Source: Phytohabitans rumicis
Lineage (GTDB): Bacteria; Actinomycetota; Actinomycetes; Mycobacteriales; Micromonosporaceae
Direction: 5' to 3'
Assembly (NCBI RefSeq): GCF_011764445.1
Contig: NZ_BLPG01000001.1
Coordinates: 6,775,001-6,839,000 of the forward strand
Length of the DNA: 64,000 nt
In this document: positions 1 to 64,000 of the stretch, piece by piece
How positions within the stretch are numbered: the stretch's first letter is position 1
How the letters are laid out: each line of letters opens with the position of its first letter
Position numbers and translations under genes: made by a program
Notes under the pieces: model-generated
Database searches by the model: none
What the model was told of the DNA's origin: nothing
Seen by the model: the letters and a program-made list of their open reading frames with translations, nothing else

Positions 1-16
1 TCACAAAAAAATGTGA
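1..16. promoter_or_regulatory. Inverted repeat TCACA-N6-TGTGA
   Basis: TCACA at 1-5 and TGTGA at 12-16 flank six A residues, giving an A/T-rich palindrome unlike its surroundings. It lies about 40 bases before the first gene and could be a regulator site or the tail of a terminator cut by the window edge. The order is the reverse of a CRP site (TGTGA-N6-TCACA). No function is assigned. Confidence 0.25.
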
Positions 17-58
17 GAGGTCGGCAACCTTCGAGGGAGTCTGCCTAGGCTCGTGCTC

Positions 59-394
59 ATGGCAGATGGTTCCGATACACACATGACCGCCGGCCCGACC
101 GCTCCGGCACAGGCCCCTGGTGGCCTCGTCGCGGGCATCCGGGCCTTCGCCGCCGGTCACGGCGGCGCGAAGGCGGTCATCGAGTACGTCGGTAAGCGGG
201 GCGCCCGAATCGTCCTCGTGGGGGAAGACGGCGAGTGGGCGGACCAGTTCGCCGATGCCACCGACGTGGCGCGGCAGGCGTGCGCGAAGGCGGGCGTCGA
301 GGTGGAAAACGAGTGGGAGCGCGAGCTCATGGACCAGATGCGCCCGAGCAACGACCTTTGGCGGTCGATGGGTAAGCGGTCGCTGTCTCGGTAG
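59..394 (+). CDS. Small conserved protein, unknown function
   Basis: This gene encodes a 111-residue soluble protein with no signal peptide and no recognised catalytic motif. The start at ATG 59 is preferred because TAGGCT at 46-51 is a good -10 hexamer placed 7 bases before it, which suits a leaderless transcript. In-frame GTG 53 and ATG 83 are alternatives. The C-terminal half is acidic and mixed-charge (around WERELMDQM). The stop lies only 8 bases before the next gene, so the two are probably co-transcribed. I do not recognise the family. Confidence 0.6.
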   Translation: MADGSDTHMTAGPTAPAQAPGGLVAGIRAFAAGHGGAKAVIEYVGKRGARIVLVGEDGEWADQFADATDVARQACAKAGVEVENEWERELMDQMRPSNDLWRSMGKRSLSR

Positions 395-402
395 GAAATC
401 TC

Positions 403-1335
403 GTGACCAGTAATTCTGTCCCAGCGACCCGGGAGGAATCCCGGGTCGCTCTCGTTACGTGCGGCGAAATTCCCGATCTTGACCCGGATGACCGGCTGCT
501 GCTGGCGCCGCTGCGGTCTCGCGGCGTGACCGCGGTGCCGGTGGCCTGGGACGCCGAGGGCGTCGACTGGGCCGGCTTCGACCTCGCTGTGCTCCGCTCG
601 ACCTGGGACTACGCGGCCCGGCGCGAGCAGTTCGTGGACTGGGCGAGCGCGGTGCCCCGCCTGGCCAACCCGGCCGACGTGGTCCGGTGGAACACCGACA
701 AGCGCTACCTGCGCGACCTGGCCGGCGCCGGGGTTCCCGTCGTACCGACGACCTGGGCTGTCGACGGCGTCGACCTTCCGGACGGCGGTGAGTACGTCGT
801 CAAGCCCGCCGTGGGCGCCGGCAGCGTCGACACCGGCCGGTACGACCTCGGCCTGCCCGAGCACCGGGAACTGGCCCAGGCACACGTCGCCCGATTGCAG
901 GCCGCCGGCCGGCTCGTGATGGTCCAGCCCTACCTGACCGCCGTCGACACGTACGGCGAGACCTCCCTGCTCTACCTCCCCGACGAGTCGGGGCGGCTCG
1001 CGTTCAGTCACGCCATCCGCAAGGGCGCGATGCTCGGTGGTCCGGACGAGGGCGGCGCGGGCCTCTACAAGGAGGAGACGATCCGGCCGCGGCGGCCGCT
1101 GGACGCCGAACTGGAGTTGGGGGAGCGCGCGCTGGCCGTGGCACCCGGCGACCCGCACAGCCTCCTGTACGCCCGCGTCGACCTGATCCCCGGCCCGGAC
1201 GACCTCCCGGTGGTGGTCGAGCTGGAACTGACCGAGCCCTCGCTCTTCCTGGCGACGGCCGAGGGGGCGGCGGATCGGCTTGCGGCGGCGGTCGCGACCC
1301 GCGCCCGTAAGCGGGACGACTACTACGTAACATAG
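403..1335 (+). CDS. ATP-grasp domain protein
   Basis: The 310-residue protein has the layout of RimK/DcsG-like ATP-grasp ligases. An N-terminal pre-ATP-grasp fold (VALVTCGEIPDLDPDD) is followed by a segment around NTDKRYLRDLAGAGVPVVPT, then the nucleotide-binding strand EYVVKPAVGAGS, and a late metal-binding strand VVVELELTEPSLFL where acidic residues would bind Mg-ATP. Such enzymes join a carboxylate to an amine or thiol using ATP; the substrate cannot be told. The GTG start follows GTAGGAAATC, a weak ribosome site. The stop is 4 bases before ctaA. Confidence 0.75.
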   Translation: MTSNSVPATREESRVALVTCGEIPDLDPDDRLLLAPLRSRGVTAVPVAWDAEGVDWAGFDLAVLRSTWDYAARREQFVDWASAVPRLANPADVVRWNTDKRYLRDLAGAGVPVVPTTWAVDGVDLPDGGEYVVKPAVGAGSVDTGRYDLGLPEHRELAQAHVARLQAAGRLVMVQPYLTAVDTYGETSLLYLPDESGRLAFSHAIRKGAMLGGPDEGGAGLYKEETIRPRRPLDAELELGERALAVAPGDPHSLLYARVDLIPGPDDLPVVVELELTEPSLFLATAEGAADRLAAAVATRARKRDDYYVT

Positions 1336-1339
1336 TGGC

Positions 1340-2272
1340 GTGTTGCGCCGCCTCGCCCTCGCCTCGGTCGTCGCCAACGTCGCGATCGTGGTCAGCGGCG
1401 GGGCGGTCCGCCTGACCGACTCCGGGCTCGGCTGCCCGACCTGGCCGCGGTGCACCGACGAGTCGTACACGGCGACCCGGGAGATGGGCATCCACGGGGC
1501 GATCGAGTTCGGCAACCGGATGTTCACGTACGTCGTCGGGTTCATCGCGCTCGCGGCGTTCATCGCGGCCTGGCGGCAGCGGCCCCGGCAGCGGCCGCTC
1601 GTGCTGCTGTCCGGTGCGGTGCTGCTCGGCATCCCGCTCCAGGGCGTGATCGGCGGGATCACCGTGCTCACCAACCTCAACCCGTGGGTGGTGGGCCTGC
1701 ACTTTCTCGCCTCGATGCTGATGCTGCTGGCGGCGTACGCGTTCTGGCGGGCCACCCGCGGGCTGCCGGTCGCCCCGCCCGCGCCCAAGCCGGTGCGGGC
1801 GCTGGCCTGGCTGGTCACCGGGGTGAGCGCGGCGGTGCTGGTGGTGGGCACGTGGGTGACCGGCAGCGGGCCGCACTCCGGCGACCACGGGGCGGCCCGC
1901 AACGGCCTCGACCCGGAGACGATCTCCCAGGTGCACGCCGACCTGGTGTTCCTGCTGATCGGCCTGTCGGTGGCCGGTTGGCTGGGGCTGCGGGCGCTGG
2001 GCGCGCACACGGCGGCCCGCGCGGCGCTGGTGCTGATCGCCGTGGAGCTGGGCCAGGGGCTGATCGGCTTCGTCCAGTACTTCACCGACCTGCCGGTGCT
2101 GCTGGTGGGCGCGCACATGCTCGGCGCCTGCCTGGTCTGGCTGGCGACGCTGTCCGTGCTGTGGGCGGTCGTCGTGCGGGCCAAGCGCCGCGTGATCGAA
2201 GAGCAGCCGGACGTGAGTGCGTGGGGTGGATCACTCCAAGACCGGTTTGCGGGTACCACGGGAAATACGTAA
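1340..2272 (+). CDS. ctaA: Heme A synthase, COX15/CtaA family
   Basis: This is a 310-residue integral membrane protein with about eight hydrophobic helices. The early motif SGGAVRLTDSGLGCPTWP is the CtaA/COX15 signature, including the cysteine seen in the first extracytoplasmic loop of type-B enzymes. Histidines for heme lie in HGAIEFGNR, GLHFLAS, QVHADLVF and GAHMLGA. It hydroxylates the heme O methyl group to give heme A for cytochrome c oxidase. GTG 1340 is preceded by TAACAT six bases upstream, so transcription may be leaderless. Heme/Fe-S proximity to the suf operon is common in Actinobacteria. Confidence 0.93.
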   Translation: MLRRLALASVVANVAIVVSGGAVRLTDSGLGCPTWPRCTDESYTATREMGIHGAIEFGNRMFTYVVGFIALAAFIAAWRQRPRQRPLVLLSGAVLLGIPLQGVIGGITVLTNLNPWVVGLHFLASMLMLLAAYAFWRATRGLPVAPPAPKPVRALAWLVTGVSAAVLVVGTWVTGSGPHSGDHGAARNGLDPETISQVHADLVFLLIGLSVAGWLGLRALGAHTAARAALVLIAVELGQGLIGFVQYFTDLPVLLVGAHMLGACLVWLATLSVLWAVVVRAKRRVIEEQPDVSAWGGSLQDRFAGTTGNT

Positions 2273-2293
2273 CGTTGGCGTTGTGAAATACGT
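2247..2293 (+). promoter_or_regulatory. Probable leaderless sufR promoter with repeats
   Basis: TTGCGG at 2247-2252, a 17-base spacer, and TAACGT at 2270-2275 form a plausible sigma-70-type promoter. It ends 7 bases before GTG 2283, the geometry of a leaderless transcript. The -10 overlaps the ctaA stop. AACG (2271-2274) and CGTT (2279-2282) form a small inverted repeat. GAAATACGT occurs twice, at 2262-2270 and 2285-2293. These repeats are candidate sites for autoregulation by the Fe-S protein SufR. Confidence 0.5.
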
Positions 2294-2984
2294 GTCGGCG
2301 CTGTCTGAGCAGCAGCCGGCGGCGGCGGTCGACGGGCGTACCCGTGATCGCGTCGCCCGGTTGTTGCTGGAGCACGGCTCCGCCACGGCGGCCGAGCTGG
2401 GCACCGAGCTGGGCCTGAGCCCCGCCGCCATCCGGCGTCACCTCGACGCGATGCTGGCCGACGGCGTCGTCGTCGCCCGCGAGCAGCCGGTCCGTGGCCA
2501 CCGCGGCCGCGGCCGCCCGGCCAAGGCGTTCGTGCTGACCGACGCGGGCCGGCAGGACTGCGGCACCCACTTCTACGACGGCATGGCGACCGCCGCGCTG
2601 CGCTGGATCTCCCGCACCGGCGGCCCGGCCGCGGTGGCGGAGTTCGCCACCGAGCAGGTCTCCGGCCTGGAGGCCCGCTGCCGGGCCGCGCTGGAGGGAG
2701 CGGGTGACGATCCGCTCGCCCGCGCGGAGGCGCTTGCCGCTGCTCTGACCGCCGAAGGCTACGCTGCCAACGCGTCCACGATCGCGTCCGGCGGGCAGCT
2801 GTGCCAGCACCACTGCCCGGTGGCGCACGTGGCCGCCGAGTTCCCCCAGCTTTGCGAGGCCGAGACGGCGGTCATCTCCCGCCTGATCGGCACCCATGTG
2901 CAGCGCCTGGCCACGATCGCGCACGGCGACGGGGTGTGCACGACTCACATCCCAGCCCAAACAACCACGGTGAGGACCGAATAG
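2283..2984 (+). CDS. sufR: SufR-type Fe-S transcriptional regulator
   Basis: The product has 233 residues. An N-terminal winged helix (DRVARLLLEHGSATAAELGTEL, then SPAAIRRHLDAM) is followed by the wing GHRGRGRPAKAFVLT. The C-terminal half carries Cys174-x3-Cys178-x12-Cys191, matching the cluster-binding cysteines of SufR. The family represses suf genes when its cluster is intact. The GTG start at 2283 fits the promoter geometry; the frame is open further upstream but that overlaps ctaA. The stop abuts the sufB start at 2985, making it the first gene of the suf operon. Confidence 0.9.
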   Translation: MKYVSALSEQQPAAAVDGRTRDRVARLLLEHGSATAAELGTELGLSPAAIRRHLDAMLADGVVVAREQPVRGHRGRGRPAKAFVLTDAGRQDCGTHFYDGMATAALRWISRTGGPAAVAEFATEQVSGLEARCRAALEGAGDDPLARAEALAAALTAEGYAANASTIASGGQLCQHHCPVAHVAAEFPQLCEAETAVISRLIGTHVQRLATIAHGDGVCTTHIPAQTTTVRTE

Positions 2985-4403
2985 ATGACCGAGCAGATGA
3001 CCCAAGCGGAGCAGCTCGCCGTCCTCGGCAACTACGAGTACGGCTGGGCCGACTCGGACGTCGCCGGCGCTTCGGCGCAGCGGGGTCTGAACGAGGCGGT
3101 CGTTCGTGATATCTCAGCCAAGAAGAACGAGCCCGAGTGGATGCTCGACCTGCGCCTGAAGGGCCTGCGGCTGTTCGGCCGCAAGCCGATGCCAGGCTGG
3201 GGCGCCGATCTGACCGGGATCGACTTCGACAACATCAAGTACTTCGTGCGCTCCACCGAGAAGCAGGCCGCGAGCTGGGACGACCTGCCAGCCGACATCA
3301 AGAACACGTACGACAAGCTGGGCATCCCGGAGGCCGAGAAGCAGCGCCTCGTCTCCGGCGTCGCGGCGCAGTACGAGTCCGAGGTGGTCTACCACAAGAT
3401 CCGTGAAGACCTGGAGGAGCAGGGTGTCCTCTTCCTCGACACCGACACCGCGCTGCGGGAGCAGCCGGAACTCTTCAAGGAGTACTTCGGCACGGTGATC
3501 CCGGTGGGCGACAACAAGTTCGCCGCGCTCAACACCTCGGTGTGGTCCGGCGGCTCGTTCATCTACGTGCCGAAGGGCGTGCACGTGGACATCCCGCTGC
3601 AGGCGTACTTCCGGATCAACACGGAAAACATGGGCCAGTTCGAGCGGACCCTGATCATCGTCGACGAGGGCGCGTACGTGCACTACGTCGAGGGCTGCAC
3701 CGCGCCGATCTACTCGTCCGACTCGCTGCACAGCGCGGTCGTCGAGATCATCGTGAAGAAGAACGCCCGCTGCCGCTACACGACCATCCAGAACTGGTCC
3801 AACAACGTCTACAACCTGGTCACCAAGCGCGCGGTGGCGCACGAGGGCGCGACCATGGAGTGGATCGACGGCAACATCGGCTCCAAGGTCACGATGAAGT
3901 ACCCGGCCGTCTACATGGTTGGTGACCACGCCAAGGGCGAGGTCCTCTCGGTGGCCATGGCCGGCGAGGGGCAGCACCAGGACGCCGGCGCCAAGATGGT
4001 GCACGCCGCGCCCAACACCTCCTCGACCATCATCAGCAAGTCGATCGCCCGTGGCGGCGGCCGCACGTCGTACCGCGGTCTCGTGCAGGTCCTCGAGGGC
4101 TCCAACCACAGCAAGAGCACGGTCAAGTGCGACGCGCTGCTGGTCGACACGATCTCCCGGTCGGACACCTACCCGTACGTCGACATCCGCGAGGACGACG
4201 TGTCGATGGGGCACGAGGCGACCGTCTCCAAGGTCAGCGAGGACCAGCTCTTCTACCTGATGAGCCGCGGCCTGAGCGAAGACGAGGCGATGGCGATGAT
4301 CGTGCGCGGCTTCATCGAGCCGATCGCCAAGGAGCTCCCGATGGAGTACGCACTGGAGCTCAACCGCCTGATCGAACTGCAGATGGAAGGAGCGGTCGGT
4401 TAA
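2985..4403 (+). CDS. sufB: Fe-S cluster assembly protein SufB
   Basis: The 472-residue product has usual SufB length and no intein. Conserved stretches include [33 protein letters not shown] and the C-terminal [19 protein letters not shown]. SufB is the scaffold of the SufBC2D complex and receives sulfur from SufS/SufU. The ATG directly follows the sufR stop. Its TAA shares a base with the sufD ATG, so translation is coupled. Confidence 0.97.
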
Positions 4404-5542
4404 TGACCGACACTCTCGCCGCACCCCCTAAGACGAAGTCTCAGGCGCTGCGGTCCTACGATGTCGCCGACTTCCCGGCCCTCACGGGCCTGGAGGAGGA
4501 GTGGCGCTTCACGCCACTCAAGCGCCTGCGCCGCCTGACCGGCGACGAGGTCGGTGGTCCCGCTCCCGTCATCGGGTACGCCGAGCTGCCGGCCGGCGTC
4601 ACCGTGTCGACTGTGGACTTCGGTGACCCGCGGATCGGCAGCGTGCTCACGCCGTTCGACCGGATCAGCGCCCTCGCGTACGGCAAGGCCGGCAAGGCGT
4701 CGGTGGTCTCGGTGGCCGCCAACGCGGTGCTGGACCGGCCGGCGGTGCTCACGGTGGCCGGCGCCGGCGCCGAGACGCCCAGCTTCGGGCACACCTATGT
4801 GGAGGTCGGGCGGTTCGCCGAGGCCACCGTGGTGCTGGAGCAGGTCGGCTCGGTGGTGCTCGCCGACAACGTCGAGGTGGCGGTCGCCGACGGCGCCAAG
4901 CTCACCTTCGTGACGGTGGCCGACTGGGCGCCGGACGCGGTGCAGGCCCAGCATGTCAAGTTCCGGCTGGGCCGGGACGCCCGCGTCACGCACATCCAGG
5001 TGTCCCTGGGCGGCGACCTGGTCCGGCAGTTCACCAGCGTCGACTACACCGGGCGCGGCGGCGAGGCCGAGCTGTACGGGCTGTACTTCGCGGACGCCGG
5101 CCAGCACCTGGAGCACCGCCAGCTCGTCGACCACAGCGTGCCGGACTGCCGCAGCTACGTCGGCTACCGCGGCGCGTTGCAGGGCGACAGCGCGCACACC
5201 GTCTGGGTCGGCGACGTGCTGATCCAGGTGCAGGCGACCGGCACCGACACGTACGAGATCAACCGCAACCTCCTGCTGAGCGACGGAGCGCGCGCGGACT
5301 CCGTACCCAATCTGGAGATCGAGACCGGCGAGATCGCCGGCGCCGGCCATGCCAGCGCGACCGGCCGTTTCGACGACGAGCAGCTCTTCTACCTGATGTC
5401 CCGCGGCGTCCCGGAGGGTGAGGCGCGCAAGCTGGTCGTGCGCGGCTTCTTCGCCGAGCTGATCAACAAGATCCCGGTCGAGGAGCTGCGCGAGCGGCTC
5501 GGCGCGTCGATCGAGGATCGGTTGGCGAAGGCGGGCACATGA
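4403..5542 (+). CDS. sufD: Fe-S cluster assembly protein SufD
   Basis: ATG 4403 overlaps the sufB stop by one base and gives 379 residues, normal for SufD; the open frame further upstream lies inside sufB. The beta-helix core contains the family pattern AELYGLYFADAGQHLEHRQLVDH and ends with [24 protein letters not shown], parallel to the SufB end. SufD pairs with SufB in SufBC2D and is needed for iron acquisition. Its TGA overlaps the ATG of the Rieske-type gene. Confidence 0.96.
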   Translation: MTDTLAAPPKTKSQALRSYDVADFPALTGLEEEWRFTPLKRLRRLTGDEVGGPAPVIGYAELPAGVTVSTVDFGDPRIGSVLTPFDRISALAYGKAGKASVVSVAANAVLDRPAVLTVAGAGAETPSFGHTYVEVGRFAEATVVLEQVGSVVLADNVEVAVADGAKLTFVTVADWAPDAVQAQHVKFRLGRDARVTHIQVSLGGDLVRQFTSVDYTGRGGEAELYGLYFADAGQHLEHRQLVDHSVPDCRSYVGYRGALQGDSAHTVWVGDVLIQVQATGTDTYEINRNLLLSDGARADSVPNLEIETGEIAGAGHASATGRFDDEQLFYLMSRGVPEGEARKLVVRGFFAELINKIPVEELRERLGASIEDRLAKAGT

Positions 5543-5868
5543 TCAAGGTTTGTTCGGTGGACGACGTCCCCAAGGGCAGCACGATCAGTGCCGACATCGA
5601 CGGCACCGAGATCGCCGTGGTGCACGCGGAAGACGACAACTTCTACGCCATCTACGACGAGTGCTCGCACGCCGCGGTGCCGCTGTCGGAGGGCGAGGTC
5701 GACGGCTGCACGCTGGAGTGCTGGCTGCACGGCTCGCGCTTCGACCTGCGGACCGGCGAGCCCACCGGGCTGCCCGCGACCGAGCCCGTCCCCGTCTTTC
5801 CCGTCGAGATCCGCGACGGCGAAGTTTACGTATCGCTCACGCCTAGCAATGGAGTAGTCCCGTCATGA
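5539..5868 (+). CDS. Rieske 2Fe-2S ferredoxin in the suf operon
   Basis: This 109-residue single-domain protein has the Rieske ligand boxes C-S-H (in YDECSHAAV) and C-W-L-H (in LECWLHGS), which bind a 2Fe-2S cluster with two Cys and two His. It resembles small NirD/BphF-type ferredoxins. It is coupled by ATGA overlaps to sufD before it and sufC after it. The position suggests a role in electron supply or cluster assembly (inference). This gene order is common in Actinobacteria. Confidence 0.9.
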   Translation: MIKVCSVDDVPKGSTISADIDGTEIAVVHAEDDNFYAIYDECSHAAVPLSEGEVDGCTLECWLHGSRFDLRTGEPTGLPATEPVPVFPVEIRDGEVYVSLTPSNGVVPS

Positions 5869-6638
5869 GCACCCTGGAGATCCGCGACCTGCAGGTGTCG
5901 GTGAAGTTGCCCGAGGGCGAGCTCAAGCCGATTCTGGCCGGGGTCAACCTGACCGTGCGGGCGGGCGAGACGCACGCCCTCATGGGGCCGAACGGGTCGG
6001 GCAAGTCGACCCTGGCGTACTCGATCGCCGGCCACCCCAAGTACCAGATCACCGGCGGCTCGGTGCTGCTCGACGGCGTCGACGTGCTGTCCATGACCGT
6101 CGACGAGCGGGCCCGTGCCGGGCTGTTCCTGGCGATGCAGTACCCGGTCGAGGTGCCCGGCGTATCCGTGGCCAACTTCCTGCGTACGGCCAAGACCGCC
6201 ATCGACGGCGAGGCGCCGAAGCTGCGCACCTGGGCCGGCGAGCTGCGCGCCGCGATGGAGCGTCTGCACATGGACCCGGCGTTCGCCCAGCGCAACGTCA
6301 ACGAGGGCTTCTCCGGCGGCGAGAAGAAGCGGCACGAGATCATGCAGTTGGAGCTGCTCAAGCCCAAGGTGGCGGTCCTCGACGAGACCGACTCCGGCCT
6401 CGACATCGACGCGCTGCGCGTGGTGAGCGAGGGCGTCAACCGGGTCCGCGCCACCGGCGAGACCGGCCTGCTGCTGATCACCCACTACACCCGGATCCTG
6501 CGCTACATCAAGCCGGACTTCGTGCACGTCTTCGTCGCCGGCCGGATCGTCGAGGAGGGCGGCCCGGAGCTGGCCGAGAAGCTCGAAGCCGAAGGCTACG
6601 AGCGCTACCTCGCAGGCGCCGGACCGGCTGCGGCATAG
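5865..6638 (+). CDS. sufC: Fe-S assembly ATPase SufC
   Basis: The 257-residue protein is an ABC-type ATPase. It has Walker A GPNGSGKST, the signature FSGGEKKRHEIMQLELL, and Walker B VAVLDETDSGLDIDAL; the last two motifs are specific to SufC. It energises the SufBC2D scaffold in the cytoplasm. ATG 5865 overlaps the stop of the Rieske gene. A GGGAGGGGC site lies 15 bases downstream before sufS. Confidence 0.97.
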   Translation: MSTLEIRDLQVSVKLPEGELKPILAGVNLTVRAGETHALMGPNGSGKSTLAYSIAGHPKYQITGGSVLLDGVDVLSMTVDERARAGLFLAMQYPVEVPGVSVANFLRTAKTAIDGEAPKLRTWAGELRAAMERLHMDPAFAQRNVNEGFSGGEKKRHEIMQLELLKPKVAVLDETDSGLDIDALRVVSEGVNRVRATGETGLLLITHYTRILRYIKPDFVHVFVAGRIVEEGGPELAEKLEAEGYERYLAGAGPAAA

Positions 6639-6653
6639 GGAGGGGCACGGCGC

Positions 6654-7946
6654 ATGACCACGATCGCGATCCCGCAAGGCATGCCGCAGTACGGCGACGT
6701 GCCGCGCTTCGACGTCGAGAAGGTGCGTGCCGACTTCCCGATCCTGGGCCGGGAGGTCAACGGGCACCCGATGGTGTACCTGGACAGCGGCAACACCTCG
6801 CAGAAGCCGCAACAGGTGATCGACACGATGCGGGAGCACTTCGAGCGGCACAACGCCAACGTCGCGCGCTCGGTGCACCAGCTCGGCACCGAGGCGACCG
6901 AGGCGTACGAGGGCGCGCGGGCCAAGGTGGCGGCGTTCATCAACGCGGCCACCCCGGACGAGGTGGTCTTCACCAAGAACGCCACCGAGGCGATCAACAT
7001 CGTGGCGTACGCGATGTCGAACGCCGGGCCGGGCTCTTCCTTCAATATCGGCCCTGGCGACGAGATCGTGATCTCCGAGATGGAGCATCACTCCAACATC
7101 GTGCCGTGGCAGCTGCTGTGCGAGCGGACCGGCGCCACGCTGCGCTGGTTCGGGGTGACCGACGCCGGCCGGCTCGACCTCTCTCCGCTGGAGGAGTTGG
7201 TCAACGAGCGCACCAAGCTGGTCTCGTACGCGCTGGTCTCCAACACCCTCGGCACCATCAACCCGACGTCCGCGATCACCACCCGGGCCCGCGAGGTGGG
7301 CGCGCTGGTCATGCTCGACGCGTCGCAGGCGGTGCCGCACATCCCGGTCGACGTGGCCGACCTCGACGTCGACTTCATCGCGTTCACCGGTCACAAGATG
7401 TGCGGCCCGACCGGCATCGGCGTGCTGTGGGGGCGGCACGAGCTGCTCGCCGCGATGCCGCCGGTCCTCGGCGGCGGCTCGATGATCGAGACGGTCACGC
7501 TGGAGCGGTCGACGTTCGCGCCGCCGCCGGCCCGGTTCGAGGCCGGCACGCCGCCGATCGCCGAGGCGATCGGGCTGGGCGCCGCCGTCGACTACCTGAC
7601 GAGCGTCGGCATGGAGGCCATCCGCTGGCACGAGAAGGAGCTGACCACGTACGCCCTGGACGCTCTCGCGACCGTCCCGGGCCTGCGGATCTTCGGCCCG
7701 ACGACGCCGGTGGGCCGCGGCGGCACGATTTCGTTCGACCTCAACGGGGTACACCCGCACGATGTGGGTCAGATCCTCGACTCGGTCGGTGTGGAGGTGC
7801 GCGTCGGCCACCACTGCGCCCGCCCGATCTGCGTGCGGTACGGCGTACCGGCCATGACCCGCGCGTCGTTCTACCTCTACACGACGGTCGGCGAGGTCGA
7901 CGCCCTGGTGCGCGGCCTGGAGCAGGTGCGGAGGGTGTTCGGCTGA
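6654..7946 (+). CDS. sufS: Cysteine desulfurase SufS
   Basis: The product is a 430-residue class V PLP enzyme. PLP binds Lys248 in FTGHKMCGPTG, and the catalytic Cys388 lies in RVGHHCARPICVRY. It takes sulfur from L-cysteine as an enzyme persulfide and passes it to SufU. The ATG follows a strong GGGAGGGG site. The TGA overlaps the sufU ATG by one base. Length and motifs are normal for group II desulfurases. Confidence 0.97.
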   Translation: MTTIAIPQGMPQYGDVPRFDVEKVRADFPILGREVNGHPMVYLDSGNTSQKPQQVIDTMREHFERHNANVARSVHQLGTEATEAYEGARAKVAAFINAATPDEVVFTKNATEAINIVAYAMSNAGPGSSFNIGPGDEIVISEMEHHSNIVPWQLLCERTGATLRWFGVTDAGRLDLSPLEELVNERTKLVSYALVSNTLGTINPTSAITTRAREVGALVMLDASQAVPHIPVDVADLDVDFIAFTGHKMCGPTGIGVLWGRHELLAAMPPVLGGGSMIETVTLERSTFAPPPARFEAGTPPIAEAIGLGAAVDYLTSVGMEAIRWHEKELTTYALDALATVPGLRIFGPTTPVGRGGTISFDLNGVHPHDVGQILDSVGVEVRVGHHCARPICVRYGVPAMTRASFYLYTTVGEVDALVRGLEQVRRVFG

Positions 7947-8416
7947 TGGAGTTCGACCAGCTGTACCAGGAGATCATCCTGGATCACTACAAGCGCCCGC
8001 ACGGCCGTGGCCTGCGATCGCCTTTCGCTGGCGAGGCGCATCATGTGAACCCGACGTGTGGCGATGAGGTGACCATTCGGGTGGCACTCGATGGTTCCCG
8101 CCTTTCGGACATTTCGTACGACGGCATGGGCTGCTCGATCAGCCAGGCGTCGGCCAGCGTGCTGTACGAGCTGCTGCGCGGCCAGAGCGCCGACGAGGCG
8201 TTTCGGGTTCTCGATGGCTTCGTCGAGCTGATGGGCGGCCGGGGCCAGGTGACCCCGGACGAGGAGCTGCTCGGCGACGGGGTGGCGTTCGCCGGGGTGG
8301 CTCGCTACCCGGCCCGAGTGAAGTGCGCGTTGCTACCGTGGATGGCGTTCAAGGACGCCGCGGCGCGCGCGGGTGTTGCCGTCGCACCGTCGGCGGCTCC
8401 GGAGGTGAAGGCATGA
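7946..8416 (+). CDS. sufU: Zinc-dependent sulfur transfer protein SufU
   Basis: ATG 7946 shares its A with the sufS stop and gives 156 residues. The opening LYQEIILDHYKRPHGRG is typical of SufU. Metal/sulfur cysteines are Cys38 (NPTCGDE), Cys63 (GMGCSIS) and one in RVKCALLPW. In Gram-positive bacteria SufU replaces SufE and accepts persulfide from SufS. The C-terminus has an extra alanine-rich tail. The next gene overlaps by ATGA. Confidence 0.95.
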   Translation: MEFDQLYQEIILDHYKRPHGRGLRSPFAGEAHHVNPTCGDEVTIRVALDGSRLSDISYDGMGCSISQASASVLYELLRGQSADEAFRVLDGFVELMGGRGQVTPDEELLGDGVAFAGVARYPARVKCALLPWMAFKDAAARAGVAVAPSAAPEVKA

Positions 8417-8760
8417 GTGACGTGACCGCTACTAGTAAGGCCCCGGTGGCCGATGTCGAAGAGGCGATGAAGGACGTCGTCGACCCGGAGCTCGGCATCA
8501 ACGTGGTCGACCTCGGCCTCGTGTACGGCATCCACATCGACGACGACAACGTGGCGACGCTGGACATGACGCTGACCTCGGCGGCCTGCCCGCTCACCGA
8601 CGTGATCGAAGACCAGACCCGGTCGGCCCTGACCGGCGGCCCAGGTGGCGGCCTCGTCAGCGACTTCCGGATCAACTGGGTCTGGCTCCCGCCGTGGGGC
8701 CCCGACAAGATCACCGACGAGGGCCGCGACCAGCTCCGCGCCCTAGGCTTCAACGTCTAG
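8413..8760 (+). CDS. sufT: SufT/MIP18-family Fe-S assembly factor
   Basis: This is a 115-residue DUF59 (MIP18-like) protein with VEEAMKDVVDPELGINVVDLGLVY and the conserved Cys in LTSAACPLTDVIEDQ. Such proteins help mature Fe-S proteins. ATG 8413 overlaps the sufU stop; the longer open frame upstream would read through sufU. It is the last gene of the operon, and a large palindrome begins 32 bases after its stop. Confidence 0.92.
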   Translation: MSDVTATSKAPVADVEEAMKDVVDPELGINVVDLGLVYGIHIDDDNVATLDMTLTSAACPLTDVIEDQTRSALTGGPGGGLVSDFRINWVWLPPWGPDKITDEGRDQLRALGFNV

Positions 8761-8791
8761 CTTCCCCTCTCCCTCCTCCTACCCTTTTCGT

Positions 8792-8858
8792 GCGTCGATC
8801 AAGGGCAAACGGCCGTGGTTTGATCTCCAATCCGCGGCCGTTTGCCCTTGATCGACGC
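8792..8858. repeat. Intergenic palindromic repeat, copy 1
   Basis: Perfect 24-base arms (8792-8815 and 8835-8858) begin with GCGTCGATCAAGGGCAAA. The 19-base loop contains TTTGATCTCCAAT. It starts 32 bases after the sufT stop and could act as a terminator. Five relatives with the same arms and loop occur in this window. A degenerate half-site CTTGATCGACGG lies near 9030. Confidence 0.9.
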
Positions 8859-8910
8859 GGTTGGCCACTAGCCATGGCCGGTCGATCTCACCTGGTGAGA
8901 GCCTGCATGA

Positions 8911-8954
8911 ACGTGAAGGATTTGGGTCGCTGGGGCGACTCAGATCCTTCACGT
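8911..8954. repeat. Inverted repeat, 20-base arms
   Basis: Arms starting ACGTGAAGGAT (8911-) and ending ATCCTTCACGT (-8954) pair over 20 positions, with two G-U pairs in RNA and a 4-base loop TGGG. It is unrelated in sequence to the GATCAAGGG palindromes. It lies in the 418-base gap between sufT and the BNR gene, in which I see no gene. Confidence 0.7.
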
Positions 8955-9178
8955 AAGTCTCGGGAGGATGCGGCATGCCGGCGCACCCCCGGGTCGCGTC
9001 CGTTGGCGTACCCGAAAGGGCATTGGATCTTGATCGACGGGGTTGTCGCTGATCGTTACATCTACATGCTTGTGAGCAGGTGTTCTTTTCTGGGAAGGTG
9101 CTGAAAGCGTCGCCAGTGACGGCTGACGATCTCTGCTGGTCATTGCGCGGCGGCGGCACCCCAGGGAAGGGGACCCCC

Positions 9179-11992
9179 GTGACCCGAAGACGTCGTCAAT
9201 CCCTGGCAGGCGTAGCGGTCGGCCTGCTCGTTGTCTCGACCGGTCTGGTCGCCGTTTACCTGTCCGGCGCACCGGCCGCACCCACCGCCGTGACCGGCGA
9301 GGCGGAGGTACCGACCGCCCTCGCCAGGCACCTCGAAAAGCTTCGCCAGGCGATGCCCGGCAACAGCGGCATGGCCCTGGAAGGCCCGGCCTCCGCGGCC
9401 GATGCCGAGTACCTGAAGCGGGCGTACCCGGACACGGCCATCGCCGTCGCCGAGGTCGACGCCGCCAAGCGGGCGTTCACCACGTCGTTCAACCGTGGCT
9501 TCCCGCGGGGCAAGGCCAAGAAGGGCACCTGGTTCCCGGTCGGGCCCAGCGAGGCGGTCTACCCCGACACGCCGCTGCGCAACTCCTCCAACTATGTGCC
9601 GAACGAGTATGTCGCGGGCGGCCGCACCACCTCGATCGCGATCAGCGACCGGTGCTGGCCGGGCTCCTGCCGGGCGTGGATCACGCCGGCCGGCGGCGGC
9701 GTCTGGCGCACCGACGACATCCTGCGCAAGGCGCCGAAGTGGGAATACCTGGCCGGGCCGCTGGACATCAACAGCGCGGGCGCGGTCACCATCGACAAGA
9801 ACGACCCCACCCGCAACACGATCTATCTGGGTACGGGCGAGGCCAACATCTGCGGCTCGGGCTGCGCGGCCGGCGTCGGCCTCTACAAGTCGGTGAACGG
9901 CGGCCGCACCTGGATCGGCCCGCTGGGCAAGGCGGAGCTGGCCGGCAAGGGCATCGGCGAGATCGTGGTCAAGCCCGGCGACCCCAAGACGCTGTACGTC
10001 GGCACGACCACCGCGTTGACCGGCATGTCGAGCGTGTGCTGCACCGGCGTGACCCGGCCGACGCCCGGCGCGGCGAAGTGGGGCCTGTACAAGTCGACGG
10101 ACGGCGGCAAGACCTTCGCGTTCATCCACAACGGCTCGGTCAACGCCGCCGACTGCACCGGCAGCGCCGGCGAGTTCGCCAACACCGCCACCTGCTCGCC
10201 GCGCGGCGTCCGCCAGGTCGAGCTCGACCCGGCCAACTCCAGCATCGTGTACGCCTCGTCGTACGCGCGCGGCGTCTGGCGCTCCAACGACGCCGGGGCG
10301 ACCTGGACGCAGATCAAGCCGTCGCTCAACGCGGCGATCATCCAGACCCGTCCGGCCTTCGACGTCACCCGCCTGCCCAGCGGCCAGACCCGGATGTACG
10401 TCTACGAGGGCAACACCGGCGCGCCGTACGCCCGGCTCTTCCGCAGCGACGACGTCGCCACCGGAACGCCCGTGTACACCGATTTGACCAGCGCCAACGT
10501 GGCCGACCCGGGCTTCGCCTGGTACAACCTCTGCGGTGGACAGTGCTGGTACGACGTGTTCGTCCACACGCCCGACGGCCACCCCGACATCGTGTACGCC
10601 GGCGGGTCCTACGCGTACGGCGAGACGATCGCCAACAAGCGGGCGGTGATCCTGTCCACCGACGCCGGCGCGACGGGTACGGACATGACGTTCGACGGCA
10701 CGGACGAGTTGCACCCGAACGGGCTGCACCCCGACCAGCACGACATCGTCACCAACCCGCGCAACCCGTTCCAGTTCTTCGAGACGAACGACGGCGGCGT
10801 GATGCGGTCGAGCGGGACGTTCGTCAACCGCTCGGCGTGGTGCGACAACCCGGACCGGCAGCTGACCCCGGTGCAGCTGGACCGGTGCCGGCAGATGCTC
10901 TCCCGGATACCGTCCAGGTTGGACGGTATCAACAGTGGACTGTCCACATTGCAGTTCATGAGCCTATCGGTGAGCCCGCACGACCACACGCTGCTGCAGG
11001 GCGGCACGCAGGACAACGGGACCTGGGAGAACGGCGGCAACCGCACCCGGTGGCTCAACACCATCATCGGTGACGGCGGGCAGTCCGGCTTCGACGTCAC
11101 CAACAGGAGCTTCCGCTTCCACACGTACAACGACACGACACCTGAGGTGAACTTCAACAACGGCGCCATGCCGGACTGGATCTGGACCGCGGATCAGCTC
11201 GCCGGCCAGGCCGGGTCGCAGTTCTACTCGCCGGTGATCAGCGATCCGAAGGTCAGCGGCACGATGTTCGCCGGCACCGGCCGGACGGCGTACCGCACCA
11301 AGACGTTCGGGCTCGGCGACCGCAGCCTGGCCGAGGCGAACCGGGTCTGCAACACGTGGACCGGCACGTTCGAGGCCACCTGTGGCGACTGGGCGGAGCT
11401 GGGGCCCAACCGGCTGGTCGACCCGTTCTGGGGCGACCGGGCCGGCGGCGCGGTCGCGGCGATCGAGCGTACGACGGCGAACGCGTCGAGCGCCTGGGCG
11501 GCCACCACGACCGGCCGCGTGTTCGTGACGTCCAACGTGGACGCCGAGCCCGCGGCGTCCGTGGCGTGGGCCCGGGTCGACGACGACGCGGTGACGCCCA
11601 ACCGGTTCGTCAGCAGCATCCACGTCGACCCGAACAACGGCAACCACGCGTGGATCTCCTACAGCGGCTACAACGTGAACACGACGGCGACCCCGGGGCA
11701 CGTCTTCGAGGTCACGTTCGACCCCGCCGCGGGCACGTCCACCTGGGTCGACCGGTCGTACGACTTCGGCGACATCCCGGTCACCGACCTCGTCCGCGAC
11801 GACGTCAAGGGCGACCTGTACGCCTCGACCGACTTCGGCGTGCTGCGCCTCGCGGCCGGCACGACGACGTGGACGAAGGCGGCGCCGGGGATGCCCAACG
11901 TCGAGGTCGCCGGCCTGACGATCCTGCCCGGCAAGCGCATCGTGTACGCGGCCACCCACGGCCTGTCCGCGTGGCGGCTCAACCTTGACTGA
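9179..11992 (+). CDS. Secreted BNR/sortilin-type beta-propeller protein
   Basis: GTG 9179 follows a GGGAAGGGGAC site and opens with RRRRQSLAGVAVG and a hydrophobic stretch, i.e. a signal peptide or anchor, giving 937 residues. The rest has many Asp-box (BNR) turns: SVNGGRTW, STDGGKTF and SNDAGATW. Proteins of this shape include exo-sialidases, xyloglucanases and sortilin-like propellers, so a secreted glycosidase or glycan-binding role is likely but the substrate is unknown. The stop is 3 bases before an ABC sugar permease, which suggests one transcript linking the exoprotein to uptake. Confidence 0.8.
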   Translation: MTRRRRQSLAGVAVGLLVVSTGLVAVYLSGAPAAPTAVTGEAEVPTALARHLEKLRQAMPGNSGMALEGPASAADAEYLKRAYPDTAIAVAEVDAAKRAFTTSFNRGFPRGKAKKGTWFPVGPSEAVYPDTPLRNSSNYVPNEYVAGGRTTSIAISDRCWPGSCRAWITPAGGGVWRTDDILRKAPKWEYLAGPLDINSAGAVTIDKNDPTRNTIYLGTGEANICGSGCAAGVGLYKSVNGGRTWIGPLGKAELAGKGIGEIVVKPGDPKTLYVGTTTALTGMSSVCCTGVTRPTPGAAKWGLYKSTDGGKTFAFIHNGSVNAADCTGSAGEFANTATCSPRGVRQVELDPANSSIVYASSYARGVWRSNDAGATWTQIKPSLNAAIIQTRPAFDVTRLPSGQTRMYVYEGNTGAPYARLFRSDDVATGTPVYTDLTSANVADPGFAWYNLCGGQCWYDVFVHTPDGHPDIVYAGGSYAYGETIANKRAVILSTDAGATGTDMTFDGTDELHPNGLHPDQHDIVTNPRNPFQFFETNDGGVMRSSGTFVNRSAWCDNPDRQLTPVQLDRCRQMLSRIPSRLDGINSGLSTLQFMSLSVSPHDHTLLQGGTQDNGTWENGGNRTRWLNTIIGDGGQSGFDVTNRSFRFHTYNDTTPEVNFNNGAMPDWIWTADQLAGQAGSQFYSPVISDPKVSGTMFAGTGRTAYRTKTFGLGDRSLAEANRVCNTWTGTFEATCGDWAELGPNRLVDPFWGDRAGGAVAAIERTTANASSAWAATTTGRVFVTSNVDAEPAASVAWARVDDDAVTPNRFVSSIHVDPNNGNHAWISYSGYNVNTTATPGHVFEVTFDPAAGTSTWVDRSYDFGDIPVTDLVRDDVKGDLYASTDFGVLRLAAGTTTWTKAAPGMPNVEVAGLTILPGKRIVYAATHGLSAWRLNLD

Positions 11993-11995
11993 TAG

Positions 11996-12793
11996 ATGAG
12001 GTGGCGCTCCGTCGGGGCGGTAGCCGTCGTCGCGGTGTTCCTGCCGCCGCTGCTGATGCTGGTGGCGGGATCACTGCGGCGGCCCGGGCTGCCGCCCCCA
12101 CCGGGCCCGCAACTCCTCCCGGACCCGATGTCCGCCGAGGGGTACACCCAGGCCGTCGACCTCGGCGGTCTGGTACGCGCCGGCGTCAACTCGGTCGTCG
12201 TAGCAGCGGTCGCGGTCCCGGTCAGCGTGCTCGTGGCGGCGCTGGCCGGGTTCGCCCTCACCCAACTGCCACGCCGGCTCACCGCGGTCGTCGTGGTCGC
12301 CTCGCTCGGCGCGCTGATGGCTCCGGCCACCGCGCTGCTCGTACCCCGGTTCGCGCTGTTCCGTACCCTCGGACTGACGGACACGCTGGCGCCGCTCGTG
12401 GCGCCGGCGCTGCTGGCCACCTCGCCGCTCTATCCGCTGGTGTACTACCTGGCGTTCCGCGCGCTGCCGGCCGACCTGTACGACGCCTGCCGGCTCGAAG
12501 ACCTCAGTCCACTGCGGACCTGGTGGCGGGTGGCCATGCCCCTGGTCCGGCCGGTGACCGCGGCGATCGCGGCGCTGACGTTCGTGCTCACCTGGTCCAA
12601 CTTCCTCGACCCGCTCGTGTACGTCTACGACCGCGACCTGTTCACCCTTCCGCTCGCCCTGCGCTCGCTCGCCACGCTCGACCCGACGAACTTCCCGGTC
12701 TTCCTGGCCGGCGCCGTGCTCACCACGGTCCCGCCGCTCGCCGTCTTCGTAGTCGCGCAGCGTAGGTTCCTTCACCAGTACCGGGAGTCATGA
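11996..12793 (+). CDS. Sugar ABC transporter permease, MalG type
   Basis: The 265-residue product has about six membrane helices. The EAA loop reads YDACRLEDLSPLRTWWRVAMPLVRP and contacts the ATPase. It belongs to the CUT1 carbohydrate importer class. Its TGA overlaps the ATG of the binding-protein gene. In most CUT1 operons the MalG-like permease comes last; here it comes first. Confidence 0.9.
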   Translation: MRWRSVGAVAVVAVFLPPLLMLVAGSLRRPGLPPPPGPQLLPDPMSAEGYTQAVDLGGLVRAGVNSVVVAAVAVPVSVLVAALAGFALTQLPRRLTAVVVVASLGALMAPATALLVPRFALFRTLGLTDTLAPLVAPALLATSPLYPLVYYLAFRALPADLYDACRLEDLSPLRTWWRVAMPLVRPVTAAIAALTFVLTWSNFLDPLVYVYDRDLFTLPLALRSLATLDPTNFPVFLAGAVLTTVPPLAVFVVAQRRFLHQYRES

Positions 12794-14103
12794 TGCGATT
12801 GCTCGCCTTGTTGTTGCCGGTGGTCCTGCTCGCGGGGTGCGGCGCACCGGAGCCGGCGGACGCGCCCGCCTCGATCCGGCTGCTCGTCTTCGGCGCACCC
12901 GAGGAGCTCGAGGCGTTCCGCACGCTCGTGTCCGCGTACGGCAAGGCGGCGCCGGGTGCCGAGGTGCAGCTGATCGAGGCGAGCGACCGGGAAGACCTCA
13001 TCACCCGGCTGTCCACATCGATCGCGGGCGGCTCGCCACCGGACCTCTTCCTGATGAACTACCGCTTCTACGGCCAGTTCGCGGCGAAGAACGCGATCGA
13101 GTCGTTGGACGGCCGGCTCGCGAAGTCCACTGTGGTCAAAAGCGAGGACTTCTACCCGCAGGCGATGGGCGCGTTTCGCTGGCGCGACCAGCAGCTGTGC
13201 CTGCCGCAGAACGCGTCCAGCCTCGCCGTGTACTACAACCGCACCCTCTTCAAGAAATTCGGCGTCGCCGAGCCGAAGCCGGGCTGGACCTGGAACGACC
13301 TGATCACCACTGCCACCGCGATGACCCGCAACGCCAGCGGCGCCATCGTCCGCGGCACCGAGGCCGAGGGCGGCAGCGCCCGGGTCGCCGTGTACGGCCT
13401 CGGTGTGGAGCCGGTGATGATCCGGGTCGCGCCGTTCGTGTGGTCCAACGGCGGTCAGATCGTCGACAACGACCGTAAGCCCACCCGGTTCACGTTCGAC
13501 TCGCCGGCGGCCCGGGAGGCGCTGCGCAACTTCGTCGAGCTGCGCTTGGCGTACGGCGTGGTGCCCACCGACGAGGAGGTGGAGGCGGAGGACGACGCCT
13601 CCCGCTTCGCCAACGGGCGCCTCGCCATGCTGCTGGAGTCCCGGCGGGTCACCACCACGTTCCGTACCATCAAGGACTTCGAGTGGGACGTCGCGCCGCT
13701 GCCGACGTACGGGCAGCGGGTCGGTATCCTGCACTCCGACGCGTATTGCATCACCCGCGGCTCCAAGGCCAAGGACGCGGCGTGGCGCTTCCTCGAGTTC
13801 GCGGTCGGTCCCGAGGGGCAGCGCATCATCGCCGGCACCGGCCGCACCGTGCCGTCGAACATCGAGGTCGCCAAGTCCAGCGCGTTCCTCGACCCGGCGC
13901 AGCCGCCGCGCAACGCCCAGGTCTTCCTCGACGCGATCGCCACGGTGAAGCCGGTCCCGACCATCTCCACCTGGCCGGAGATCGAGGACGTCACCGGCGG
14001 CATCCTGGAGAACGCCTTGTACCGCGGCGACAAGCTCGACGACGTCATCCGGCAGCTGGACGAACAGACCCGGCCACTCTTCGCCCGCGGCGAAACACCG
14101 TGA
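12790..14103 (+). CDS. Extracellular sugar-binding lipoprotein
   Basis: The 437-residue product begins with a lipoprotein signal (MMRLLALLLPVVLLAGCGAP; lipobox LAGC). The body matches family 1 solute-binding proteins: SGGSPPDLFLMNYRF near the N-terminus, NRTLFKKFGVAEPKPGWTWNDL in the middle, and AWRFLEFAVGPEGQRI late. It captures the sugar for the flanking permeases. Both ends overlap neighbours by ATGA/GTGA. Confidence 0.92.
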   Translation: MMRLLALLLPVVLLAGCGAPEPADAPASIRLLVFGAPEELEAFRTLVSAYGKAAPGAEVQLIEASDREDLITRLSTSIAGGSPPDLFLMNYRFYGQFAAKNAIESLDGRLAKSTVVKSEDFYPQAMGAFRWRDQQLCLPQNASSLAVYYNRTLFKKFGVAEPKPGWTWNDLITTATAMTRNASGAIVRGTEAEGGSARVAVYGLGVEPVMIRVAPFVWSNGGQIVDNDRKPTRFTFDSPAAREALRNFVELRLAYGVVPTDEEVEAEDDASRFANGRLAMLLESRRVTTTFRTIKDFEWDVAPLPTYGQRVGILHSDAYCITRGSKAKDAAWRFLEFAVGPEGQRIIAGTGRTVPSNIEVAKSSAFLDPAQPPRNAQVFLDAIATVKPVPTISTWPEIEDVTGGILENALYRGDKLDDVIRQLDEQTRPLFARGETP

Positions 14104-15098
14104 CGCTGGTCCTCGACGGAGTACGCGTCACGCACGGCGCCACCGAGGTCCTGCACGGCGTCGACCTGGCGGTCGCCCGCGACGAACTGCTCGTCGTCCT
14201 CGGGCCGTCGGGCGCAGGCAAGTCCACATTGCTCCGTGTGGTCGCCGGCCTCCAACCGCTGGCCGCCGGCCGCGTCGCGATCGGCGGGCGTGACGTCACG
14301 CGGCTGCGGCCCGGCCGCCGCAACGTGGCGATGGTCTTCCAGACGTACGCCCTCTTCCCACACCTGACCGCGGCGGACAACATCGCGTTCGGGCTGATCG
14401 TGCGGGACACACCGAAGGCGGAAGCGCGGGAACGGGCGCATCGGGCGGCCACGGTCGTCGGCTGCGCCCATCTCCTCGACCGCCGGCCCGGCCAGCTCTC
14501 CGGCGGTGAACGGCAGCGTGTCGCCCTGGCCCGCGCGCTGGTGCGCGAGCCGGACGTCTTCCTGCTCGACGAGCCGCTGTCCAACCTGGACGCCGAGCTG
14601 CGGGTGGAGATGCGCGCCGAACTGAAGGCCCTGCACGGCCGGGTCGGCGGCATGATGCTGCACGTCACCCACGACCAGGTCGAGGCGCTCGTGCTGGGCG
14701 ACCGGATCGCCGTCCTCCGCGCGGGGCGCATCGAGCAGGTGGGCACGCCCGACGAGATCTGGCGGACGCCGGCGACCACGTTCGTGGCCCGTTTCGTCGG
14801 CTCGCCGCCGATGAACCTGCTGCCGGCTGACGGCCCGCTGCCGGGGCTGGCCAGCACCGGCCAGGTGATCGGCGTCCGGCCGGCCGCCGTGCGGCTCGGC
14901 GCGGACGGCGTCGCCGCCACCGTGGAACGGGTGGAGGTCGTCGGCGAGGACGCCCACGCCTACCTGCGGTTGGGGGAGCATCCGATGGTGGCCCGGATCC
15001 CCGCCGCCGACCGGCCGGCGCCCGGAGCGCAGGTGCGCGTGGCCGTACGGGAGGCCGACGTGCACGTCTTCGACGCCGTCACGGGCCAGCGCGTATGA
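14100..15098 (+). CDS. Sugar ABC transporter ATPase, MsmK/UgpC type
   Basis: GTG 14100 overlaps the binding-protein stop and gives 332 residues; the longer open frame runs inside the previous gene. Motifs are Walker A GPSGAGKST, Q-loop MVFQTYALFPHLT, signature LSGGERQRVALARAL and Walker B VFLLDEPLSNLD. A C-terminal TOBE-like regulatory region follows about residue 240. Unlike many CUT1 systems it carries its own ATPase instead of sharing a distant MsmK. Confidence 0.93.
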   Translation: MTLVLDGVRVTHGATEVLHGVDLAVARDELLVVLGPSGAGKSTLLRVVAGLQPLAAGRVAIGGRDVTRLRPGRRNVAMVFQTYALFPHLTAADNIAFGLIVRDTPKAEARERAHRAATVVGCAHLLDRRPGQLSGGERQRVALARALVREPDVFLLDEPLSNLDAELRVEMRAELKALHGRVGGMMLHVTHDQVEALVLGDRIAVLRAGRIEQVGTPDEIWRTPATTFVARFVGSPPMNLLPADGPLPGLASTGQVIGVRPAAVRLGADGVAATVERVEVVGEDAHAYLRLGEHPMVARIPAADRPAPGAQVRVAVREADVHVFDAVTGQRV

Positions 15099-15997
15099 GC
15101 CGGCGGCAGCTGGGCCTCATGCTGGCGCCGTACACCGTGGGGCTGGTCCTGCTCGTCTTCCTGCCGGCGGCCGTGACGCTGGCGTTCGCGTTCACCGACT
15201 ACGACCTCGTGCAGCCACCACAGTGGACCGGCACCGCGAACCTCACCGAACTGGCCGGCGACGACATATTCCGTACGGCGCTGGTGAACTCGCTCGTGTT
15301 CGCGGCCGTCGCCGTACCGTTGCGGTTGCTTGTGGCTCTGGGGCTGGCGCTGCTGCTGCACCGGCGGGCGCCCGGCGTCGGCACGGCCCGCGCCGTCGCG
15401 GCCCTGCCCACCGCGGTCCCGGAGGTGGCGTACGGCCTGCTGTGGCTGTGGCTGTTCAACCCGCTGTACGGCCCGGTCAACCAACTCCTGCGGGTCGGCG
15501 GCGAGAACGGGCTGACGGCGCTGGGTCGCACGCCGCCGCAGTGGCTCACCGATCCGACCGACGCGCGGGCGGCGATCGTCGTGATGAGCCTCTTCACGAT
15601 CGGGGAGTCCTTTGTGGTCCTGCTCGCGGCGCGCCTCGCCCTGCCACCCGAGGTGTACGAGCTGGCCGCCATCGAGGACGCCACCGGATGGGACATCTTC
15701 CGCCGGATCACCCTGCCACTGATCGCGCCGGTGCTGGGGCTGCTGCTGGTGCGCGACACGATCCTGAGCTTCCAGGTGTCGTTCGTGCCCGCGCTCGTGG
15801 TGACCGACGGCGGCCCGCCACCGTACGCGACGACGTACCTGTCGCTGTTCGTGTACCGCAACGCGTTCGAGTACCTGCGCTACGGGTACGCCTCGGCGGC
15901 CACGCTCGTGATGCTCGCGCTGACCGTGGTCGCGGTGGTCCTCCAGTGGCGCCTCATCCGCCGCTCCCTGGGGAGCTTTGGTCAGGCGACTCGGTAA
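15095..15997 (+). CDS. Sugar ABC transporter permease, MalF type
   Basis: The 300-residue product has six helices and the EAA loop YELAAIEDATGWDIFRRITLPLIAP. It partners the MalG-like permease at 11996. ATG 15095 overlaps the ATPase stop. It is the last gene of the operon; its stop overlaps the convergent antitoxin gene by 16 bases, with no separate terminator visible. Confidence 0.92.
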   Translation: MSRRQLGLMLAPYTVGLVLLVFLPAAVTLAFAFTDYDLVQPPQWTGTANLTELAGDDIFRTALVNSLVFAAVAVPLRLLVALGLALLLHRRAPGVGTARAVAALPTAVPEVAYGLLWLWLFNPLYGPVNQLLRVGGENGLTALGRTPPQWLTDPTDARAAIVVMSLFTIGESFVVLLAARLALPPEVYELAAIEDATGWDIFRRITLPLIAPVLGLLLVRDTILSFQVSFVPALVVTDGGPPPYATTYLSLFVYRNAFEYLRYGYASAATLVMLALTVVAVVLQWRLIRRSLGSFGQATR

Positions 15998-16320
15998 AGG
16001 TTGTCGCCGAACTCGGCGATAACCTGCAGTCTGCCGCCGAGGGCCTCGACATAGGCGCGCAGCGTCGACAGCTCCACCCGCTCGACATCGCCGCGCTCGA
16101 TCGCGGAGACGCGTGGCGCGGAGACCCCCATCGTCCCGGCGACGTCCTGCTGGGTGAGGTCTTGCCCACGACGCAGCTCGGCGAGCTGGAAGGCCCGCGC
16201 CTCGGCCCGGATCCGGTCAACGTCGGCCTGGCGGTCCGTGTCGGTCCGCGGCGGGAGGCCCTTGGCAGCACGTGCCTGCTCCATCCGCTGCCGCATCTCA
16301 TTCCACGGCGTCGTGCTCAT
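15982..16320 (-). CDS. XRE-family antitoxin, HigA-like
   Basis: This gene encodes 112 residues. The helix-turn-helix is LTQQDVAGTMGVSAPRVSAIERGD, followed by LRAYVEALGGRLQVIAEFGD, the ending of antitoxins paired with Gp49/HigB-type toxins. ATG 16320 overlaps the stop of the decayed toxin upstream (ATGA), the usual order for higBA-type operons. It would bind its own promoter, where a repeat of CTAAAC/GTTTAG is seen. Confidence 0.82.
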   Translation of the reverse strand: MSTTPWNEMRQRMEQARAAKGLPPRTDTDRQADVDRIRAEARAFQLAELRRGQDLTQQDVAGTMGVSAPRVSAIERGDVERVELSTLRAYVEALGGRLQVIAEFGDNLYRVA

Positions 16321-16443
16321 TCGTACTCCCTCAACTCCAGCTCGGCCAGGTGGGACTCGTACCGCTTCTCGGCCAGCGGGATGTTCTCGTCGTACCCACG
16401 TAACGACTTCCGCGACGAAGACGACCTCCCAGGCGTCCGCCAT
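16317..16443 (-). pseudogene. Internally deleted Gp49/HigB-type toxin remnant
   Basis: Reading from ATG 16443, frame 1 gives MADAWEVVFVAEVV, the expected toxin N-terminus. In the +1 frame the sequence then gives YDENIPLAEKRYESHLAEL and ends at a TGA overlapping the antitoxin ATG, the expected C-terminus. About 70 central residues, including the RNase core of the family, are missing. The toxin is therefore a remnant while the antitoxin is intact. Confidence 0.75.
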
Positions 16444-16452
16444 TCTTCAAGA

Positions 16453-16486
16453 CTAAACGCTGATGTTTAGTAACGCCAGCGTTTAG
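16453..16486. promoter_or_regulatory. Probable toxin-antitoxin operator
   Basis: CTAAACGCTG at 16453-16462 and its exact inverse CAGCGTTTAG at 16477-16486 flank a further GTTTAG at 16465-16470. The site sits 10 bases upstream of the toxin ATG, where an XRE antitoxin would autoregulate. The A/T-rich half-sites stand out from the GC-rich context. Confidence 0.65.
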
Positions 16487-16508
16487 TTGCTGGCTTCGGC
16501 CGCGGGCG

Positions 16509-16591
16509 CCGATCAAGGAACTCGGCGCCGATCAAGGGCAAAGGGTCGTGGATTGGAGATCGAAGCACGGCCATATGCCCTTGATCGACGG
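16509..16591. repeat. Intergenic palindromic repeat, copy 2
   Basis: The core palindrome is 16528-16591 (CCGATCAAGGGCA ... TGCCCTTGATCGACGG). Its loop is in the opposite orientation to copy 1 (GGATTGGAGATCGAAGC). An extra half-site GGCGCCGATCAAGG precedes it. It ends 14 bases from the stop of the SARP gene. Confidence 0.88.
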
Positions 16592-16604
16592 GGAGAGGAG
16601 GGGC

Positions 16605-19505
16605 TTAGGCTCCGCGGAGGAGGTGGGCGCGGACTTCGTCGGCTTCGGGGACGCCCAATTCTTGAAAGATCGCAAGTGCGTGGCGCCAGTCTTCGCGGGC
16701 CTGGTCTTGCTCGCCGAGTTCCCACTGGGTCGTGCCCAACTCGCGCAGGCAGATGGCGGCGCTGCGGCGTTCGTCCACCCGTTCCGCGACGGCGAGGCCG
16801 GCCCGCAGCCGGTCCAGGGCGTCGGCGTGCCGGCCCAGGAGCCGCTGCACCCGGCCGAGCGCCGCCAGCACGGTCGCCTGCCCGACCGCGATGCCCAGGT
16901 CCACGAACATCGCGTAGCTCTCTTCGTAGCACGATAAGGCGTCGGCGAAGGAGCCCTGCCGCTCGTACACCTGGGCCAGGTTGTTGAGGGCGGTCGCTTG
17001 GCTGCGCCGGTTGCCGGTGCCGCGGAAGATGGTCAGGGCCTCGCGGAGGCTGGCGACGGCCCGGCTGTAGTCGCCGAGTCCACCGTAGACCTCGCCGAGG
17101 TTGTTGAGGCTGATTCCCCGGGTGTGCGGGTCGTTCAGCTCCCGAGCGATGGCCAGGCTCCGCTCCAGGCAGTCAGCGGCCTGGTGGAGCTGGCCGAGGC
17201 TGTCGTGCACCGCGCCGAGGCCGTTCAGGCAGGCGGCTTCCCCGGCGCGGTCACCAGCCGCGGCGTACCGGTCGAGGCCGGCGCGCAGGCGGTCGAGCGC
17301 CTTGGGGTATTCGCCGCGTACCTCGTACGCGGCGCCCAGGTCGCGACAGGCGTGCGCCTCGGCGACCGGGTCACCGGCCCGGCGGGCGACCGTGCGGGCC
17401 GTCTCGTTCACCTCGACCCAGTCGTTGAGGTAGCCGCGCACGTGGAAGAACGCGAACAGCGCGCGGGCCAGGCTGGTGGCCGCGGCCGCCGGCAGTTCGG
17501 GCGCCTCCGCGATCTGGTGTACGGCGGCGAGCAGGTTGGGGCGTTCGGCCTCCAGCCAGTCCAGGGCCCGCTCGACGTCCGGGAACGGTGTGCCGCCCTG
17601 CGCCCATTCGCCGGCGCTCGCCGGGCGCGGGTCGGCCGGGCGCAGTAGCCGGAACGCCTGCCAGGCGGTCGACGCGTACCAGCGAAGTAGGCGGGTGAGC
17701 GGCCCAGTCCGGCTGTCCAAGAGGGACCGTCCAAAGAGGCGCAGGAGGTCGTGCAGGCGGTAGCGGCCGGGCGCCGGGTTGGCCACGAGCTGGCAGTCGA
17801 CGAGCCGGTCCAGGATCCGCTCGGTGGCGGCCTCGCTGAGGTCGAGGAGCGCCGCGACGGCCGGCAGGCTCAGGTCGGCCGCGTCCGGCTGAGCCAGCAA
17901 CGGGAACGCGTACGCCGCTTCCCGGTCGTCCGCGTCGCCGCCGTCACGCAGCAGCTCGTACCCGACCTGGAAGCTGGACCGCACGCCCAGCTCGGCGATC
18001 TGCAGCTCGTCGAGGCGGCGGCGGGCGTCGGACAGCCGGTCGGCGAGCTCGCGCACCGGCCAGGCCGGGCGGGCCGCCAGTCGGGCGCCGGCGATGCGTA
18101 GGGCCAGCGGCAGGCGCCCGCACCAGCGGGCCAGGCCCTGCGCGGCGGCCGGGTCGGCGGCGATGCGGTCGGTGCCGCAGAGCCGCCCCAGTAACTGGAT
18201 CGCCTCGGTCGGCGGCAGTACGTCGAGGCGTACGTGGGTGGCGCTGTCCAGAGTGGAGAGCATGCGGCGGCTGGTCACCACCACGGAGGTGTGCGGTCCG
18301 GCCGGCAGCAGCGGGCGCACCTGCTCGGCGCTGTGTGCGTTGTCCAGCACCACGAGCAGCCGCCGGGGAGCCGCTACGGCCCGGAACGCCGCGCTGGCCT
18401 CGTCCACTGTGGTGGCATCGGTTTCGCGGGCGCCGAGGGCACGAAGGAAGCGGCCGAGCACCTCCAGCGGCGGCAGCGGGCGCAGGCCGGCGGTGGCGCC
18501 CTGCAGGTCGACGTAGAGCTGGCCGTCGGGGAAGCGGTGTGCCAGCCGGTGTGCGATGTGGATGGCGAGCGCGGACTTGCCGACCCCGCCGGCTCCGTCG
18601 ATGGCGACGATCGGCATCGGGCGCAGTGGCGACGTCGCGGGCAGCCGGGCCCGGATGGCCGCCACCTCGCGATGCCGGCCGGTGAACGCGGCGACGTCGG
18701 GTGGCAGCTGCCGGGGTACGGGGGCGCGGGCGGTGACCGGCTCGCGGAGCGGGTCCAGTGCCGGGTCGGCGGACAGGATCTGCCGCTGGAGCCGTTGCAG
18801 CGCCTGGCCCGGCTCGACGCCCAGTTCGGTGACGAGGCGGCGGCGCAGGCGCCGGAACGCGTCCAGCGCGTCGGCCTGCCGCCCGGCGCGGTACAGCGCC
18901 AGCATGGTCAGCTCGTGCAACCGCTCGCGCAGCGGCTGCTCCGTGGCGGCGGCGGCGAGCGCGGGCAGCGCGTCGGAGTGCCGGCCGAGGGTGAGCCGGG
19001 CCTGTGCCCAGTGCTCCAGCAGTGTGAGCCGTCGCTCAGCGAGGTCGGCCAGGGTGGACTCGGCCGCCGGGCCCACCTCGATGCCGTCCAGTGGCCGCCC
19101 GCGCCACAGGGCGAGGGCCCGCTCCCACAGGTCGGCCGCGCCGGCCAGGTCGCCGCGTCCCGTCGCCCGGTGCCCTTCCTCGGCGAGCCGGTCGAACAGG
19201 AGCATGTCCAGGTCGTACGGGGCGATGTCGAGCTGGTATCCGGGTGGCCGCGCGGTCAGCCCGGTGAGGCGTAGCGACGTACGCAGGGTGGAGACGTGCG
19301 TCCGTAGGGCGCCGGCGGCGGTCCGCGGCGGCTTGAGCGGCCACAGCGCGTCGGTCAGCGCGCTGACGCCCACCGGGCGGTTGGCGTGCAGCAGGAGCAC
19401 GCCGAGCAGGGTGCGGGGTTTGGTCGCGGTCAGCGTCGCCGGCTGCCCGCCGGCGGGGTCGATTTCGAGTGTGCCGAGAATCCGGAACCTGGCCATCCCC
19501 GTCAC
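16605..19505 (-). CDS. SARP/NB-ARC/TPR transcriptional regulator, AfsR-like
   Basis: The product has 966 residues. An OmpR-like winged helix (1-95) and a bacterial transcriptional activator domain (about 95-245) form the SARP part. An NB-ARC ATPase follows, with P-loop GAGGVGKSAL near residue 310, Walker B RLLVVLDN and GRLPLALRIAG. About eight TPR-like repeats fill the last third (ACLNGLGAVHDSLGQLHQAA and similar). Such proteins activate secondary-metabolism promoters. GTG 19505 or ATG 19496 could be the start. It lies 3 bases after an Hsp70-like gene, so the two are one transcriptional unit. Confidence 0.92.
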   Translation of the reverse strand: MTGMARFRILGTLEIDPAGGQPATLTATKPRTLLGVLLLHANRPVGVSALTDALWPLKPPRTAAGALRTHVSTLRTSLRLTGLTARPPGYQLDIAPYDLDMLLFDRLAEEGHRATGRGDLAGAADLWERALALWRGRPLDGIEVGPAAESTLADLAERRLTLLEHWAQARLTLGRHSDALPALAAAATEQPLRERLHELTMLALYRAGRQADALDAFRRLRRRLVTELGVEPGQALQRLQRQILSADPALDPLREPVTARAPVPRQLPPDVAAFTGRHREVAAIRARLPATSPLRPMPIVAIDGAGGVGKSALAIHIAHRLAHRFPDGQLYVDLQGATAGLRPLPPLEVLGRFLRALGARETDATTVDEASAAFRAVAAPRRLLVVLDNAHSAEQVRPLLPAGPHTSVVVTSRRMLSTLDSATHVRLDVLPPTEAIQLLGRLCGTDRIAADPAAAQGLARWCGRLPLALRIAGARLAARPAWPVRELADRLSDARRRLDELQIAELGVRSSFQVGYELLRDGGDADDREAAYAFPLLAQPDAADLSLPAVAALLDLSEAATERILDRLVDCQLVANPAPGRYRLHDLLRLFGRSLLDSRTGPLTRLLRWYASTAWQAFRLLRPADPRPASAGEWAQGGTPFPDVERALDWLEAERPNLLAAVHQIAEAPELPAAAATSLARALFAFFHVRGYLNDWVEVNETARTVARRAGDPVAEAHACRDLGAAYEVRGEYPKALDRLRAGLDRYAAAGDRAGEAACLNGLGAVHDSLGQLHQAADCLERSLAIARELNDPHTRGISLNNLGEVYGGLGDYSRAVASLREALTIFRGTGNRRSQATALNNLAQVYERQGSFADALSCYEESYAMFVDLGIAVGQATVLAALGRVQRLLGRHADALDRLRAGLAVAERVDERRSAAICLRELGTTQWELGEQDQAREDWRHALAIFQELGVPEADEVRAHLLRGA

Positions 19506-19508
19506 CCC

Positions 19509-21248
19509 CTATGCCAGGCGGGTCCACACGCTCACGCCCCCGCCGTGGAACTCCAGCCGGTCGCCGGAGCAGAAGTACTCCTCCGGTTCGAGGATGAAGG
19601 ACAGCGGGATCTGGTTGTTCCGCTTTCCGTTGCGGTACAGCGTGACCGTCCCCTTGGCCTGGACCTCGCTGATGTACTCCTTGCCGTCCGTGTGCCGGAC
19701 GCGCATCCTGGCCGTGCCCCTTACCTTCTCGCTCCACCGGGCGCCGTCGTGGTTGGCCGCGGTGTCGGTGCTCTTGTTGAAGTCTTGCGTGAGGACGCCG
19801 TCCGGCCGGTACGTCGCGACGACGCCGGCGCGGCCGGTGAGCGCGACCTGGTCGCCGCTGATCGCGTGGAAGGCCGTGATCGACGTGGACCGCCAGGTTC
19901 CGACCAGACAAGGGTCCAGGTTGGGCGCGAGCGACGGGGTCGGCGACGGCGTGGGCGATGGGCTCGCGGCGGTGGGCGTCGTGGTCGGGCCGGCGCCCTG
20001 CCCCTGCGCGTCGTCGTCGCCGAGGGCGGCCGCCGCGGCCACGCCGGCCGCCGCGAACACCGCCAACGCCGCGCCGACCGCGAGGATCACCGCGGGCCGG
20101 CGCCGCGGCCGGGCGGGCGTGGCCACGCCTGGGAGGTCGGGCCAGGCCGTCGTCGTCGGCTCCTCGTGGGGGGCCGATTCCACGGTACGGAGGCTGCCCT
20201 CGGCCACGGCGAGTTCGGGCTGCTCCACATTGGTCGGTGCGATGCCCAGCGCTCGGTGCAGGACGGTGGCCACGGCGGGGATGCGGCTGGAGCCGCCGGC
20301 CAGGAACACCGCGGCGACCTCGGGCGCCTCGATGGCGGCGCGCTGGAGCACCAGCCGGACCGCACCGATCGTCTGCTGCAGGACCGGTGCGGCGATCTCC
20401 TCCAGTTCCTCCCGGCCGAGCGGCGCGTCCGCGTCGAACAGCGGTACGTGGATGAGTGTGGTGGTGGCGCGGGACAGCATCTCCTTGCCGGCCCGCACGT
20501 TGTCCCAGAGCTGGCGGCTGGCCCGCCGGTCGCCGCTGCTCTCCGGGCGCAGCAGCCGTTGCCAAATCGCCGGGTCGCGTACGCCGAGGGTCGTGCCGAT
20601 CCGTTCCACGATGGCGGCGTCGACGTCCAGGCCGCCGGCGTCCGTCAGGCCCTCGGCGGCGACCGTCACGAAGCCGGTGGCGGTGCGCCGCACCACCGAG
20701 GCGTCGAAGGTGCCGGCGCCGAAGTCGTACACCACCGCGCACCGGTCGACCGGGACCTGGCTGCCGGCCACCTCGACGAAGAAGCTGGCCGCCGCGACGG
20801 GCTCGGTGACCAGGCGCACCGTTCCGGGGAGGGCCTGGGCGGCGGCCGTGAGCAGCACGTCGCGCCGCCGTGCGCCCCAGGCCGCGGGGCAGGTCAGGAC
20901 CACCTCGGTGACCGGGTCCGAGCTGACCACGGCCACTTCGGCGGCGACCCGGCGCAGCGCCGCCGCGATCAGGTCCGGCACCGGCACCTGGGCCTCGCCG
21001 AGCAGCACGGTCTCGTCGTCGATGCAGCGCTTCGGGAACGGCTCGAAGGAGGCCGGCGAGGCCAGCGAGGTGTGCAGCGCGTCCCGGCCGACCAGCAGCC
21101 GGCCCGCCTGGTCCAGGCAGACCGCGGAGGGCAGCAGCGGCGAGCCGTCGAAGAGCAGCGGGCGGGGCTCGCGGCCGGGCAGGGCCACGACCGCGACCGT
21201 GTTGGACGTACCGAAATCGATGCCGAGCCGTACTCCCGCAGCGCCCAC
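19509..21248 (-). CDS. Hsp70-like ATPase with membrane helix and exported domain
   Basis: The 579-residue product opens with an actin-fold Hsp70 ATPase: phosphate loop GIDFGTSNTVAVV, second loop DFGAGTFDASVV and adenosine motif VFLAGGSSRIPAV. The normal substrate-binding domain is absent. A basic stretch RPRRRPAV precedes one membrane helix (about 384-410). A Ser/Pro/Thr linker then leads to an exported domain of about 140 residues starting CLVGTWRSTSITAF, lipocalin-like in style. It may sense ligand or envelope state and signal to the SARP regulator encoded 3 bases downstream (inference). Confidence 0.82.
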   Translation of the reverse strand: MGAAGVRLGIDFGTSNTVAVVALPGREPRPLLFDGSPLLPSAVCLDQAGRLLVGRDALHTSLASPASFEPFPKRCIDDETVLLGEAQVPVPDLIAAALRRVAAEVAVVSSDPVTEVVLTCPAAWGARRRDVLLTAAAQALPGTVRLVTEPVAAASFFVEVAGSQVPVDRCAVVYDFGAGTFDASVVRRTATGFVTVAAEGLTDAGGLDVDAAIVERIGTTLGVRDPAIWQRLLRPESSGDRRASRQLWDNVRAGKEMLSRATTTLIHVPLFDADAPLGREELEEIAAPVLQQTIGAVRLVLQRAAIEAPEVAAVFLAGGSSRIPAVATVLHRALGIAPTNVEQPELAVAEGSLRTVESAPHEEPTTTAWPDLPGVATPARPRRRPAVILAVGAALAVFAAAGVAAAAALGDDDAQGQGAGPTTTPTAASPSPTPSPTPSLAPNLDPCLVGTWRSTSITAFHAISGDQVALTGRAGVVATYRPDGVLTQDFNKSTDTAANHDGARWSEKVRGTARMRVRHTDGKEYISEVQAKGTVTLYRNGKRNNQIPLSFILEPEEYFCSGDRLEFHGGGVSVWTRLA

Positions 21249-21423
21249 GGAGGCAACCGTAGCGTTGCGCGCACGAAAATGGGTGGCCGGCGGCGCTGAC
21301 CTGGTCGCAGACTGGCGGCGTGATCGAGCCGACCTTCCTCACCCGCGTCCCTGTCGCTGCCGCCACGTCCGGCAAGCGACAGCAGCGCGGCGAGCGGCCG
21401 GCTGCGATCCCGTACCCGCCGTC

Positions 21424-22049
21424 ATGATCGGGGCGTTCGTCGACGGCGTCATCGCCGGGTACGGCGTCGCCATCCCGGTCGGTGCGATCGCTATCCTGAT
21501 CATGGGGTTGGCCGCCCGTACGTCGTTCCGGGTCGGGGCCGCCGCGGCTCTCGGTGTGGCCACGGCCGATGGGCTCTACGCCGTGATCGCGGTGGCCGGT
21601 GGCGCCGCGCTCGCGGGGTGATCGAGCCGGCCGCCGCGCCGATGCGGTGGATCGCGGTCGTGGTGCTCGTGGGGCTGGCGGTGCACACGGCCGTCACCGC
21701 GGTCCGGCACCACCGCGACCCGGCCCGCGCGGCGCGGCCGGACAGCGGCCTGTCCACGCCGCTGCGGGCGTACGGAGGGCTGCTCGGTCTGACCCTGCTC
21801 AACCCGATGACGATCGTCTACTTCGGAGCGCTCGTGCTGGGCCGGCAGGCGTCCGACGGGCTGGATAGCGGGGGAGAGGTCCTCTTCGCCGCCGGCGCCT
21901 TCCTGGCCTCAGCCAGCTGGCAACTCCTGATCGCCGGCGGCGGCCGCCTCGTCGGCCGCTTGCTGGCCGGCTCGCGCGGCCGGCTGGTCACCGCGTTGCT
22001 GAGTGCGGCGCTCATCGCCGCGCTGGCGTTGAGCACCGCACTCTCCTGA
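21424..22049 (+). CDS. LysE/RhtB-family exporter, frameshifted
   Basis: Two overlapping frames together make one normal LysE protein. Frame one (21424-21621) gives VDGVIAGYGVAIPVGAIAIL and stops at TGA 21619. Frame two, from 21618, continues with IEPAAAPMRWIAVVV and LGLTLLNPMTIVYFGA. Adding one G to the GGGG at 21615-21618 would read ALAG-VIEPA without a break and give about 208 residues, the family length. It would export amino acids or similar metabolites. The break may be a sequencing error or a true frameshift. Confidence 0.8.
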
Positions 22050-22051
22050 CC

Positions 22052-22087
22052 CGCCGATCTTGGACTCCCACGGGTCCAAGATCGGCG
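22052..22087. terminator. Bidirectional terminator hairpin
   Basis: Fourteen-base perfect arms (CGCCGATCTTGGAC at 22052-22065 and its inverse at 22074-22087) enclose an 8-base loop. The hairpin lies between the convergent LysE and acylase stops, with no long U tract. Confidence 0.75.
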
Positions 22088-22097
22088 AGGGTCCGGC

Positions 22098-25000
22098 TCA
22101 GGCGGTATAGACCTCGAACTCCCACAGCGAGTAGCCGTAGGAGGTCGCGCGGGTCACGCCGACGAAGCGGACGTAGCGCGCCGTTCGCGGGGTGAAGGCG
22201 TCGTTGTCGGTGCCGCCGTTGCCCGCCGTGGTCGACCACGCGGTGGTCCAGGTGGTGCCGTTCGTCGAGGTCTCTATCCGGTACGCCGACGCGTACGCCG
22301 GCTCCCAGCGCAGGATCGTGCGGCCCACGGTCTTGCTCGACCCCAGGTCGACGGTGAGCGTCTGGCTGTCGACCCACTCGCTGGCCCAGCGGGTCGACGT
22401 GTCGCCGTCCACCGCCCGCGCGGCCACGTGCGGTGACTGCGTCCCCGACGCGGTCACCGTACGCCCGGCCGCGAGGTTGGTGATGTCCTGCCCGCGTCCG
22501 GCCGGGAAGGACACCACCTGCTGGTACGTCGGCCGGTTCTGCCAGGCGATGATCGGCGAGGTGATGCCGCCCAGCGGGGACTGCACGATCGCGTCGGCGC
22601 ACCACTGGTCGCCGGCGGAGCAGTAGTCGTCAGCCGGGTACACAGTGGACGCCGACTGGGCCGCCGCGGTCCGCAGCGTGTCCAGCAGCATCGTCCGGCA
22701 CGCGGACAGGCTGCCGCCGCCGCAGTACGTGCGGCCGAGCCCGCCGGACACCGAGTCGCCCAGCACCGCGCGGATGTCCTTGTCCACGTAGCCCCACCAG
22801 CCGTACTGGAAGGAGGAGCCCTTGTGGGTCTGGGCCTCGTTGGCCGACGAGGGCAGGTTGGAGACGTCGCCGGCCTGGTGGCCGGAGGGCGACTCGTTGA
22901 TCTGCAGGGCGTTGACGAGCGCCTGGTACAGATCGGTGCCGAGCCCGGACTTGAACTCGCCGCTGACCAGCAGCGGCCACCACGCGTCGAAGGTGCGGAT
23001 CGCGGCCGCGTGCTGGTACGTCTTCGAGCCGGCCGTGGTCTCCTTGCGGGTCGCCCCGGCCTGCTGCCACGCCTTGAGCTGGCTCACCGTCGTGGCGAGG
23101 CTGCTGTCGGTGATCGTCTGGCTCTCCAGCACCCGGATCAGGTCGTCGAGGACCTCCTTGCCCCGCAGGTCCACAGTGGCCGCGTTCTCGACCACGCGTA
23201 CGAGCCCGGCCCGGTCGAACTTCTGTCCGGCCGCGAGGGCCGCCTTGACCGGGGTGTCCAGCAGTTCGCCGCGGTGCACCGAGCCGAAGCTGAAGTTGCC
23301 GTCGGCGGACCCGAAGTCCTTGGCCTGCTTGTTGTTCCACGAGACGTAGTAGTCCTGGTTGACCGACTGTGGGTGGGCGGCCGCCGCGGCGAATCCGGTC
23401 CAGTCGTACGCCGTGCTCATCGGCAGGCTGGGGTTGGACCCGGTGGCCCGGATCGGATTGCGCCCCGAGTTGAAGTACGCCGACTGGGTGGAGTTGACGT
23501 AGAACCAGTTGAACGCGTACTCCACGTTGGACGCCGAGGTGAGGAACGCGCTCGCGGTGCCCATCACGCTCGGGTCGTTGAACATCTGGAACCCGATCGC
23601 CGACTGGGCCTCCCGGCCGTACGTCGACCGGCGCTGGGCGAACGCGTACGGTTGGCCGCCGACGGCGCCGCGCCAGCCCACCAGCCCGAGTGCGGTCCGG
23701 TACGCGACGATCTTGTACGACCCGGCGGGTGTCGAGTCGGCGGTGGTCGGTGCCCAGGAGTTGACGTGCGACAGCTCCTCCATCGCCCGGCACTGCCCCT
23801 GGTAGAGGTAGCGGTTGCTGGCCAGCGTCGGCGTCGTACCGTCCACTGTGCACAGCGGCAGCGCGAACGTGTCGGTGATGTCGTGGATGGACGACGTGGC
23901 GCTCCAGGCGTAGTCCTGCCCGCGACCGAGCAGGACGTACAGGTTGATGCCGGCGAACGCGACGCCGCGGGCGCTGATGCCCGGCCCCTGAAGCTCCTGC
24001 ATCATCAGCAGCTGCGGCGAGAAGTAGCCGGTCTGCGGGCCGAACACGGCGACCGGGTGCCCGGAGGTGGTGTGCTGGCCGGAGATGACGACGGCGTTGG
24101 ACATCCCGCGCTGCGCGCTGCTGATGGTCAGCCCGGCGAGGGCGATGGCACCCTCGGTGGATGTGGCGGCCGTCGTGGTGGCCGCCGAGCCCGTCTGGTT
24201 CGTCACGACCGGCTCCACCGTCGCCGAGCCGGCGTCGGGCATGACCACGCTGGGCGCGTCGTTGGCGGCGGCCCCGTACGGGAAGCTCTGTCCGTCGTGG
24301 AGGGTGAGCACGGTCTCGGGGTCGTTCTCCGCGCGGAACGCCTGCCACACCGCGTCGCCCTCGGTGGCGCCGTACTTGGCGCGCGCCGCGATGCGTACCA
24401 GTGCGGACTGCATCTCGGTGCCGCCGCCTCCGCCGAAAAGCCCGCCCACGACGCCGGCGATCGCCACGAGGTCGGTCAACGTGAAGGGCACCGGCCCGCC
24501 GGCGTTGGTGACGGAGTCGAGGTGTCCGGTGAGGACGTACTCGCCGGGGCAGTAGCGGCCCGCCATGCACGCCGTGATGTACGCGTTGACGCCGGCGATG
24601 TAGCTCTCCACGTCGGTGTAGAGCTGCTCGGCGCGCCCGCCTTGCTGGCGCAGCGAGGTGATCTGGGCCTGCAGGTCGGCCTCGTTGTACGGCGAGTTGC
24701 GCCAGACGCTCTGCTCCAGCGCCCGGTTGCCCGGTGCGCCGCCGGCGAAGGGGGTCAGCGTGCCGCGGCCGACGTGCCGGAGGAGGTCCATGGTGAAGAG
24801 GCGGTCCTCGGCGCCCGCGTAGCCGGCGCCGAACATGGTGCCGGACCGGGTCGTGCCGGTGACGTGCGGCGTGCCGGTCGCGCTGTCCCGGACGATCGTG
24901 ACGTCCGACCGCGGCTGGTAGGTGCGCTCGGCCTGGCCGGCCGGGACGCCGAAGGACGCGTTGTTGAAGTACGTCCCGATCTGCTCGTCGGTGAGCCCGG

Positions 25001-25256
25001 CGTAGTTGTAGACCAGGTTGGCGTACTTGTCGAGCTGGTCGGCGGAGTGCGCCGGACGGGTGCCGAACGCCTGGTGGCCGAGGATCTCGACCAGCGTGGC
25101 GTTGCCGTTCTGGCCCGGCGGCAGGATGTCCGAACACTGCTCCAGGCAGTAGTCGTTGGGGGCGAGCACCGCCGCGGCGGCGGGCGCCGCGGGCAGCACG
25201 ACGAGGCAGGTCGCCGCGGTGAGGAGGACCGCGGCGGAGGGGGCGAGTCGCTTCAT
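22098..25256 (-). CDS. Secreted penicillin acylase family protein with F5/8C domain
   Basis: The product has 1052 residues, with a signal peptide ending near AAPAAAAVLA. The alpha-chain part has VTIVRDSATGTPHV and FGAGYAGAEDRLF. The predicted autocatalytic nucleophile is Ser386 in QRGMSNAVVISG, which begins the beta chain of Ntn-hydrolases. The last 140 residues (from NLAAGRTVTASG) are a discoidin/F5/8 type C carbohydrate-binding domain. It likely cleaves amides or acyl-lactones outside the cell; the substrate is unknown. ATG 25256 is chosen for the signal peptide; the open frame further upstream is antisense to the next gene. Confidence 0.9.
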   Translation of the reverse strand: MKRLAPSAAVLLTAATCLVVLPAAPAAAAVLAPNDYCLEQCSDILPPGQNGNATLVEILGHQAFGTRPAHSADQLDKYANLVYNYAGLTDEQIGTYFNNASFGVPAGQAERTYQPRSDVTIVRDSATGTPHVTGTTRSGTMFGAGYAGAEDRLFTMDLLRHVGRGTLTPFAGGAPGNRALEQSVWRNSPYNEADLQAQITSLRQQGGRAEQLYTDVESYIAGVNAYITACMAGRYCPGEYVLTGHLDSVTNAGGPVPFTLTDLVAIAGVVGGLFGGGGGTEMQSALVRIAARAKYGATEGDAVWQAFRAENDPETVLTLHDGQSFPYGAAANDAPSVVMPDAGSATVEPVVTNQTGSAATTTAATSTEGAIALAGLTISSAQRGMSNAVVISGQHTTSGHPVAVFGPQTGYFSPQLLMMQELQGPGISARGVAFAGINLYVLLGRGQDYAWSATSSIHDITDTFALPLCTVDGTTPTLASNRYLYQGQCRAMEELSHVNSWAPTTADSTPAGSYKIVAYRTALGLVGWRGAVGGQPYAFAQRRSTYGREAQSAIGFQMFNDPSVMGTASAFLTSASNVEYAFNWFYVNSTQSAYFNSGRNPIRATGSNPSLPMSTAYDWTGFAAAAAHPQSVNQDYYVSWNNKQAKDFGSADGNFSFGSVHRGELLDTPVKAALAAGQKFDRAGLVRVVENAATVDLRGKEVLDDLIRVLESQTITDSSLATTVSQLKAWQQAGATRKETTAGSKTYQHAAAIRTFDAWWPLLVSGEFKSGLGTDLYQALVNALQINESPSGHQAGDVSNLPSSANEAQTHKGSSFQYGWWGYVDKDIRAVLGDSVSGGLGRTYCGGGSLSACRTMLLDTLRTAAAQSASTVYPADDYCSAGDQWCADAIVQSPLGGITSPIIAWQNRPTYQQVVSFPAGRGQDITNLAAGRTVTASGTQSPHVAARAVDGDTSTRWASEWVDSQTLTVDLGSSKTVGRTILRWEPAYASAYRIETSTNGTTWTTAWSTTAGNGGTDNDAFTPRTARYVRFVGVTRATSYGYSLWEFEVYTA

Positions 25257-25337
25257 GGGGGCCTCACGGTTGTGAATATGTGAGGAACATTCGTGTACTG
25301 GATAGTAACCTCGCGCCGGTCGTGATAGATAGAGGCA

Positions 25338-26648
25338 ATGTCCTCGATTTCCCGGGTCGTCGTGGCGGCGTCGCTGCTGACGGTTGGCCTGGCCACTCCC
25401 GCCTCGGCGGCTCCGCCATCCACCGGCACCTTCTCGGTGCTCACCTACAACGTCGCCGGCCTGCCCGAGGGGCTGTCCAGCGGCAACCCGTCGGCGAACA
25501 CGCCGCTGATCGGCGCCCGGCTCGGCGGGTACGACGTCGTCCACGTCCAGGAAGACTTCAACTACCACGCCGCCCTGTACGCCGCCGACGCCCACCCGTA
25601 CCGGACGCCGACCAGCGGCGGGGCCGGCTTCGGGGACGGCCTCAACACGCTGTCCGACTACCCGTACTCGGACTTCGTCCGGGACGACTGGGACGCCTGC
25701 AACGGCACCGACTGCCTGACGCCCAAGGGGTTCACCTGGTCGCGGATCCGCTTCGCCGAGGGCGTCTACGTCGACTTCTACAACCTGCACCCGAACGCCG
25801 GCACCACCGACGCCGACCTGTCCGCGCGGCGCGCCAACATCAGTGAGTTGTCCGCGTTCATCCAGGCCAACTCGACGGGCAACGCTGTCATCGTCACCGG
25901 CGACACGAACACCCGCTACACCCGCGCCGGCGACAACATCCGCGACCTGGTGTCCGCCAACGGGTTGACCGACGCGTGGGTGCAGGCGGTCCGCGGCGGC
26001 ACGCCCCCGGCCGCCGGCAGCGACGCGCTGGTGTGCGACGACGCGAACGTCACCAACGCCTGCGAGGTCGTCGACAAGATCCTTTACCGGGGCAACCGGT
26101 ACATCACGCTCGGCCTGGACTGGTACAACAACGAGAACGCCGCGTTCCGCACGGCCGACGACGAGATGCTCTCCGACCACTACCCGATCGCGGCCGGCTT
26201 CCGCTGGACCCTCAACCCGAGCCTCTCGCTCAGCGACGCGTTCGGCGGCCCGCACGGCACCGCGTTCACCGACGTGGCCACGGTGCCGACAAACCAGCGG
26301 GTCAGCCAGGTCAGCCTGCGCGCCGGGTCCAGAGTGGACCGGGTCGGCATCGTCGTGGGCGGCGCGTCCTATGTGCACGGCGGCACCGGCGGCACCGCGG
26401 CCAGCCTGACCCTCGGCTCAGGGGAGCGGATCACGTCGGTGACGCTCAACGCGGGTGTCCGCGACGGCCACACCCGGATCTTCTACATCCGGTTCACCAC
26501 CAGCCTCGGCCGTACCCTGTCCGGCGGCTCCACCACCTCGGACACCGTCACGTACACCGCGCCCGCCGGCTGGCAGATCAGCGGCTTCCACGGGCGTTCC
26601 GGCGACGAGGTCGACAAGCTCGGCGTCATCTTCACGCCAGGTTCTTAA
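25338..26648 (+). CDS. Secreted endonuclease/exonuclease/phosphatase with jacalin-like lectin
   Basis: The 436-residue product has a signal peptide ending TPASAAPP. The EEP fold follows with FSVLTYNVAGLP, the acidic VHVQEDFNYH, GDTNTRYT and the catalytic SDHYPIAAGF. It resembles secreted sphingomyelinase or DNase-like enzymes. From about residue 300 a jacalin-like lectin fold begins (GGPHGTAFTDV, ending GWQISGFHGRSGDEVDKLGVIF). It is divergent from the acylase gene 81 bases away. Either phosphodiesters or phospholipids could be the substrate. Confidence 0.86.
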   Translation: MSSISRVVVAASLLTVGLATPASAAPPSTGTFSVLTYNVAGLPEGLSSGNPSANTPLIGARLGGYDVVHVQEDFNYHAALYAADAHPYRTPTSGGAGFGDGLNTLSDYPYSDFVRDDWDACNGTDCLTPKGFTWSRIRFAEGVYVDFYNLHPNAGTTDADLSARRANISELSAFIQANSTGNAVIVTGDTNTRYTRAGDNIRDLVSANGLTDAWVQAVRGGTPPAAGSDALVCDDANVTNACEVVDKILYRGNRYITLGLDWYNNENAAFRTADDEMLSDHYPIAAGFRWTLNPSLSLSDAFGGPHGTAFTDVATVPTNQRVSQVSLRAGSRVDRVGIVVGGASYVHGGTGGTAASLTLGSGERITSVTLNAGVRDGHTRIFYIRFTTSLGRTLSGGSTTSDTVTYTAPAGWQISGFHGRSGDEVDKLGVIFTPGS

Positions 26649-27309
26649 GGGCCTCCCGCACCGACAGCGGCGCCAGGCGGTGCGCCTCCACATAGGAGCG
26701 CACCGCCGCCGGGTCGGTTTTGGCGTACTCCCGCAACGCCCAGCCGATCGCCTTGCGGATGAAGAAGTCCGGGTGGCCGGCCTGCCTCGTGCAGTAGCGG
26801 AACAGGCGGGCCGCGTCCGTCGCCTCCCGGTACCGCAGCTGGTGCAGGATCGCCGTGCGTACCAGCCACATGTCGTCGTCTTCGACCCATTCATCCATCG
26901 TGGACACCAGCGCGGGATGCGCGGCGACGAGCGGCCCCACCAGGTGCGCGGCCAGCGCGTCCACCGTGTCCCACCACGGCTTCGTCGTAACCAGGTCGCG
27001 GGCCACCGGCACGAACCCGGCCGAGCACACCCGCGCGTGCCGCCGCAGCCAGCCGCACGCGAAGTACTGGTACTCCCGCTCCGGCAGCGCCCAGCACCCC
27101 CGCGCCACGTCCCGCAGGTCGTCCTCCGCCGGCCGGGGCAGCCCGGCCAGGACCTCCCGGGCGAGCGCCCGCTGCGCCGGCGACGGGATCCCCAGAAACG
27201 CGAACTGCCCACGCATGTACGCCGCCATCGCCGCCGCGCGATCCGGGTCGCGCGCGGCGCCGTACACCCGGGTGAGCCGGGCCGTGACCTCGGCGGCGAG
27301 CGGCGTCAT
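26632..27309 (-). CDS. DNA alkylation repair protein, AlkD-like
   Basis: The 225-residue all-helical product has the HEAT-like repeats of AlkD: YMRGQFAFLGIPSPAQRALAR, WALPEREYQYFACGWLRR, KPWWDTVDALA and FFIRKAIGWALREYAKTDP. The family removes bulky cationic alkylated bases without base flipping. ATG 27309 starts 9 bases from the divergent acVLRF1 ATG. The stop overlaps the convergent nuclease gene by 17 bases. Confidence 0.88.
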   Translation of the reverse strand: MTPLAAEVTARLTRVYGAARDPDRAAAMAAYMRGQFAFLGIPSPAQRALAREVLAGLPRPAEDDLRDVARGCWALPEREYQYFACGWLRRHARVCSAGFVPVARDLVTTKPWWDTVDALAAHLVGPLVAAHPALVSTMDEWVEDDDMWLVRTAILHQLRYREATDAARLFRYCTRQAGHPDFFIRKAIGWALREYAKTDPAAVRSYVEAHRLAPLSVREALKNLA

Positions 27310-27318
27310 GCCCCGATC

Positions 27319-27981
27319 ATGCCGTACCGTCGGCTTGTGAGCAGCCGACCGGCCGCAGGGGGCGGGCGCTGGGTCGAAGTCGACCCAGCGCGCCTGGCGC
27401 GCTGGCTCGACGGCTTCGCGACCCGGCACGGTCCGCCGAGCTTCACCATCCAGGAGTACGGCATACACCTGCACGCCCCGGACGGATCCAGCGCCGAACT
27501 GCACTCGCCGCCCGGGCTCCCGCCGTTCGCCGACCTGCCCGGCTTCGTGGCCGCCGTGGCCGCACCCCGCCGGCTCGGGCTCCTGCTGGCCCGCAAGGCT
27601 TCGGTGGCGGTCGGGATCGCCCACGGAGGAGAGCTCGTGGTCTCCAAGGTGGACACCCGGTACGTCCAGAGCCGCACCGCCGCGGGCGGCTGGTCGCAGC
27701 AGCGCTTCGCCCGCCGGCGTGACAACCAGGCCAAGGCCGCCGCCGGTGACGCCGCCGACCTGGCCGCCCGGCTGCTCCTGCCCGAGGTGGGCTCGCTGGC
27801 GGCCCTGGTGTGCGGCGGTGACCGCCGTACGGTCGACACCATCCTGGCCACGCCGCGCCTGTCCCCGCTGGCCTCGTTGCGCTCCCCGCACCTGCTGGAC
27901 GTGCCCGACCCCCGGCACGCCATCCTGGAGGCCGCGGTGGCGCGCGCCCGCGCGGTTCGCATCCTGGTCCGCGACCCCTGA
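27319..27981 (+). CDS. acVLRF1-type peptidyl-tRNA hydrolase
   Basis: The product of about 220 residues carries GGWSQQRFARRRDNQ, the catalytic GGxSQxRxxR loop of the Vms1/actinobacterial Vms1-like release factor 1 family. Members free nascent chains from tRNA on stalled large ribosomal subunits. ATG 27319 and GTG 27337 are both possible starts; the true N-terminus is uncertain. It is divergent from the AlkD gene. Confidence 0.88.
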   Translation: MPYRRLVSSRPAAGGGRWVEVDPARLARWLDGFATRHGPPSFTIQEYGIHLHAPDGSSAELHSPPGLPPFADLPGFVAAVAAPRRLGLLLARKASVAVGIAHGGELVVSKVDTRYVQSRTAAGGWSQQRFARRRDNQAKAAAGDAADLAARLLLPEVGSLAALVCGGDRRTVDTILATPRLSPLASLRSPHLLDVPDPRHAILEAAVARARAVRILVRDP

Positions 27982-27991
27982 CCTCCGGCCC

Positions 27992-28113
27992 GCGTCGATA
28001 AAGGCTCCGCGTCGATCAAGGATTTCCGCGTCGATCAAGGGCATACGGTCGTGGATTGGAGATCAAAGCACGGCTGTATGCCCTTGATCGACGCGCAGGT
28101 CCTTGATCGACGC
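27992..28113. repeat. Intergenic palindromic repeat, copy 3, with extra half-sites
   Basis: The core is 28028-28094 (GCGTCGATCAAGGGCATACGG ... TGCCCTTGATCGACGC) with loop GGATTGGAGATCAAAGC. Extra half-sites lie outside it: GCGTCGATAAAGG at 27992, GCGTCGATCAAGGATTTCC at 28009 and TCCTTGATCGACGC on the right. It lies between the convergent acVLRF1 and LacI genes. Confidence 0.9.
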
Positions 28114-28140
28114 GGGCGCCGGGGCGGGGCAGCGGCGCGT

Positions 28141-28162
28141 GGGGGTGGGGTTAGGGGAGGGG
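28141..28162 (+). other. G-quadruplex motif
   Basis: Four G tracts of 5, 4, 4 and 4 bases separated by T, TTA and A form a textbook intramolecular G-quadruplex pattern. It lies at the 3' end of the LacI gene on the opposite strand. Confidence 0.7.
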
Positions 28163-28178
28163 CCGGTTGAGCCGCGGA

Positions 28179-29165
28179 CTACCAGGGTGAGGGGAGGAGG
28201 ACGGAGCGGGGGTGGCGACCGGGTTCCTGGATTTCGGTCAGGAGCAGCCGGGCGGCTTCGGCGCCGAGCTCGTAGTGCGGGATCCGCACGGAGGTCAGCG
28301 GCGGGCTGAGCTTGTCGATGAACGGCATGTCGTTGAACCCGACGATGCTCAGGTCGCCGGGGCAGGACAGCCCGCGTTCGGCGAGGACGTCGTAGCATCC
28401 GAGCGCCAGCATGTCGTTGCCGGCCAGTACGGCGGTGAAGTCCACATCGGAGTCGAGCAGTTGGGTCAGCGCCGCCGCGCCCGCCGCTTCCGTCCACGAT
28501 GGGCAGATGATGCGCCGCGCGGGCTCGTCCGGCAGGCCGTGGTCCTCCAGCGCCTGGCGGAAGGCGCGCAGCCGGCCGCGTCCCGTCGACAGGTCCTGCG
28601 GTCCGGCCAGGTGGGCGATCTTCTCGTGTCCCAGCTCGACGAGGTGCCGTACGGCCAGCCCTACGCCGGTGGCGTCGTCGGAGGTGACGGACGGGATCTC
28701 CGGCCCGGTGACCCGGCGGTTGACCAGCACGACGGGGTTGCCGGCGGCGACCAGCTCCGCCAGCAGCGGGTGCTCCAGGCGCGCGGTCGCGAAGACGAAG
28801 CCCTCCACGTTGCGTACCCGCATCGACTCGACCGCGGCGGCCTCGCGCGCGGGGTCGTTGTCGGTGTTGACGATCCAGGCGTTGTAGCCGACCTCGCCGA
28901 GCACGTCTTCCACGCCGCGCGCGATCGGCGGGAAGAGCGGGTTGGTCAGGTCCGGGATCACCAGGCCGATGCTGGCCGAGCGGGAGGTCTTCAGGCTGCG
29001 GGCGATCGGGTTGGGCCGGTAGCCCAGTGACCGCGCGGCCCGGTCGACCCGATCGGCCGTGTCGGCGTTGACGAGATGGCGGGTCGCCGGGTTCAGCGCC
29101 CGCGAGGCGGTGCCCCGGTGTACGCCGGCGGTGTCCGCGACGTCCTGCAGCGTCGGCTGCCTCAT
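28179..29165 (-). CDS. LacI-family repressor of the catabolic island
   Basis: As read, the product has 328 residues, with N-terminal HTH TLQDVADTAGVHRGTASRALN, hinge NPIARSLKTSRSASIGLV and a periplasmic-binding-protein-like effector domain. The C-terminus is odd. The frame ends SVLLPSPW, but one added base in the GGGG at 28191-28194 restores the usual LacI ending LTLVVRGSTGP, and a second shift would stop at TAA 28153. It probably binds GCAATCGATTGC, found at four promoters of this cluster. It follows the binding-protein-like gene by 9 bases. Confidence 0.9.
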   Translation of the reverse strand: MRQPTLQDVADTAGVHRGTASRALNPATRHLVNADTADRVDRAARSLGYRPNPIARSLKTSRSASIGLVIPDLTNPLFPPIARGVEDVLGEVGYNAWIVNTDNDPAREAAAVESMRVRNVEGFVFATARLEHPLLAELVAAGNPVVLVNRRVTGPEIPSVTSDDATGVGLAVRHLVELGHEKIAHLAGPQDLSTGRGRLRAFRQALEDHGLPDEPARRIICPSWTEAAGAAALTQLLDSDVDFTAVLAGNDMLALGCYDVLAERGLSCPGDLSIVGFNDMPFIDKLSPPLTSVRIPHYELGAEAARLLLTEIQEPGRHPRSVLLPSPW

Positions 29166-29174
29166 GATCGTCCC

Positions 29175-30055
29175 CTATACCGGCGGGAGGAAGCGGGCGT
29201 CGATCAGGCCCTCGTCCAGCGTGGGGGAGGGGCGCCGTGGGCCGTACGGAGCCAGCACAGGGTGTGCAGCGCACGCTGGTCCAGGCGCCCGTCGCCGACC
29301 AGGCCCTCGCGCGGGTCGACGAGCATGCGCAGGTATCGCCGGACGCCGCCGTCGTCCAGCCCCAGCCGGTCCGCGGTCACCGCCGCCGCGGCCGGGTGCA
29401 GCCGCCCGGCCACGAGTGCGCGGGACGTCTCCAGCAGGGCGGTGGTCAGGGCCCAGAGCGCGGCGCTGCCGCCGTCCACCGTGGCGCCCGGGGCGGCGAG
29501 GACCGCGCCGACATACGGGCCGAGGGTGGACGCGCGGCTGATCCGGGTGCAGCCGGCGCCCTCGGCGCGCAGGTCGTTGCCGGCGTTGAGGACGCTCATC
29601 GTGCACTCGCCGGCGGCCAGGGCGGCGGCGCGGCGCGGCGTCGTCCCGAGCGCCAGCACCGCGTAGTCCAGCCCGGCGTGCAGGCCGAGCCGGGCCAGCA
29701 GGGCGTACGCGACGAAGGCGAACCCGGACCGCGGCACGTCGACGGCGAGGACACCACCGCGGAGCTTGGCGGGGTCGGCGCCGGGCGCGCAGAACAGCGA
29801 CAGGCCCAGCCCGCGGTCGATCGCGGCGAGGATGCGCACGTCGGCGTCGCGGTGGGCGAGCACGTTGTCGGGGCTGGTCAGTACGGCGTCCAGCTCGCCG
29901 GCGAGCAGCGCCTCGAACTGCTGGGCGGAGGAGACGGCCGGCACCTCCTCGACCGTGAGGCCGGCCCGGTCCAGCGCGCCGGTCGCCGCAGCGACGCCCA
30001 CCAGCACCGAGGGACCGAACACCCCCAGCCGCACCAGATCCGTCACGCCGCACAC
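29175..30055 (-). CDS. Substrate-binding-like protein without signal peptide, frameshifted
   Basis: The protein of about 290 residues resembles NMT1/THI5-like binding folds: LVRLGVFGPSVLVGVAAATG, SSAQQFEALLAGELDAVLTSPDN and later AAALAAGECTMSVLN. It starts without a signal peptide, so it may bind ligand inside the cell. The frame from 30055 ends at 29204, but one extra base in the G runs at 29223-29232 reads on to SPTLDEGLIDARFLPPV and stops at 29175. That stop lies 9 bases from the LacI start, so the pair form one operon. GTG 30046 is an alternative start. Confidence 0.65.
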
Positions 30056-30061
30056 CTTACC

Positions 30062-30073
30062 GCAACCGATTGC
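30062..30073 (-). promoter_or_regulatory. LacI-type operator, variant copy
   Basis: GCAACCGATTGC differs by one base from the palindrome GCAATCGATTGC. It lies 6 bases upstream of the start of the leftward binding-protein/LacI unit, suggesting autoregulation. Confidence 0.6.
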
Positions 30074-30092
30074 ACCATCTTGGCGCAGACTA

Positions 30093-30145
30093 TTGACACT
30101 CAGTGGCGCGGCTCACATGATGCAGGGATCGCAATCGATTGCGAT
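30093..30145 (+). promoter_or_regulatory. Liv operon promoter and LacI operator
   Basis: TTGACA at 30093-30098, a 17-base spacer and CATGAT at 30116-30121 form the promoter. The perfect 18-base palindrome ATCGCAATCGATTGCGAT at 30128-30145 covers the expected transcript start. This position would block transcription when a LacI repressor is bound. Confidence 0.78.
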
Positions 30146-30170
30146 ATGAGACTGAAACAAGGAGGGCCTC

Positions 30171-31393
30171 ATGGCTGGCCTGCTGTCTCGCCTTGCTCTT
30201 GTCACCACCGCCGTGCTCGCCGCGGCCGTCGCCGGCTGCGGCGATCCCCCAGCGCGCAGTCCACGAACACCGACAAGCCGATCAGGATCGGCATCTCGCT
30301 GCCGCTCACCGGCGACTTCTCCCAGCCCGGCACCCAGGCCAAGCGCGGGTACGAGGTATGGGTCAACATGGTCAACGCCAAGGGCGGCATGCTCGGGCGC
30401 CAGGTCGAGCTCAAGATCACTGATGACGCCAGCAACCAGGACACGGTGGTCGCCGACTACACCCGGCTGATCACGCAGGACAAGGTCGACCTCCTGCTCG
30501 GCACGTTCTCGTCGTTGCTCAACTACCCCGCCTCGGCCGTGGCGGAGAAGAACGGCATGCTCTACGTCGAGCCGGCCGGCGGCGCGCCGCGGATGTTCGA
30601 GCGCGGCTTCAAGTACCTCATCTATGCCCAGCCGGCGACCGCGCCGAAGCAGGCCGACGTGATGCTCGACTGGGTCAAGTCGCTGCCCGCCGATCAGCGG
30701 CCGAAGACCGCGGCGTACCCGACCCAGGACGACCCGTTCACCCGACCGGTCATCGAGACGCTGCAGGCGGGCCTGGAAGCGCTCGGCGTGAAGACCGTCT
30801 ACTCCACTGTGTACCCGCCGGACGCCACGAACTTCCAGACTATCGCCAGTGCGCTCGCGGCGAAGAAGCCCGACCTGGTGGCGCAGGGCGCGGTCTTCGA
30901 GGACGGCGTCGGGCTGGTCCGCTCGCTCAAGCAGCTCAACTTCTCGCCGAAGGTGCTCTTCCAGACGTCGGCGCCCAGCAACGCCGGCCAGTACAGCGAC
31001 GGCGTCGGGCTGGCCAACACCGAGGGCGTCTTCTACACGGTGAGCTGGAACGAGAAGGCCAAGACGCCGCTGAACGAGGAGTTCGTCGCGGCGTACGCGA
31101 AGGCGTACAACGGGGAAACGCCCGCGGAGGACGCGGCGGACGCCTTCGCGGCGGCGCAGGTGTTGCAGGCGGCCGTGGCGGCGGTCGGCAAGATCGACCA
31201 GAAGGCGCTGGCCGACTGGCTGCACGCCAACTCCGTCGAGACCATCCTCGGCAAGCTGAACTGGGACGCGACCGGCGCGCCGCAGTCGCAGTTCCTGCTC
31301 GCGCAGTGGCAGGGCGGCAAGGTCGAGATCGTCATGCCCGCCGACCGGGCGACGACGACCACGATCATCCACCCCAAGCCGGGCTGGAAGTAG
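30171..31393 (+). CDS. Branched-chain-type ABC substrate-binding lipoprotein, frameshifted
   Basis: ATG 30171 follows AAGGAGGG and opens a lipoprotein signal (MAGLLSRLALVTTAVLAAAV, lipobox AGC). The rest is in another frame: PIRIGISLPLTGDFSQPG, then a full type I periplasmic-binding fold to HPKPGWK. Adding one C to the CCCCC at 30246-30250 joins them as CGDPPSAQSTNTDKPIRIG, about 407 residues. It belongs to the Peripla_BP_6 (LivK-like) family, many members of which bind aromatic acids or amides instead of amino acids. It is the first gene of the island's import operon. Confidence 0.85.
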
Positions 31394-31396
31394 CCC

Positions 31397-32275
31397 ATGA
31401 CGCAACTGGTGCAGGCGCTGGCGCTCGGTGTGCTGATCGGTGGGGTGTACGCGTTGCTCGCCGCCGGCCTCACGCTGATCTTCGGCGTCATGCACATCGT
31501 CAACGTGGCGCACGGCGCCTTCCTGGTGCTGGTGGCCATGGTGACGTGGTGGCTGTGGCGGCACACCGGCATCGACCCGATCGTCGCGTCGGTGGTCACC
31601 ACGCCGCTGATGTTCGGTCTCGGCTGGGTGCTCTACCGGGGGCTCGTCGTGCGGATCCGGGGCGCGTCGGCCTCGATGTCGGTGCTGCTCACGTTCGGGC
31701 TGGCGCTGACCGTCGAGGGCGTCCTCAACGTGACGGCGGGCAACAAGTTCCGTTCGGCGACCCCCGGCTACTTCGAGGAGTCGTACCGGATCGGCGGGGT
31801 GTCGCTGCCCAAGCCACAGCTCTACGGCTTCCTGGCGGCCGTCGCGGTGCTGGCGCTGCTGTACGTCGTACTCACGAAGACCTGGACCGGGCGGGCGATC
31901 CGGGCCACGGCGCAGAACCCCGACGGCGCCGCGCTCGTCGGGGTGGGCGCCACCGCGACGGCGGCGCTGGCGTTCGCGATCGGCACCGCCACCACGGGCG
32001 TCGGCGGCTCCGTCATGTCGGTGCTGTACCCGTTCTTCCCGGCCTCGCACTACGACTGGATATCCCGGCTGCTCGGCATCATCGTGCTCGGCGGGATGGG
32101 CAGCCTGCCGGGCGCGCTGGTCGGGGCGTTGGTGCTGGGCCTGGCCGAGACGCTCACCGCGACGTACGGCTCGCTGCGCTGGTCCACATTGGTCTTCTAC
32201 GTCGTCATCCTCGGCGTCCTGCTGGTACGCAAGCAGGGCCTGTTCGGCACGAGGTTGCGCGAGGACGTCGCGTGA
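31397..32275 (+). CDS. ABC permease, LivH type
   Basis: The 292-residue product has about eight helices. LIFGVMHIVNVAHGAFLVLVAM and the loop GRAIRATAQNPDGAALVGVG are LivH signatures, and GIIVLGGMGSLPGALVGA is conserved. It starts 4 bases after the binding-protein stop. Its TGA overlaps the GTG of the fused LivM-LivG gene. Confidence 0.92.
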   Translation: MTQLVQALALGVLIGGVYALLAAGLTLIFGVMHIVNVAHGAFLVLVAMVTWWLWRHTGIDPIVASVVTTPLMFGLGWVLYRGLVVRIRGASASMSVLLTFGLALTVEGVLNVTAGNKFRSATPGYFEESYRIGGVSLPKPQLYGFLAAVAVLALLYVVLTKTWTGRAIRATAQNPDGAALVGVGATATAALAFAIGTATTGVGGSVMSVLYPFFPASHYDWISRLLGIIVLGGMGSLPGALVGALVLGLAETLTATYGSLRWSTLVFYVVILGVLLVRKQGLFGTRLREDVA

Positions 32276-34041
32276 AGAGGCTGTGGCTCGTTCCGCTGGC
32301 GGGGCTTTTCCTGTACCCGGTCATCCGGCCGTACGACGCGTACCCGCAGACCGTGCTGCTGCTGGCGTTTCTGCTGGCCGTGCAGGCGGTCAGCTGGAAC
32401 ATCATCTCCGGGTACGCCGGCTATGTCTCGCTGGGGCACAGCGCGTTCCTGGGGCTGGGCTCGTACACGGCCGGCATCGTGGGCGTCCACACCGGACTGA
32501 ACCCGTTCCTGGCCGCGCCGCTGGGTGGCGTGGTGGCCGTGCTGGGCGCGCTGGCCCTCGGCGCGGTGGTGCTGCGCGCCCGCGGGCACGCCTTCGTGAT
32601 CATCACGATCGCGCTGCTGCTGGCCATGCAGGTGGTCGCGACCAACTGGTCCGCGCTGACCAACGGCTCAACCGGCATCACGCTGGACCTGCCGTTCTGG
32701 TCGCGGGACTACCAGAACGTTCCCTTCTACTATTTCTTCCTCCTGCTCATGGTCGCGGCGATCGGCTTCAGCGCGGCGATCCGGCGGACCAAGTTCGGCA
32801 CCGGGCTGGTGGCGATCCGGGAGGACGAGGGCAAGGCCGCCGCGATCGGGGTCGACACCACCCGGTTCAAGATCCTCGCGTTCTGCTGCAGCACGTTCTT
32901 CGTGGGCATGGCCGGCGCGGGGTACGCCTACTTCCTGACGTTTCTCAACCCGGTCGGCGCGTTCGGCATCCTGGGCAGCGTCACGATCGTGCTGTCCGCG
33001 CTCGTCGGCGGCCGGGGCACGCTGTGGGGGCCGGTCGTCGGGGCGTTCGCGGTGCAGATCGCGGGCGAACTGGCCACCGTCTACGGTGGTGGGTCGCAGA
33101 GCCGGGTGCTGCTCTTCGGGGTGGCGCTGGTGCTGGTGGTGCTCTTCCTGCCGGCCGGCCTGCTGCCCACCATCGCTCGCTGGCGCCGATCGAAGACCGT
33201 GGAATACACCGATCAGGCGGGGGCACTCGCCGCCGCGCAGGTGTCGGTGCGGGTGCCGGAGCCGACCTCGCGGATGGCCGACCGCTGGCCGCTGCTGGAG
33301 GTCCGGGGGGCGACCAAGCGCTTCGGCGGCCTCGTGGCCGTGGACGGCGCCGACCTGACCGTGGCCGAGGGCAGCATCACCGCGCTCATCGGCCCCAACG
33401 GCTCCGGCAAGACCACCCTCTTCAACCTGGTGACCGGCGCGATGCGGGCCGACGCCGGGGAGATCTGGTTCGGTGGTCAGCGGATCGACCGGCTCCCGCC
33501 GTGGACCCGGGGGCATCTCGGGTTGGGCCGCACGTTTCAGGTCACCCGGCTCTTCAAGAGCATGACCGTGCTGCAGAACGTCGTGGCGCCCATGCCGGAC
33601 GCCCGCTGGCGCACCATGCTGGCCGGCGCGGTCAGCGGCCACGAGGCAGACCGGGCCCGGGAGCTGCTGGGCTTCGTGGGCCTGAGCCGCTTCGCCGACC
33701 AGCCGGCCGGATCCCTGTCGTACGGCCAGCAGAAGCTCGTCGAACTGGCCCAGGTGCTCATGATGGAGCCCCGCCTGATCCTGCTGGACGAGCCGGCCGG
33801 CGGGGTCAACCCGAGCCTGGTCGGGCGGCTGTGCGACGTCGTACGCGGGCTCAACGAGCAGGGCGTGACATTCCTCGTGGTGGAGCACAACGTCCCGATG
33901 GTGCTGGAGCTGTGCGACCCGGTGGTGGTCTTCTCCCGGGGCAAGCCGATCGCGTGCGGGCCGCCGTCCCTGATCCGTTCGGATCCGGTGGTGCTCGACG
34001 CGTACCTGGGCGAGGAGGCGACCGCCGATGCTCAGGCTTGA
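32272..34041 (+). CDS. Fused LivM permease-LivG ATPase
   Basis: One uninterrupted frame of 589 residues from GTG 32272 contains a LivM permease (residues 1-310; [20 protein letters not shown] and [19 protein letters not shown]). A linker joins it to a LivG ATPase (from about 342): Walker [10 protein letters not shown], signature [16 protein letters not shown] and Walker [14 protein letters not shown]. Such fusions are known in Liv-type importers. The end overlaps the livF-like ATG at 34028. Confidence 0.92.
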
Positions 34042-34756
34042 CGGCGTGGTCGCCGGGTACGGCGCCGGAGACGTGTTGCAGGGCGTCGACCTGGAATGCG
34101 CGGCTGGCTCGATCACCTGCGTCGTCGGCCCCAACGGCGCCGGCAAGTCCACAGTGCTGCGGGTGGTCAGCGGGCTGCTGCGCCCGCGCGCCGGCACGGT
34201 GACCCTCGGCGGCCAGCCGATCGGCGGGCTGGCGCCGGACGAGATCCTGCGCCGCGGCGTGACCCAGGTGCCGCAGTCGCAGGCGCTCTTCCCGTCCATG
34301 ACCGTGCGGGAGAACGTGCTGATGGGCGGCTTCCTGATCCGGCGCGATCGGGCGCTGCTGCGCCGGCGGTACGCGGCGGTCGCGGAACTCGTGCCGCTGG
34401 TGGCGGAGCGGGCCGGTGACCCGGCCGGCAACCTGTCCGGCGGCCAGCGCCGGATGGTCGAGATTGGACGGTGCCTGATGCTCGATCCGTCGCTGATCCT
34501 GCTCGACGAGCCCTCGCTCGGGCTGGATCCGCGCGCGCTGGCGTCGGTGGCGGCGCTCATCCGGCGGCTGCACGAGGACGGCAAGACGGTGCTGCTGGTC
34601 GAGCAGAACGTGCGGCTGGGCCTGGGGATGGCCACCCGCGGCGTGGTGATGGAAGGCGGCCGGGTACGGCTCTGCGGTCCGGCCGGCGAGATCCTGCACC
34701 ACCCCGAGATCGCGACCCTCTACCTGGGCGGCGCCGCGGTGGCCCGCGATGGATGA
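34028..34756 (+). CDS. ABC ATPase, LivF type
   Basis: The 242-residue product has Walker [10 protein letters not shown], signature [16 protein letters not shown] and Walker [38 protein letters not shown] is the LivF pattern. It pairs with the ATPase half of the fusion. The ATG overlaps the previous gene by 14 bases, and its end overlaps the hydrolase start by 8. Confidence 0.93.
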
Positions 34757-35816
34757 GCTGGTCGAGTCGGCGATCGCCAACTGGGCTCCCCGGTTCACCA
34801 CGAACGGCGTCGCGGTCTCCGACTTCGTCCGGGTGACCCGCGTGGTGGACCGGTGGGCGGACTGGTGCGCGGCCTGGTCGAGGGTCGCGGCCGAGCACGA
34901 GGCCCTCGGGGCGGAGGCGGTGCGGGAGGGGCGTGTCCGGTCGGCCGGGCAGCACTACGCGCAGGCGGCCGTGTACTACCACTTCGGCAAGTTCCTCTTC
35001 GTACAGGACCGGGGGCAGATGCGTACGGCGCACGCGGCCGCCGTGCGCTGTCTCGACGTCGCGCTGCCGTTCCTCGACCCCGCCGGGCGCCGGGTCGAGA
35101 TCCCGTACGGCGGGGCGCGGCTGGCCGGCGTCCTGCGGCTGCCAGCCGGGCCGGGCCCGCACCCGGTGGTGGTGATGGTGCCCGGCCTGGACTCGGCCAA
35201 GGAGGAGTTCCGCTCGACCGAGGCGCTCTTCCTGGAGCGCGGCGTCGGCACGTTCAGCGTCGACGGGCCCGGGCAGGGCGAGGCCGAGTACGACCTGCCG
35301 ATCCAGGGCGACTGGACGGAGCCGGGCGCGGCGATCCTCGACGCGGTCGCCGCCCAGGAAGGCGTGGACGGGGCCCGGCTCGGCGTGTGGGGCGTGAGCC
35401 TCGGCGGCTACTACGCGCCCCGGATCGCCAGCGCCGACCCGCGCGTGCGGTGCTGCGTCGCGCTCGCCGGCCCGTACGACTTCGGCGACTGCTGGGACGG
35501 CCTGCCGGCGCTGACCCGCGAGGCGTTCCGGGTGCGCTCCCGCTCGGCGGACGACGCCGCGGCGCGGCGGGCCGCGCACACGCTCAGCCTGGCCGGGCTC
35601 GCCGGCGCCATCGCGTGCCCGCTGCTGGTCGTCACCGGCAAGCGCGATCGGCTGATCCCGTGGCGGCACGCCGAGCGCCTGGCCGCCGAGGCGCGCGGCC
35701 CGACGACCCTGATCCTGCTCGACGAGGGCAACCACGGCTGCATGAACGTGGCCGCCCAGCACCGCTTCCGGACCGCGGACTGGGTCGCCGACCAGCTCGA
35801 CGCGGGTGTACGTTAG
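34749..35816 (+). CDS. Alpha/beta hydrolase resembling 2,6-dihydroxypseudooxynicotine hydrolase
   Basis: The 355-residue product has an N-terminal helical region (1-115) followed by an alpha/beta hydrolase core. It shows [25 protein letters not shown], nucleophile elbow [12 protein letters not shown], and a late GNHGC with the catalytic His. This layout and these phrases match the C-C bond hydrolase of the nicotine pathway in Arthrobacter pAO1 and its FrsA-like relatives. It probably cleaves a beta-diketone-like ring-derived compound taken up by the adjacent importer; the exact substrate is unknown. Confidence 0.78.
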
Positions 35817-35822
35817 GTGAGA

Positions 35823-35834
35823 GCAATCGATTGC
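35823..35834 (+). promoter_or_regulatory. LacI-type operator before the dehydrogenase pair
   Basis: This is a perfect GCAATCGATTGC, 17 bases before GTG 35852. TACGTT at 35809-35814 is a possible -10, so the operator would cover the transcript start, as at the Liv promoter. Confidence 0.75.
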
Positions 35835-35851
35835 AGTAGGGGGACCGCAGC

Positions 35852-36793
35852 GTGAAGACCGCAGCAACCACGGTCGGCTGGATCGGCGCCGGGCGGATGG
35901 GCGCGGCGATGGCGCGGCGGCTCGCCCGCGCCGGCGTCGACATCACCGCGTGGAACCGCACCCGTGCCAAGACCGAGGCGCTCACCAGCGACGGGGTGCG
36001 CGTCGCCGACCGCATCACCGACCTGGCCGACCGCGACGTCGTGTTCACCATGGTGTCCGCCTCGACCGACCTGGAGTCGGTGCTCACCGGCGACGGCGGC
36101 CTCCTGACCCGCGCCGACGCGGCCCCCGGCGTCATCGTCGACTGCTCGACCGTGTCCCCGGAGGCGTCGGCCGCGATGCGGGCCGCGGCGGCCGAGCGGG
36201 GCGTGGAGTTCCTCGCCGCCCCGGTCAGCGGCAACGGAAAGGTCGTCGCCGCCGGCCGGCTCAGCCTGGTCGTCTCCGGCCCCGAGCCGGTCTACCAGCG
36301 GGTCGCGCCGCTGCTCGCCGAGCTGGGCCAGGCCACGACGTACGTCGGGGAGGGCGAGACGGCGCGGCTGGTGAAGATCTGCCACAACCTGCTGCTCGGC
36401 GTGGTCACCCAGTCCCTGGCCGAGATCACCGTGCTGGCGGAGAAGGGCGGCGTCTCCCGGGCGGCTTTCCTGGACTTCCTCAACAACAGCGTGATGGGCT
36501 CCATGTTCACCCGCTACAAGACGCCGTCGTTCGTCAAGCTCGACTACACGCCGACCTTCACCCCCGTACTCCTGCGTAAAGACTTCGACCTCGGCCTGGC
36601 CGCGGCGCGGGAGCTCGGCGTGCCGATGCCCGTCGCGGCCCTGACGCAGCAGATCGTGCAGGGTACGATCGGTGCAGGTCGCGGCGGCGACGACTTCGCC
36701 GTGCTGCTCGACCAGCAGGCCGCCAGCGCCGGCCTCGACCTCAAGCCGGAGGCCGCCGACGTGGACGACGGTCTAGGAGGTGAGCGTCCATGA
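35852..36793 (+). CDS. NAD(P)-dependent beta-hydroxyacid-type dehydrogenase
   Basis: The 313-residue product has the Rossmann motif GWIGAGRMGAAMARRLARAG and the 6-phosphogluconate/3-hydroxyisobutyrate dehydrogenase signatures: PVSGNGKVVAAGRL (substrate loop) and KICHNLLLGVVTQSLAE, with the catalytic Lys at the start of the latter. It reduces or oxidises a small hydroxyacid or semialdehyde. The TGA overlaps the aldehyde dehydrogenase ATG, so the two enzymes likely act in sequence. Confidence 0.85.
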   Translation: MKTAATTVGWIGAGRMGAAMARRLARAGVDITAWNRTRAKTEALTSDGVRVADRITDLADRDVVFTMVSASTDLESVLTGDGGLLTRADAAPGVIVDCSTVSPEASAAMRAAAAERGVEFLAAPVSGNGKVVAAGRLSLVVSGPEPVYQRVAPLLAELGQATTYVGEGETARLVKICHNLLLGVVTQSLAEITVLAEKGGVSRAAFLDFLNNSVMGSMFTRYKTPSFVKLDYTPTFTPVLLRKDFDLGLAAARELGVPMPVAALTQQIVQGTIGAGRGGDDFAVLLDQQAASAGLDLKPEAADVDDGLGGERP

Positions 36794-38241
36794 AGGACTC
36801 TGCACTCGCTCTCGCGCCTACCGGTCTGCTGATCGGCGGGCAGTGGCGGCCCGCCGACGGCGGCGGCGTCATCGAGGTGTACGACCCGTCCACCGCCGAG
36901 CCGTTCGCCCAGGTGCCGGACGCCACAGTGGACGATGCGCTCGCCGCGGTCGGCGCGGCCGCCCAAGCGGGGCCGTCATGGGCCGCCACGGCGCCCCGGG
37001 AGCGGGCCGAGGTGCTGCGCCGGGCGTTCGAGCTGATGACCGAGCGCGCCGAGCCGCTGGCGCGGCTCATCGTCATGGAAAACGGCAAGGCGCTGCGCGA
37101 TGCCCGCGGCGAGGTCGCCTACGCCGCCGAGTTCTTCCGGTGGTACGCCGAGGAAGCGGTCCGCGCGTCCGGCTCCATCGGCACCGCGCCCGCCGGCGCC
37201 AACCGCATTCTCGTGGTGCGCCAACCGGTCGGGGTGTGCGTGCTGGTGACCCCGTGGAACTTCCCGGCCGCCATGGCCACCCGCAAGATAGGACCGGCGC
37301 TGGCGGCCGGCTGCACCGTCGTCCTGAAGCCGGCCAGCGACACCCCGCTCACCGCCCTCGCGATGGGCGCCATCCTGGCCGACGCCGGCGTGCCGCCGGG
37401 CGTCGTCAACGTGCTGCCGTCGCGCCGCTCCGGCGCGGTCGTGTCGGCGATGCTGCACGATCCCCGGGTACGCAAGCTGTCCTTCACCGGCAGCACCGAG
37501 GTGGGCCGGATCCTGTTGCGGGAGGCGGCCGACCGGGTCGTCAACACGTCGATGGAGTTGGGCGGCAACGCGCCGTTCCTGGTGCTCGACGACGCCGACG
37601 TGGACGCCGCGATCGCGGGTGCGATGGTGGCGAAGATGCGCAACGGCGGCGAGGCATGTACGTCGGCCAACCGCTTCTACGTGCACCGGCGGGTGGCCGA
37701 CGAGTTCTCCCGCGGGCTGGCCGAGGCGATGGCAAAGCTCGTCGTCGGCCCGGGCCTCGACCCGGCCACCGAGGTCGGCCCGCTCGTCAACGAGCCGGCC
37801 GTGGACAAGGTCGACGAGCTGGTCTCCGGTGCCCTCGACGGCGGTGCCCGGGTGCTCACCGGCGCGGGCCGGCCGGACGGTCGCGGCTGGTACTACCGGC
37901 CCACCGTCCTCGCAGATGTCGACCCGGCTGCCGCGATCCTGCGCGAGGAGATCTTCGGCCCGGTGGCGCCGCTCGTGGTCTTCGACGACGTCGAGGACGC
38001 GGTGGCTCAGGCCAACGACACCGACTTCGGGCTGGTGTCCTATCTGTACACCGGCGACCTGGCGCGCGGGCTGCGGGTGGCCGAGGCGCTGGAGGCCGGC
38101 ATGGTGGGCCTCAACCGCGGGCTGGTCAGCGACCCGGCGGCCCCGTTCGGCGGGGTGAAGCAGAGCGGCATCGGTCGCGAGGGCGGCCACGACGGCCTGC
38201 TGGAGTACCTGGAGTCCAAGTACATAGCCGCATCCTGGTAA
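36790..38241 (+). CDS. NAD(P)-dependent aldehyde dehydrogenase, succinate-semialdehyde type
   Basis: The 483-residue product is a full ALDH: TPWNFPAAMATRKIGPALAAG, FTGSTEVGR, the general base Glu in MELGGNAPF, and the nucleophile Cys in GGEACTSANRFYV. GCTVVLKPASDTPLTAL matches GabD-like enzymes. A role oxidising a semialdehyde to feed the TCA cycle fits its place in the island (inference). A GGAGGTGAGCG site precedes it inside the previous gene. Confidence 0.9.
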   Translation: MKDSALALAPTGLLIGGQWRPADGGGVIEVYDPSTAEPFAQVPDATVDDALAAVGAAAQAGPSWAATAPRERAEVLRRAFELMTERAEPLARLIVMENGKALRDARGEVAYAAEFFRWYAEEAVRASGSIGTAPAGANRILVVRQPVGVCVLVTPWNFPAAMATRKIGPALAAGCTVVLKPASDTPLTALAMGAILADAGVPPGVVNVLPSRRSGAVVSAMLHDPRVRKLSFTGSTEVGRILLREAADRVVNTSMELGGNAPFLVLDDADVDAAIAGAMVAKMRNGGEACTSANRFYVHRRVADEFSRGLAEAMAKLVVGPGLDPATEVGPLVNEPAVDKVDELVSGALDGGARVLTGAGRPDGRGWYYRPTVLADVDPAAAILREEIFGPVAPLVVFDDVEDAVAQANDTDFGLVSYLYTGDLARGLRVAEALEAGMVGLNRGLVSDPAAPFGGVKQSGIGREGGHDGLLEYLESKYIAASW

Positions 38242-38244
38242 CCC

Positions 38245-40245
38245 TCACGAGATCGCGGCCAGGACGCGGTCGGGGGTGATGGGGAGGTCGCGGACGCGTA
38301 CGCCGAGCGCGTCGGCGACCGCGTTGCCGATGGCTGCCGCCGTGGGGCCCTGGGCGGCCTCGCCGGCGCCCACCGACGGCTCCTCCTGGCGGGACAGCAG
38401 CTCCACGTCGACCGGCGGCGCCTCGCTGAAGCGCAGGATCGGGTAGCTCTCCCAGTCGACGCTGGTCACCCGGCGGCGGTCGAAGCGTACCCGCTCCTTG
38501 AGCGTCCAGCTGGTCGCCTGGACGGCGCCGCCCTCGATCTGGTTGCGTACGCCGTCGGGGTTGACCACCAGGCCGACGTCGACGGCGACGGCCAGCCGGC
38601 GTACCCGGATGTCGTGCACCGCCTCGACCTCGGCGACCACCGCGCAGTACGCGCCGTGGTCCTTGTAGCGGGCGAAGCCGATGCCGCGCCCCACGCCCTC
38701 CTCGGCGTCGGGCGAGCCCCAGCCGCCCAGTTCCGCGGCGGCGCGCAGGACCGCGCGGGCGCGCGGGTCGGTCAGCTGCGCGAGGCGGTAGTCCAGCGGG
38801 TCCCGGCCGGCGGCTTCGGCGAGTTCGTCCATGAAGGACTCGATCGCGAAGACGTTGAGGAACGCGCCCAGCGACCGCAGGGACGACGAGCGTAGCGGCG
38901 CGCGCAGGGCCCGGTGGGCGCGGATCCGGCGGTGCGGGAACGTGTAGCTGGGTATGGCGTTGCGCGCGGTGCCGGCACCCCGTTGCGCGGGCGGGTCGGC
39001 CGGGGGCGGCAGCTCGTGCGGGTGGGCGAGGTGGGCCGCGGCGAGCAGGCCGGGGCTGCCGGCGTACCCGGGGCGGGCGACGTGGCCTTGGCTCCACACG
39101 TCGTACGACCAGGTGGCCACGGTGCCGTCGGCGTCGAGGCCGGCCGCCACGTCGGCGGTCATGGCCGAGCCGAACGGGGCCCAGGTCAGCTCGTCGCGCC
39201 GGCTCCAGCGCACCTGCACCGGGCGGCCGGGGACCGAGCGGGCCAGCAGCACGGCGTCGAAGGCGGCGTCGTCGGCGGCGTTGTGCCCGTACGAGCCGGC
39301 GCCCTCGACGTGGCGCACCTCCACCCGCTCGGCGGGGATGTCCAGCGCCTGGGCGATCGCGCCGCGCAGGGCGTAGATGCCTTGGCTGTGCGTCCACACG
39401 CGAACGACGTCTCCGTCCCACGCGGCGACGGCACAGCTCGGCGCCATCGAGGCGTGTGCCAGGAACGGCCGGCTGTAGCTGGCCCGCAGCCAACGGGCGA
39501 CCGGAGCGGGGGCACCGGACTCGTCCACAGTGGAGCTGTCGACCGGCCCGGAACGCAGGTACGCCGGCAGGTCGTCCTCGTCGGGGAGCGTGTCCTCCTC
39601 GTGCCAGCGGGCCGCCTTGGCGAGCGCCTCGGCGGCCCGGTCCGCGGCGTACTCGGTCTCGGCGACCACGCCGAGGAAGCGGCCGTCCAGGTAGAAGTCG
39701 GCGGTGGTGTCCACGCCGAGCAGGACGGCGCCGGGGGAGGGCGGGCGCACCACCCGGCCGTACGCCTGGCCGGGCAGGCGCAGGTCGTGCACGAAGCGCG
39801 GCCGGCCGGTGACCTTGTCGGGCAGGTCCAGCCGGGGCGCGCTGGTGCCGACGACGCGCGGCCCGCCCGAACGCGAAGACGGGGCCGCGAGCGTGGCGGA
39901 GAGGTCCACATGTGCCGCCAGCGCCCAGTACGTCGTGTCGCCGAAGGCCCCGTCGCGGACCACCGCCGTGGCCGGCTCCAAGCCCGCCGCGGTGACGAGC
40001 CGTGCGCGTACCCCGGCACAATGCTGGCGGAGCGCGGAGCCGGAGACGGCGACGGACATGCTGCCGGCGGTGAGGCCCTCGTCTGGACCGTCCACTGTGC
40101 TCGCCGGGAGCATGCGGATCCGGCTCAGGTCGACGTCCAACTCCTCGGCGGCGATCTGGGCCAGCGCGGTGAGGATGCCTTGGCCGAGCTCCACCTTGCC
40201 CACCCGTACGTGGACGGTGCCGTCCGGTGCGAAGCGAACCCTCAT
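38245..40245 (-). CDS. Molybdenum hydroxylase large subunit, IorB/NicB type
   Basis: The 666-residue product starts directly with VRVGKVELGQGILTALAQIAAEELDV, the layout of the two-subunit isoquinoline 1-oxidoreductase and nicotinate dehydrogenase class, not three-subunit xanthine dehydrogenase. Molybdopterin regions include DLPDKVTGRPRFVHDL, ASYSRPFLAHASMAPSCAVA and GAFLNVFAIESFMDEL. The catalytic Glu lies in VGAGEAAQGPTAAAIGNAV near the end. It would hydroxylate an N-heteroaromatic ring. It overlaps the small-subunit stop by ATGA. No FAD subunit gene is present. Confidence 0.87.
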   Translation of the reverse strand: MRVRFAPDGTVHVRVGKVELGQGILTALAQIAAEELDVDLSRIRMLPASTVDGPDEGLTAGSMSVAVSGSALRQHCAGVRARLVTAAGLEPATAVVRDGAFGDTTYWALAAHVDLSATLAAPSSRSGGPRVVGTSAPRLDLPDKVTGRPRFVHDLRLPGQAYGRVVRPPSPGAVLLGVDTTADFYLDGRFLGVVAETEYAADRAAEALAKAARWHEEDTLPDEDDLPAYLRSGPVDSSTVDESGAPAPVARWLRASYSRPFLAHASMAPSCAVAAWDGDVVRVWTHSQGIYALRGAIAQALDIPAERVEVRHVEGAGSYGHNAADDAAFDAVLLARSVPGRPVQVRWSRRDELTWAPFGSAMTADVAAGLDADGTVATWSYDVWSQGHVARPGYAGSPGLLAAAHLAHPHELPPPADPPAQRGAGTARNAIPSYTFPHRRIRAHRALRAPLRSSSLRSLGAFLNVFAIESFMDELAEAAGRDPLDYRLAQLTDPRARAVLRAAAELGGWGSPDAEEGVGRGIGFARYKDHGAYCAVVAEVEAVHDIRVRRLAVAVDVGLVVNPDGVRNQIEGGAVQATSWTLKERVRFDRRRVTSVDWESYPILRFSEAPPVDVELLSRQEEPSVGAGEAAQGPTAAAIGNAVADALGVRVRDLPITPDRVLAAIS

Positions 40246-40679
40246 GCGGTGTCCCGGGCGGCGCGGACGACGGCCCGGACCATCCGTTGGTGCGCGCCGC
40301 AGCGGCACAGGTGGCGGTCGAGGGCGGCGGCGACGGTCGCGGCGTCCGGGTGCGGGTCCGACGCCAGCAGGGCGGCGGCGCTGACCAGGATGCCGGAGAC
40401 GCAGTAGCCGCACTGGGCCGCCTGCTCGGCCAGGAACGCCTCCTGGACCGGATGCGGCGTCAGCCCTTCGATGGTGGTGACCTGCTTGCCGGCGGCCGAC
40501 CACAGCGGTAGGTCGCAGGAGGGCGCGGGCCGGCCGTCGAGGAGCACGAAGCAGGCGCCGCACAGGCCCATGCCGCACCCGAAGCGGGTGCCGAGGAGCC
40601 CCAGCTCACCGCGGAGCGCGTCGAGCAGCGTCCGGTCCGGCGGACCTTCGACGGTTTGGCGCTCGCCGTTGATGATCAG
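40242..40679 (-). CDS. 2Fe-2S small subunit of molybdenum hydroxylase, unusual start
   Basis: The product of about 145 residues has a plant-type 2Fe-2S box (FGCGMGLCGACFVLLDGRPAPSC) and a second cluster domain with QCGYCVSGIL and LCRCGAH. The family needs the beta-grasp strand ELIINGERQTVEG, which is present in frame, but no ATG, GTG or TTG exists between it and the in-frame stop at 40704-40706. CTG 40679 is taken as a placeholder. An AUC start at 40694, or one missing base in TTT at 40683-40685 giving GTG 40702 (MAQSIAFELIINGE), are alternatives. Confidence 0.82.
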   Translation of the reverse strand: MIINGERQTVEGPPDRTLLDALRGELGLLGTRFGCGMGLCGACFVLLDGRPAPSCDLPLWSAAGKQVTTIEGLTPHPVQEAFLAEQAAQCGYCVSGILVSAAALLASDPHPDAATVAAALDRHLCRCGAHQRMVRAVVRAARDTA

Positions 40680-40685
40680 CTCAAA

Positions 40686-40729
40686 GCAATCGATTGCGCC
40701 ACTCTACAGCGCGTTGCCGAACGTGTCGC
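40686..40729 (-). promoter_or_regulatory. Molybdenum hydroxylase promoter and LacI operator
   Basis: Reading leftward, GCGACA (40729-40724), a 17-base spacer and TAGAGT (40706-40701) form a possible promoter. A perfect GCAATCGATTGC (40686-40697) follows at the expected transcript start. The -10 lies over the stop codon of the metallopeptidase gene. Confidence 0.7.
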
Positions 40730-41666
40730 ACCGCTTCGGGTCGCCGGTGCGGTAGCCGTGGTCGAACCACTGCTGGCGCTCCTGTGCGCTGCCGTGCGTG
40801 AACGCCTGCTCGTTGACCCGGCCGGTGCTCTGGCGCTGGATCGTGTCGTCGCCCACCGCGGCGGCGGCGGTCAACGCCTGCTGGATGTCCTGCTCGGTCA
40901 CGCCGGTGAAGAGCGGCTGCCCGCCGGCGTCGGTGGTCTGCGTCGCCTTGTTGGCCCAGACCCCGGCGTAGCAGTCCGCCTGTAGCTCCAGCAGCACCGA
41001 GAGGGCGTTGGCGTTGCCGGGGTCGCGCTGCTGCTGGCGGCGCATCTGGGCCTCGGTGCCGAGCAGCGTCTGCACGTGGTGGCCGTACTCGTGGGCCGTG
41101 ACGTACGCCTGGGCGAACTGGCCGGGCGCGCCGAACCGGTTGGCCAGCTCGTCGTAGAAGCTCAGGTCGATGTAGACGTGGTTGTCGGCGGGGCAGTAGA
41201 ACGGGCCGACGCCCGAGTCGGCCGCGCCGCATCCGGTCGACACCGCGCCGGAGAAGTAGCGGGTCGTCGCGGTCTGGTACGGCCGGCCGAAGTTCTCCGG
41301 CAGGCCGCGCTGCCAGTACGCCTGGATGGAGTTGATGAACGCAAGGTTGACGCAGGCCGGGTTGTCGAACCGGTTGGCGTTCTCCCGGGAGCATGCCTGA
41401 TCGAGTTGGGTGTTGTCGGCGGTCTCGGTGTCGCTGCCGGTGAGCCCGCCGAGGCTGCCCAGGCTGCCGAGCCCGCCCAGCCCGCCCTGGCCGAGGCAGA
41501 GGAAGCCGAGCAGGCAGACCAGCACCACGGCCACGACGAGGAGGCCGCCCTTGCCGGCGGGCAGCTTGAAGCCCGGACCAGGCAGGCGTGGGCGTCCCCC
41601 ACCCCGCGTGCCGCGCATGTCCTCGACCTGGCTGGTGTCGAGGTCGGCGTCCTTGTTGAACTCCAC
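40704..41666 (-). CDS. Neutral zinc metallopeptidase, YpfJ family
   Basis: The 320-residue product has a cytoplasmic basic N-terminus, one membrane helix (GGLLVVAVVLVCLLGFLCLG) and an exported domain with the zinc site HEYGHHVQ. A disulfide-rich segment ACSRENANRFDNPACVN and a C-terminal FGNAL fit the family. The role is unknown. It starts 24 bases from a predicted ABC-F leader region that runs the other way. Confidence 0.88.
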   Translation of the reverse strand: MEFNKDADLDTSQVEDMRGTRGGGRPRLPGPGFKLPAGKGGLLVVAVVLVCLLGFLCLGQGGLGGLGSLGSLGGLTGSDTETADNTQLDQACSRENANRFDNPACVNLAFINSIQAYWQRGLPENFGRPYQTATTRYFSGAVSTGCGAADSGVGPFYCPADNHVYIDLSFYDELANRFGAPGQFAQAYVTAHEYGHHVQTLLGTEAQMRRQQQRDPGNANALSVLLELQADCYAGVWANKATQTTDAGGQPLFTGVTEQDIQQALTAAAAVGDDTIQRQSTGRVNEQAFTHGSAQERQQWFDHGYRTGDPKRCDTFGNAL

Positions 41667-41773
41667 GCGATCATGCTAAGACCACAAATCCGGCAATACG
41701 GTCTAAAGGGCGTTGCCGATCTTGATCACTAATGCGTTGGGAGCCCGCCGGACGGCCCGGTAGAATCGCTCCC

Positions 41774-41794
41774 GTGCTGCTCTGCGAAGGCTGA
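41774..41794 (+). CDS. Leader peptide MLLCEG
   Basis: This short ORF starts with GTG and stops at TGA 41792. Its start sits at the expected transcription start, so it would be read leaderless. The last codons overlap the 5' half of the long-range stem. It probably acts as a sensor of ribosome stalling, not as a functional peptide. Confidence 0.65.
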   Translation: MLLCEG

Positions 41795-41802
41795 GCTTTC
41801 AG

Positions 41803-41835
41803 GAGCCGACCGGGTCGATGACCGGCCGGCTCTTT
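41803..41835 (+). terminator. Attenuator terminator hairpin
   Basis: GAGCCGACCGG (41803-41813) pairs with CCGGCCGGCTC (41822-41832) with a single A-C mismatch and an 8-base loop, followed by TTT. It lies between the leader peptide and the ABC-F start. Confidence 0.7.
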
Positions 41836-41883
41836 GGTGCGCCCTGAGACAGCCTTCGATCCCCCAGAGAGCGAGTTCACGAG

Positions 41884-43481
<1,598 letters not shown>

Positions 43482-43485
<4 letters not shown>

Positions 43486-44662
43486 CCGGGGTGGAGTGCG
43501 GCGGCGAGCAGCACGGCGGTGGCGGCGCCGACCCCGACGAGGAGCAAGGGGGCGGCACCGGCGGTCCGGCCCGGCGTTCCGGGGCGGTCGCGGCCACCGC
43601 AAGCCACGGGAAGAACGTCAGCCACGCCTGCTCCACCCCGCCCCGGGCCAGCCCGGCCAGCACAGTGGACAGCACCGCCACGGTGGCGCCCACCAGGAAC
43701 GGCCACCCGGGCGTGTTGCGCACCTTCCGCAGGCTGGCGACCAGCGCCGGGCCCGCGGCGAGCAGCAGCGCGACCAGGCTGATCCCGCCCCACCAGAGCA
43801 CCGGGCGGTCGCGCTGCGCGGCCAGCAGCCCGTCCACCCAGCGGAACCCCTGCAACTGGGCCACGCCCACCGGCACCAGCGCGCCGGCCGCGGTGACCAG
43901 GTTGAGCGCCGCCCGCCGGCGGGCGAAGTACAGGCACACCAGCGACAGGCCCATCCACGGCACGGCGAACGAGAACATCGCCGCCACGCCGAGCAGCAGC
44001 CCTGCCGTACCCGCCCAGGCGGCCGCCTGCACGCCCGTGCGGCGGTGATCGCTGGCCCGGACCCCCGCCGCGACCATCGCCGCGACCAGGACCGCGACGA
44101 GCGCGTCCAGGCTCGCGCACAGCCATATCGAGTACGGCGAGAGCGCGACCACCGGTAGGTAACGGCGGCCCGGCAGGTCGCCGCAGACGCCCCGCACCGC
44201 GACGAGGACCAGCGGCACCAGCAGCGCCCCGACGCCGGTCAGCAGCGCGCCCACGGCCAGCGGCTCGGTGATTCCGGCACGGTGCAGCCAGCGCAGCACC
44301 AGCGCGGGGCCGGGCGGCGCGCCGGGGTGGAACGCCTGCCCGTACAGCCCGGCCAGGCCGTGTACGAGGGCCAGCGAGACCGTCCACGCCAGACCGGCCA
44401 GATAGCCGGTGACCAGTACGAATGGCCAGCCGGCCCGGTCCCACCAGCCACGGGCCACGACGGCCAGGACCACCGCGGCCACCGCCGGCGCGAGCAGGCT
44501 TCGCGGCCCGACCGTCCACGAGTACGCGCCGAGGAACGGCGCCGCGGACGTGCCGAGGCCACTCGCGAACCGCGTCGCCAGCCAGGTGAACGCGAGTCCG
44601 GCGGCGACGAGGGCGAGCCACCCGAGAAGATCTCGGCGCGTCACCCTCGCATCGCTCATCAC
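43482..44662 (-). CDS. Polytopic membrane protein, mannosyltransferase-like, frameshifted
   Basis: About ten helices are seen from RDLLGWLALVAAGLAFTWLATRF onward; GAYSWTVGPRS and ALSPYSIWLCASLDALVA resemble GT-C-type or DUF2029-like membrane glycosyltransferases. The main frame runs antisense into ABC-F, but adding one G to GGGGG 43548-43552 (or near 43565) switches to LLLVGVGAATAVLLAAALHPG and a stop at 43482, giving about 393 residues. I regard this as the true end. Function is not established. Confidence 0.65.
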
Positions 44663-44801
44663 GGCGCACCACGGTATCGGGTAGGCGACAAGGTGTGCGT
44701 GTCGCTTGGCTTAGCGATGATATCTAGCGCATGATCGTTCGAGGCGGTCTAATAGGTGGGACCGCAAAGAAACCGCACAGTCTGGGACGTGAGGAATCAA
44801 C

Positions 44802-45029
44802 ATGGCAGCCACCGGCACAGCCACCAGCACTGAGAAGGGTCGCCGGATCGTCGGAGCCGAGCGTCAGACGCTCGCCAAGGACCTGGTCAAGCGGTATACG
44901 TCGGGTGAGAGCATTCGTGCTCTCGCGGCGTCGACCGGCCGTTCGTACGGGTTCGTGCACCGCGTACTGACCGAATCGGGCGTGCAGCTTCGCCAGCGCG
45001 GCGGCGCTCGTCGCCGCAAGAAGGCGTGA
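44802..45029 (+). CDS. Small actinobacterial helix-turn-helix protein
   Basis: The 75-residue basic protein has the helix-turn-helix DLVKRYTSGESIRALAASTGRSYGFVHRVL, flanked by GAERQTLA and a lysine/arginine tail (GGARRRKKA). It resembles a widely conserved small DNA-binding protein of Actinobacteria with no effector domain. ATG 44802 follows GTGAGGAATC. It lies alone between a divergent membrane-protein gene and an enoyl-CoA hydratase. Confidence 0.85.
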   Translation: MAATGTATSTEKGRRIVGAERQTLAKDLVKRYTSGESIRALAASTGRSYGFVHRVLTESGVQLRQRGGARRRKKA

Positions 45030-45075
45030 GCACTCTTTCGCCTGTTCCGCACCCGCCCGCCGTCGGAAACCCCCG

Positions 45076-45840
45076 ATGACCTCCGACAGCGGTGTTCGGC
45101 TGGATTGCGCCGGGCCGGTCGCGACTGTCACGTTGTGCCGGCCCGACGTGCTCAACGCGCAAACGCCTGCGATGTGGACGGCGTTGCGTGAGTTCTCCCG
45201 CGACCTGCCCGGTGATGTGCGGGTCGTAATCGTACGGGGCGAGGGCCGGGCCTTCTCCGCCGGGTTAGACCTTTCACTAGTGAGTGGTGAAGGGATGAAT
45301 TCTTTCACGGAGATGGCCCGGATCACCCCTGAGGAAAGCGCCGATCGCATTCACGGCTTTCAAATGGGATTCACGTGGTTGCGCCGGCCTGACATCGTTA
45401 GCATCGCAGCGGTGCAGGGGCATGCGATCGGCGCCGGATTCCAGCTCGCGTTGGCGTGTGATCTGCGCGTACTCGCCGACGACGCGAAGCTATCCATGGC
45501 CGAGGCGGCACTGGGTCTCGTACCCGACCTCGGCGGCACCAAACGCCTCGTGGAACTGGTCGGTTACGGCCGCGCGTTGGAGCTGTGCGCCACCGCGCGG
45601 CGGGTGGACGCGGTCGAGGCCGAGCGGATCGGGCTGGCCAACCTGGTGGTGCCCCGCGCCGACTTGGACGGTGCCACCAACGACCTGGCCGCAGCCGTGC
45701 TCAACGCACCCCGCAACGCCGTCATCGAGGTCAAAGCCCTGCTCAGCGGGGCCGCCGACCGGTCGTACGCGGAACAGGACCGCGCGGAGCGGGAGGCGCA
45801 GACGCGCCGGTTCCGCGACCTGGCCGGGCTGGGCGAGTAA
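45076..45840 (+). CDS. Enoyl-CoA hydratase/isomerase family protein
   Basis: The 254-residue crotonase-fold product has RGEGRAFSAGLDLS (first oxyanion loop) and IAAVQGHAIGAGFQLALACDLRV (second). LGLVPDLGGTKRLVELVG has an Asp where many hydratases carry the second Glu, so isomerase or another crotonase chemistry is possible. It would act on a CoA thioester in fatty-acid or amino-acid breakdown. Confidence 0.88.
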   Translation: MTSDSGVRLDCAGPVATVTLCRPDVLNAQTPAMWTALREFSRDLPGDVRVVIVRGEGRAFSAGLDLSLVSGEGMNSFTEMARITPEESADRIHGFQMGFTWLRRPDIVSIAAVQGHAIGAGFQLALACDLRVLADDAKLSMAEAALGLVPDLGGTKRLVELVGYGRALELCATARRVDAVEAERIGLANLVVPRADLDGATNDLAAAVLNAPRNAVIEVKALLSGAADRSYAEQDRAEREAQTRRFRDLAGLGE

Positions 45841-45928
45841 GGATTACCCGGGAACATCGGGCTTACCTGGCGAGTTCTGTCGTACGGGCGGTGGAGACTG
45901 GACCCGCGGACGGCTTTGGAGGTGACCG

Positions 45929-47881
45929 GTGTCATACGGCGGCATGGGGGGCTGGGAGACGCTACGTGCGCTCCGGGCCAAGGACAAGGTCGCTGGCCAC
46001 CGGCTCACCCGGGGCACCGGCAGCCGGATCGTGGCCTTCGCCAGGCCGTACCGCCGGGACATCGTTGTCTTCTTGATCACCGTGGTGATCGCCGCCGGGA
46101 TCGGCGTGGCGACCCCGGTGCTCGCGGGCGACGTTGTCAACGCGATCACCCGCGGCGGCTCCGAAGCCGGCGCGACGGTGGTCCGGCTGGCGCTCTTCAT
46201 CGCCGGCCTCGCCGTCGTCGACGCGCTGCTCTCGCTGGCCCAGCGCTGGTATTCGGCCCGCATCGGCGAGGGCATCATCCTCGACCTGCGCACCCAGGTC
46301 TACGACCACGTGCAGCGGATGCCGTTGCAGTTCTTCACCCGTACGCAGACCGGCGCCCTGGTCAGCCGCCTCAACAACGACGTGCTCGGGGCGCAGCGGG
46401 CGTTCACCTCGACGCTGTCCGGCGTTGTCAGCAACGTGATCCAGCTGGTCCTCACCGCGGCGGTGATGTTCACCCTGTCGTGGCAGATCACCACGCTTTC
46501 GCTGTTCATGCTGCCGCTGTTCATCCTGCCCGCCCGGCGGGTCGGCCGGCGCCTCGCGGAGATCACCAAGGAGGGCTACGACCTCGACGCGAAGATGAAC
46601 GCCACGATGACCGAGCGGTTCGGCGTGGCCGGCGCGCTGCTGGTCAAGCTCTTCGGCCAGCCGGACGCGGAGGCGCGCCGGTTCGCGGTCCGCGCCGAGC
46701 GGGTCCGCGACATCGGCATCCAGTCCGCGATGTTCTCGCGCACCTTCTTCGTCGCCATGCTGCTGGTGGCCTCGCTCGCCCAGGCCCTCACGTACGGGCT
46801 GGGCGGCTGGCTGGCGGTCACCGGCAGCGTCAGCGCCGGCACGGTCGTCACGCTCGCGCTGCTGCTCACCCGGCTCTACGGCCCGCTGACCGCACTGTCC
46901 AACGTGCGCGTCGACGTGATGAGCGCGCTGGTCTCGTTCGACCGGGTCTTCGAGGTGCTCGACCTCGCGCCGTCCATCGCGGAAAAGCCCGACGCGGTCG
47001 ACATCCCGGCGGGCGCCGGCCGGCTGGAGTTCCGCGACGTGCGCTTCCGCTATCCGTCCGCGGCCGAGGTCTCGCTCGCCTCGCTGGAAGACGTCGCCGC
47101 GCTCGACCGCACCGTCTCCGAGCCGGTGCTGCGCGGCGTGTCCTTTGTGGTCAAGCCCGGCCAGATGGTGGCCCTCGTCGGCCCCTCCGGCGCCGGCAAG
47201 TCCACCACCTCGATGCTGGTCTCCCGGGTGTACGACGTGACCGAGGGCGAGGTGCTCGTCGGCGGCGTCGACGTGCGCGACGCCACGCTCGGCTCGCTGC
47301 GCGACACGATCGGGGTGGTCACCCAGGACTCGCACCTCTTCCACGAGACCATCGCCGACAACCTGCGGTACGCCAAGCCCGACGCCACCGACGACGAGCT
47401 GTGGGCGGTGCTGCGCGGCGCCCAGGTCGAAGACCTCGTCCGGTCCCTGCCCGACGGGCTGGACACGATGGTCGGCGAGCGCGGCTACCGCTTCTCCGGC
47501 GGCGAGAAGCAGCGGATCGCCATCGCCCGACTGCTGCTCAAGGCCCCGTCCATCGTGATCCTCGACGAGGCCACCGCACACCTCGACTCCGAGTCCGAGG
47601 CGGCCGTGCAGCAGGCGCTCGCGGTGGCGCTGACCGGGCGTACGGCCCTGGTCATCGCGCACCGCCTGTCCACCGTGCGCAACGCCGACCAGATCCTGGT
47701 GCTCGACGACGGCAAGATCGTGGAGCACGGCCGCCACGACGAGCTGGTCGGCGTGGGCGGGCTGTACGCCGAGCTCTACCGCACCCAGTTCGCGGTCGCC
47801 GACTCGCCCACGCCCTACGGCGAGGGCGACACCCCCGAGCCGGTCACCGTCCCCGGCCGGGCCTACCCCGACGAGACCTGA
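45929..47881 (+). CDS. ABC exporter, fused permease-ATPase
   Basis: The 650-residue half-transporter has about six helices (residues 40-330), then an ATPase with GPSGAGKST, FSGGEKQRIAIARLL and VILDEATAHLD. The Gly-rich start SYGGMGGWETLRAL precedes the first helix. It should work as a homodimer; the substrate (lipid, peptide or drug) is unknown. The stop overlaps the convergent mug gene by 19 bases. Confidence 0.9.
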   Translation: MSYGGMGGWETLRALRAKDKVAGHRLTRGTGSRIVAFARPYRRDIVVFLITVVIAAGIGVATPVLAGDVVNAITRGGSEAGATVVRLALFIAGLAVVDALLSLAQRWYSARIGEGIILDLRTQVYDHVQRMPLQFFTRTQTGALVSRLNNDVLGAQRAFTSTLSGVVSNVIQLVLTAAVMFTLSWQITTLSLFMLPLFILPARRVGRRLAEITKEGYDLDAKMNATMTERFGVAGALLVKLFGQPDAEARRFAVRAERVRDIGIQSAMFSRTFFVAMLLVASLAQALTYGLGGWLAVTGSVSAGTVVTLALLLTRLYGPLTALSNVRVDVMSALVSFDRVFEVLDLAPSIAEKPDAVDIPAGAGRLEFRDVRFRYPSAAEVSLASLEDVAALDRTVSEPVLRGVSFVVKPGQMVALVGPSGAGKSTTSMLVSRVYDVTEGEVLVGGVDVRDATLGSLRDTIGVVTQDSHLFHETIADNLRYAKPDATDDELWAVLRGAQVEDLVRSLPDGLDTMVGERGYRFSGGEKQRIAIARLLLKAPSIVILDEATAHLDSESEAAVQQALAVALTGRTALVIAHRLSTVRNADQILVLDDGKIVEHGRHDELVGVGGLYAELYRTQFAVADSPTPYGEGDTPEPVTVPGRAYPDET

Positions 47882-48411
47882 GCGGCGCGCAGCCGGGCAA
47901 ACGCGTCGGCGAGCGTGTCCACCGTGTAGTGCGCGTTGAGGCCGCTCGGGTTGGGCAGCACCCACAGGCCGGTGCGGCCGAGCGCCTCGGCCTGCCGCCC
48001 GAACGTGGCCCCCGGCCGCCCGAACCCGATCCGGTACGCGGTCACCCCGACCACCGCCAGCCAGCGCGGCCGCCACCGGGCCACCTTCTCAGCCAGGACC
48101 TCGGCGCCGGCGACCAACTCGTCCCGGGTCAGCTCGTCGGCGCGCGCCGTGGCCCGGGCCGCCACGTTGGTGATGCCCAAGCCGTACGCCAGCAGTTCGT
48201 CCTGCTCGGCCGGGGCCAGTTGGCGCGGCGTGAAGCCGGAGCGGTGCAGCGCCGGCCAGAAACGGTTGCCCGGACGGGCGAAGTGATGGCCGGTCGCGGC
48301 GGAGTACAGACCGGGGTTGATGCCGCAGAAGAGCACCGCCAGACCCGGCCCGACGACGTCCGGGATGGTCCGCCCGGCCGCCGAGGCCAGCTCCTCCTTG
48401 GACGGCCGCAT
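47863..48411 (-). CDS. mug: G/U mismatch-specific DNA glycosylase, Mug/TDG family
   Basis: The 182-residue product has the active-site motif FCGINPGLYSAATGHHFARPGNRFWPAL and the late motif LPNPSGLNAHY of the MUG branch of uracil-DNA glycosylases. It removes uracil or thymine mispaired with G. ATG 48411 follows GGAGGGGGT; the longer open frame upstream would read into repeat copy 4. Confidence 0.92.
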   Translation of the reverse strand: MRPSKEELASAAGRTIPDVVGPGLAVLFCGINPGLYSAATGHHFARPGNRFWPALHRSGFTPRQLAPAEQDELLAYGLGITNVAARATARADELTRDELVAGAEVLAEKVARWRPRWLAVVGVTAYRIGFGRPGATFGRQAEALGRTGLWVLPNPSGLNAHYTVDTLADAFARLRAAQVSSG

Positions 48412-48465
48412 ACCCCCTCCTCCCACTCGCCGTTTCACACTCCCGCGCGCCACGCCTGCTCGCGC

Positions 48466-48570
48466 GCGTCGATCAAGGGCTTTTGCGTCGATCAAGGGCA
48501 AACGGTCGTGGAAAAGAGATCAAACCACGGCCATATGCCCTTGATCGACGCAAAAGCCCTTGATCGACGC
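48466..48570. repeat. Intergenic palindromic repeat, copy 4, nested
   Basis: The core is 48485-48551 (GCGTCGATCAAGGGCAAACGG ... TGCCCTTGATCGACGC). It is enclosed by a second inverted pair: GCGTCGATCAAGGGCTTTT (48466-48484) and its exact inverse (48552-48570). The full 105 bases are a nested palindrome. The stretch 48571-48663 to the next gene holds nothing else clear except a TGATCAGGGA/TCCCTGATCA pair near 48650 and 48700. Confidence 0.9.
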
Positions 48571-48663
48571 GGCCGGCCGTGCAGGCGCGGGCCCCGTACG
48601 CCCGCTCGCTCAGCCCCAGATCCACGCGGATCATCCTGCCAGCCGAGTTTGATCAGGGACTTT

Positions 48664-49170
48664 CTACGCAGACGCGCCGGCAACACGCCCGACAAACTCC
48701 CTGATCACCGTGGAGAGGCGGCGGAGGGGGCCGCGGGGGTGGGTGCGGGAGGAGAGTTCGTCCGCGGCTAGGGCGGACAACGGCGTGGACCGGGCGAAGG
48801 CTAGGCCGTCGGCGTAGGAGCCTTGGGTGGGGCGGGTGGCGGCCCAGGAGGCGAAGGCGGTCGGCCATTCCGGGCCGAAGGACGCGGCCAGGAGGGGCCA
48901 GTGGCGGGCCACGTCGGCGGCGCGTTTGCGCAGGAGGGCGCGGCGGGCGGCCTCGACGGGTACCGGGTCGAAGCCGTCCGGCACCGGTGCGCCGGCGACG
49001 AGGGCCGCCACGAGCGCGGCCTGCCGGTCGGCGAGCGTGCGCGGTGTCTCCTCGGTCGCACGCGCGGCGGCGCCCGTAGGCGGCGTCATTCCATCGGCGG
49101 CCGCGTCCGTTTGGGGTTTCGGTTCGTGGCGCCGCTGGAAAAACGCCGCCGCGCCGCCGCGCGTACTCAT
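48664..49170 (-). CDS. Small partner protein of the DUF692 enzyme
   Basis: The 168-residue product has a disordered basic start (MSTRGGAAAFFQRRHEP) and a helical core: ALRKRAADVARHWPLLAASFG-like region, EWPTAFASWAATRPTQGSYADGLAFA and VIREFVGRV. It resembles the small proteins found next to DUF692 enzymes (HvfC/DUF2063-like or the SCO6045-like group), which are thought to present the substrate. Its ATG overlaps the DUF692 stop by ATGA. The assignment rests mostly on context. Confidence 0.68.
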   Translation of the reverse strand: MSTRGGAAAFFQRRHEPKPQTDAAADGMTPPTGAAARATEETPRTLADRQAALVAALVAGAPVPDGFDPVPVEAARRALLRKRAADVARHWPLLAASFGPEWPTAFASWAATRPTQGSYADGLAFARSTPLSALAADELSSRTHPRGPLRRLSTVIREFVGRVAGASA

Positions 49171-49988
49171 GTGATGACCGGGTAGCCGGAGGCGGCGGCG
49201 ATCGCGTCCAGTTCGGCGCGCAGGGTGGCGGCCGGCGGGTAGTGGCCGTCGCGTTCCAGCATCAGGGCCGGCGGCCGGCGCCGGGCGCACAGCTCCCCGA
49301 CCAGGTCGAGCACCTCCCGCGGCACCGCGTCGGTGTGCGTGTCGTGGTAGATCCCGTCGTGTTCGGCGCCGCCGGCCACGTGGACGTACGCCACCCGCTC
49401 CAGCGGCAGCCGGCCGAGCAGGTCGGTCGGCTCGGTGCCCCGGTTGCGGGCGTTGGCGTACACGTTGGCGATGTCGAGAAGCAGCAGCGCCCCGGTGCGG
49501 TCGAGGATCTCGGTCAGGAACGCGCCCTCGTCCAGCTCGTCGTCCGGCCAGTCGAAGATCGCGGCGATCGGTTCCAGCGCGATCGGCACCGGCAGCTCCG
49601 CCTGCGTGCGGACAACGTTGGCGACGACCGCGTCGACCGCCTCCCGCGTCCGCGGCAGCGGCAGCAGGTGCCCGGCCTCCAGCCCGCCCGCGCGTACGAA
49701 CGCGATGTGCTCGCTCACCAGCGGGGCCCCGAGCCGTTCGGCCACCGCGGCCAGGTGCGCGACCCGCGCGGGGTCGACGGGCTCCGCGCCGCCGAGCGAC
49801 AGCTTCACGCCATGGGGTACGACGGCAGCACCCTTGCCCCGGAGGGCGGCGAGGGGAGCCGGCAGCGGCCCGGAAGACGGCACCGACTCCGCGACGACCT
49901 CGGTGAACGCCAGCCCGGGCAGGTCGGCCACGAACCCGGAGATCTCCGGCCGCCAGCCGATGCCCACGCCGAACGACGGGGTGGTCAT
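49167..49988 (-). CDS. DUF692 (MbnB/TglH-like) multinuclear iron oxygenase
   Basis: The 273-residue TIM-barrel product has the family metal-site phrases: GVGIGWRPEI, APLVSEHIAFV, LEPIAAIFDW, LLLDIANVYANARN, VHVAGG, YHDTHTDAVP and LERDGHYP. Characterised members (MbnB, TglH, ChrH) use two or three irons and O2 to rebuild Cys residues in peptides. ATG 49988 shares ATGA with the preceding membrane-protein gene; ATG 49997 is an alternative. It probably modifies the Gly/Cys tail encoded just upstream (inference). Confidence 0.88.
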   Translation of the reverse strand: MTTPSFGVGIGWRPEISGFVADLPGLAFTEVVAESVPSSGPLPAPLAALRGKGAAVVPHGVKLSLGGAEPVDPARVAHLAAVAERLGAPLVSEHIAFVRAGGLEAGHLLPLPRTREAVDAVVANVVRTQAELPVPIALEPIAAIFDWPDDELDEGAFLTEILDRTGALLLLDIANVYANARNRGTEPTDLLGRLPLERVAYVHVAGGAEHDGIYHDTHTDAVPREVLDLVGELCARRRPPALMLERDGHYPPAATLRAELDAIAAASGYPVIT

Positions 49989-50881
49989 CCCCCGCATCCT
50001 CCGCCGCCGCAGCCGCCTCCGCCGCCGTCGGACGAGCCACCGCTGTCCCCGCCGGAGGAGCTGCCGCCGTAGGAGCCGCCGGTGCCACCCGCCGACGCGT
50101 ACGCCCGCTGGATCTCGGCCTCGGCGGCGAATGCCGGGTCGAGCGCCCACAGCGACGCGGCGCCGAAGAGCCCGACGCCGAGCGCCACGCTCGCCGCGCC
50201 GTACGTCGCGTAGGCCGGCGCGCTCGACGGCGACAGGTACTCGTGCCGGCGGCGCATGTCGTTGAGGGCTGTGCGGGCGGCCATGGTGTGCCGGGGTACC
50301 CGGAAGAAGGTGGTCACCGCGATCAGCGCCCAGCCGATGAGCAGCAGGATGAGGAAGCCCACCGGCTTGTCGTTCGCCAGGCCGGCCATGACCCGCACGA
50401 TGCCGAGCCCGAGCAGGGCGAGCATCAGCAGCGGGACCACCCGGGCGGCCCGGCGGGTCGCCGCGGTCGGCACCAGGCCGTCGGACCGGAGGCCCTCGCG
50501 CAGCTCGGTCAGCGCCGACTCCACCCACGGCTCGTGGGCCAGGTCGCGGGCGCGGATCCGCTTGCCGGCCGCGTTGTAGACCGCCTGGTCCAGCGGCGTG
50601 ACGCCGGCTGGCATCGGGCCGGCGGGGGACAGGGCGCCGCCCTTGGCCACGTCGATCGCCCCGGCGGCGCGCAGCCCGGCCAGCGACGAGTACAGGGCGA
50701 GCTTTTCGCCCCCGTTGAGGTAGGCCACCTGCTGCGGGCCGAGCCGGTCGACCGGGTAGCCCCGACGCCCGGTGAAGAGGATGGCGCGGTGGATGATCGC
50801 GGCGATCACGAGTGCTGCGGCGGCGCCGGCAAAGAGCGCCAGGAAGGTGGGTCCGGGGATCCCCCAGGTGTCACCGATCAT
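49985..50881 (-). CDS. TIGR04222-type membrane protein with Gly/Cys tail
   Basis: The 298-residue product has an N-terminal helix (TFLALFAGAAAALVIAAIIHRAI) and a soluble TIGR04222-like segment: RLGPQQVAYLNGGEKLALYSSLAGLRAAGAI. Two central helices follow (VVPLLMLALLGLGIVRVMAG, VGFLILLLIGWALIAVTTFF) and a fourth near ATYGAASVALGVGLFGAA. The last 35 residues are almost only Gly/Ser and end GGGGGCGGGGCGG. These two Cys are the only ones, a likely target for the coupled DUF692 enzyme. ATG 50881 is chosen; a longer frame exists. Confidence 0.78.
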   Translation of the reverse strand: MIGDTWGIPGPTFLALFAGAAAALVIAAIIHRAILFTGRRGYPVDRLGPQQVAYLNGGEKLALYSSLAGLRAAGAIDVAKGGALSPAGPMPAGVTPLDQAVYNAAGKRIRARDLAHEPWVESALTELREGLRSDGLVPTAATRRAARVVPLLMLALLGLGIVRVMAGLANDKPVGFLILLLIGWALIAVTTFFRVPRHTMAARTALNDMRRRHEYLSPSSAPAYATYGAASVALGVGLFGAASLWALDPAFAAEAEIQRAYASAGGTGGSYGGSSSGGDSGGSSDGGGGGCGGGGCGG

Positions 50882-50903
50882 GCGTTCATAGTGCGACAGG
50901 TTG

Positions 50904-51476
50904 TCACGCCTTGCGTACCGCCTCTTCGACCAGATCGAGCACCCGGCCGAGGTCACCCGGCGGGCGGCCCATGGCCAGGTGCAACACCAGGCCGTCGTAC
51001 GCCAGCTCTAGAAACTGGGTCAGCACATCCAGGGGTACGTCGTCGCGCAGCACCCCGGCGTCCCGCTGGCGGCGCAGGCGTTCGTGGGTGGCGTCGGTGA
51101 TGGCCTGTGAGCGCTCCGCCCAGCGCTTGGCGAACGCGGGGTCGGTGCGCAGCCGGCGGGACACCTCGAGCTGGCTGCCCAGCCAGCCGGCGGTCTCCGT
51201 GGAGTCGGCGCGGGCGAGCAGGTCGCGCATGACCTGGACGAGGCCGTTACGGGCGACGGTCTCCACCATCGCGGCGGCGTCGTCCTCGGCGACCGCGAGG
51301 AAGAGCGAGTCTTTGTCCCGGAAATGGTGGAAAATCGCCCCCCGGGACAACCCGGTCTCTTCCTCCAGACGGCGCACCGTGGCACCCTCGTACCCGTGCC
51401 GGGCGAAACAGGCACGGGCGGCGGCGAGGATCTCCTGGCGGCGCGCGTCGAGCTGGTCCTGACTCACCCTGGGCAC
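50904..51476 (-). CDS. acnR: TetR-family regulator, AcnR-like
   Basis: The 190-residue product has HTH GYEGATVRRLEEETGLSRGAIFHHFRDKDSLFLA and the opening RRQEILAAARACFARHG, close in style to the aconitase repressor AcnR of corynebacteria. An 18-base site upstream of this gene recurs upstream of acnA 7 kb away, which supports the assignment. AcnR responds to citrate/iron in Corynebacterium. Here aconitase lies four genes away rather than adjacent. Confidence 0.75.
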   Translation of the reverse strand: MPRVSQDQLDARRQEILAAARACFARHGYEGATVRRLEEETGLSRGAIFHHFRDKDSLFLAVAEDDAAAMVETVARNGLVQVMRDLLARADSTETAGWLGSQLEVSRRLRTDPAFAKRWAERSQAITDATHERLRRQRDAGVLRDDVPLDVLTQFLELAYDGLVLHLAMGRPPGDLGRVLDLVEEAVRKA

Positions 51477-51507
51477 GCAAGGATCGTGTCACGGTGACCC
51501 GACGCAG

Positions 51508-51530
51508 GCAATCCGTACGTACGGCTTGCT
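51508..51530. promoter_or_regulatory. Palindromic operator upstream of the TetR gene
   Basis: CCGTACGTACGG (51513-51524) is a perfect palindrome. With its flanks GCAAT and CTTGC it forms a 22-base palindrome with one mismatched pair. It lies in the 127-base gap between the divergent TetR and HAD genes. CCGTACGTACGGCTTGCT (51513-51530) matches 16 of 18 bases at 58714-58731 before acnA. Confidence 0.72.
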
Positions 51531-51603
51531 GCGTCGAGCGGGTGCGGGTTTGTTTACGGAACGGGACTATTCCACGGTGTACCGGTTCACGTAGGGTGCG
51601 CGA

Positions 51604-52269
51604 GTGCCCCTCCTGCTCCTCGATCTGGATAACACCCTGCTTGATCGGGCGGGGGCGTTTCTGGCGTGGGCCCGGGGGTTTCTGACCGAGATCGGGGCGC
51701 CGCCGCAAGACCTCGACTGGCTGGTCGCCATCGACGCCGATGGCTTGACCGACCGGTGGGACGTGGCCGACGCCATCCGTGACCGGTACCGGCTGCGGAT
51801 CTCCTCGATCGACCTGGTCGACGAGCTGACCGAAGGACTGGTCGAGCGGCTGACGCTCGACCCGTTGGTCGCCTGCGCGCTGCGCATCGCCGACGACGCG
51901 GGCTGGGTGCCGGTGGTGGTCACCAACGGCGCGACCCGGCACCAGGACATCAAGATCCGGCGCACCGGGCTGGACCGGTACGTCGCCGACTGGGTGATCT
52001 CCGAGGACGCCGGCGTCAGCAAGCCCAACCCGCGCATCTTCGCGCTGGCCGCGCAGCGCGTACGGATGCGGCTGCACGGCGCGTGGGTGGTGGGCGACAG
52101 CCCGGAGGCCGACATCGGCGGCGCCGCCGCGATGGGCCTGCCCAGCGTGTGGCTGCATCGCGGACGCACCTGGATGGAGTCGCGCTACCGGCCGACGAGC
52201 ACGGCCGGAGGCGTCATCCCGGCCGTGGCCACAGTGCTGGCCGCGGCCGGGGCCGCCCGCTACGCGTAG
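51604..52269 (+). CDS. HAD-superfamily hydrolase
   Basis: The 221-residue product has HAD motif I LLLDLDNTLLDR, motif II VVVTNGA, motif III around SEDAGVSKPNPRIF and motif IV GDSPEADIGGA. A helical cap sits between motifs I and II. It likely dephosphorylates a small metabolite; the substrate is unknown. GTG 51604 is the start. A strong hairpin follows the stop. Confidence 0.9.
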   Translation: MPLLLLDLDNTLLDRAGAFLAWARGFLTEIGAPPQDLDWLVAIDADGLTDRWDVADAIRDRYRLRISSIDLVDELTEGLVERLTLDPLVACALRIADDAGWVPVVVTNGATRHQDIKIRRTGLDRYVADWVISEDAGVSKPNPRIFALAAQRVRMRLHGAWVVGDSPEADIGGAAAMGLPSVWLHRGRTWMESRYRPTSTAGGVIPAVATVLAAAGAARYA

Positions 52270-52275
52270 CTCCAC

Positions 52276-52341
52276 CCACCCGTGATCAAGGCGTCCCTCA
52301 AGTCGCTCCAGCGACTTCAGGGACGCCTTGATCACGGGTGG
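52276..52341. terminator. Long bidirectional terminator hairpin
   Basis: Arms of 32 bases (52276-52307 and 52310-52341) pair with one mismatch and a 2-base loop. They begin CCACCCGTGATCAAGG. The hairpin lies between the convergent HAD and DUF2630 genes, 2 bases from the DUF2630 stop. It shares only the GATCAAGG word with the repeat family. Confidence 0.82.
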
Positions 52342-52343
52342 GG

Positions 52344-52589
52344 CTACTGGAGGTAGCCCTCCACCTCCGACTTCGGGCGCGCGTGCGCTCCGGCCGGGTC
52401 GCCGCCCACATCGCGGGCCGCGCGGCGCTGGCGGAGCAGGTCCCAGCACTGGTCCAGGGACTCCTCGACCTCGCGCAGCCGGGTCCGCTCCTCGTCGGAC
52501 GAGATCTCGCCCTTCTGCACCTGGTTGCGCAGCTGGTGCTCCTCGTCGACCAGCCGGTGGATCTCGGAAAGGATCGTGGTGTCTTCCAT
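52344..52589 (-). CDS. DUF2630 family protein
   Basis: The 81-residue product is a coiled-coil-like protein: ILSEIHRLVDEEHQLRNQ, EERTRLREVEESLDQCWDLLRQRRAARD and the ending SEVEGYLQ. This is the pattern of DUF2630, common in Actinobacteria. No function is known. ATG 52589 is chosen; upstream codons overlap the next gene's region. Confidence 0.85.
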   Translation of the reverse strand: MEDTTILSEIHRLVDEEHQLRNQVQKGEISSDEERTRLREVEESLDQCWDLLRQRRAARDVGGDPAGAHARPKSEVEGYLQ

Positions 52590-52599
52590 GTGGTGAAGC

Positions 52600-55004
52600 C
52601 TACGAGGCCGGTCCGTCGACCGGGGCACGCCAGGCCGCATCCGGCGTCGCCGCCAGCTCCGGGGTGGCCGGCAGCGCCAGGCTGATCTTGGCGTGCCCGT
52701 GATGCGCCGCGACGGCTGCCCGGTGGTACGCCTCGATCTCCCGTACCAGCTCGTCGCTCTCGTAGATGCTGCCGTCGACCAGCGGCCCTGGCCGCCGCTC
52801 CAGGATGGCGGCGACGTCTTCGCCGTTGAGCGTCTTGTGAATCTCCAGCGCGTGCGCCAGGGTCAGCACCTCGCGGCGGTTCTCCTTGAGTAGCGCAGCG
52901 GTCTGCTCCAGAAGGGTGGCCAGGTTGTCCTCGATGCGGTCGGCGAGTGCACGGCGCGCGGTGTCCTCGGGGTTTTCCCGCTGTCCCTGACCACGCCCGC
53001 CGGGCGTGCCGATGCCGATCTGGACCGACAGGGAGTACGAGGAGACCGTGGAACCCATGCCCCAGAAGCCCTCCATCTGCGTCGCGACAGCGGTGGCCGA
53101 CTCCAAGTCGCCGGACACGCCGGAGGAGCTGTCGCCCTCGAAGAACATCTTCTCGCCGGCGAGCGAGGCCAGTGACACGTAGATGTCCGACTCATACTCG
53201 GTGCGCCAGCGGGTGAACTGGTCCTCCGGCTTGATGCTCGCCACCATGCCGAGATACTCGGCGCCCTTCTCGATGGTGGCCACATCGATCTCCATGTGGT
53301 GCCGGGTCCGGTACGCGGCGACCGCGTGGCACGCCTCGTGCACCGCGACCGCGTGCCGCTCCCGCTCGATGTACTCCACGTCTTCTGGTGGGCCGAGCTG
53401 CTTGAGGCGCTTGGCGTCCATCACGTCGCGCCACTCGATCACCTCGCGGTCGTCCCGGATCGCCGTGATCAGGGCCTCGTTGACCAGGTCCTTGATGGTC
53501 GCGCCGGTGGCGTACGGCGTGATGACGGCGAGCTTCTCGATCTCGTCGTCGGTGAGTTCGTGCCGCACCTTGTCCAGGTAGCCCTGGTAGGTGCGGACGC
53601 GGCCGGCCTTGCTGGGGTAGCCCACCTTGTAGATCCGGTCGATGCGGCCCGGCCGGAGCAGCGCCTCGTCGAGCGCCTCGGGCAGGTTGCTCGCCATCAC
53701 GACCAGAATCCGGTACTTCGGTGGCGGCTTGGGGCGCATGCCGAGCAGGCGGCGCACGTACCGGTTGACGAACCCGCGCGGCTTCTTGAGGCCGGACAGC
53801 TCGCTGAGCAGGGCCTGCAGCGTGCCCATGTCGCCGCCGCCACCACCCATCATGTTGCCGCCCATCACGAAGCGGCTGCGGCGGGTGCGGGGCTGGTCCT
53901 CGGCCGGGAGCGTCGAGGCCATCGCGTTGCGGGTCAGCAGCCACTGCGACTGCTCGGACAGGTACGAGAAGCCGTGGCAGCCGTCGTGCTGGAAGGGGGC
54001 CGGCGTCGTGCCACGGGGAAGCCCGGCCCGCCCTGGGCGAGCGCGCCGCGCCGCCCGAGCGAGTCGGCCTCGTCGAAGAAGACGATCACGCCGCCGTACC
54101 GCAGCGCGAGCTTGCGCAGCTTGCGGAACAGCGACTTGACCTTCAGGATGCCGACGCCCATGAACATGTTGGCGAACGCGCCGGGGTCGACGAAGACGTA
54201 CGGCCGTCCTGTCTCGCCGGCCATCGCCTCGGCCATCAGCGTCTTTCCGGTACCGGGCGGGCCCCACAGCAGGATGCCGCCGGGGACGTAGCCGCCCTTG
54301 GTCTCGATCGCCTCGGGCTTTTCCAGGAAGAGGATGTTCTCCTTGACCCGGTCCACGACGTGGTCCTGGCCCCAGACGTCGGTGAAGCGGGTCTTGATGT
54401 CGTCCGGGTAGTACGTCTCGACGCCGCCCTTGGAGAGGAACCAGAAGATCGCGACGAACTGCAGCACGACGAAGAGCAGGATGAAGACGAGCTGCAGGAT
54501 GAACGGCAGCAGGTTCCAGATGATCGAGGGCATCTCGAACATGGCGAGCACCGGCGAGGTGTCCAGCACCGCGCCGGCCACGAACGCCAGGATCACGATC
54601 CAGAACACCCATTTGATCGCCCGAGCGAACCGGAACCGGGTCCAGTCGCTGAACCGCCGGTGGGTCAGCCGCTCGAAGCCGCCGAACACCCGGTTTGTCC
54701 AGAAGAGGTGGTAGCCGGACCACCGTTCGCTGATCAGGAAGTGGAGCTGCCGGAGCACCTCCGCACCCATGATCACGAAGATCCAGAAGGACTCGCGCGC
54801 TTCCAGCCGGGCCGCGTCCACGAACGGCAGGAGCGGGTTGTCGGCCATCGAGGCCCACACCAGGATCAGCCACAACAGCGAGAGCAGCAGGATGAACTTG
54901 ATCCGATCCCAGAGCGGCAGCTTGGGCCGGGTGGGCCGGTGGTCGTCGCGTGGGCCCTCGTCGGGTGGGCGCAAGCCCTCCACGTGGATCGCCGGCTCTG
55001 TCAT
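52600..55004 (-). CDS. FtsH-like membrane AAA metalloprotease, frameshifted
   Basis: The full product is about 801 residues. The N-terminal 190 residues hold about four helices (IKFILLLSLLWLILVW, FWIFVIMGAEVL, WVFWIVILAFVAGA, LQLVFILLFVVLQFVAIFWF). The AAA domain has Walker A GPPGTGKT and Walker B VIVFFDEAD. The M41-type zinc site is HEACHAVAAYRT, with a later LASLAGEKMFFEGD. Near 54015-54018 the frame breaks; one added base in GGGG rejoins GPGFP with RGTTPAPFQHDG. Unlike classic FtsH there is no large exported domain between two helices. A lipoprotein gene lies 2 bases upstream. Confidence 0.82.
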
Positions 55005-55006
55005 GA

Positions 55007-55669
55007 TCAGCTCCTCACCGTGAAGGACGTGACGATGCCTTCGAGCTCGTCGGCGCGGTCCGCGTAGCACTTCGCGGTACAGCGGATGAAGAGCATGTAG
55101 AGAAGACTCGCGTCGTCGTTGACCAGGGCCGTCAGGTCAAACGTGTGCAACTGGCCCAGCAGCGAATAGTTGAAGACCACCCGGACGCCGTGCAGGCCCT
55201 TCTCGGGCGTGAGCACCTCGTCGCGCAGCGGTTCGAAGTCGGTCAGCATCGAGCCGGCCTGCGTCGCCGCATCGCGGGCGTCCGTGGTGAACGGCATGAC
55301 CGCGTTGCGTAGGGCGTCGAACGAGACGGAGTCGCTCTGCTCGGGCAGGAGTTGCTCGACCTTGGCCCAGGCCACCGGCTTGGGGGTGGGCAGCATGCCG
55401 TACACGTGGGAGACCGCTGGGTCGTCGGCGTCGGCGTCGTACGCCACTGTCCAGAGCAACTGGTCCCGGATCTTCGCGGTGGCGGAGCTGGGGTCGGCCC
55501 CGACCGCCCACTCGTCCAGCGAGTCCTGGTTGACCTTCTCCCAGGTGCTAGGGATCTTGAAGTACGTCTTGTGGTCGGAGTTCTTGACGTACTCGTACTC
55601 CGGGGCACCGCAGGCCGTCAGTAGGAGCATCGCGGCAACGACGACAGGAATGACCCGTTTGCCCAGCAT
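55007..55669 (-). CDS. Lipoprotein upstream of the FtsH-like gene
   Basis: The 220-residue product has lipobox LLTAC after a helix (VIPVVVAAMLLL). The mature part has YVKNSDHKTYFKIPSTWEKV, a PsbP/Mog1-like opening seen in actinobacterial lipoproteins. It ends 2 bases before the FtsH-like start, so the two are cotranscribed and may cooperate at the membrane. Function is unknown. Confidence 0.8.
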   Translation of the reverse strand: MLGKRVIPVVVAAMLLLTACGAPEYEYVKNSDHKTYFKIPSTWEKVNQDSLDEWAVGADPSSATAKIRDQLLWTVAYDADADDPAVSHVYGMLPTPKPVAWAKVEQLLPEQSDSVSFDALRNAVMPFTTDARDAATQAGSMLTDFEPLRDEVLTPEKGLHGVRVVFNYSLLGQLHTFDLTALVNDDASLLYMLFIRCTAKCYADRADELEGIVTSFTVRS

Positions 55670-55769
55670 GGCGCCCTCCCTCGGTAGGGCCTTTTCCGTG
55701 CTGGTCAGTATGGATCGTTACTGTTACGAGACATAGCGTTCGACGGGATCTAATTGCCGCCGCAAAGGA

Positions 55770-55800
55770 TGAGGGTCCGACGCGGTGCGCCGGACCCTCA
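55770..55800 (-). terminator. Aconitase terminator hairpin
   Basis: TGAGGGTCCG (55770-55779) and CGGACCCTCA (55791-55800) form a 10-base perfect stem with an 11-base loop, 12 bases past the acnA stop. No long U tract follows. Confidence 0.75.
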
Positions 55801-55811
55801 GCTGGTAGTGC

Positions 55812-58589
<2,778 letters not shown>

Positions 58590-58713
58590 GTCGTACTCCT
58601 TCCTGCCCGTATTTACCGTGCCGCTTACGCCAGCTCAGTCTTTCGCACCCCGACAGCCGTCGCCCGAGTTAGGCAGCCCTAACCGCAGGCAGCGGGCGGG
58701 TACGCAAAGTAAA

Positions 58714-58731
58714 CCGTACGTCCGTCTTGCT
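58714..58731 (-). promoter_or_regulatory. Probable AcnR-type site upstream of acnA
   Basis: CCGTACGTCCGTCTTGCT matches 16 of 18 bases of the site upstream of the TetR gene, in the same orientation relative to its gene. It lies about 125 bases before the acnA start. Confidence 0.62.
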
Positions 58732-58740
58732 ACTCCCCGC

Positions 58741-58871
58741 AACCCCACCCCCTCCTCCTCTGCCCCTCCCGCCCCTCTCCCGCCCTCTCCCGCGCCCTCC
58801 CGCGCCTCTCGTGCCCCTCCTTGCCCCTCTCGCGCCTTTCCGTGCTTTTCCGTGCCCGCCCGTGCTTTTCC
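58741..58871 (+). other. Pyrimidine-rich tract
   Basis: About 130 bases are almost entirely C and T with isolated G, arranged as loose repeats of CCCTCCCGC and CTTTTCCGTG. There is no ORF of note. It runs straight into repeat copy 5, within the 797-base gap between acnA and the methyltransferase gene. Confidence 0.7.
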
Positions 58872-58956
58872 GTCGATCAAGGGCAAATGGTCGTGCTTTG
58901 ATCTCCGATCCACGGCCGTTTGCCCTTGATCGACGGAAAAGTCCTTGATCGACGCG
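58865..58956. repeat. Intergenic palindromic repeat, copy 5
   Basis: The palindrome 58865-58941 opens CTTTTCCGTCGATCAAGGGC and closes with its inverse. The loop GTGCTTTGATCTCCGATCCAC is in the copy 1 orientation. An extra half-site TCCTTGATCGACGCG follows to 58956. Confidence 0.9.
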
Positions 58957-59116
58957 GGAGCGCGGGGCGGGGATGGACCGCTTGCCGGGGTGCGGGTCCG
59001 CGCGGGATGTTGATGACTCTGTTGCCGGGACGGCAGCTCGGTCCACGGACTCATGCATGGCACGGCGTAGATGATCTTCGTTCGGGTGATATGCCGCATT
59101 TGCATGGCCATCTTGG

Positions 59117-59168
59117 TAGATCTTGGTGGCAAATCGTCGTTAGGGCGACGGTAAATCACCAAGATCTA
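59117..59168. repeat. Inverted repeat TAGATCTTGGTG
   Basis: TAGATCTTGGTG (59117-59128) and CACCAAGATCTA (59157-59168) are perfect arms. Inside them CGTCG (59135-59139) pairs with CGACG (59146-59150). ATCTTGGT also repeats directly at 59110. No gene is close; nothing else is clear in 58957-59281. Confidence 0.7.
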
Positions 59169-59281
59169 TACGTGTGTCGATCGCCGAGGGGGTAAAGGCG
59201 GCATACCGCCCTCGTTGGCAAGCGCGTGATACACGGCGGCCGACCCTGGCCGTCCTCGGCGCTGCCTGCCCGTCTCGCCGT

Positions 59282-59365
59282 GCCGATCAAGGATTTCCGC
59301 GTCGATCAAGGGCAAATGGTCGTGGTTTGGAGATCAAAGCACGACCATTCGCCCTTGATCGACGC
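59282..59365. repeat. Intergenic palindromic repeat, copy 6
   Basis: The core is 59299-59365 (GCGTCGATCAAGGGCAAATGG ... GCCCTTGATCGACGC) with loop GGTTTGGAGATCAAAGC, in the copy 3 orientation. A half-site GCCGATCAAGGATTTCC precedes it, as in copy 3. It ends 22 bases from the methyltransferase stop. Confidence 0.9.
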
Positions 59366-59386
59366 GGAGAGAGGGCGCGGTGGGGG

Positions 59387-60079
59387 CTACGGGAGGGATA
59401 GGTGGAAGGTGTAGTAGTCGACCTGCCACGAGTCCTTTTTCAGGCGGCGGTTGGCGAGGATCCGCGAGTGGAAGCCGGCCTCGGCCGCCAGGCGCTCCAG
59501 GTAGCCCAGGTCGCCGGAGGTGCCGAAGAAGATCAGCATCCGGGCGCCGGGGCGCAGGTGATCGCGTACCTGGCGGAAGAAGGTGGTCAGCGCCCGGTAG
59601 TCCTCGTCGGTGCTGCCGCGTTCCAGCAGGTCGCGCGGGGCGAACCAGCGGAACGGCGGATCGAAGACGACCAGGTCGAAGTCGCCGTCGACCGCGCTGA
59701 AGACGTCGCTCTCGCGTACCTCGACCCGGTCGGCGACGCCGTTGCGCTCGGCGTTTTCCCGGGCGGTCGCGACGGCGTGCGGGTTGACGTCGACGGCCAG
59801 CACGTCGGTCGACTTCGAGGCGGCGAGGATCGCGTTGACGCCGCAGCCGGTGCCCATGTCGAGCACCCGGTCGCCCGCGCGCACCTCGGCCAGCACCGCC
59901 TCGCCGAGCAGGTGGGACATGGCGTTGATCGGGTGCACGTCTGGTGGCACCACCAGCGTCAGCCCCAGGTAGTCGAATGTCTGGCCGTCGCCGGCTTCGG
60001 CACGGGCCTGGGCGTACGCGTTCTCGTGCCACTGGCGGATCCGCTGGGCGTACTCGTCGGAGACCGTCGGCCGGTACAT
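59387..60079 (-). CDS. SAM-dependent methyltransferase, small-domain (PrmC/RsmC-like)
   Basis: The 230-residue product has SAM motif I RVLDMGTGCGVNAILAA, a following acidic strand DVLAVDVNPHAV and motif IV DLVVFDPPFRWF. DPPF in place of NPPY is found in several N- or C-methyltransferases. The substrate (RNA, protein or metabolite) is unknown. It follows the F420-reductase-like gene by 10 bases. Confidence 0.85.
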   Translation of the reverse strand: MYRPTVSDEYAQRIRQWHENAYAQARAEAGDGQTFDYLGLTLVVPPDVHPINAMSHLLGEAVLAEVRAGDRVLDMGTGCGVNAILAASKSTDVLAVDVNPHAVATARENAERNGVADRVEVRESDVFSAVDGDFDLVVFDPPFRWFAPRDLLERGSTDEDYRALTTFFRQVRDHLRPGARMLIFFGTSGDLGYLERLAAEAGFHSRILANRRLKKDSWQVDYYTFHLSLP

Positions 60080-60089
60080 GCCGCGGAGT

Positions 60090-60716
60090 CTAGGGTTTCG
60101 CGGCGGCCAGGCCCTCTCGAATTTTCGCCGCGCCCAGGTCGGCGCCGTGCACCGGGGTGTCCGGCTGCTGCCGCCAGCTCTCGTCGAGCGTGCCGGCGTC
60201 GACCGGGTCGAAGCCGAGTTCGTTGACGAGGTCCATCACGGTGCGCTTGGCGTCCGCGTCGTCGCCGGCGACGGGCAGGCCGATCCGGGTCGGGTCGCCG
60301 CTGGGGCGGCCGAGGCCGAGCAGGTGCCCGGCGGTCATGGTGTTGAACGCCTTGACGACCTTGGCGCCGGGCAGCGCCTCGGCGGTCCATCGGCTGGAGG
60401 ACACGGCCCGGTCGACGATCTGCGGGATGTCGCCGTCCCGTGTCGCGTAGTAGTTGTTGGCATCCACCACGATCTTGTCGCGGAACGCGGCGGCGGGCAG
60501 GTCCGGGACGGCCTTCACGGGTACGGCGATGACCACGACCTGTGCGTCCCCGGCGGCCTCCTCGATGGTGCCGGCCTTGGCGCCGGTTTCCGCGGCGAGG
60601 GCGGTCAGCGTCTGCGGGCCGCGGGAGTTCGCCACGGTCACGTGATGGCCGAGGGACTGGAAACGTCGGGTCAGGGTGCCGCCGATGTGGCCCGAGCCGA
60701 TGATGCCGATGTTCAT
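60090..60716 (-). CDS. NADPH-dependent F420 reductase-like protein
   Basis: The 208-residue product has Rossmann motif IGIIGSGHIGGTLTRRFQSLGHHVTVANSRGP and the downstream KVVKAFNTMTAGHL of F420H2:NADP oxidoreductase (Npd/YrrL-like) proteins. The Ser-Arg after the second strand fits NADPH. Many short members are of unknown substrate. It is divergent from the amylopullulanase gene. Confidence 0.8.
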   Translation of the reverse strand: MNIGIIGSGHIGGTLTRRFQSLGHHVTVANSRGPQTLTALAAETGAKAGTIEEAAGDAQVVVIAVPVKAVPDLPAAAFRDKIVVDANNYYATRDGDIPQIVDRAVSSSRWTAEALPGAKVVKAFNTMTAGHLLGLGRPSGDPTRIGLPVAGDDADAKRTVMDLVNELGFDPVDAGTLDESWRQQPDTPVHGADLGAAKIREGLAAAKP

Positions 60717-60740
60717 CGTTCGAGAGTATCGCGCTGCAAA

Positions 60741-60772
60741 CTCTTGCAGAATCTTTCTGCAAGAGCTAGCGT
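60741..60772 (+). promoter_or_regulatory. Amylopullulanase promoter with MalR-like operator
   Basis: CTCTTGCAGA (60741-60750) and its inverse TCTGCAAGAG (60756-60765) flank ATCTT. TTGCAG (60744-60749) is a -35 and TAGCGT (60767-60772) a -10, 17 bases apart, so the palindrome covers the promoter core. Similar TTGCAG/CTGCAA elements control amylase genes through the LacI-type MalR/Reg1 in Streptomyces. Confidence 0.75.
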
Positions 60773-60802
60773 GCGGTCACCCCACGATGCAGGAGACCGT
60801 CG

Positions 60803-63800
60803 ATGAAGCTGCGCTCCTTCGCCGCCGCGCTCGTCCTTGCCCTCGCTCCCGTGCCGGTGAGCTCACCGGCGCCGGCTGCCGCTCCACAAGGGACAGTCCA
60901 CAGGGCAGAGCAGTTCTACTTCGTACTTCCGGACCGCTTCGCCAACGGCGACCCGCGCAACGACCGTGGCGGCCTCGCCGCTGATCGGCTGGTCAGCGGG
61001 TACGACCCGGCCGACAAGGGCTTCTACCACGGTGGCGACCTGCGCGGCATCATCGACAAGCTGGACTACATCCAGGGCCTGGGCACCACGGCCGTCTGGA
61101 TGGCGCCGGTCTTCAAGAACCGCCCGGTCCAGGGCAGCGGCGCCGACGTCTCGGCCGGCTACCACGGCTATTGGATCACCGACTTCACCGCGCTCGACCC
61201 GCACTTCGGCACCAAGGCCGACCTGCGCGAGCTGGTCGGCAAGGCACACCAGCGCGGCATCAAGATCTATCTGGACATCATCACCAACCACACCGCCGAC
61301 GTCATCCGGTACGCCGAGAACCAATACGGGTACGTCGACAAGGCGACCGAGCCGTACCGGGACGCGCAGGGGCGGCCGTTCGAGGACCGCAACTACTCCG
61401 ACGGCTCGCGCGCGTTCCCCACGGTGGACGCCAAGTCGTTCCCGTACACGCCGGTCTTCCCGACCCCGGCCGACGCGACGGTCAAGGTGCCGGCGTGGCT
61501 CAACGACCCGACGATGTACCACAACCGCGGGGACTCCACGTTCTCCGGGGAGAACAGCGAGTACGGCGATTTCTTCGGCCTCGACGACCTGTGGACCGAA
61601 CGCCCCGAGGTGGTCCAGGGCATGACGAAGATCTACGCCGACTGGGTCACCTCGATGGGCGTCGACGGCTTCCGCATCGACACCACCAAGCACGTCAACA
61701 TGGACTTCTGGCCACGGTTCACCCGCGGCATCGAGGCCGTCGCCCCACGCGACTTCTTCATGTTCGGCGAGGTCTACAGCGCCGATCCGCAGTTCACCTC
61801 GACGTACGTCCGGCAGGGCGAGCTACCGGCCACATTGGACTTCCCGTTCCAGGAGACGGCCCGGAACTACGTCGCCGCGGGCGGATCCGCCCAGGCGCTC
61901 GCCGACCTGTACGCCGCGGACGCCCTCTACACCGCCCGCGACACCGGCGCCGGCCGCATGCCGACCTTCCTCGGCAACCACGACATGGGCCGGATCGGCT
62001 CCTTCATCGCCGGCGGTGGTACCGATCCCGCCACCCACCTGAGCCGCGATGTGCTCGCCCACGAGCTGATGTTCCTGACCCGCGGCCAGCCGGTCGTCTA
62101 CTCCGGCGACGAGCAGGGCTTTACCGGGCCGGGCGGGGACAAGGACGCGCGGCAGGACATGTTCGCCTCCAAGACGCCGGACTACCTCGACGACGACCTG
62201 CTCGGCACCGACCGCACCCACGCCAGCGACCAGTACGACACCGCGCACCCGGTCTATCGGGCCATCGCCGAACTGTCCGCGCTGCGCGCCGGCCACTCCG
62301 CGCTGCGCGACGGCGTACAGGTGACAAGACATGCGGACAGCGGGCCCGGCGTCTTCGCCTTCTCCCGCGTCGACCCGCGCGAGCGGGTCGAGTACGTCGC
62401 GGCCGTCAACAACGCCAGCACCGCGCGGACCGTCACCGTCGACACCTGGTCCAGCTCTTTTACCGAGGTGTACGGCGAAGGCACGGCTGCGGGCGGGGCG
62501 CGCTTGACGCTGACCGTCCCGCCGCTGTCGGCCGTGGTGTACCGGGCCGGCGCGCCGATCCCGGTGGGCGGCGCGCCCACGGTCACCCTGACCGGTCCCA
62601 GCGGACCCACCGCCGGGCGCGCCGAGGTCGTGGCCAACGTCACCGGCGACCCGCTGGCCACAGTCACCGTCTCGGCGAGGGTGGACGATGGACAGTGGAA
62701 GGTGCTCGGCACCGCGGACCGCGCGCCCTACCGGGTCTTCCACGACCTGAACGGGTTGCCGGCCGGGGCGGAGCTGGAGTACCAGGCGGTCGTACGGGAC
62801 AGCGAGGGAAGGACCGCGTCGGTGAGGTCGAGAGCCACCGTGGCCACGCCGCCGCAGGGCGGGAGCCGGGACTGGCTCGTCGTGCACTACAACCGCCCGG
62901 CCGGCGGGTACGACGACTGGGGCCTCTACACGTGGGGCGACATCGATCCGGCGTGGCAGACGCAGTGGCCGGCGGGGCAGCCGTTCGCCGGCGAGGACGC
63001 GTACGGCCGGTTCGCCTGGGTCAAGCTCAAGCCGGGGGCGAAGAACGTCGGCTTCCTCGTGGTGAACTCGGCCGGGGTCAAGGACGTCGAGGCGGACCGC
63101 TTCGTCGACGTCACCCAGCACGGCGAGGTCTGGCTCAAGCAGGGCGACCCCGCGGTCGGGCTGAGCCATGACAAGCCGCCCGTCGAGGACGGCGTGGCGA
63201 TCCTGCACTACCGGCGGCAGGCCGGCGACTACGACGGCTGGGGCTGCACGTGTGGGACGGCGCGGCCAGCCCGACCGACTGGGGCGCGCCGCTGCAGCCG
63301 GCGTCCCGGGACGCGTTCGGCGTGACGTTCCGGGTGCCGCTGGCCGCGGGTGCGACCGGGCTCAGCTATATCGTCCACAAGGGAGATACCAAGGACCTGC
63401 CCGACGACCAGCGGCTCGACTTCGGCACCGCCGGCCGGGAGGCGTGGTTGCTGGCGGCCACCCCGCAGCGGCTCCTGCCCGTGCCGGTCACGGCGGGCGG
63501 CGACAAGGACATCACGAAGTCCAGGGCGCACTGGATCGACCGGTCCACCGTCGCCTGGCAGACCACCTCCACGGACGGCAAGCGGTACGCCCTCGCGGTG
63601 GCGCCCGCTGGCGGCTTGTCCATCGTGGATGGCGAGTTGGTCGGATCGTACTCGACGATTCCGCTGACCGCGCGGCGCAACGGCCTCACCGAGGCGCAGC
63701 GGGCGAAGTTCCCGCACCTGTGGCAGTACGGGGTGCTGACGGTCGACCGGCGGCACCGAGGGCTGGTGAAGGACGCTCTGCAAGGGCAGCTCGTGGTGAC

Positions 63801-64000
63801 GGAGCGGGACCACGAGGGCAAGCTGCTGGCCGCAACCGGCGTGCAGATCCCGGGTGTTCTCGACGACGTGTATTCCTCCGCGACCGGTACGTCTCTCGGC
63901 CCGACCTTCAAACGTGGCCGGCCGACGCTGTCCGTGTGGGCGCCGACCGCGCAGGCGGTCGCGCTGGAGCTCTACGACACGCCGGCGGCGACAGCGCAGG
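60803..64000 (+). CDS. Secreted amylopullulanase (GH13), frameshifted and cut by window end
   Basis: A signal peptide (MKLRSFAAALVLALAPVPV) precedes an alpha-amylase GH13 domain with predicted Asp293 (FRIDTTKH), Glu323 (MFGEVYS) and Asp394 (LGNHDMG). Beta-sandwich domains and PUD/CBM41-type units follow (WLVVHYNRPAGGYDDWGLYTW and VAILHYRRQAGDYDGWG). The frame breaks at GGGG 63240-63243; one added G continues LHVWDGAASPTDWG through to the pullulanase N-terminal region (TLSVWAPTAQAVALELYD) at the window end. Such two-catalytic-domain enzymes of about 1800 residues cut both alpha-1,4 and alpha-1,6 bonds of starch. Confidence 0.9.

Follow-up and report, generated by a model that had tools for sequence, protein, structure and literature searches.

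A Cys-tailed TIGR04222 membrane protein, an MNIO enzyme and a helical partner form a conserved three-gene unit in actinomycetes, a candidate system for tail modification

The window analysed here, a 64,000-nucleotide stretch of the Phytohabitans rumicis genome, contains three minus-strand genes, called T, M and P, which we lean towards reading as a post-translational modification unit in which M and P oxidise cysteines in the tail of T. T (49985..50881) encodes a 298-aa TIGR04222 membrane protein with a C-terminal Gly/Ser/Cys tail, M (49167..49988) a 273-aa MNIO (DUF692, PF05114) enzyme and P (48664..49170) a 168-aa helical partner protein. The genes hold no internal stops and overlap by ATGA at each of the two junctions, just as the original prediction had described, and the product of the first gene does end in GGGGGCGGGGCGG as it stated. 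Both this arrangement and the idea of tail modification are already published in outline: Antoine et al. 2025 (PMC12452194) described TIGR04222–MNIO–PME-type 2 clusters, suggested that the tail is modified and left the function open. What is new here are the gene-order statistics, an invariant cysteine (C296) near the T terminus, the co-variation of tail Cys with the MNIO, loci in which the genes are unlinked, the kinship of T with DUF2207_C and the M-P fusions.

M is an MNIO by family model and by its iron-ligand positions, with iron-dependent peptide oxidation as its putative activity. It matches Pfam PF05114 with 262.1 bits (cut-off 25, E 6.5e-78). All nine iron ligands in the TglH list of PMC10880893 align with residues of M, namely H59, H94, E139, D172, N175, H203, D216, H218 and E245 (positions counted by hand), and the nine positions are invariant in 15 MNIOs. 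The earlier identification of the second gene as a DUF692 enzyme with metal-site residues is borne out by both results. The best NCBIfam model is bufferin maturase, at 181.5 bits under an equivalog cut-off of 310, and the HvfB model gives 150.6 of 360 bits; M lies below every NCBIfam equivalog cut-off.

The third gene had been described as encoding a small helical partner, which agrees with the structural model of P and with its gene fusions. P has no Pfam or NCBIfam match up to E 1, and its sequence matches nothing in the PDB up to E 10. The model contains six helices and no strands (mean pLDDT 82.5); an RRE within P was rejected because the model holds helices only. Its best Foldseek match is MbnC, the partner of MbnB, a weak hit with E 0.68 and probability 0.51, and nothing scores at E ≤0.001. 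DUF2063, the sign of a PME-type 1 partner, was not found in the window's P and appears at E 0.033 in one of the 50 members of the P alignment (the window's own and 49 of the 71 non-redundant P). Published PME-type 2 partners follow the MNIO gene and resemble DUF2063-type structures without the signature; their model B, from Micromonospora matsumotoense, has 158 aa (PMC12452194). P from our M. matsumotoense locus (L253), matched to that model by species and length and not by accession, has 158 aa and is 56% identical to the window's P over 120 aa. Its position after the MNIO gene and this likely orthology make the window's P a candidate PME-type 2 partner. Additionally, M and P are a single ORF in many loci of genus g50, a related genus outside the window's family (7 of 7 in one set; separate in G694), and in other families (for example G490, G458, G504, G560, G580, G599 and G650). 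The window's own family has three such loci (G020, G058 and G112). Fusion in several lineages lends independent support to P as the partner of M.

The order of the three genes is widely conserved. Among 80 named loci found by MNIO alignment, 67 read T-M-P and 3 T-T-M-P, so that T precedes M-P in 70; two loci whose tails are unreadable in the T frame (L258 and L270) were left out of the 70 T loci. Nine of the ten M-P loci begin at a contig end, at most 64 bases from the MNIO gene, and the tenth (L322, Rhodococcus qingshengii) is an M-P pair without T. With starts set by our own rule, M and P overlap by 4 nt in 66 of 71 non-redundant P. The window's family was covered by 150 genomes. T occurs in at least 112 of them (in at least 102 over the cut-off), with matches listed down to E ~1e-18, and an MNIO in 98. 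The family yields 110 MNIO matches, 86 with T directly upstream and none with T downstream. We read 18 loci, covering 19 of the other 24 matches, and these add 7 with T upstream, for 93 of 110. The remaining 17 comprise 4 at contig ends, 2 that were not fetched, 2 M-P pairs without a nearby T (G058 and G112) and 9 matches, in 8 loci, to MNIOs that lack P and have no T directly beside them; one of these (L338) shows a weak T-like match at the edge of the stretch. T thus goes with P-bearing MNIOs. Loci fetched in this family cover 40 of the 52 unlinked T and, retrieved by position, 40 of the 86 linked pairs, the others coming from the T search.

The tail of T (residues 248-298; 49988..50140, minus strand), delimited by translation and alignment, is Gly/Ser-rich, and T ends in GGDSGGSSDGGGGGCGGGGCGG, with C291 and C296 as its sole two cysteines. 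We aligned 57 T, consisting of 56 of 61 non-redundant sequences plus the window; all were found via an adjacent MNIO, as were the P in their alignment, so these tails are MNIO-linked by choice. Only L216, G240, G295 and C296 are invariant columns, and C296, the third residue from the end, is thus conserved in 57 of 57. The tails carry 2 to 9 cysteines, with Gly or Ser directly after 255 of 257 of them, and the most frequent Cys-Cys spacing is 6. After the last Cys, 51 of 57 proteins have GG and then stop, and in 47 of 57 the rest of T is Cys-free. Over the last 40 residues, the Cys fraction is 0.103 in 91 Gly/Ser-rich T beside an MNIO compared to 0.021 in 6 without one. A DNA pattern for the tail plus stop, derived from the window's own sequence, has a single match in the window and is seen in 0 of 100 shuffles. 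An A-E-I-x-R stretch stands just before the core in 41 of 122 Cys-tailed T, compared to 0 of 61 Cys-poor T, a count that was run after the alignment had been seen. In several MNIO-less lineages, Asp replaces Cys in the tail.

Across a wider set, tail Cys co-vary with the MNIO. We counted 183 unique T with a stop codon, mainly from T searches and additionally from loci fetched around MNIOs, scoring any MNIO and taking "in the locus" as within the fetched stretch; weak DUF2207-type matches (L123-L141) and T lacking a stop were left out. At least two flanked tail Cys are present in 101 of 114 T with an MNIO in the locus, in 18 of 47 with an MNIO elsewhere in the genome (28 of these 47 lack tail Cys) and in 3 of 22 with none found. 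Without genus g50, the counts are 92 of 97, 18 of 40 and 3 of 22. The Fisher p of 6.5e-8 for this association is inflated by relatedness. A T tree, from which L207, L215, L216 and L217 were dropped, gives 5 independent contrasts in MNIO presence, with 2.6 concordant on average, 0 discordant and 2.4 showing no difference (median p 0.25). The contrasts agree in direction, and the independent events are too few for significance. One T with four tail Cys (L206) has no MNIO found in its draft genome; the other two Cys-bearing T without an MNIO are L110, with one Cys at its Gly-rich end, and L215, which runs past the Gly stretch.

Family f85 illustrates the pattern. Every genome with a P-bearing MNIO (7 of 7) has a Cys-tailed T, and in the 8 MNIO-less genomes the 7 readable tails have at most one flanked Cys. 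Three of these are Gly-rich without a flanked Cys (G614, G640 and G700), and four are not Gly-rich and have one (G533, G589, G598 and G667). Two genomes have an MNIO without P beside it: G649 encodes two T with Cys-less ends, and in G708 no T was found. In three genomes (G526, G615 and G058), M-P and a Cys-tailed T lie at separate places, G058 holding a second, T-linked MNIO as well. As the tail Cys persist here at a distance from M-P, inheritance as an operon does not by itself account for the association. In G534 one tail-less T was read and the other was not fetched, and the unlinked T of G112 is truncated by the end of its contig. Two TIGR04222 genes are present in the window's genome, along with a single MNIO, the only one found there; the second T (G000:C2) carries three tail Cys, and its gene has no MNIO beside it.

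The body of T provides clues to where this tail resides. T matches NCBIfam TIGR04222 with 156.7 bits (curated cut-off 43, E 7.1e-46) and yields an AF2 model with a pLDDT of 87.9. The window's T has no Pfam match, the DUF2207 and DUF2207_C domains not being reached at the Pfam cut-off, and Foldseek against the PDB returned no known fold for it at E ≤0.001. DUF2207_C is matched remotely by 30 of 57 T members up to E 1 (best 1.2e-4), and the T profile aligns with the C-terminal part of seven DUF2207-type proteins (hhalign probability 98.2%, E 5.9e-14). Three weak phylum-level T matches, when tested, proved to be DUF2207 proteins. By these profile comparisons, T is a remote relative of DUF2207_C.

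T likely has four transmembrane helices, as first proposed. TM1 (residues 10-34; 50780..50854, minus strand) and TM3 are clear from hydropathy and TM2 is fair (TM2 to TM3, residues 147-195; 50297..50443), but helix 4 (residues 223-247; 50141..50215), seen in hydropathy and the AF2 model, is only marginally hydrophobic. Charge predicts that the N-terminus before TM1 lies outside and that the DUF2207_C-like domain (residues 35-146; 50444..50779), delimited by profile comparison and the AF2 model, and the loop of residues 196-222 lie inside (mean K+R of 13.2 and 5.7, respectively). The tail would then be outside if helix 4 spans, so this helix decides its side. We consider an external tail fairly probable. 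It is doubtful, in our view, that helix 4 does not span, leaving three transmembrane segments and the modified tail as a cytosolic metal or redox site. A cytosolic enzyme would reach such a tail directly, and helix 4 is the weakest segment: its biological-scale sum averages +3.7 and is negative in 0 of 57 T, and the matching stretch of DUF2207 proteins, found in 6 of 7, is clearly not transmembrane, with sums of +9.8 to +11.8. However, helix 4 carries almost no charge and is not amphipathic, and net charge averages +2.1 ahead of it and -1.6 behind it, the former exceeding the latter in 53 of 57. Antoine et al. (PMC12452194) also predict a periplasmic tail in their passages on these proteins.

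The main exceptions to the association of Cys-tailed T with M-P come from genus g50. The original prediction had singled out a Cys-less tail beside a retained DUF692 gene as the pattern that would speak against it, and such loci occur: 11 of the 24 MNIO genomes of g50 have only a tail-less T beside M-P, and in another family an MNIO stands beside a T without tail Cys (L236, G599). Outside g50, the counts above leave few such cases. Nine other g50 genomes have a Cys-tailed T next to M-P, followed in four of them by a tail-less T; G625 carries its tail-less T on a different contig, and in G172, G342 and G694 no T was found. Three of the eleven (G310, G331 and G394) encode a second, distant T with a single Cys in or near its Gly-rich end. 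Some g50 M-P have as a neighbour a protein that we take to be DUF4142-like, whose end shows a recurring Y-x-LPPA. These loci fit a different explanation, namely that the real substrate is another peptide or a non-Cys residue, T being a companion with plain thiols in its tail. Modification of non-Cys residues by other MNIOs is described in PMC12452194. We find this unlikely in light of the invariant terminal Cys and the Cys/MNIO co-variation; moreover, among the named loci no gene family other than T, M and P was seen to recur so closely, as read with a crude GC-based gene caller that misses genes. To study MNIOs without a Cys-tailed T, we also fetched 13 unnamed loci. Six of them contain a small protein with six cysteines (63 to 128 aa as called), which lies several genes from M and which we did not judge to be a precursor.

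Directly after helix 4, a DPAFA motif (residues 248-252; 50126..50140, minus strand) suggests another fate for the tail. Signal peptidase I prefers small residues at positions -3 and -1, and 51 of 57 T have them at D-P-[AG]-F-A; D248, P249, F251 and A252 are conserved in 56, 54, 54 and 55 of 57. The motif sits behind a hydrophobic helix that is itself preceded by a positive loop. Cleavage here would release the tail and make T a RiPP precursor in which a membrane protein acts as the leader. This is improbable, since tail-less T paralogues share the FA motif at the same place and, in some members of the wider T set, the -3 residue is acidic or otherwise not small, or a DP-[AG]-F-A-like motif is missing. 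That the tail is merely low-complexity sequence with incidental Cys, GGC (Gly) and TGC (Cys) being one base apart in a window of 71% GC, is so improbable as to be dismissed, a chance tail being rejected by the invariance of C296, the Cys-free remainder of most T, the Cys fractions beside and without an MNIO and the shuffles.

Taken together, gene order, the invariant Cys, iron ligands, co-variation and fusions argue for the tail of T, and not a free peptide, as the likely substrate of the MNIO, which is the best reading of these sequence comparisons. The original proposal of a membrane-protein tail as substrate holds up to this extent, with g50 and L236 speaking against its generality; it was a reasonable, putative interpretation, for which we now have a sharper testable case together with its exceptions. 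In the mechanism that we propose, M, as an iron enzyme working with P, would oxidise the tail Cys while the tail is still cytosolic, before it crosses the membrane. The membrane part and the cytoplasmic DUF2207_C-like domain of T would serve as anchor and docking site, replacing a signal-peptide leader. The Cys would most likely become 5-thiooxazoles, as in oxazolin and fontiphorin, and we give this product about an even chance by analogy with HvfB and FonB. FonB makes 5-thiooxazoles and prefers a small residue after Cys in EGKCG repeats (PMC12668002), and the 5-thiooxazole from HvfB and FonB is reported to bind copper (PMC13419390, PMC12668002). The tail would then probably be exposed outside the membrane, where it may serve as a tethered metal ligand of the copper type, a role that we propose tentatively.

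A more far-reaching joint reading, which we regard as unlikely, is that a DUF2207-type membrane protein has turned into a RiPP precursor with a folded membrane protein as its leader. M-P might dock on the cytoplasmic domain of T or on the A-E-I-x-R stretch and convert tail Cys into metal-binding heterocycles, helix 4 would pass the tail across the membrane, and the tail would stay tethered or be clipped at DP-[AG]-F-A. The Asp tails of MNIO-less lineages could then mean that one anchor bears alternative ligand sets. If the tail is modified at all, MNIO chemistry would extend from small peptides to integral membrane proteins, a use widely conserved in actinomycetes, and these bacteria would have a membrane-tethered metal site. 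The co-variation and the unlinked loci supply concrete genes for testing this.

The TIGR04222–MNIO–PME-type 2 clusters of Antoine et al. comprise the same three protein kinds as T-M-P (PMC12452194). In the passages on this family, TIGR04222 proteins occur mostly in Actinomycetota, and many, though not all, are encoded adjacent to an MNIO. Among >1,000 proteins that contain Cys, lack a signal peptide and are encoded just ahead of an MNIO, they account for 40%. Their C-termini are described as Ser/Gly-rich with interspersed Cys and are placed in the periplasm; PME-type 2 partners are present in at least some clusters, C-proximal Cys are absent in more than a quarter, and only subsets are considered likely to be modified (PMC12452194). 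Those passages speak of "large periplasmic domain(s)", whereas we predict the main domain of T to be cytoplasmic in this subgroup, and they draw no link between tail Cys and the presence of an MNIO, whereas here tail Cys go with P-bearing MNIOs. We found no experimental study of the TIGR04222–MNIO family in the open-access literature, and the matches listed there for DUF2207 were only unrelated papers.

Other systems share parts of this design. Bufferins and oxazolin/captophorins (Buf1, Buf2, HvfA and FonA) resemble T in their repeated Cys, which a small residue often follows, and resemble the unit in having a related MNIO and a product that is probably exported. In contrast, T, judged by its first residues (MIGDTWGIPGP), lacks their kind of N-terminal signal peptide, its core lies at the end of a multi-pass protein, and the partner is not of the DUF2063/RRE kind; T matches only TIGR04222, with no EGKCG, DUF2282 or Buf. 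The MerC-bufferin fusions of PMC12452194 likewise have an MNIO-type core, predicted to be periplasmic, at the C-terminal end of a protein that crosses the membrane several times, but MerC is not TIGR04222, and the fusions are presented there as a few chimaeras and not a conserved operon. DUF2207 proteins (PF09972/PF20990) share the DUF2207_C-aligned domain, and the 7 that we read have Gly-rich tails. Unlike them, T lacks the DUF2207 N-terminal domain, and their 7 tails have no Cys in the last 15 residues.

The surroundings of the unit are variable. The 6-kb flanks, read with the same crude gene caller, revealed no conspicuous transporter, protease or metal gene, and a metal context from neighbouring genes was rejected on that ground. 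The original prediction of no leader-cleaving protease nearby is nearly right, except for an FtsH-like AAA/M41 gene ~1.7 kb upstream; this gene reads in two frames. Flanking genes in loci of the window's kind include TetR, HAD, ABC and mug, and other loci have different ones, among them genes that we presume to be PfkA-like and ThiI-like. Of 81 loci (the 80 named ones and that of the window), 47 hold a TetR gene of the type seen in the window. It ends at most 220 bases from the T domain in 41 of 46 measured loci, and the unit may therefore be co-transcribed with TetR there.

Not every T protein, the TIGR04222 membrane protein of the T-M-P unit, ends in the Cys tail that is the proposed substrate of the MNIO (DUF692) enzyme M. 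At two loci of Virgisporangium aurantiacum (L270 and L346), M and its helical partner protein P are present, yet no Gly/Cys tail can be read after helix 4 in the T frame. The T-like proteins of L211-L214, L218, L221 and L336, which come from MNIO-less genomes and from genome G649, end instead in Gly/Asp tails, such as GGGDSGGGGGDGGGGGGGD, and these are possibly an acidic counterpart of the Cys tail. In the related genus g50, a recurring Y-x-LPPA stretch ends a membrane protein near MNIO-P in L324, L328, L329 and L332, and this protein may be a non-Cys MNIO substrate.

M and P also occur apart from T. At L322 of Rhodococcus qingshengii (5983-9232), there is no T, and the MNIO and P genes adjoin two genes whose products, judging by sequence, are a DyP-type peroxidase and a shell protein resembling encapsulin. 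Genome G475 has an MNIO match with P at L363, a place apart from L362. At L362 itself, the single frame of one T protein continues from the Gly/Cys tail into P-like sequence, as if the intervening MNIO gene had been lost.

A TetR-family regulator gene (50904-51476, minus strand) lies 22 bases upstream of T in the window. Many related loci have a TetR-family gene at the same position relative to T, and its product is a possible regulator of the T-M-P unit. The window also contains an FtsH-like gene (52600-55070, minus strand) split over two frames, one encoding the AAA part (53934-55070, minus strand) and the other the AAA end and peptidase M41 (52600-54021, minus strand); the split reflects either a frameshift or a sequencing error.
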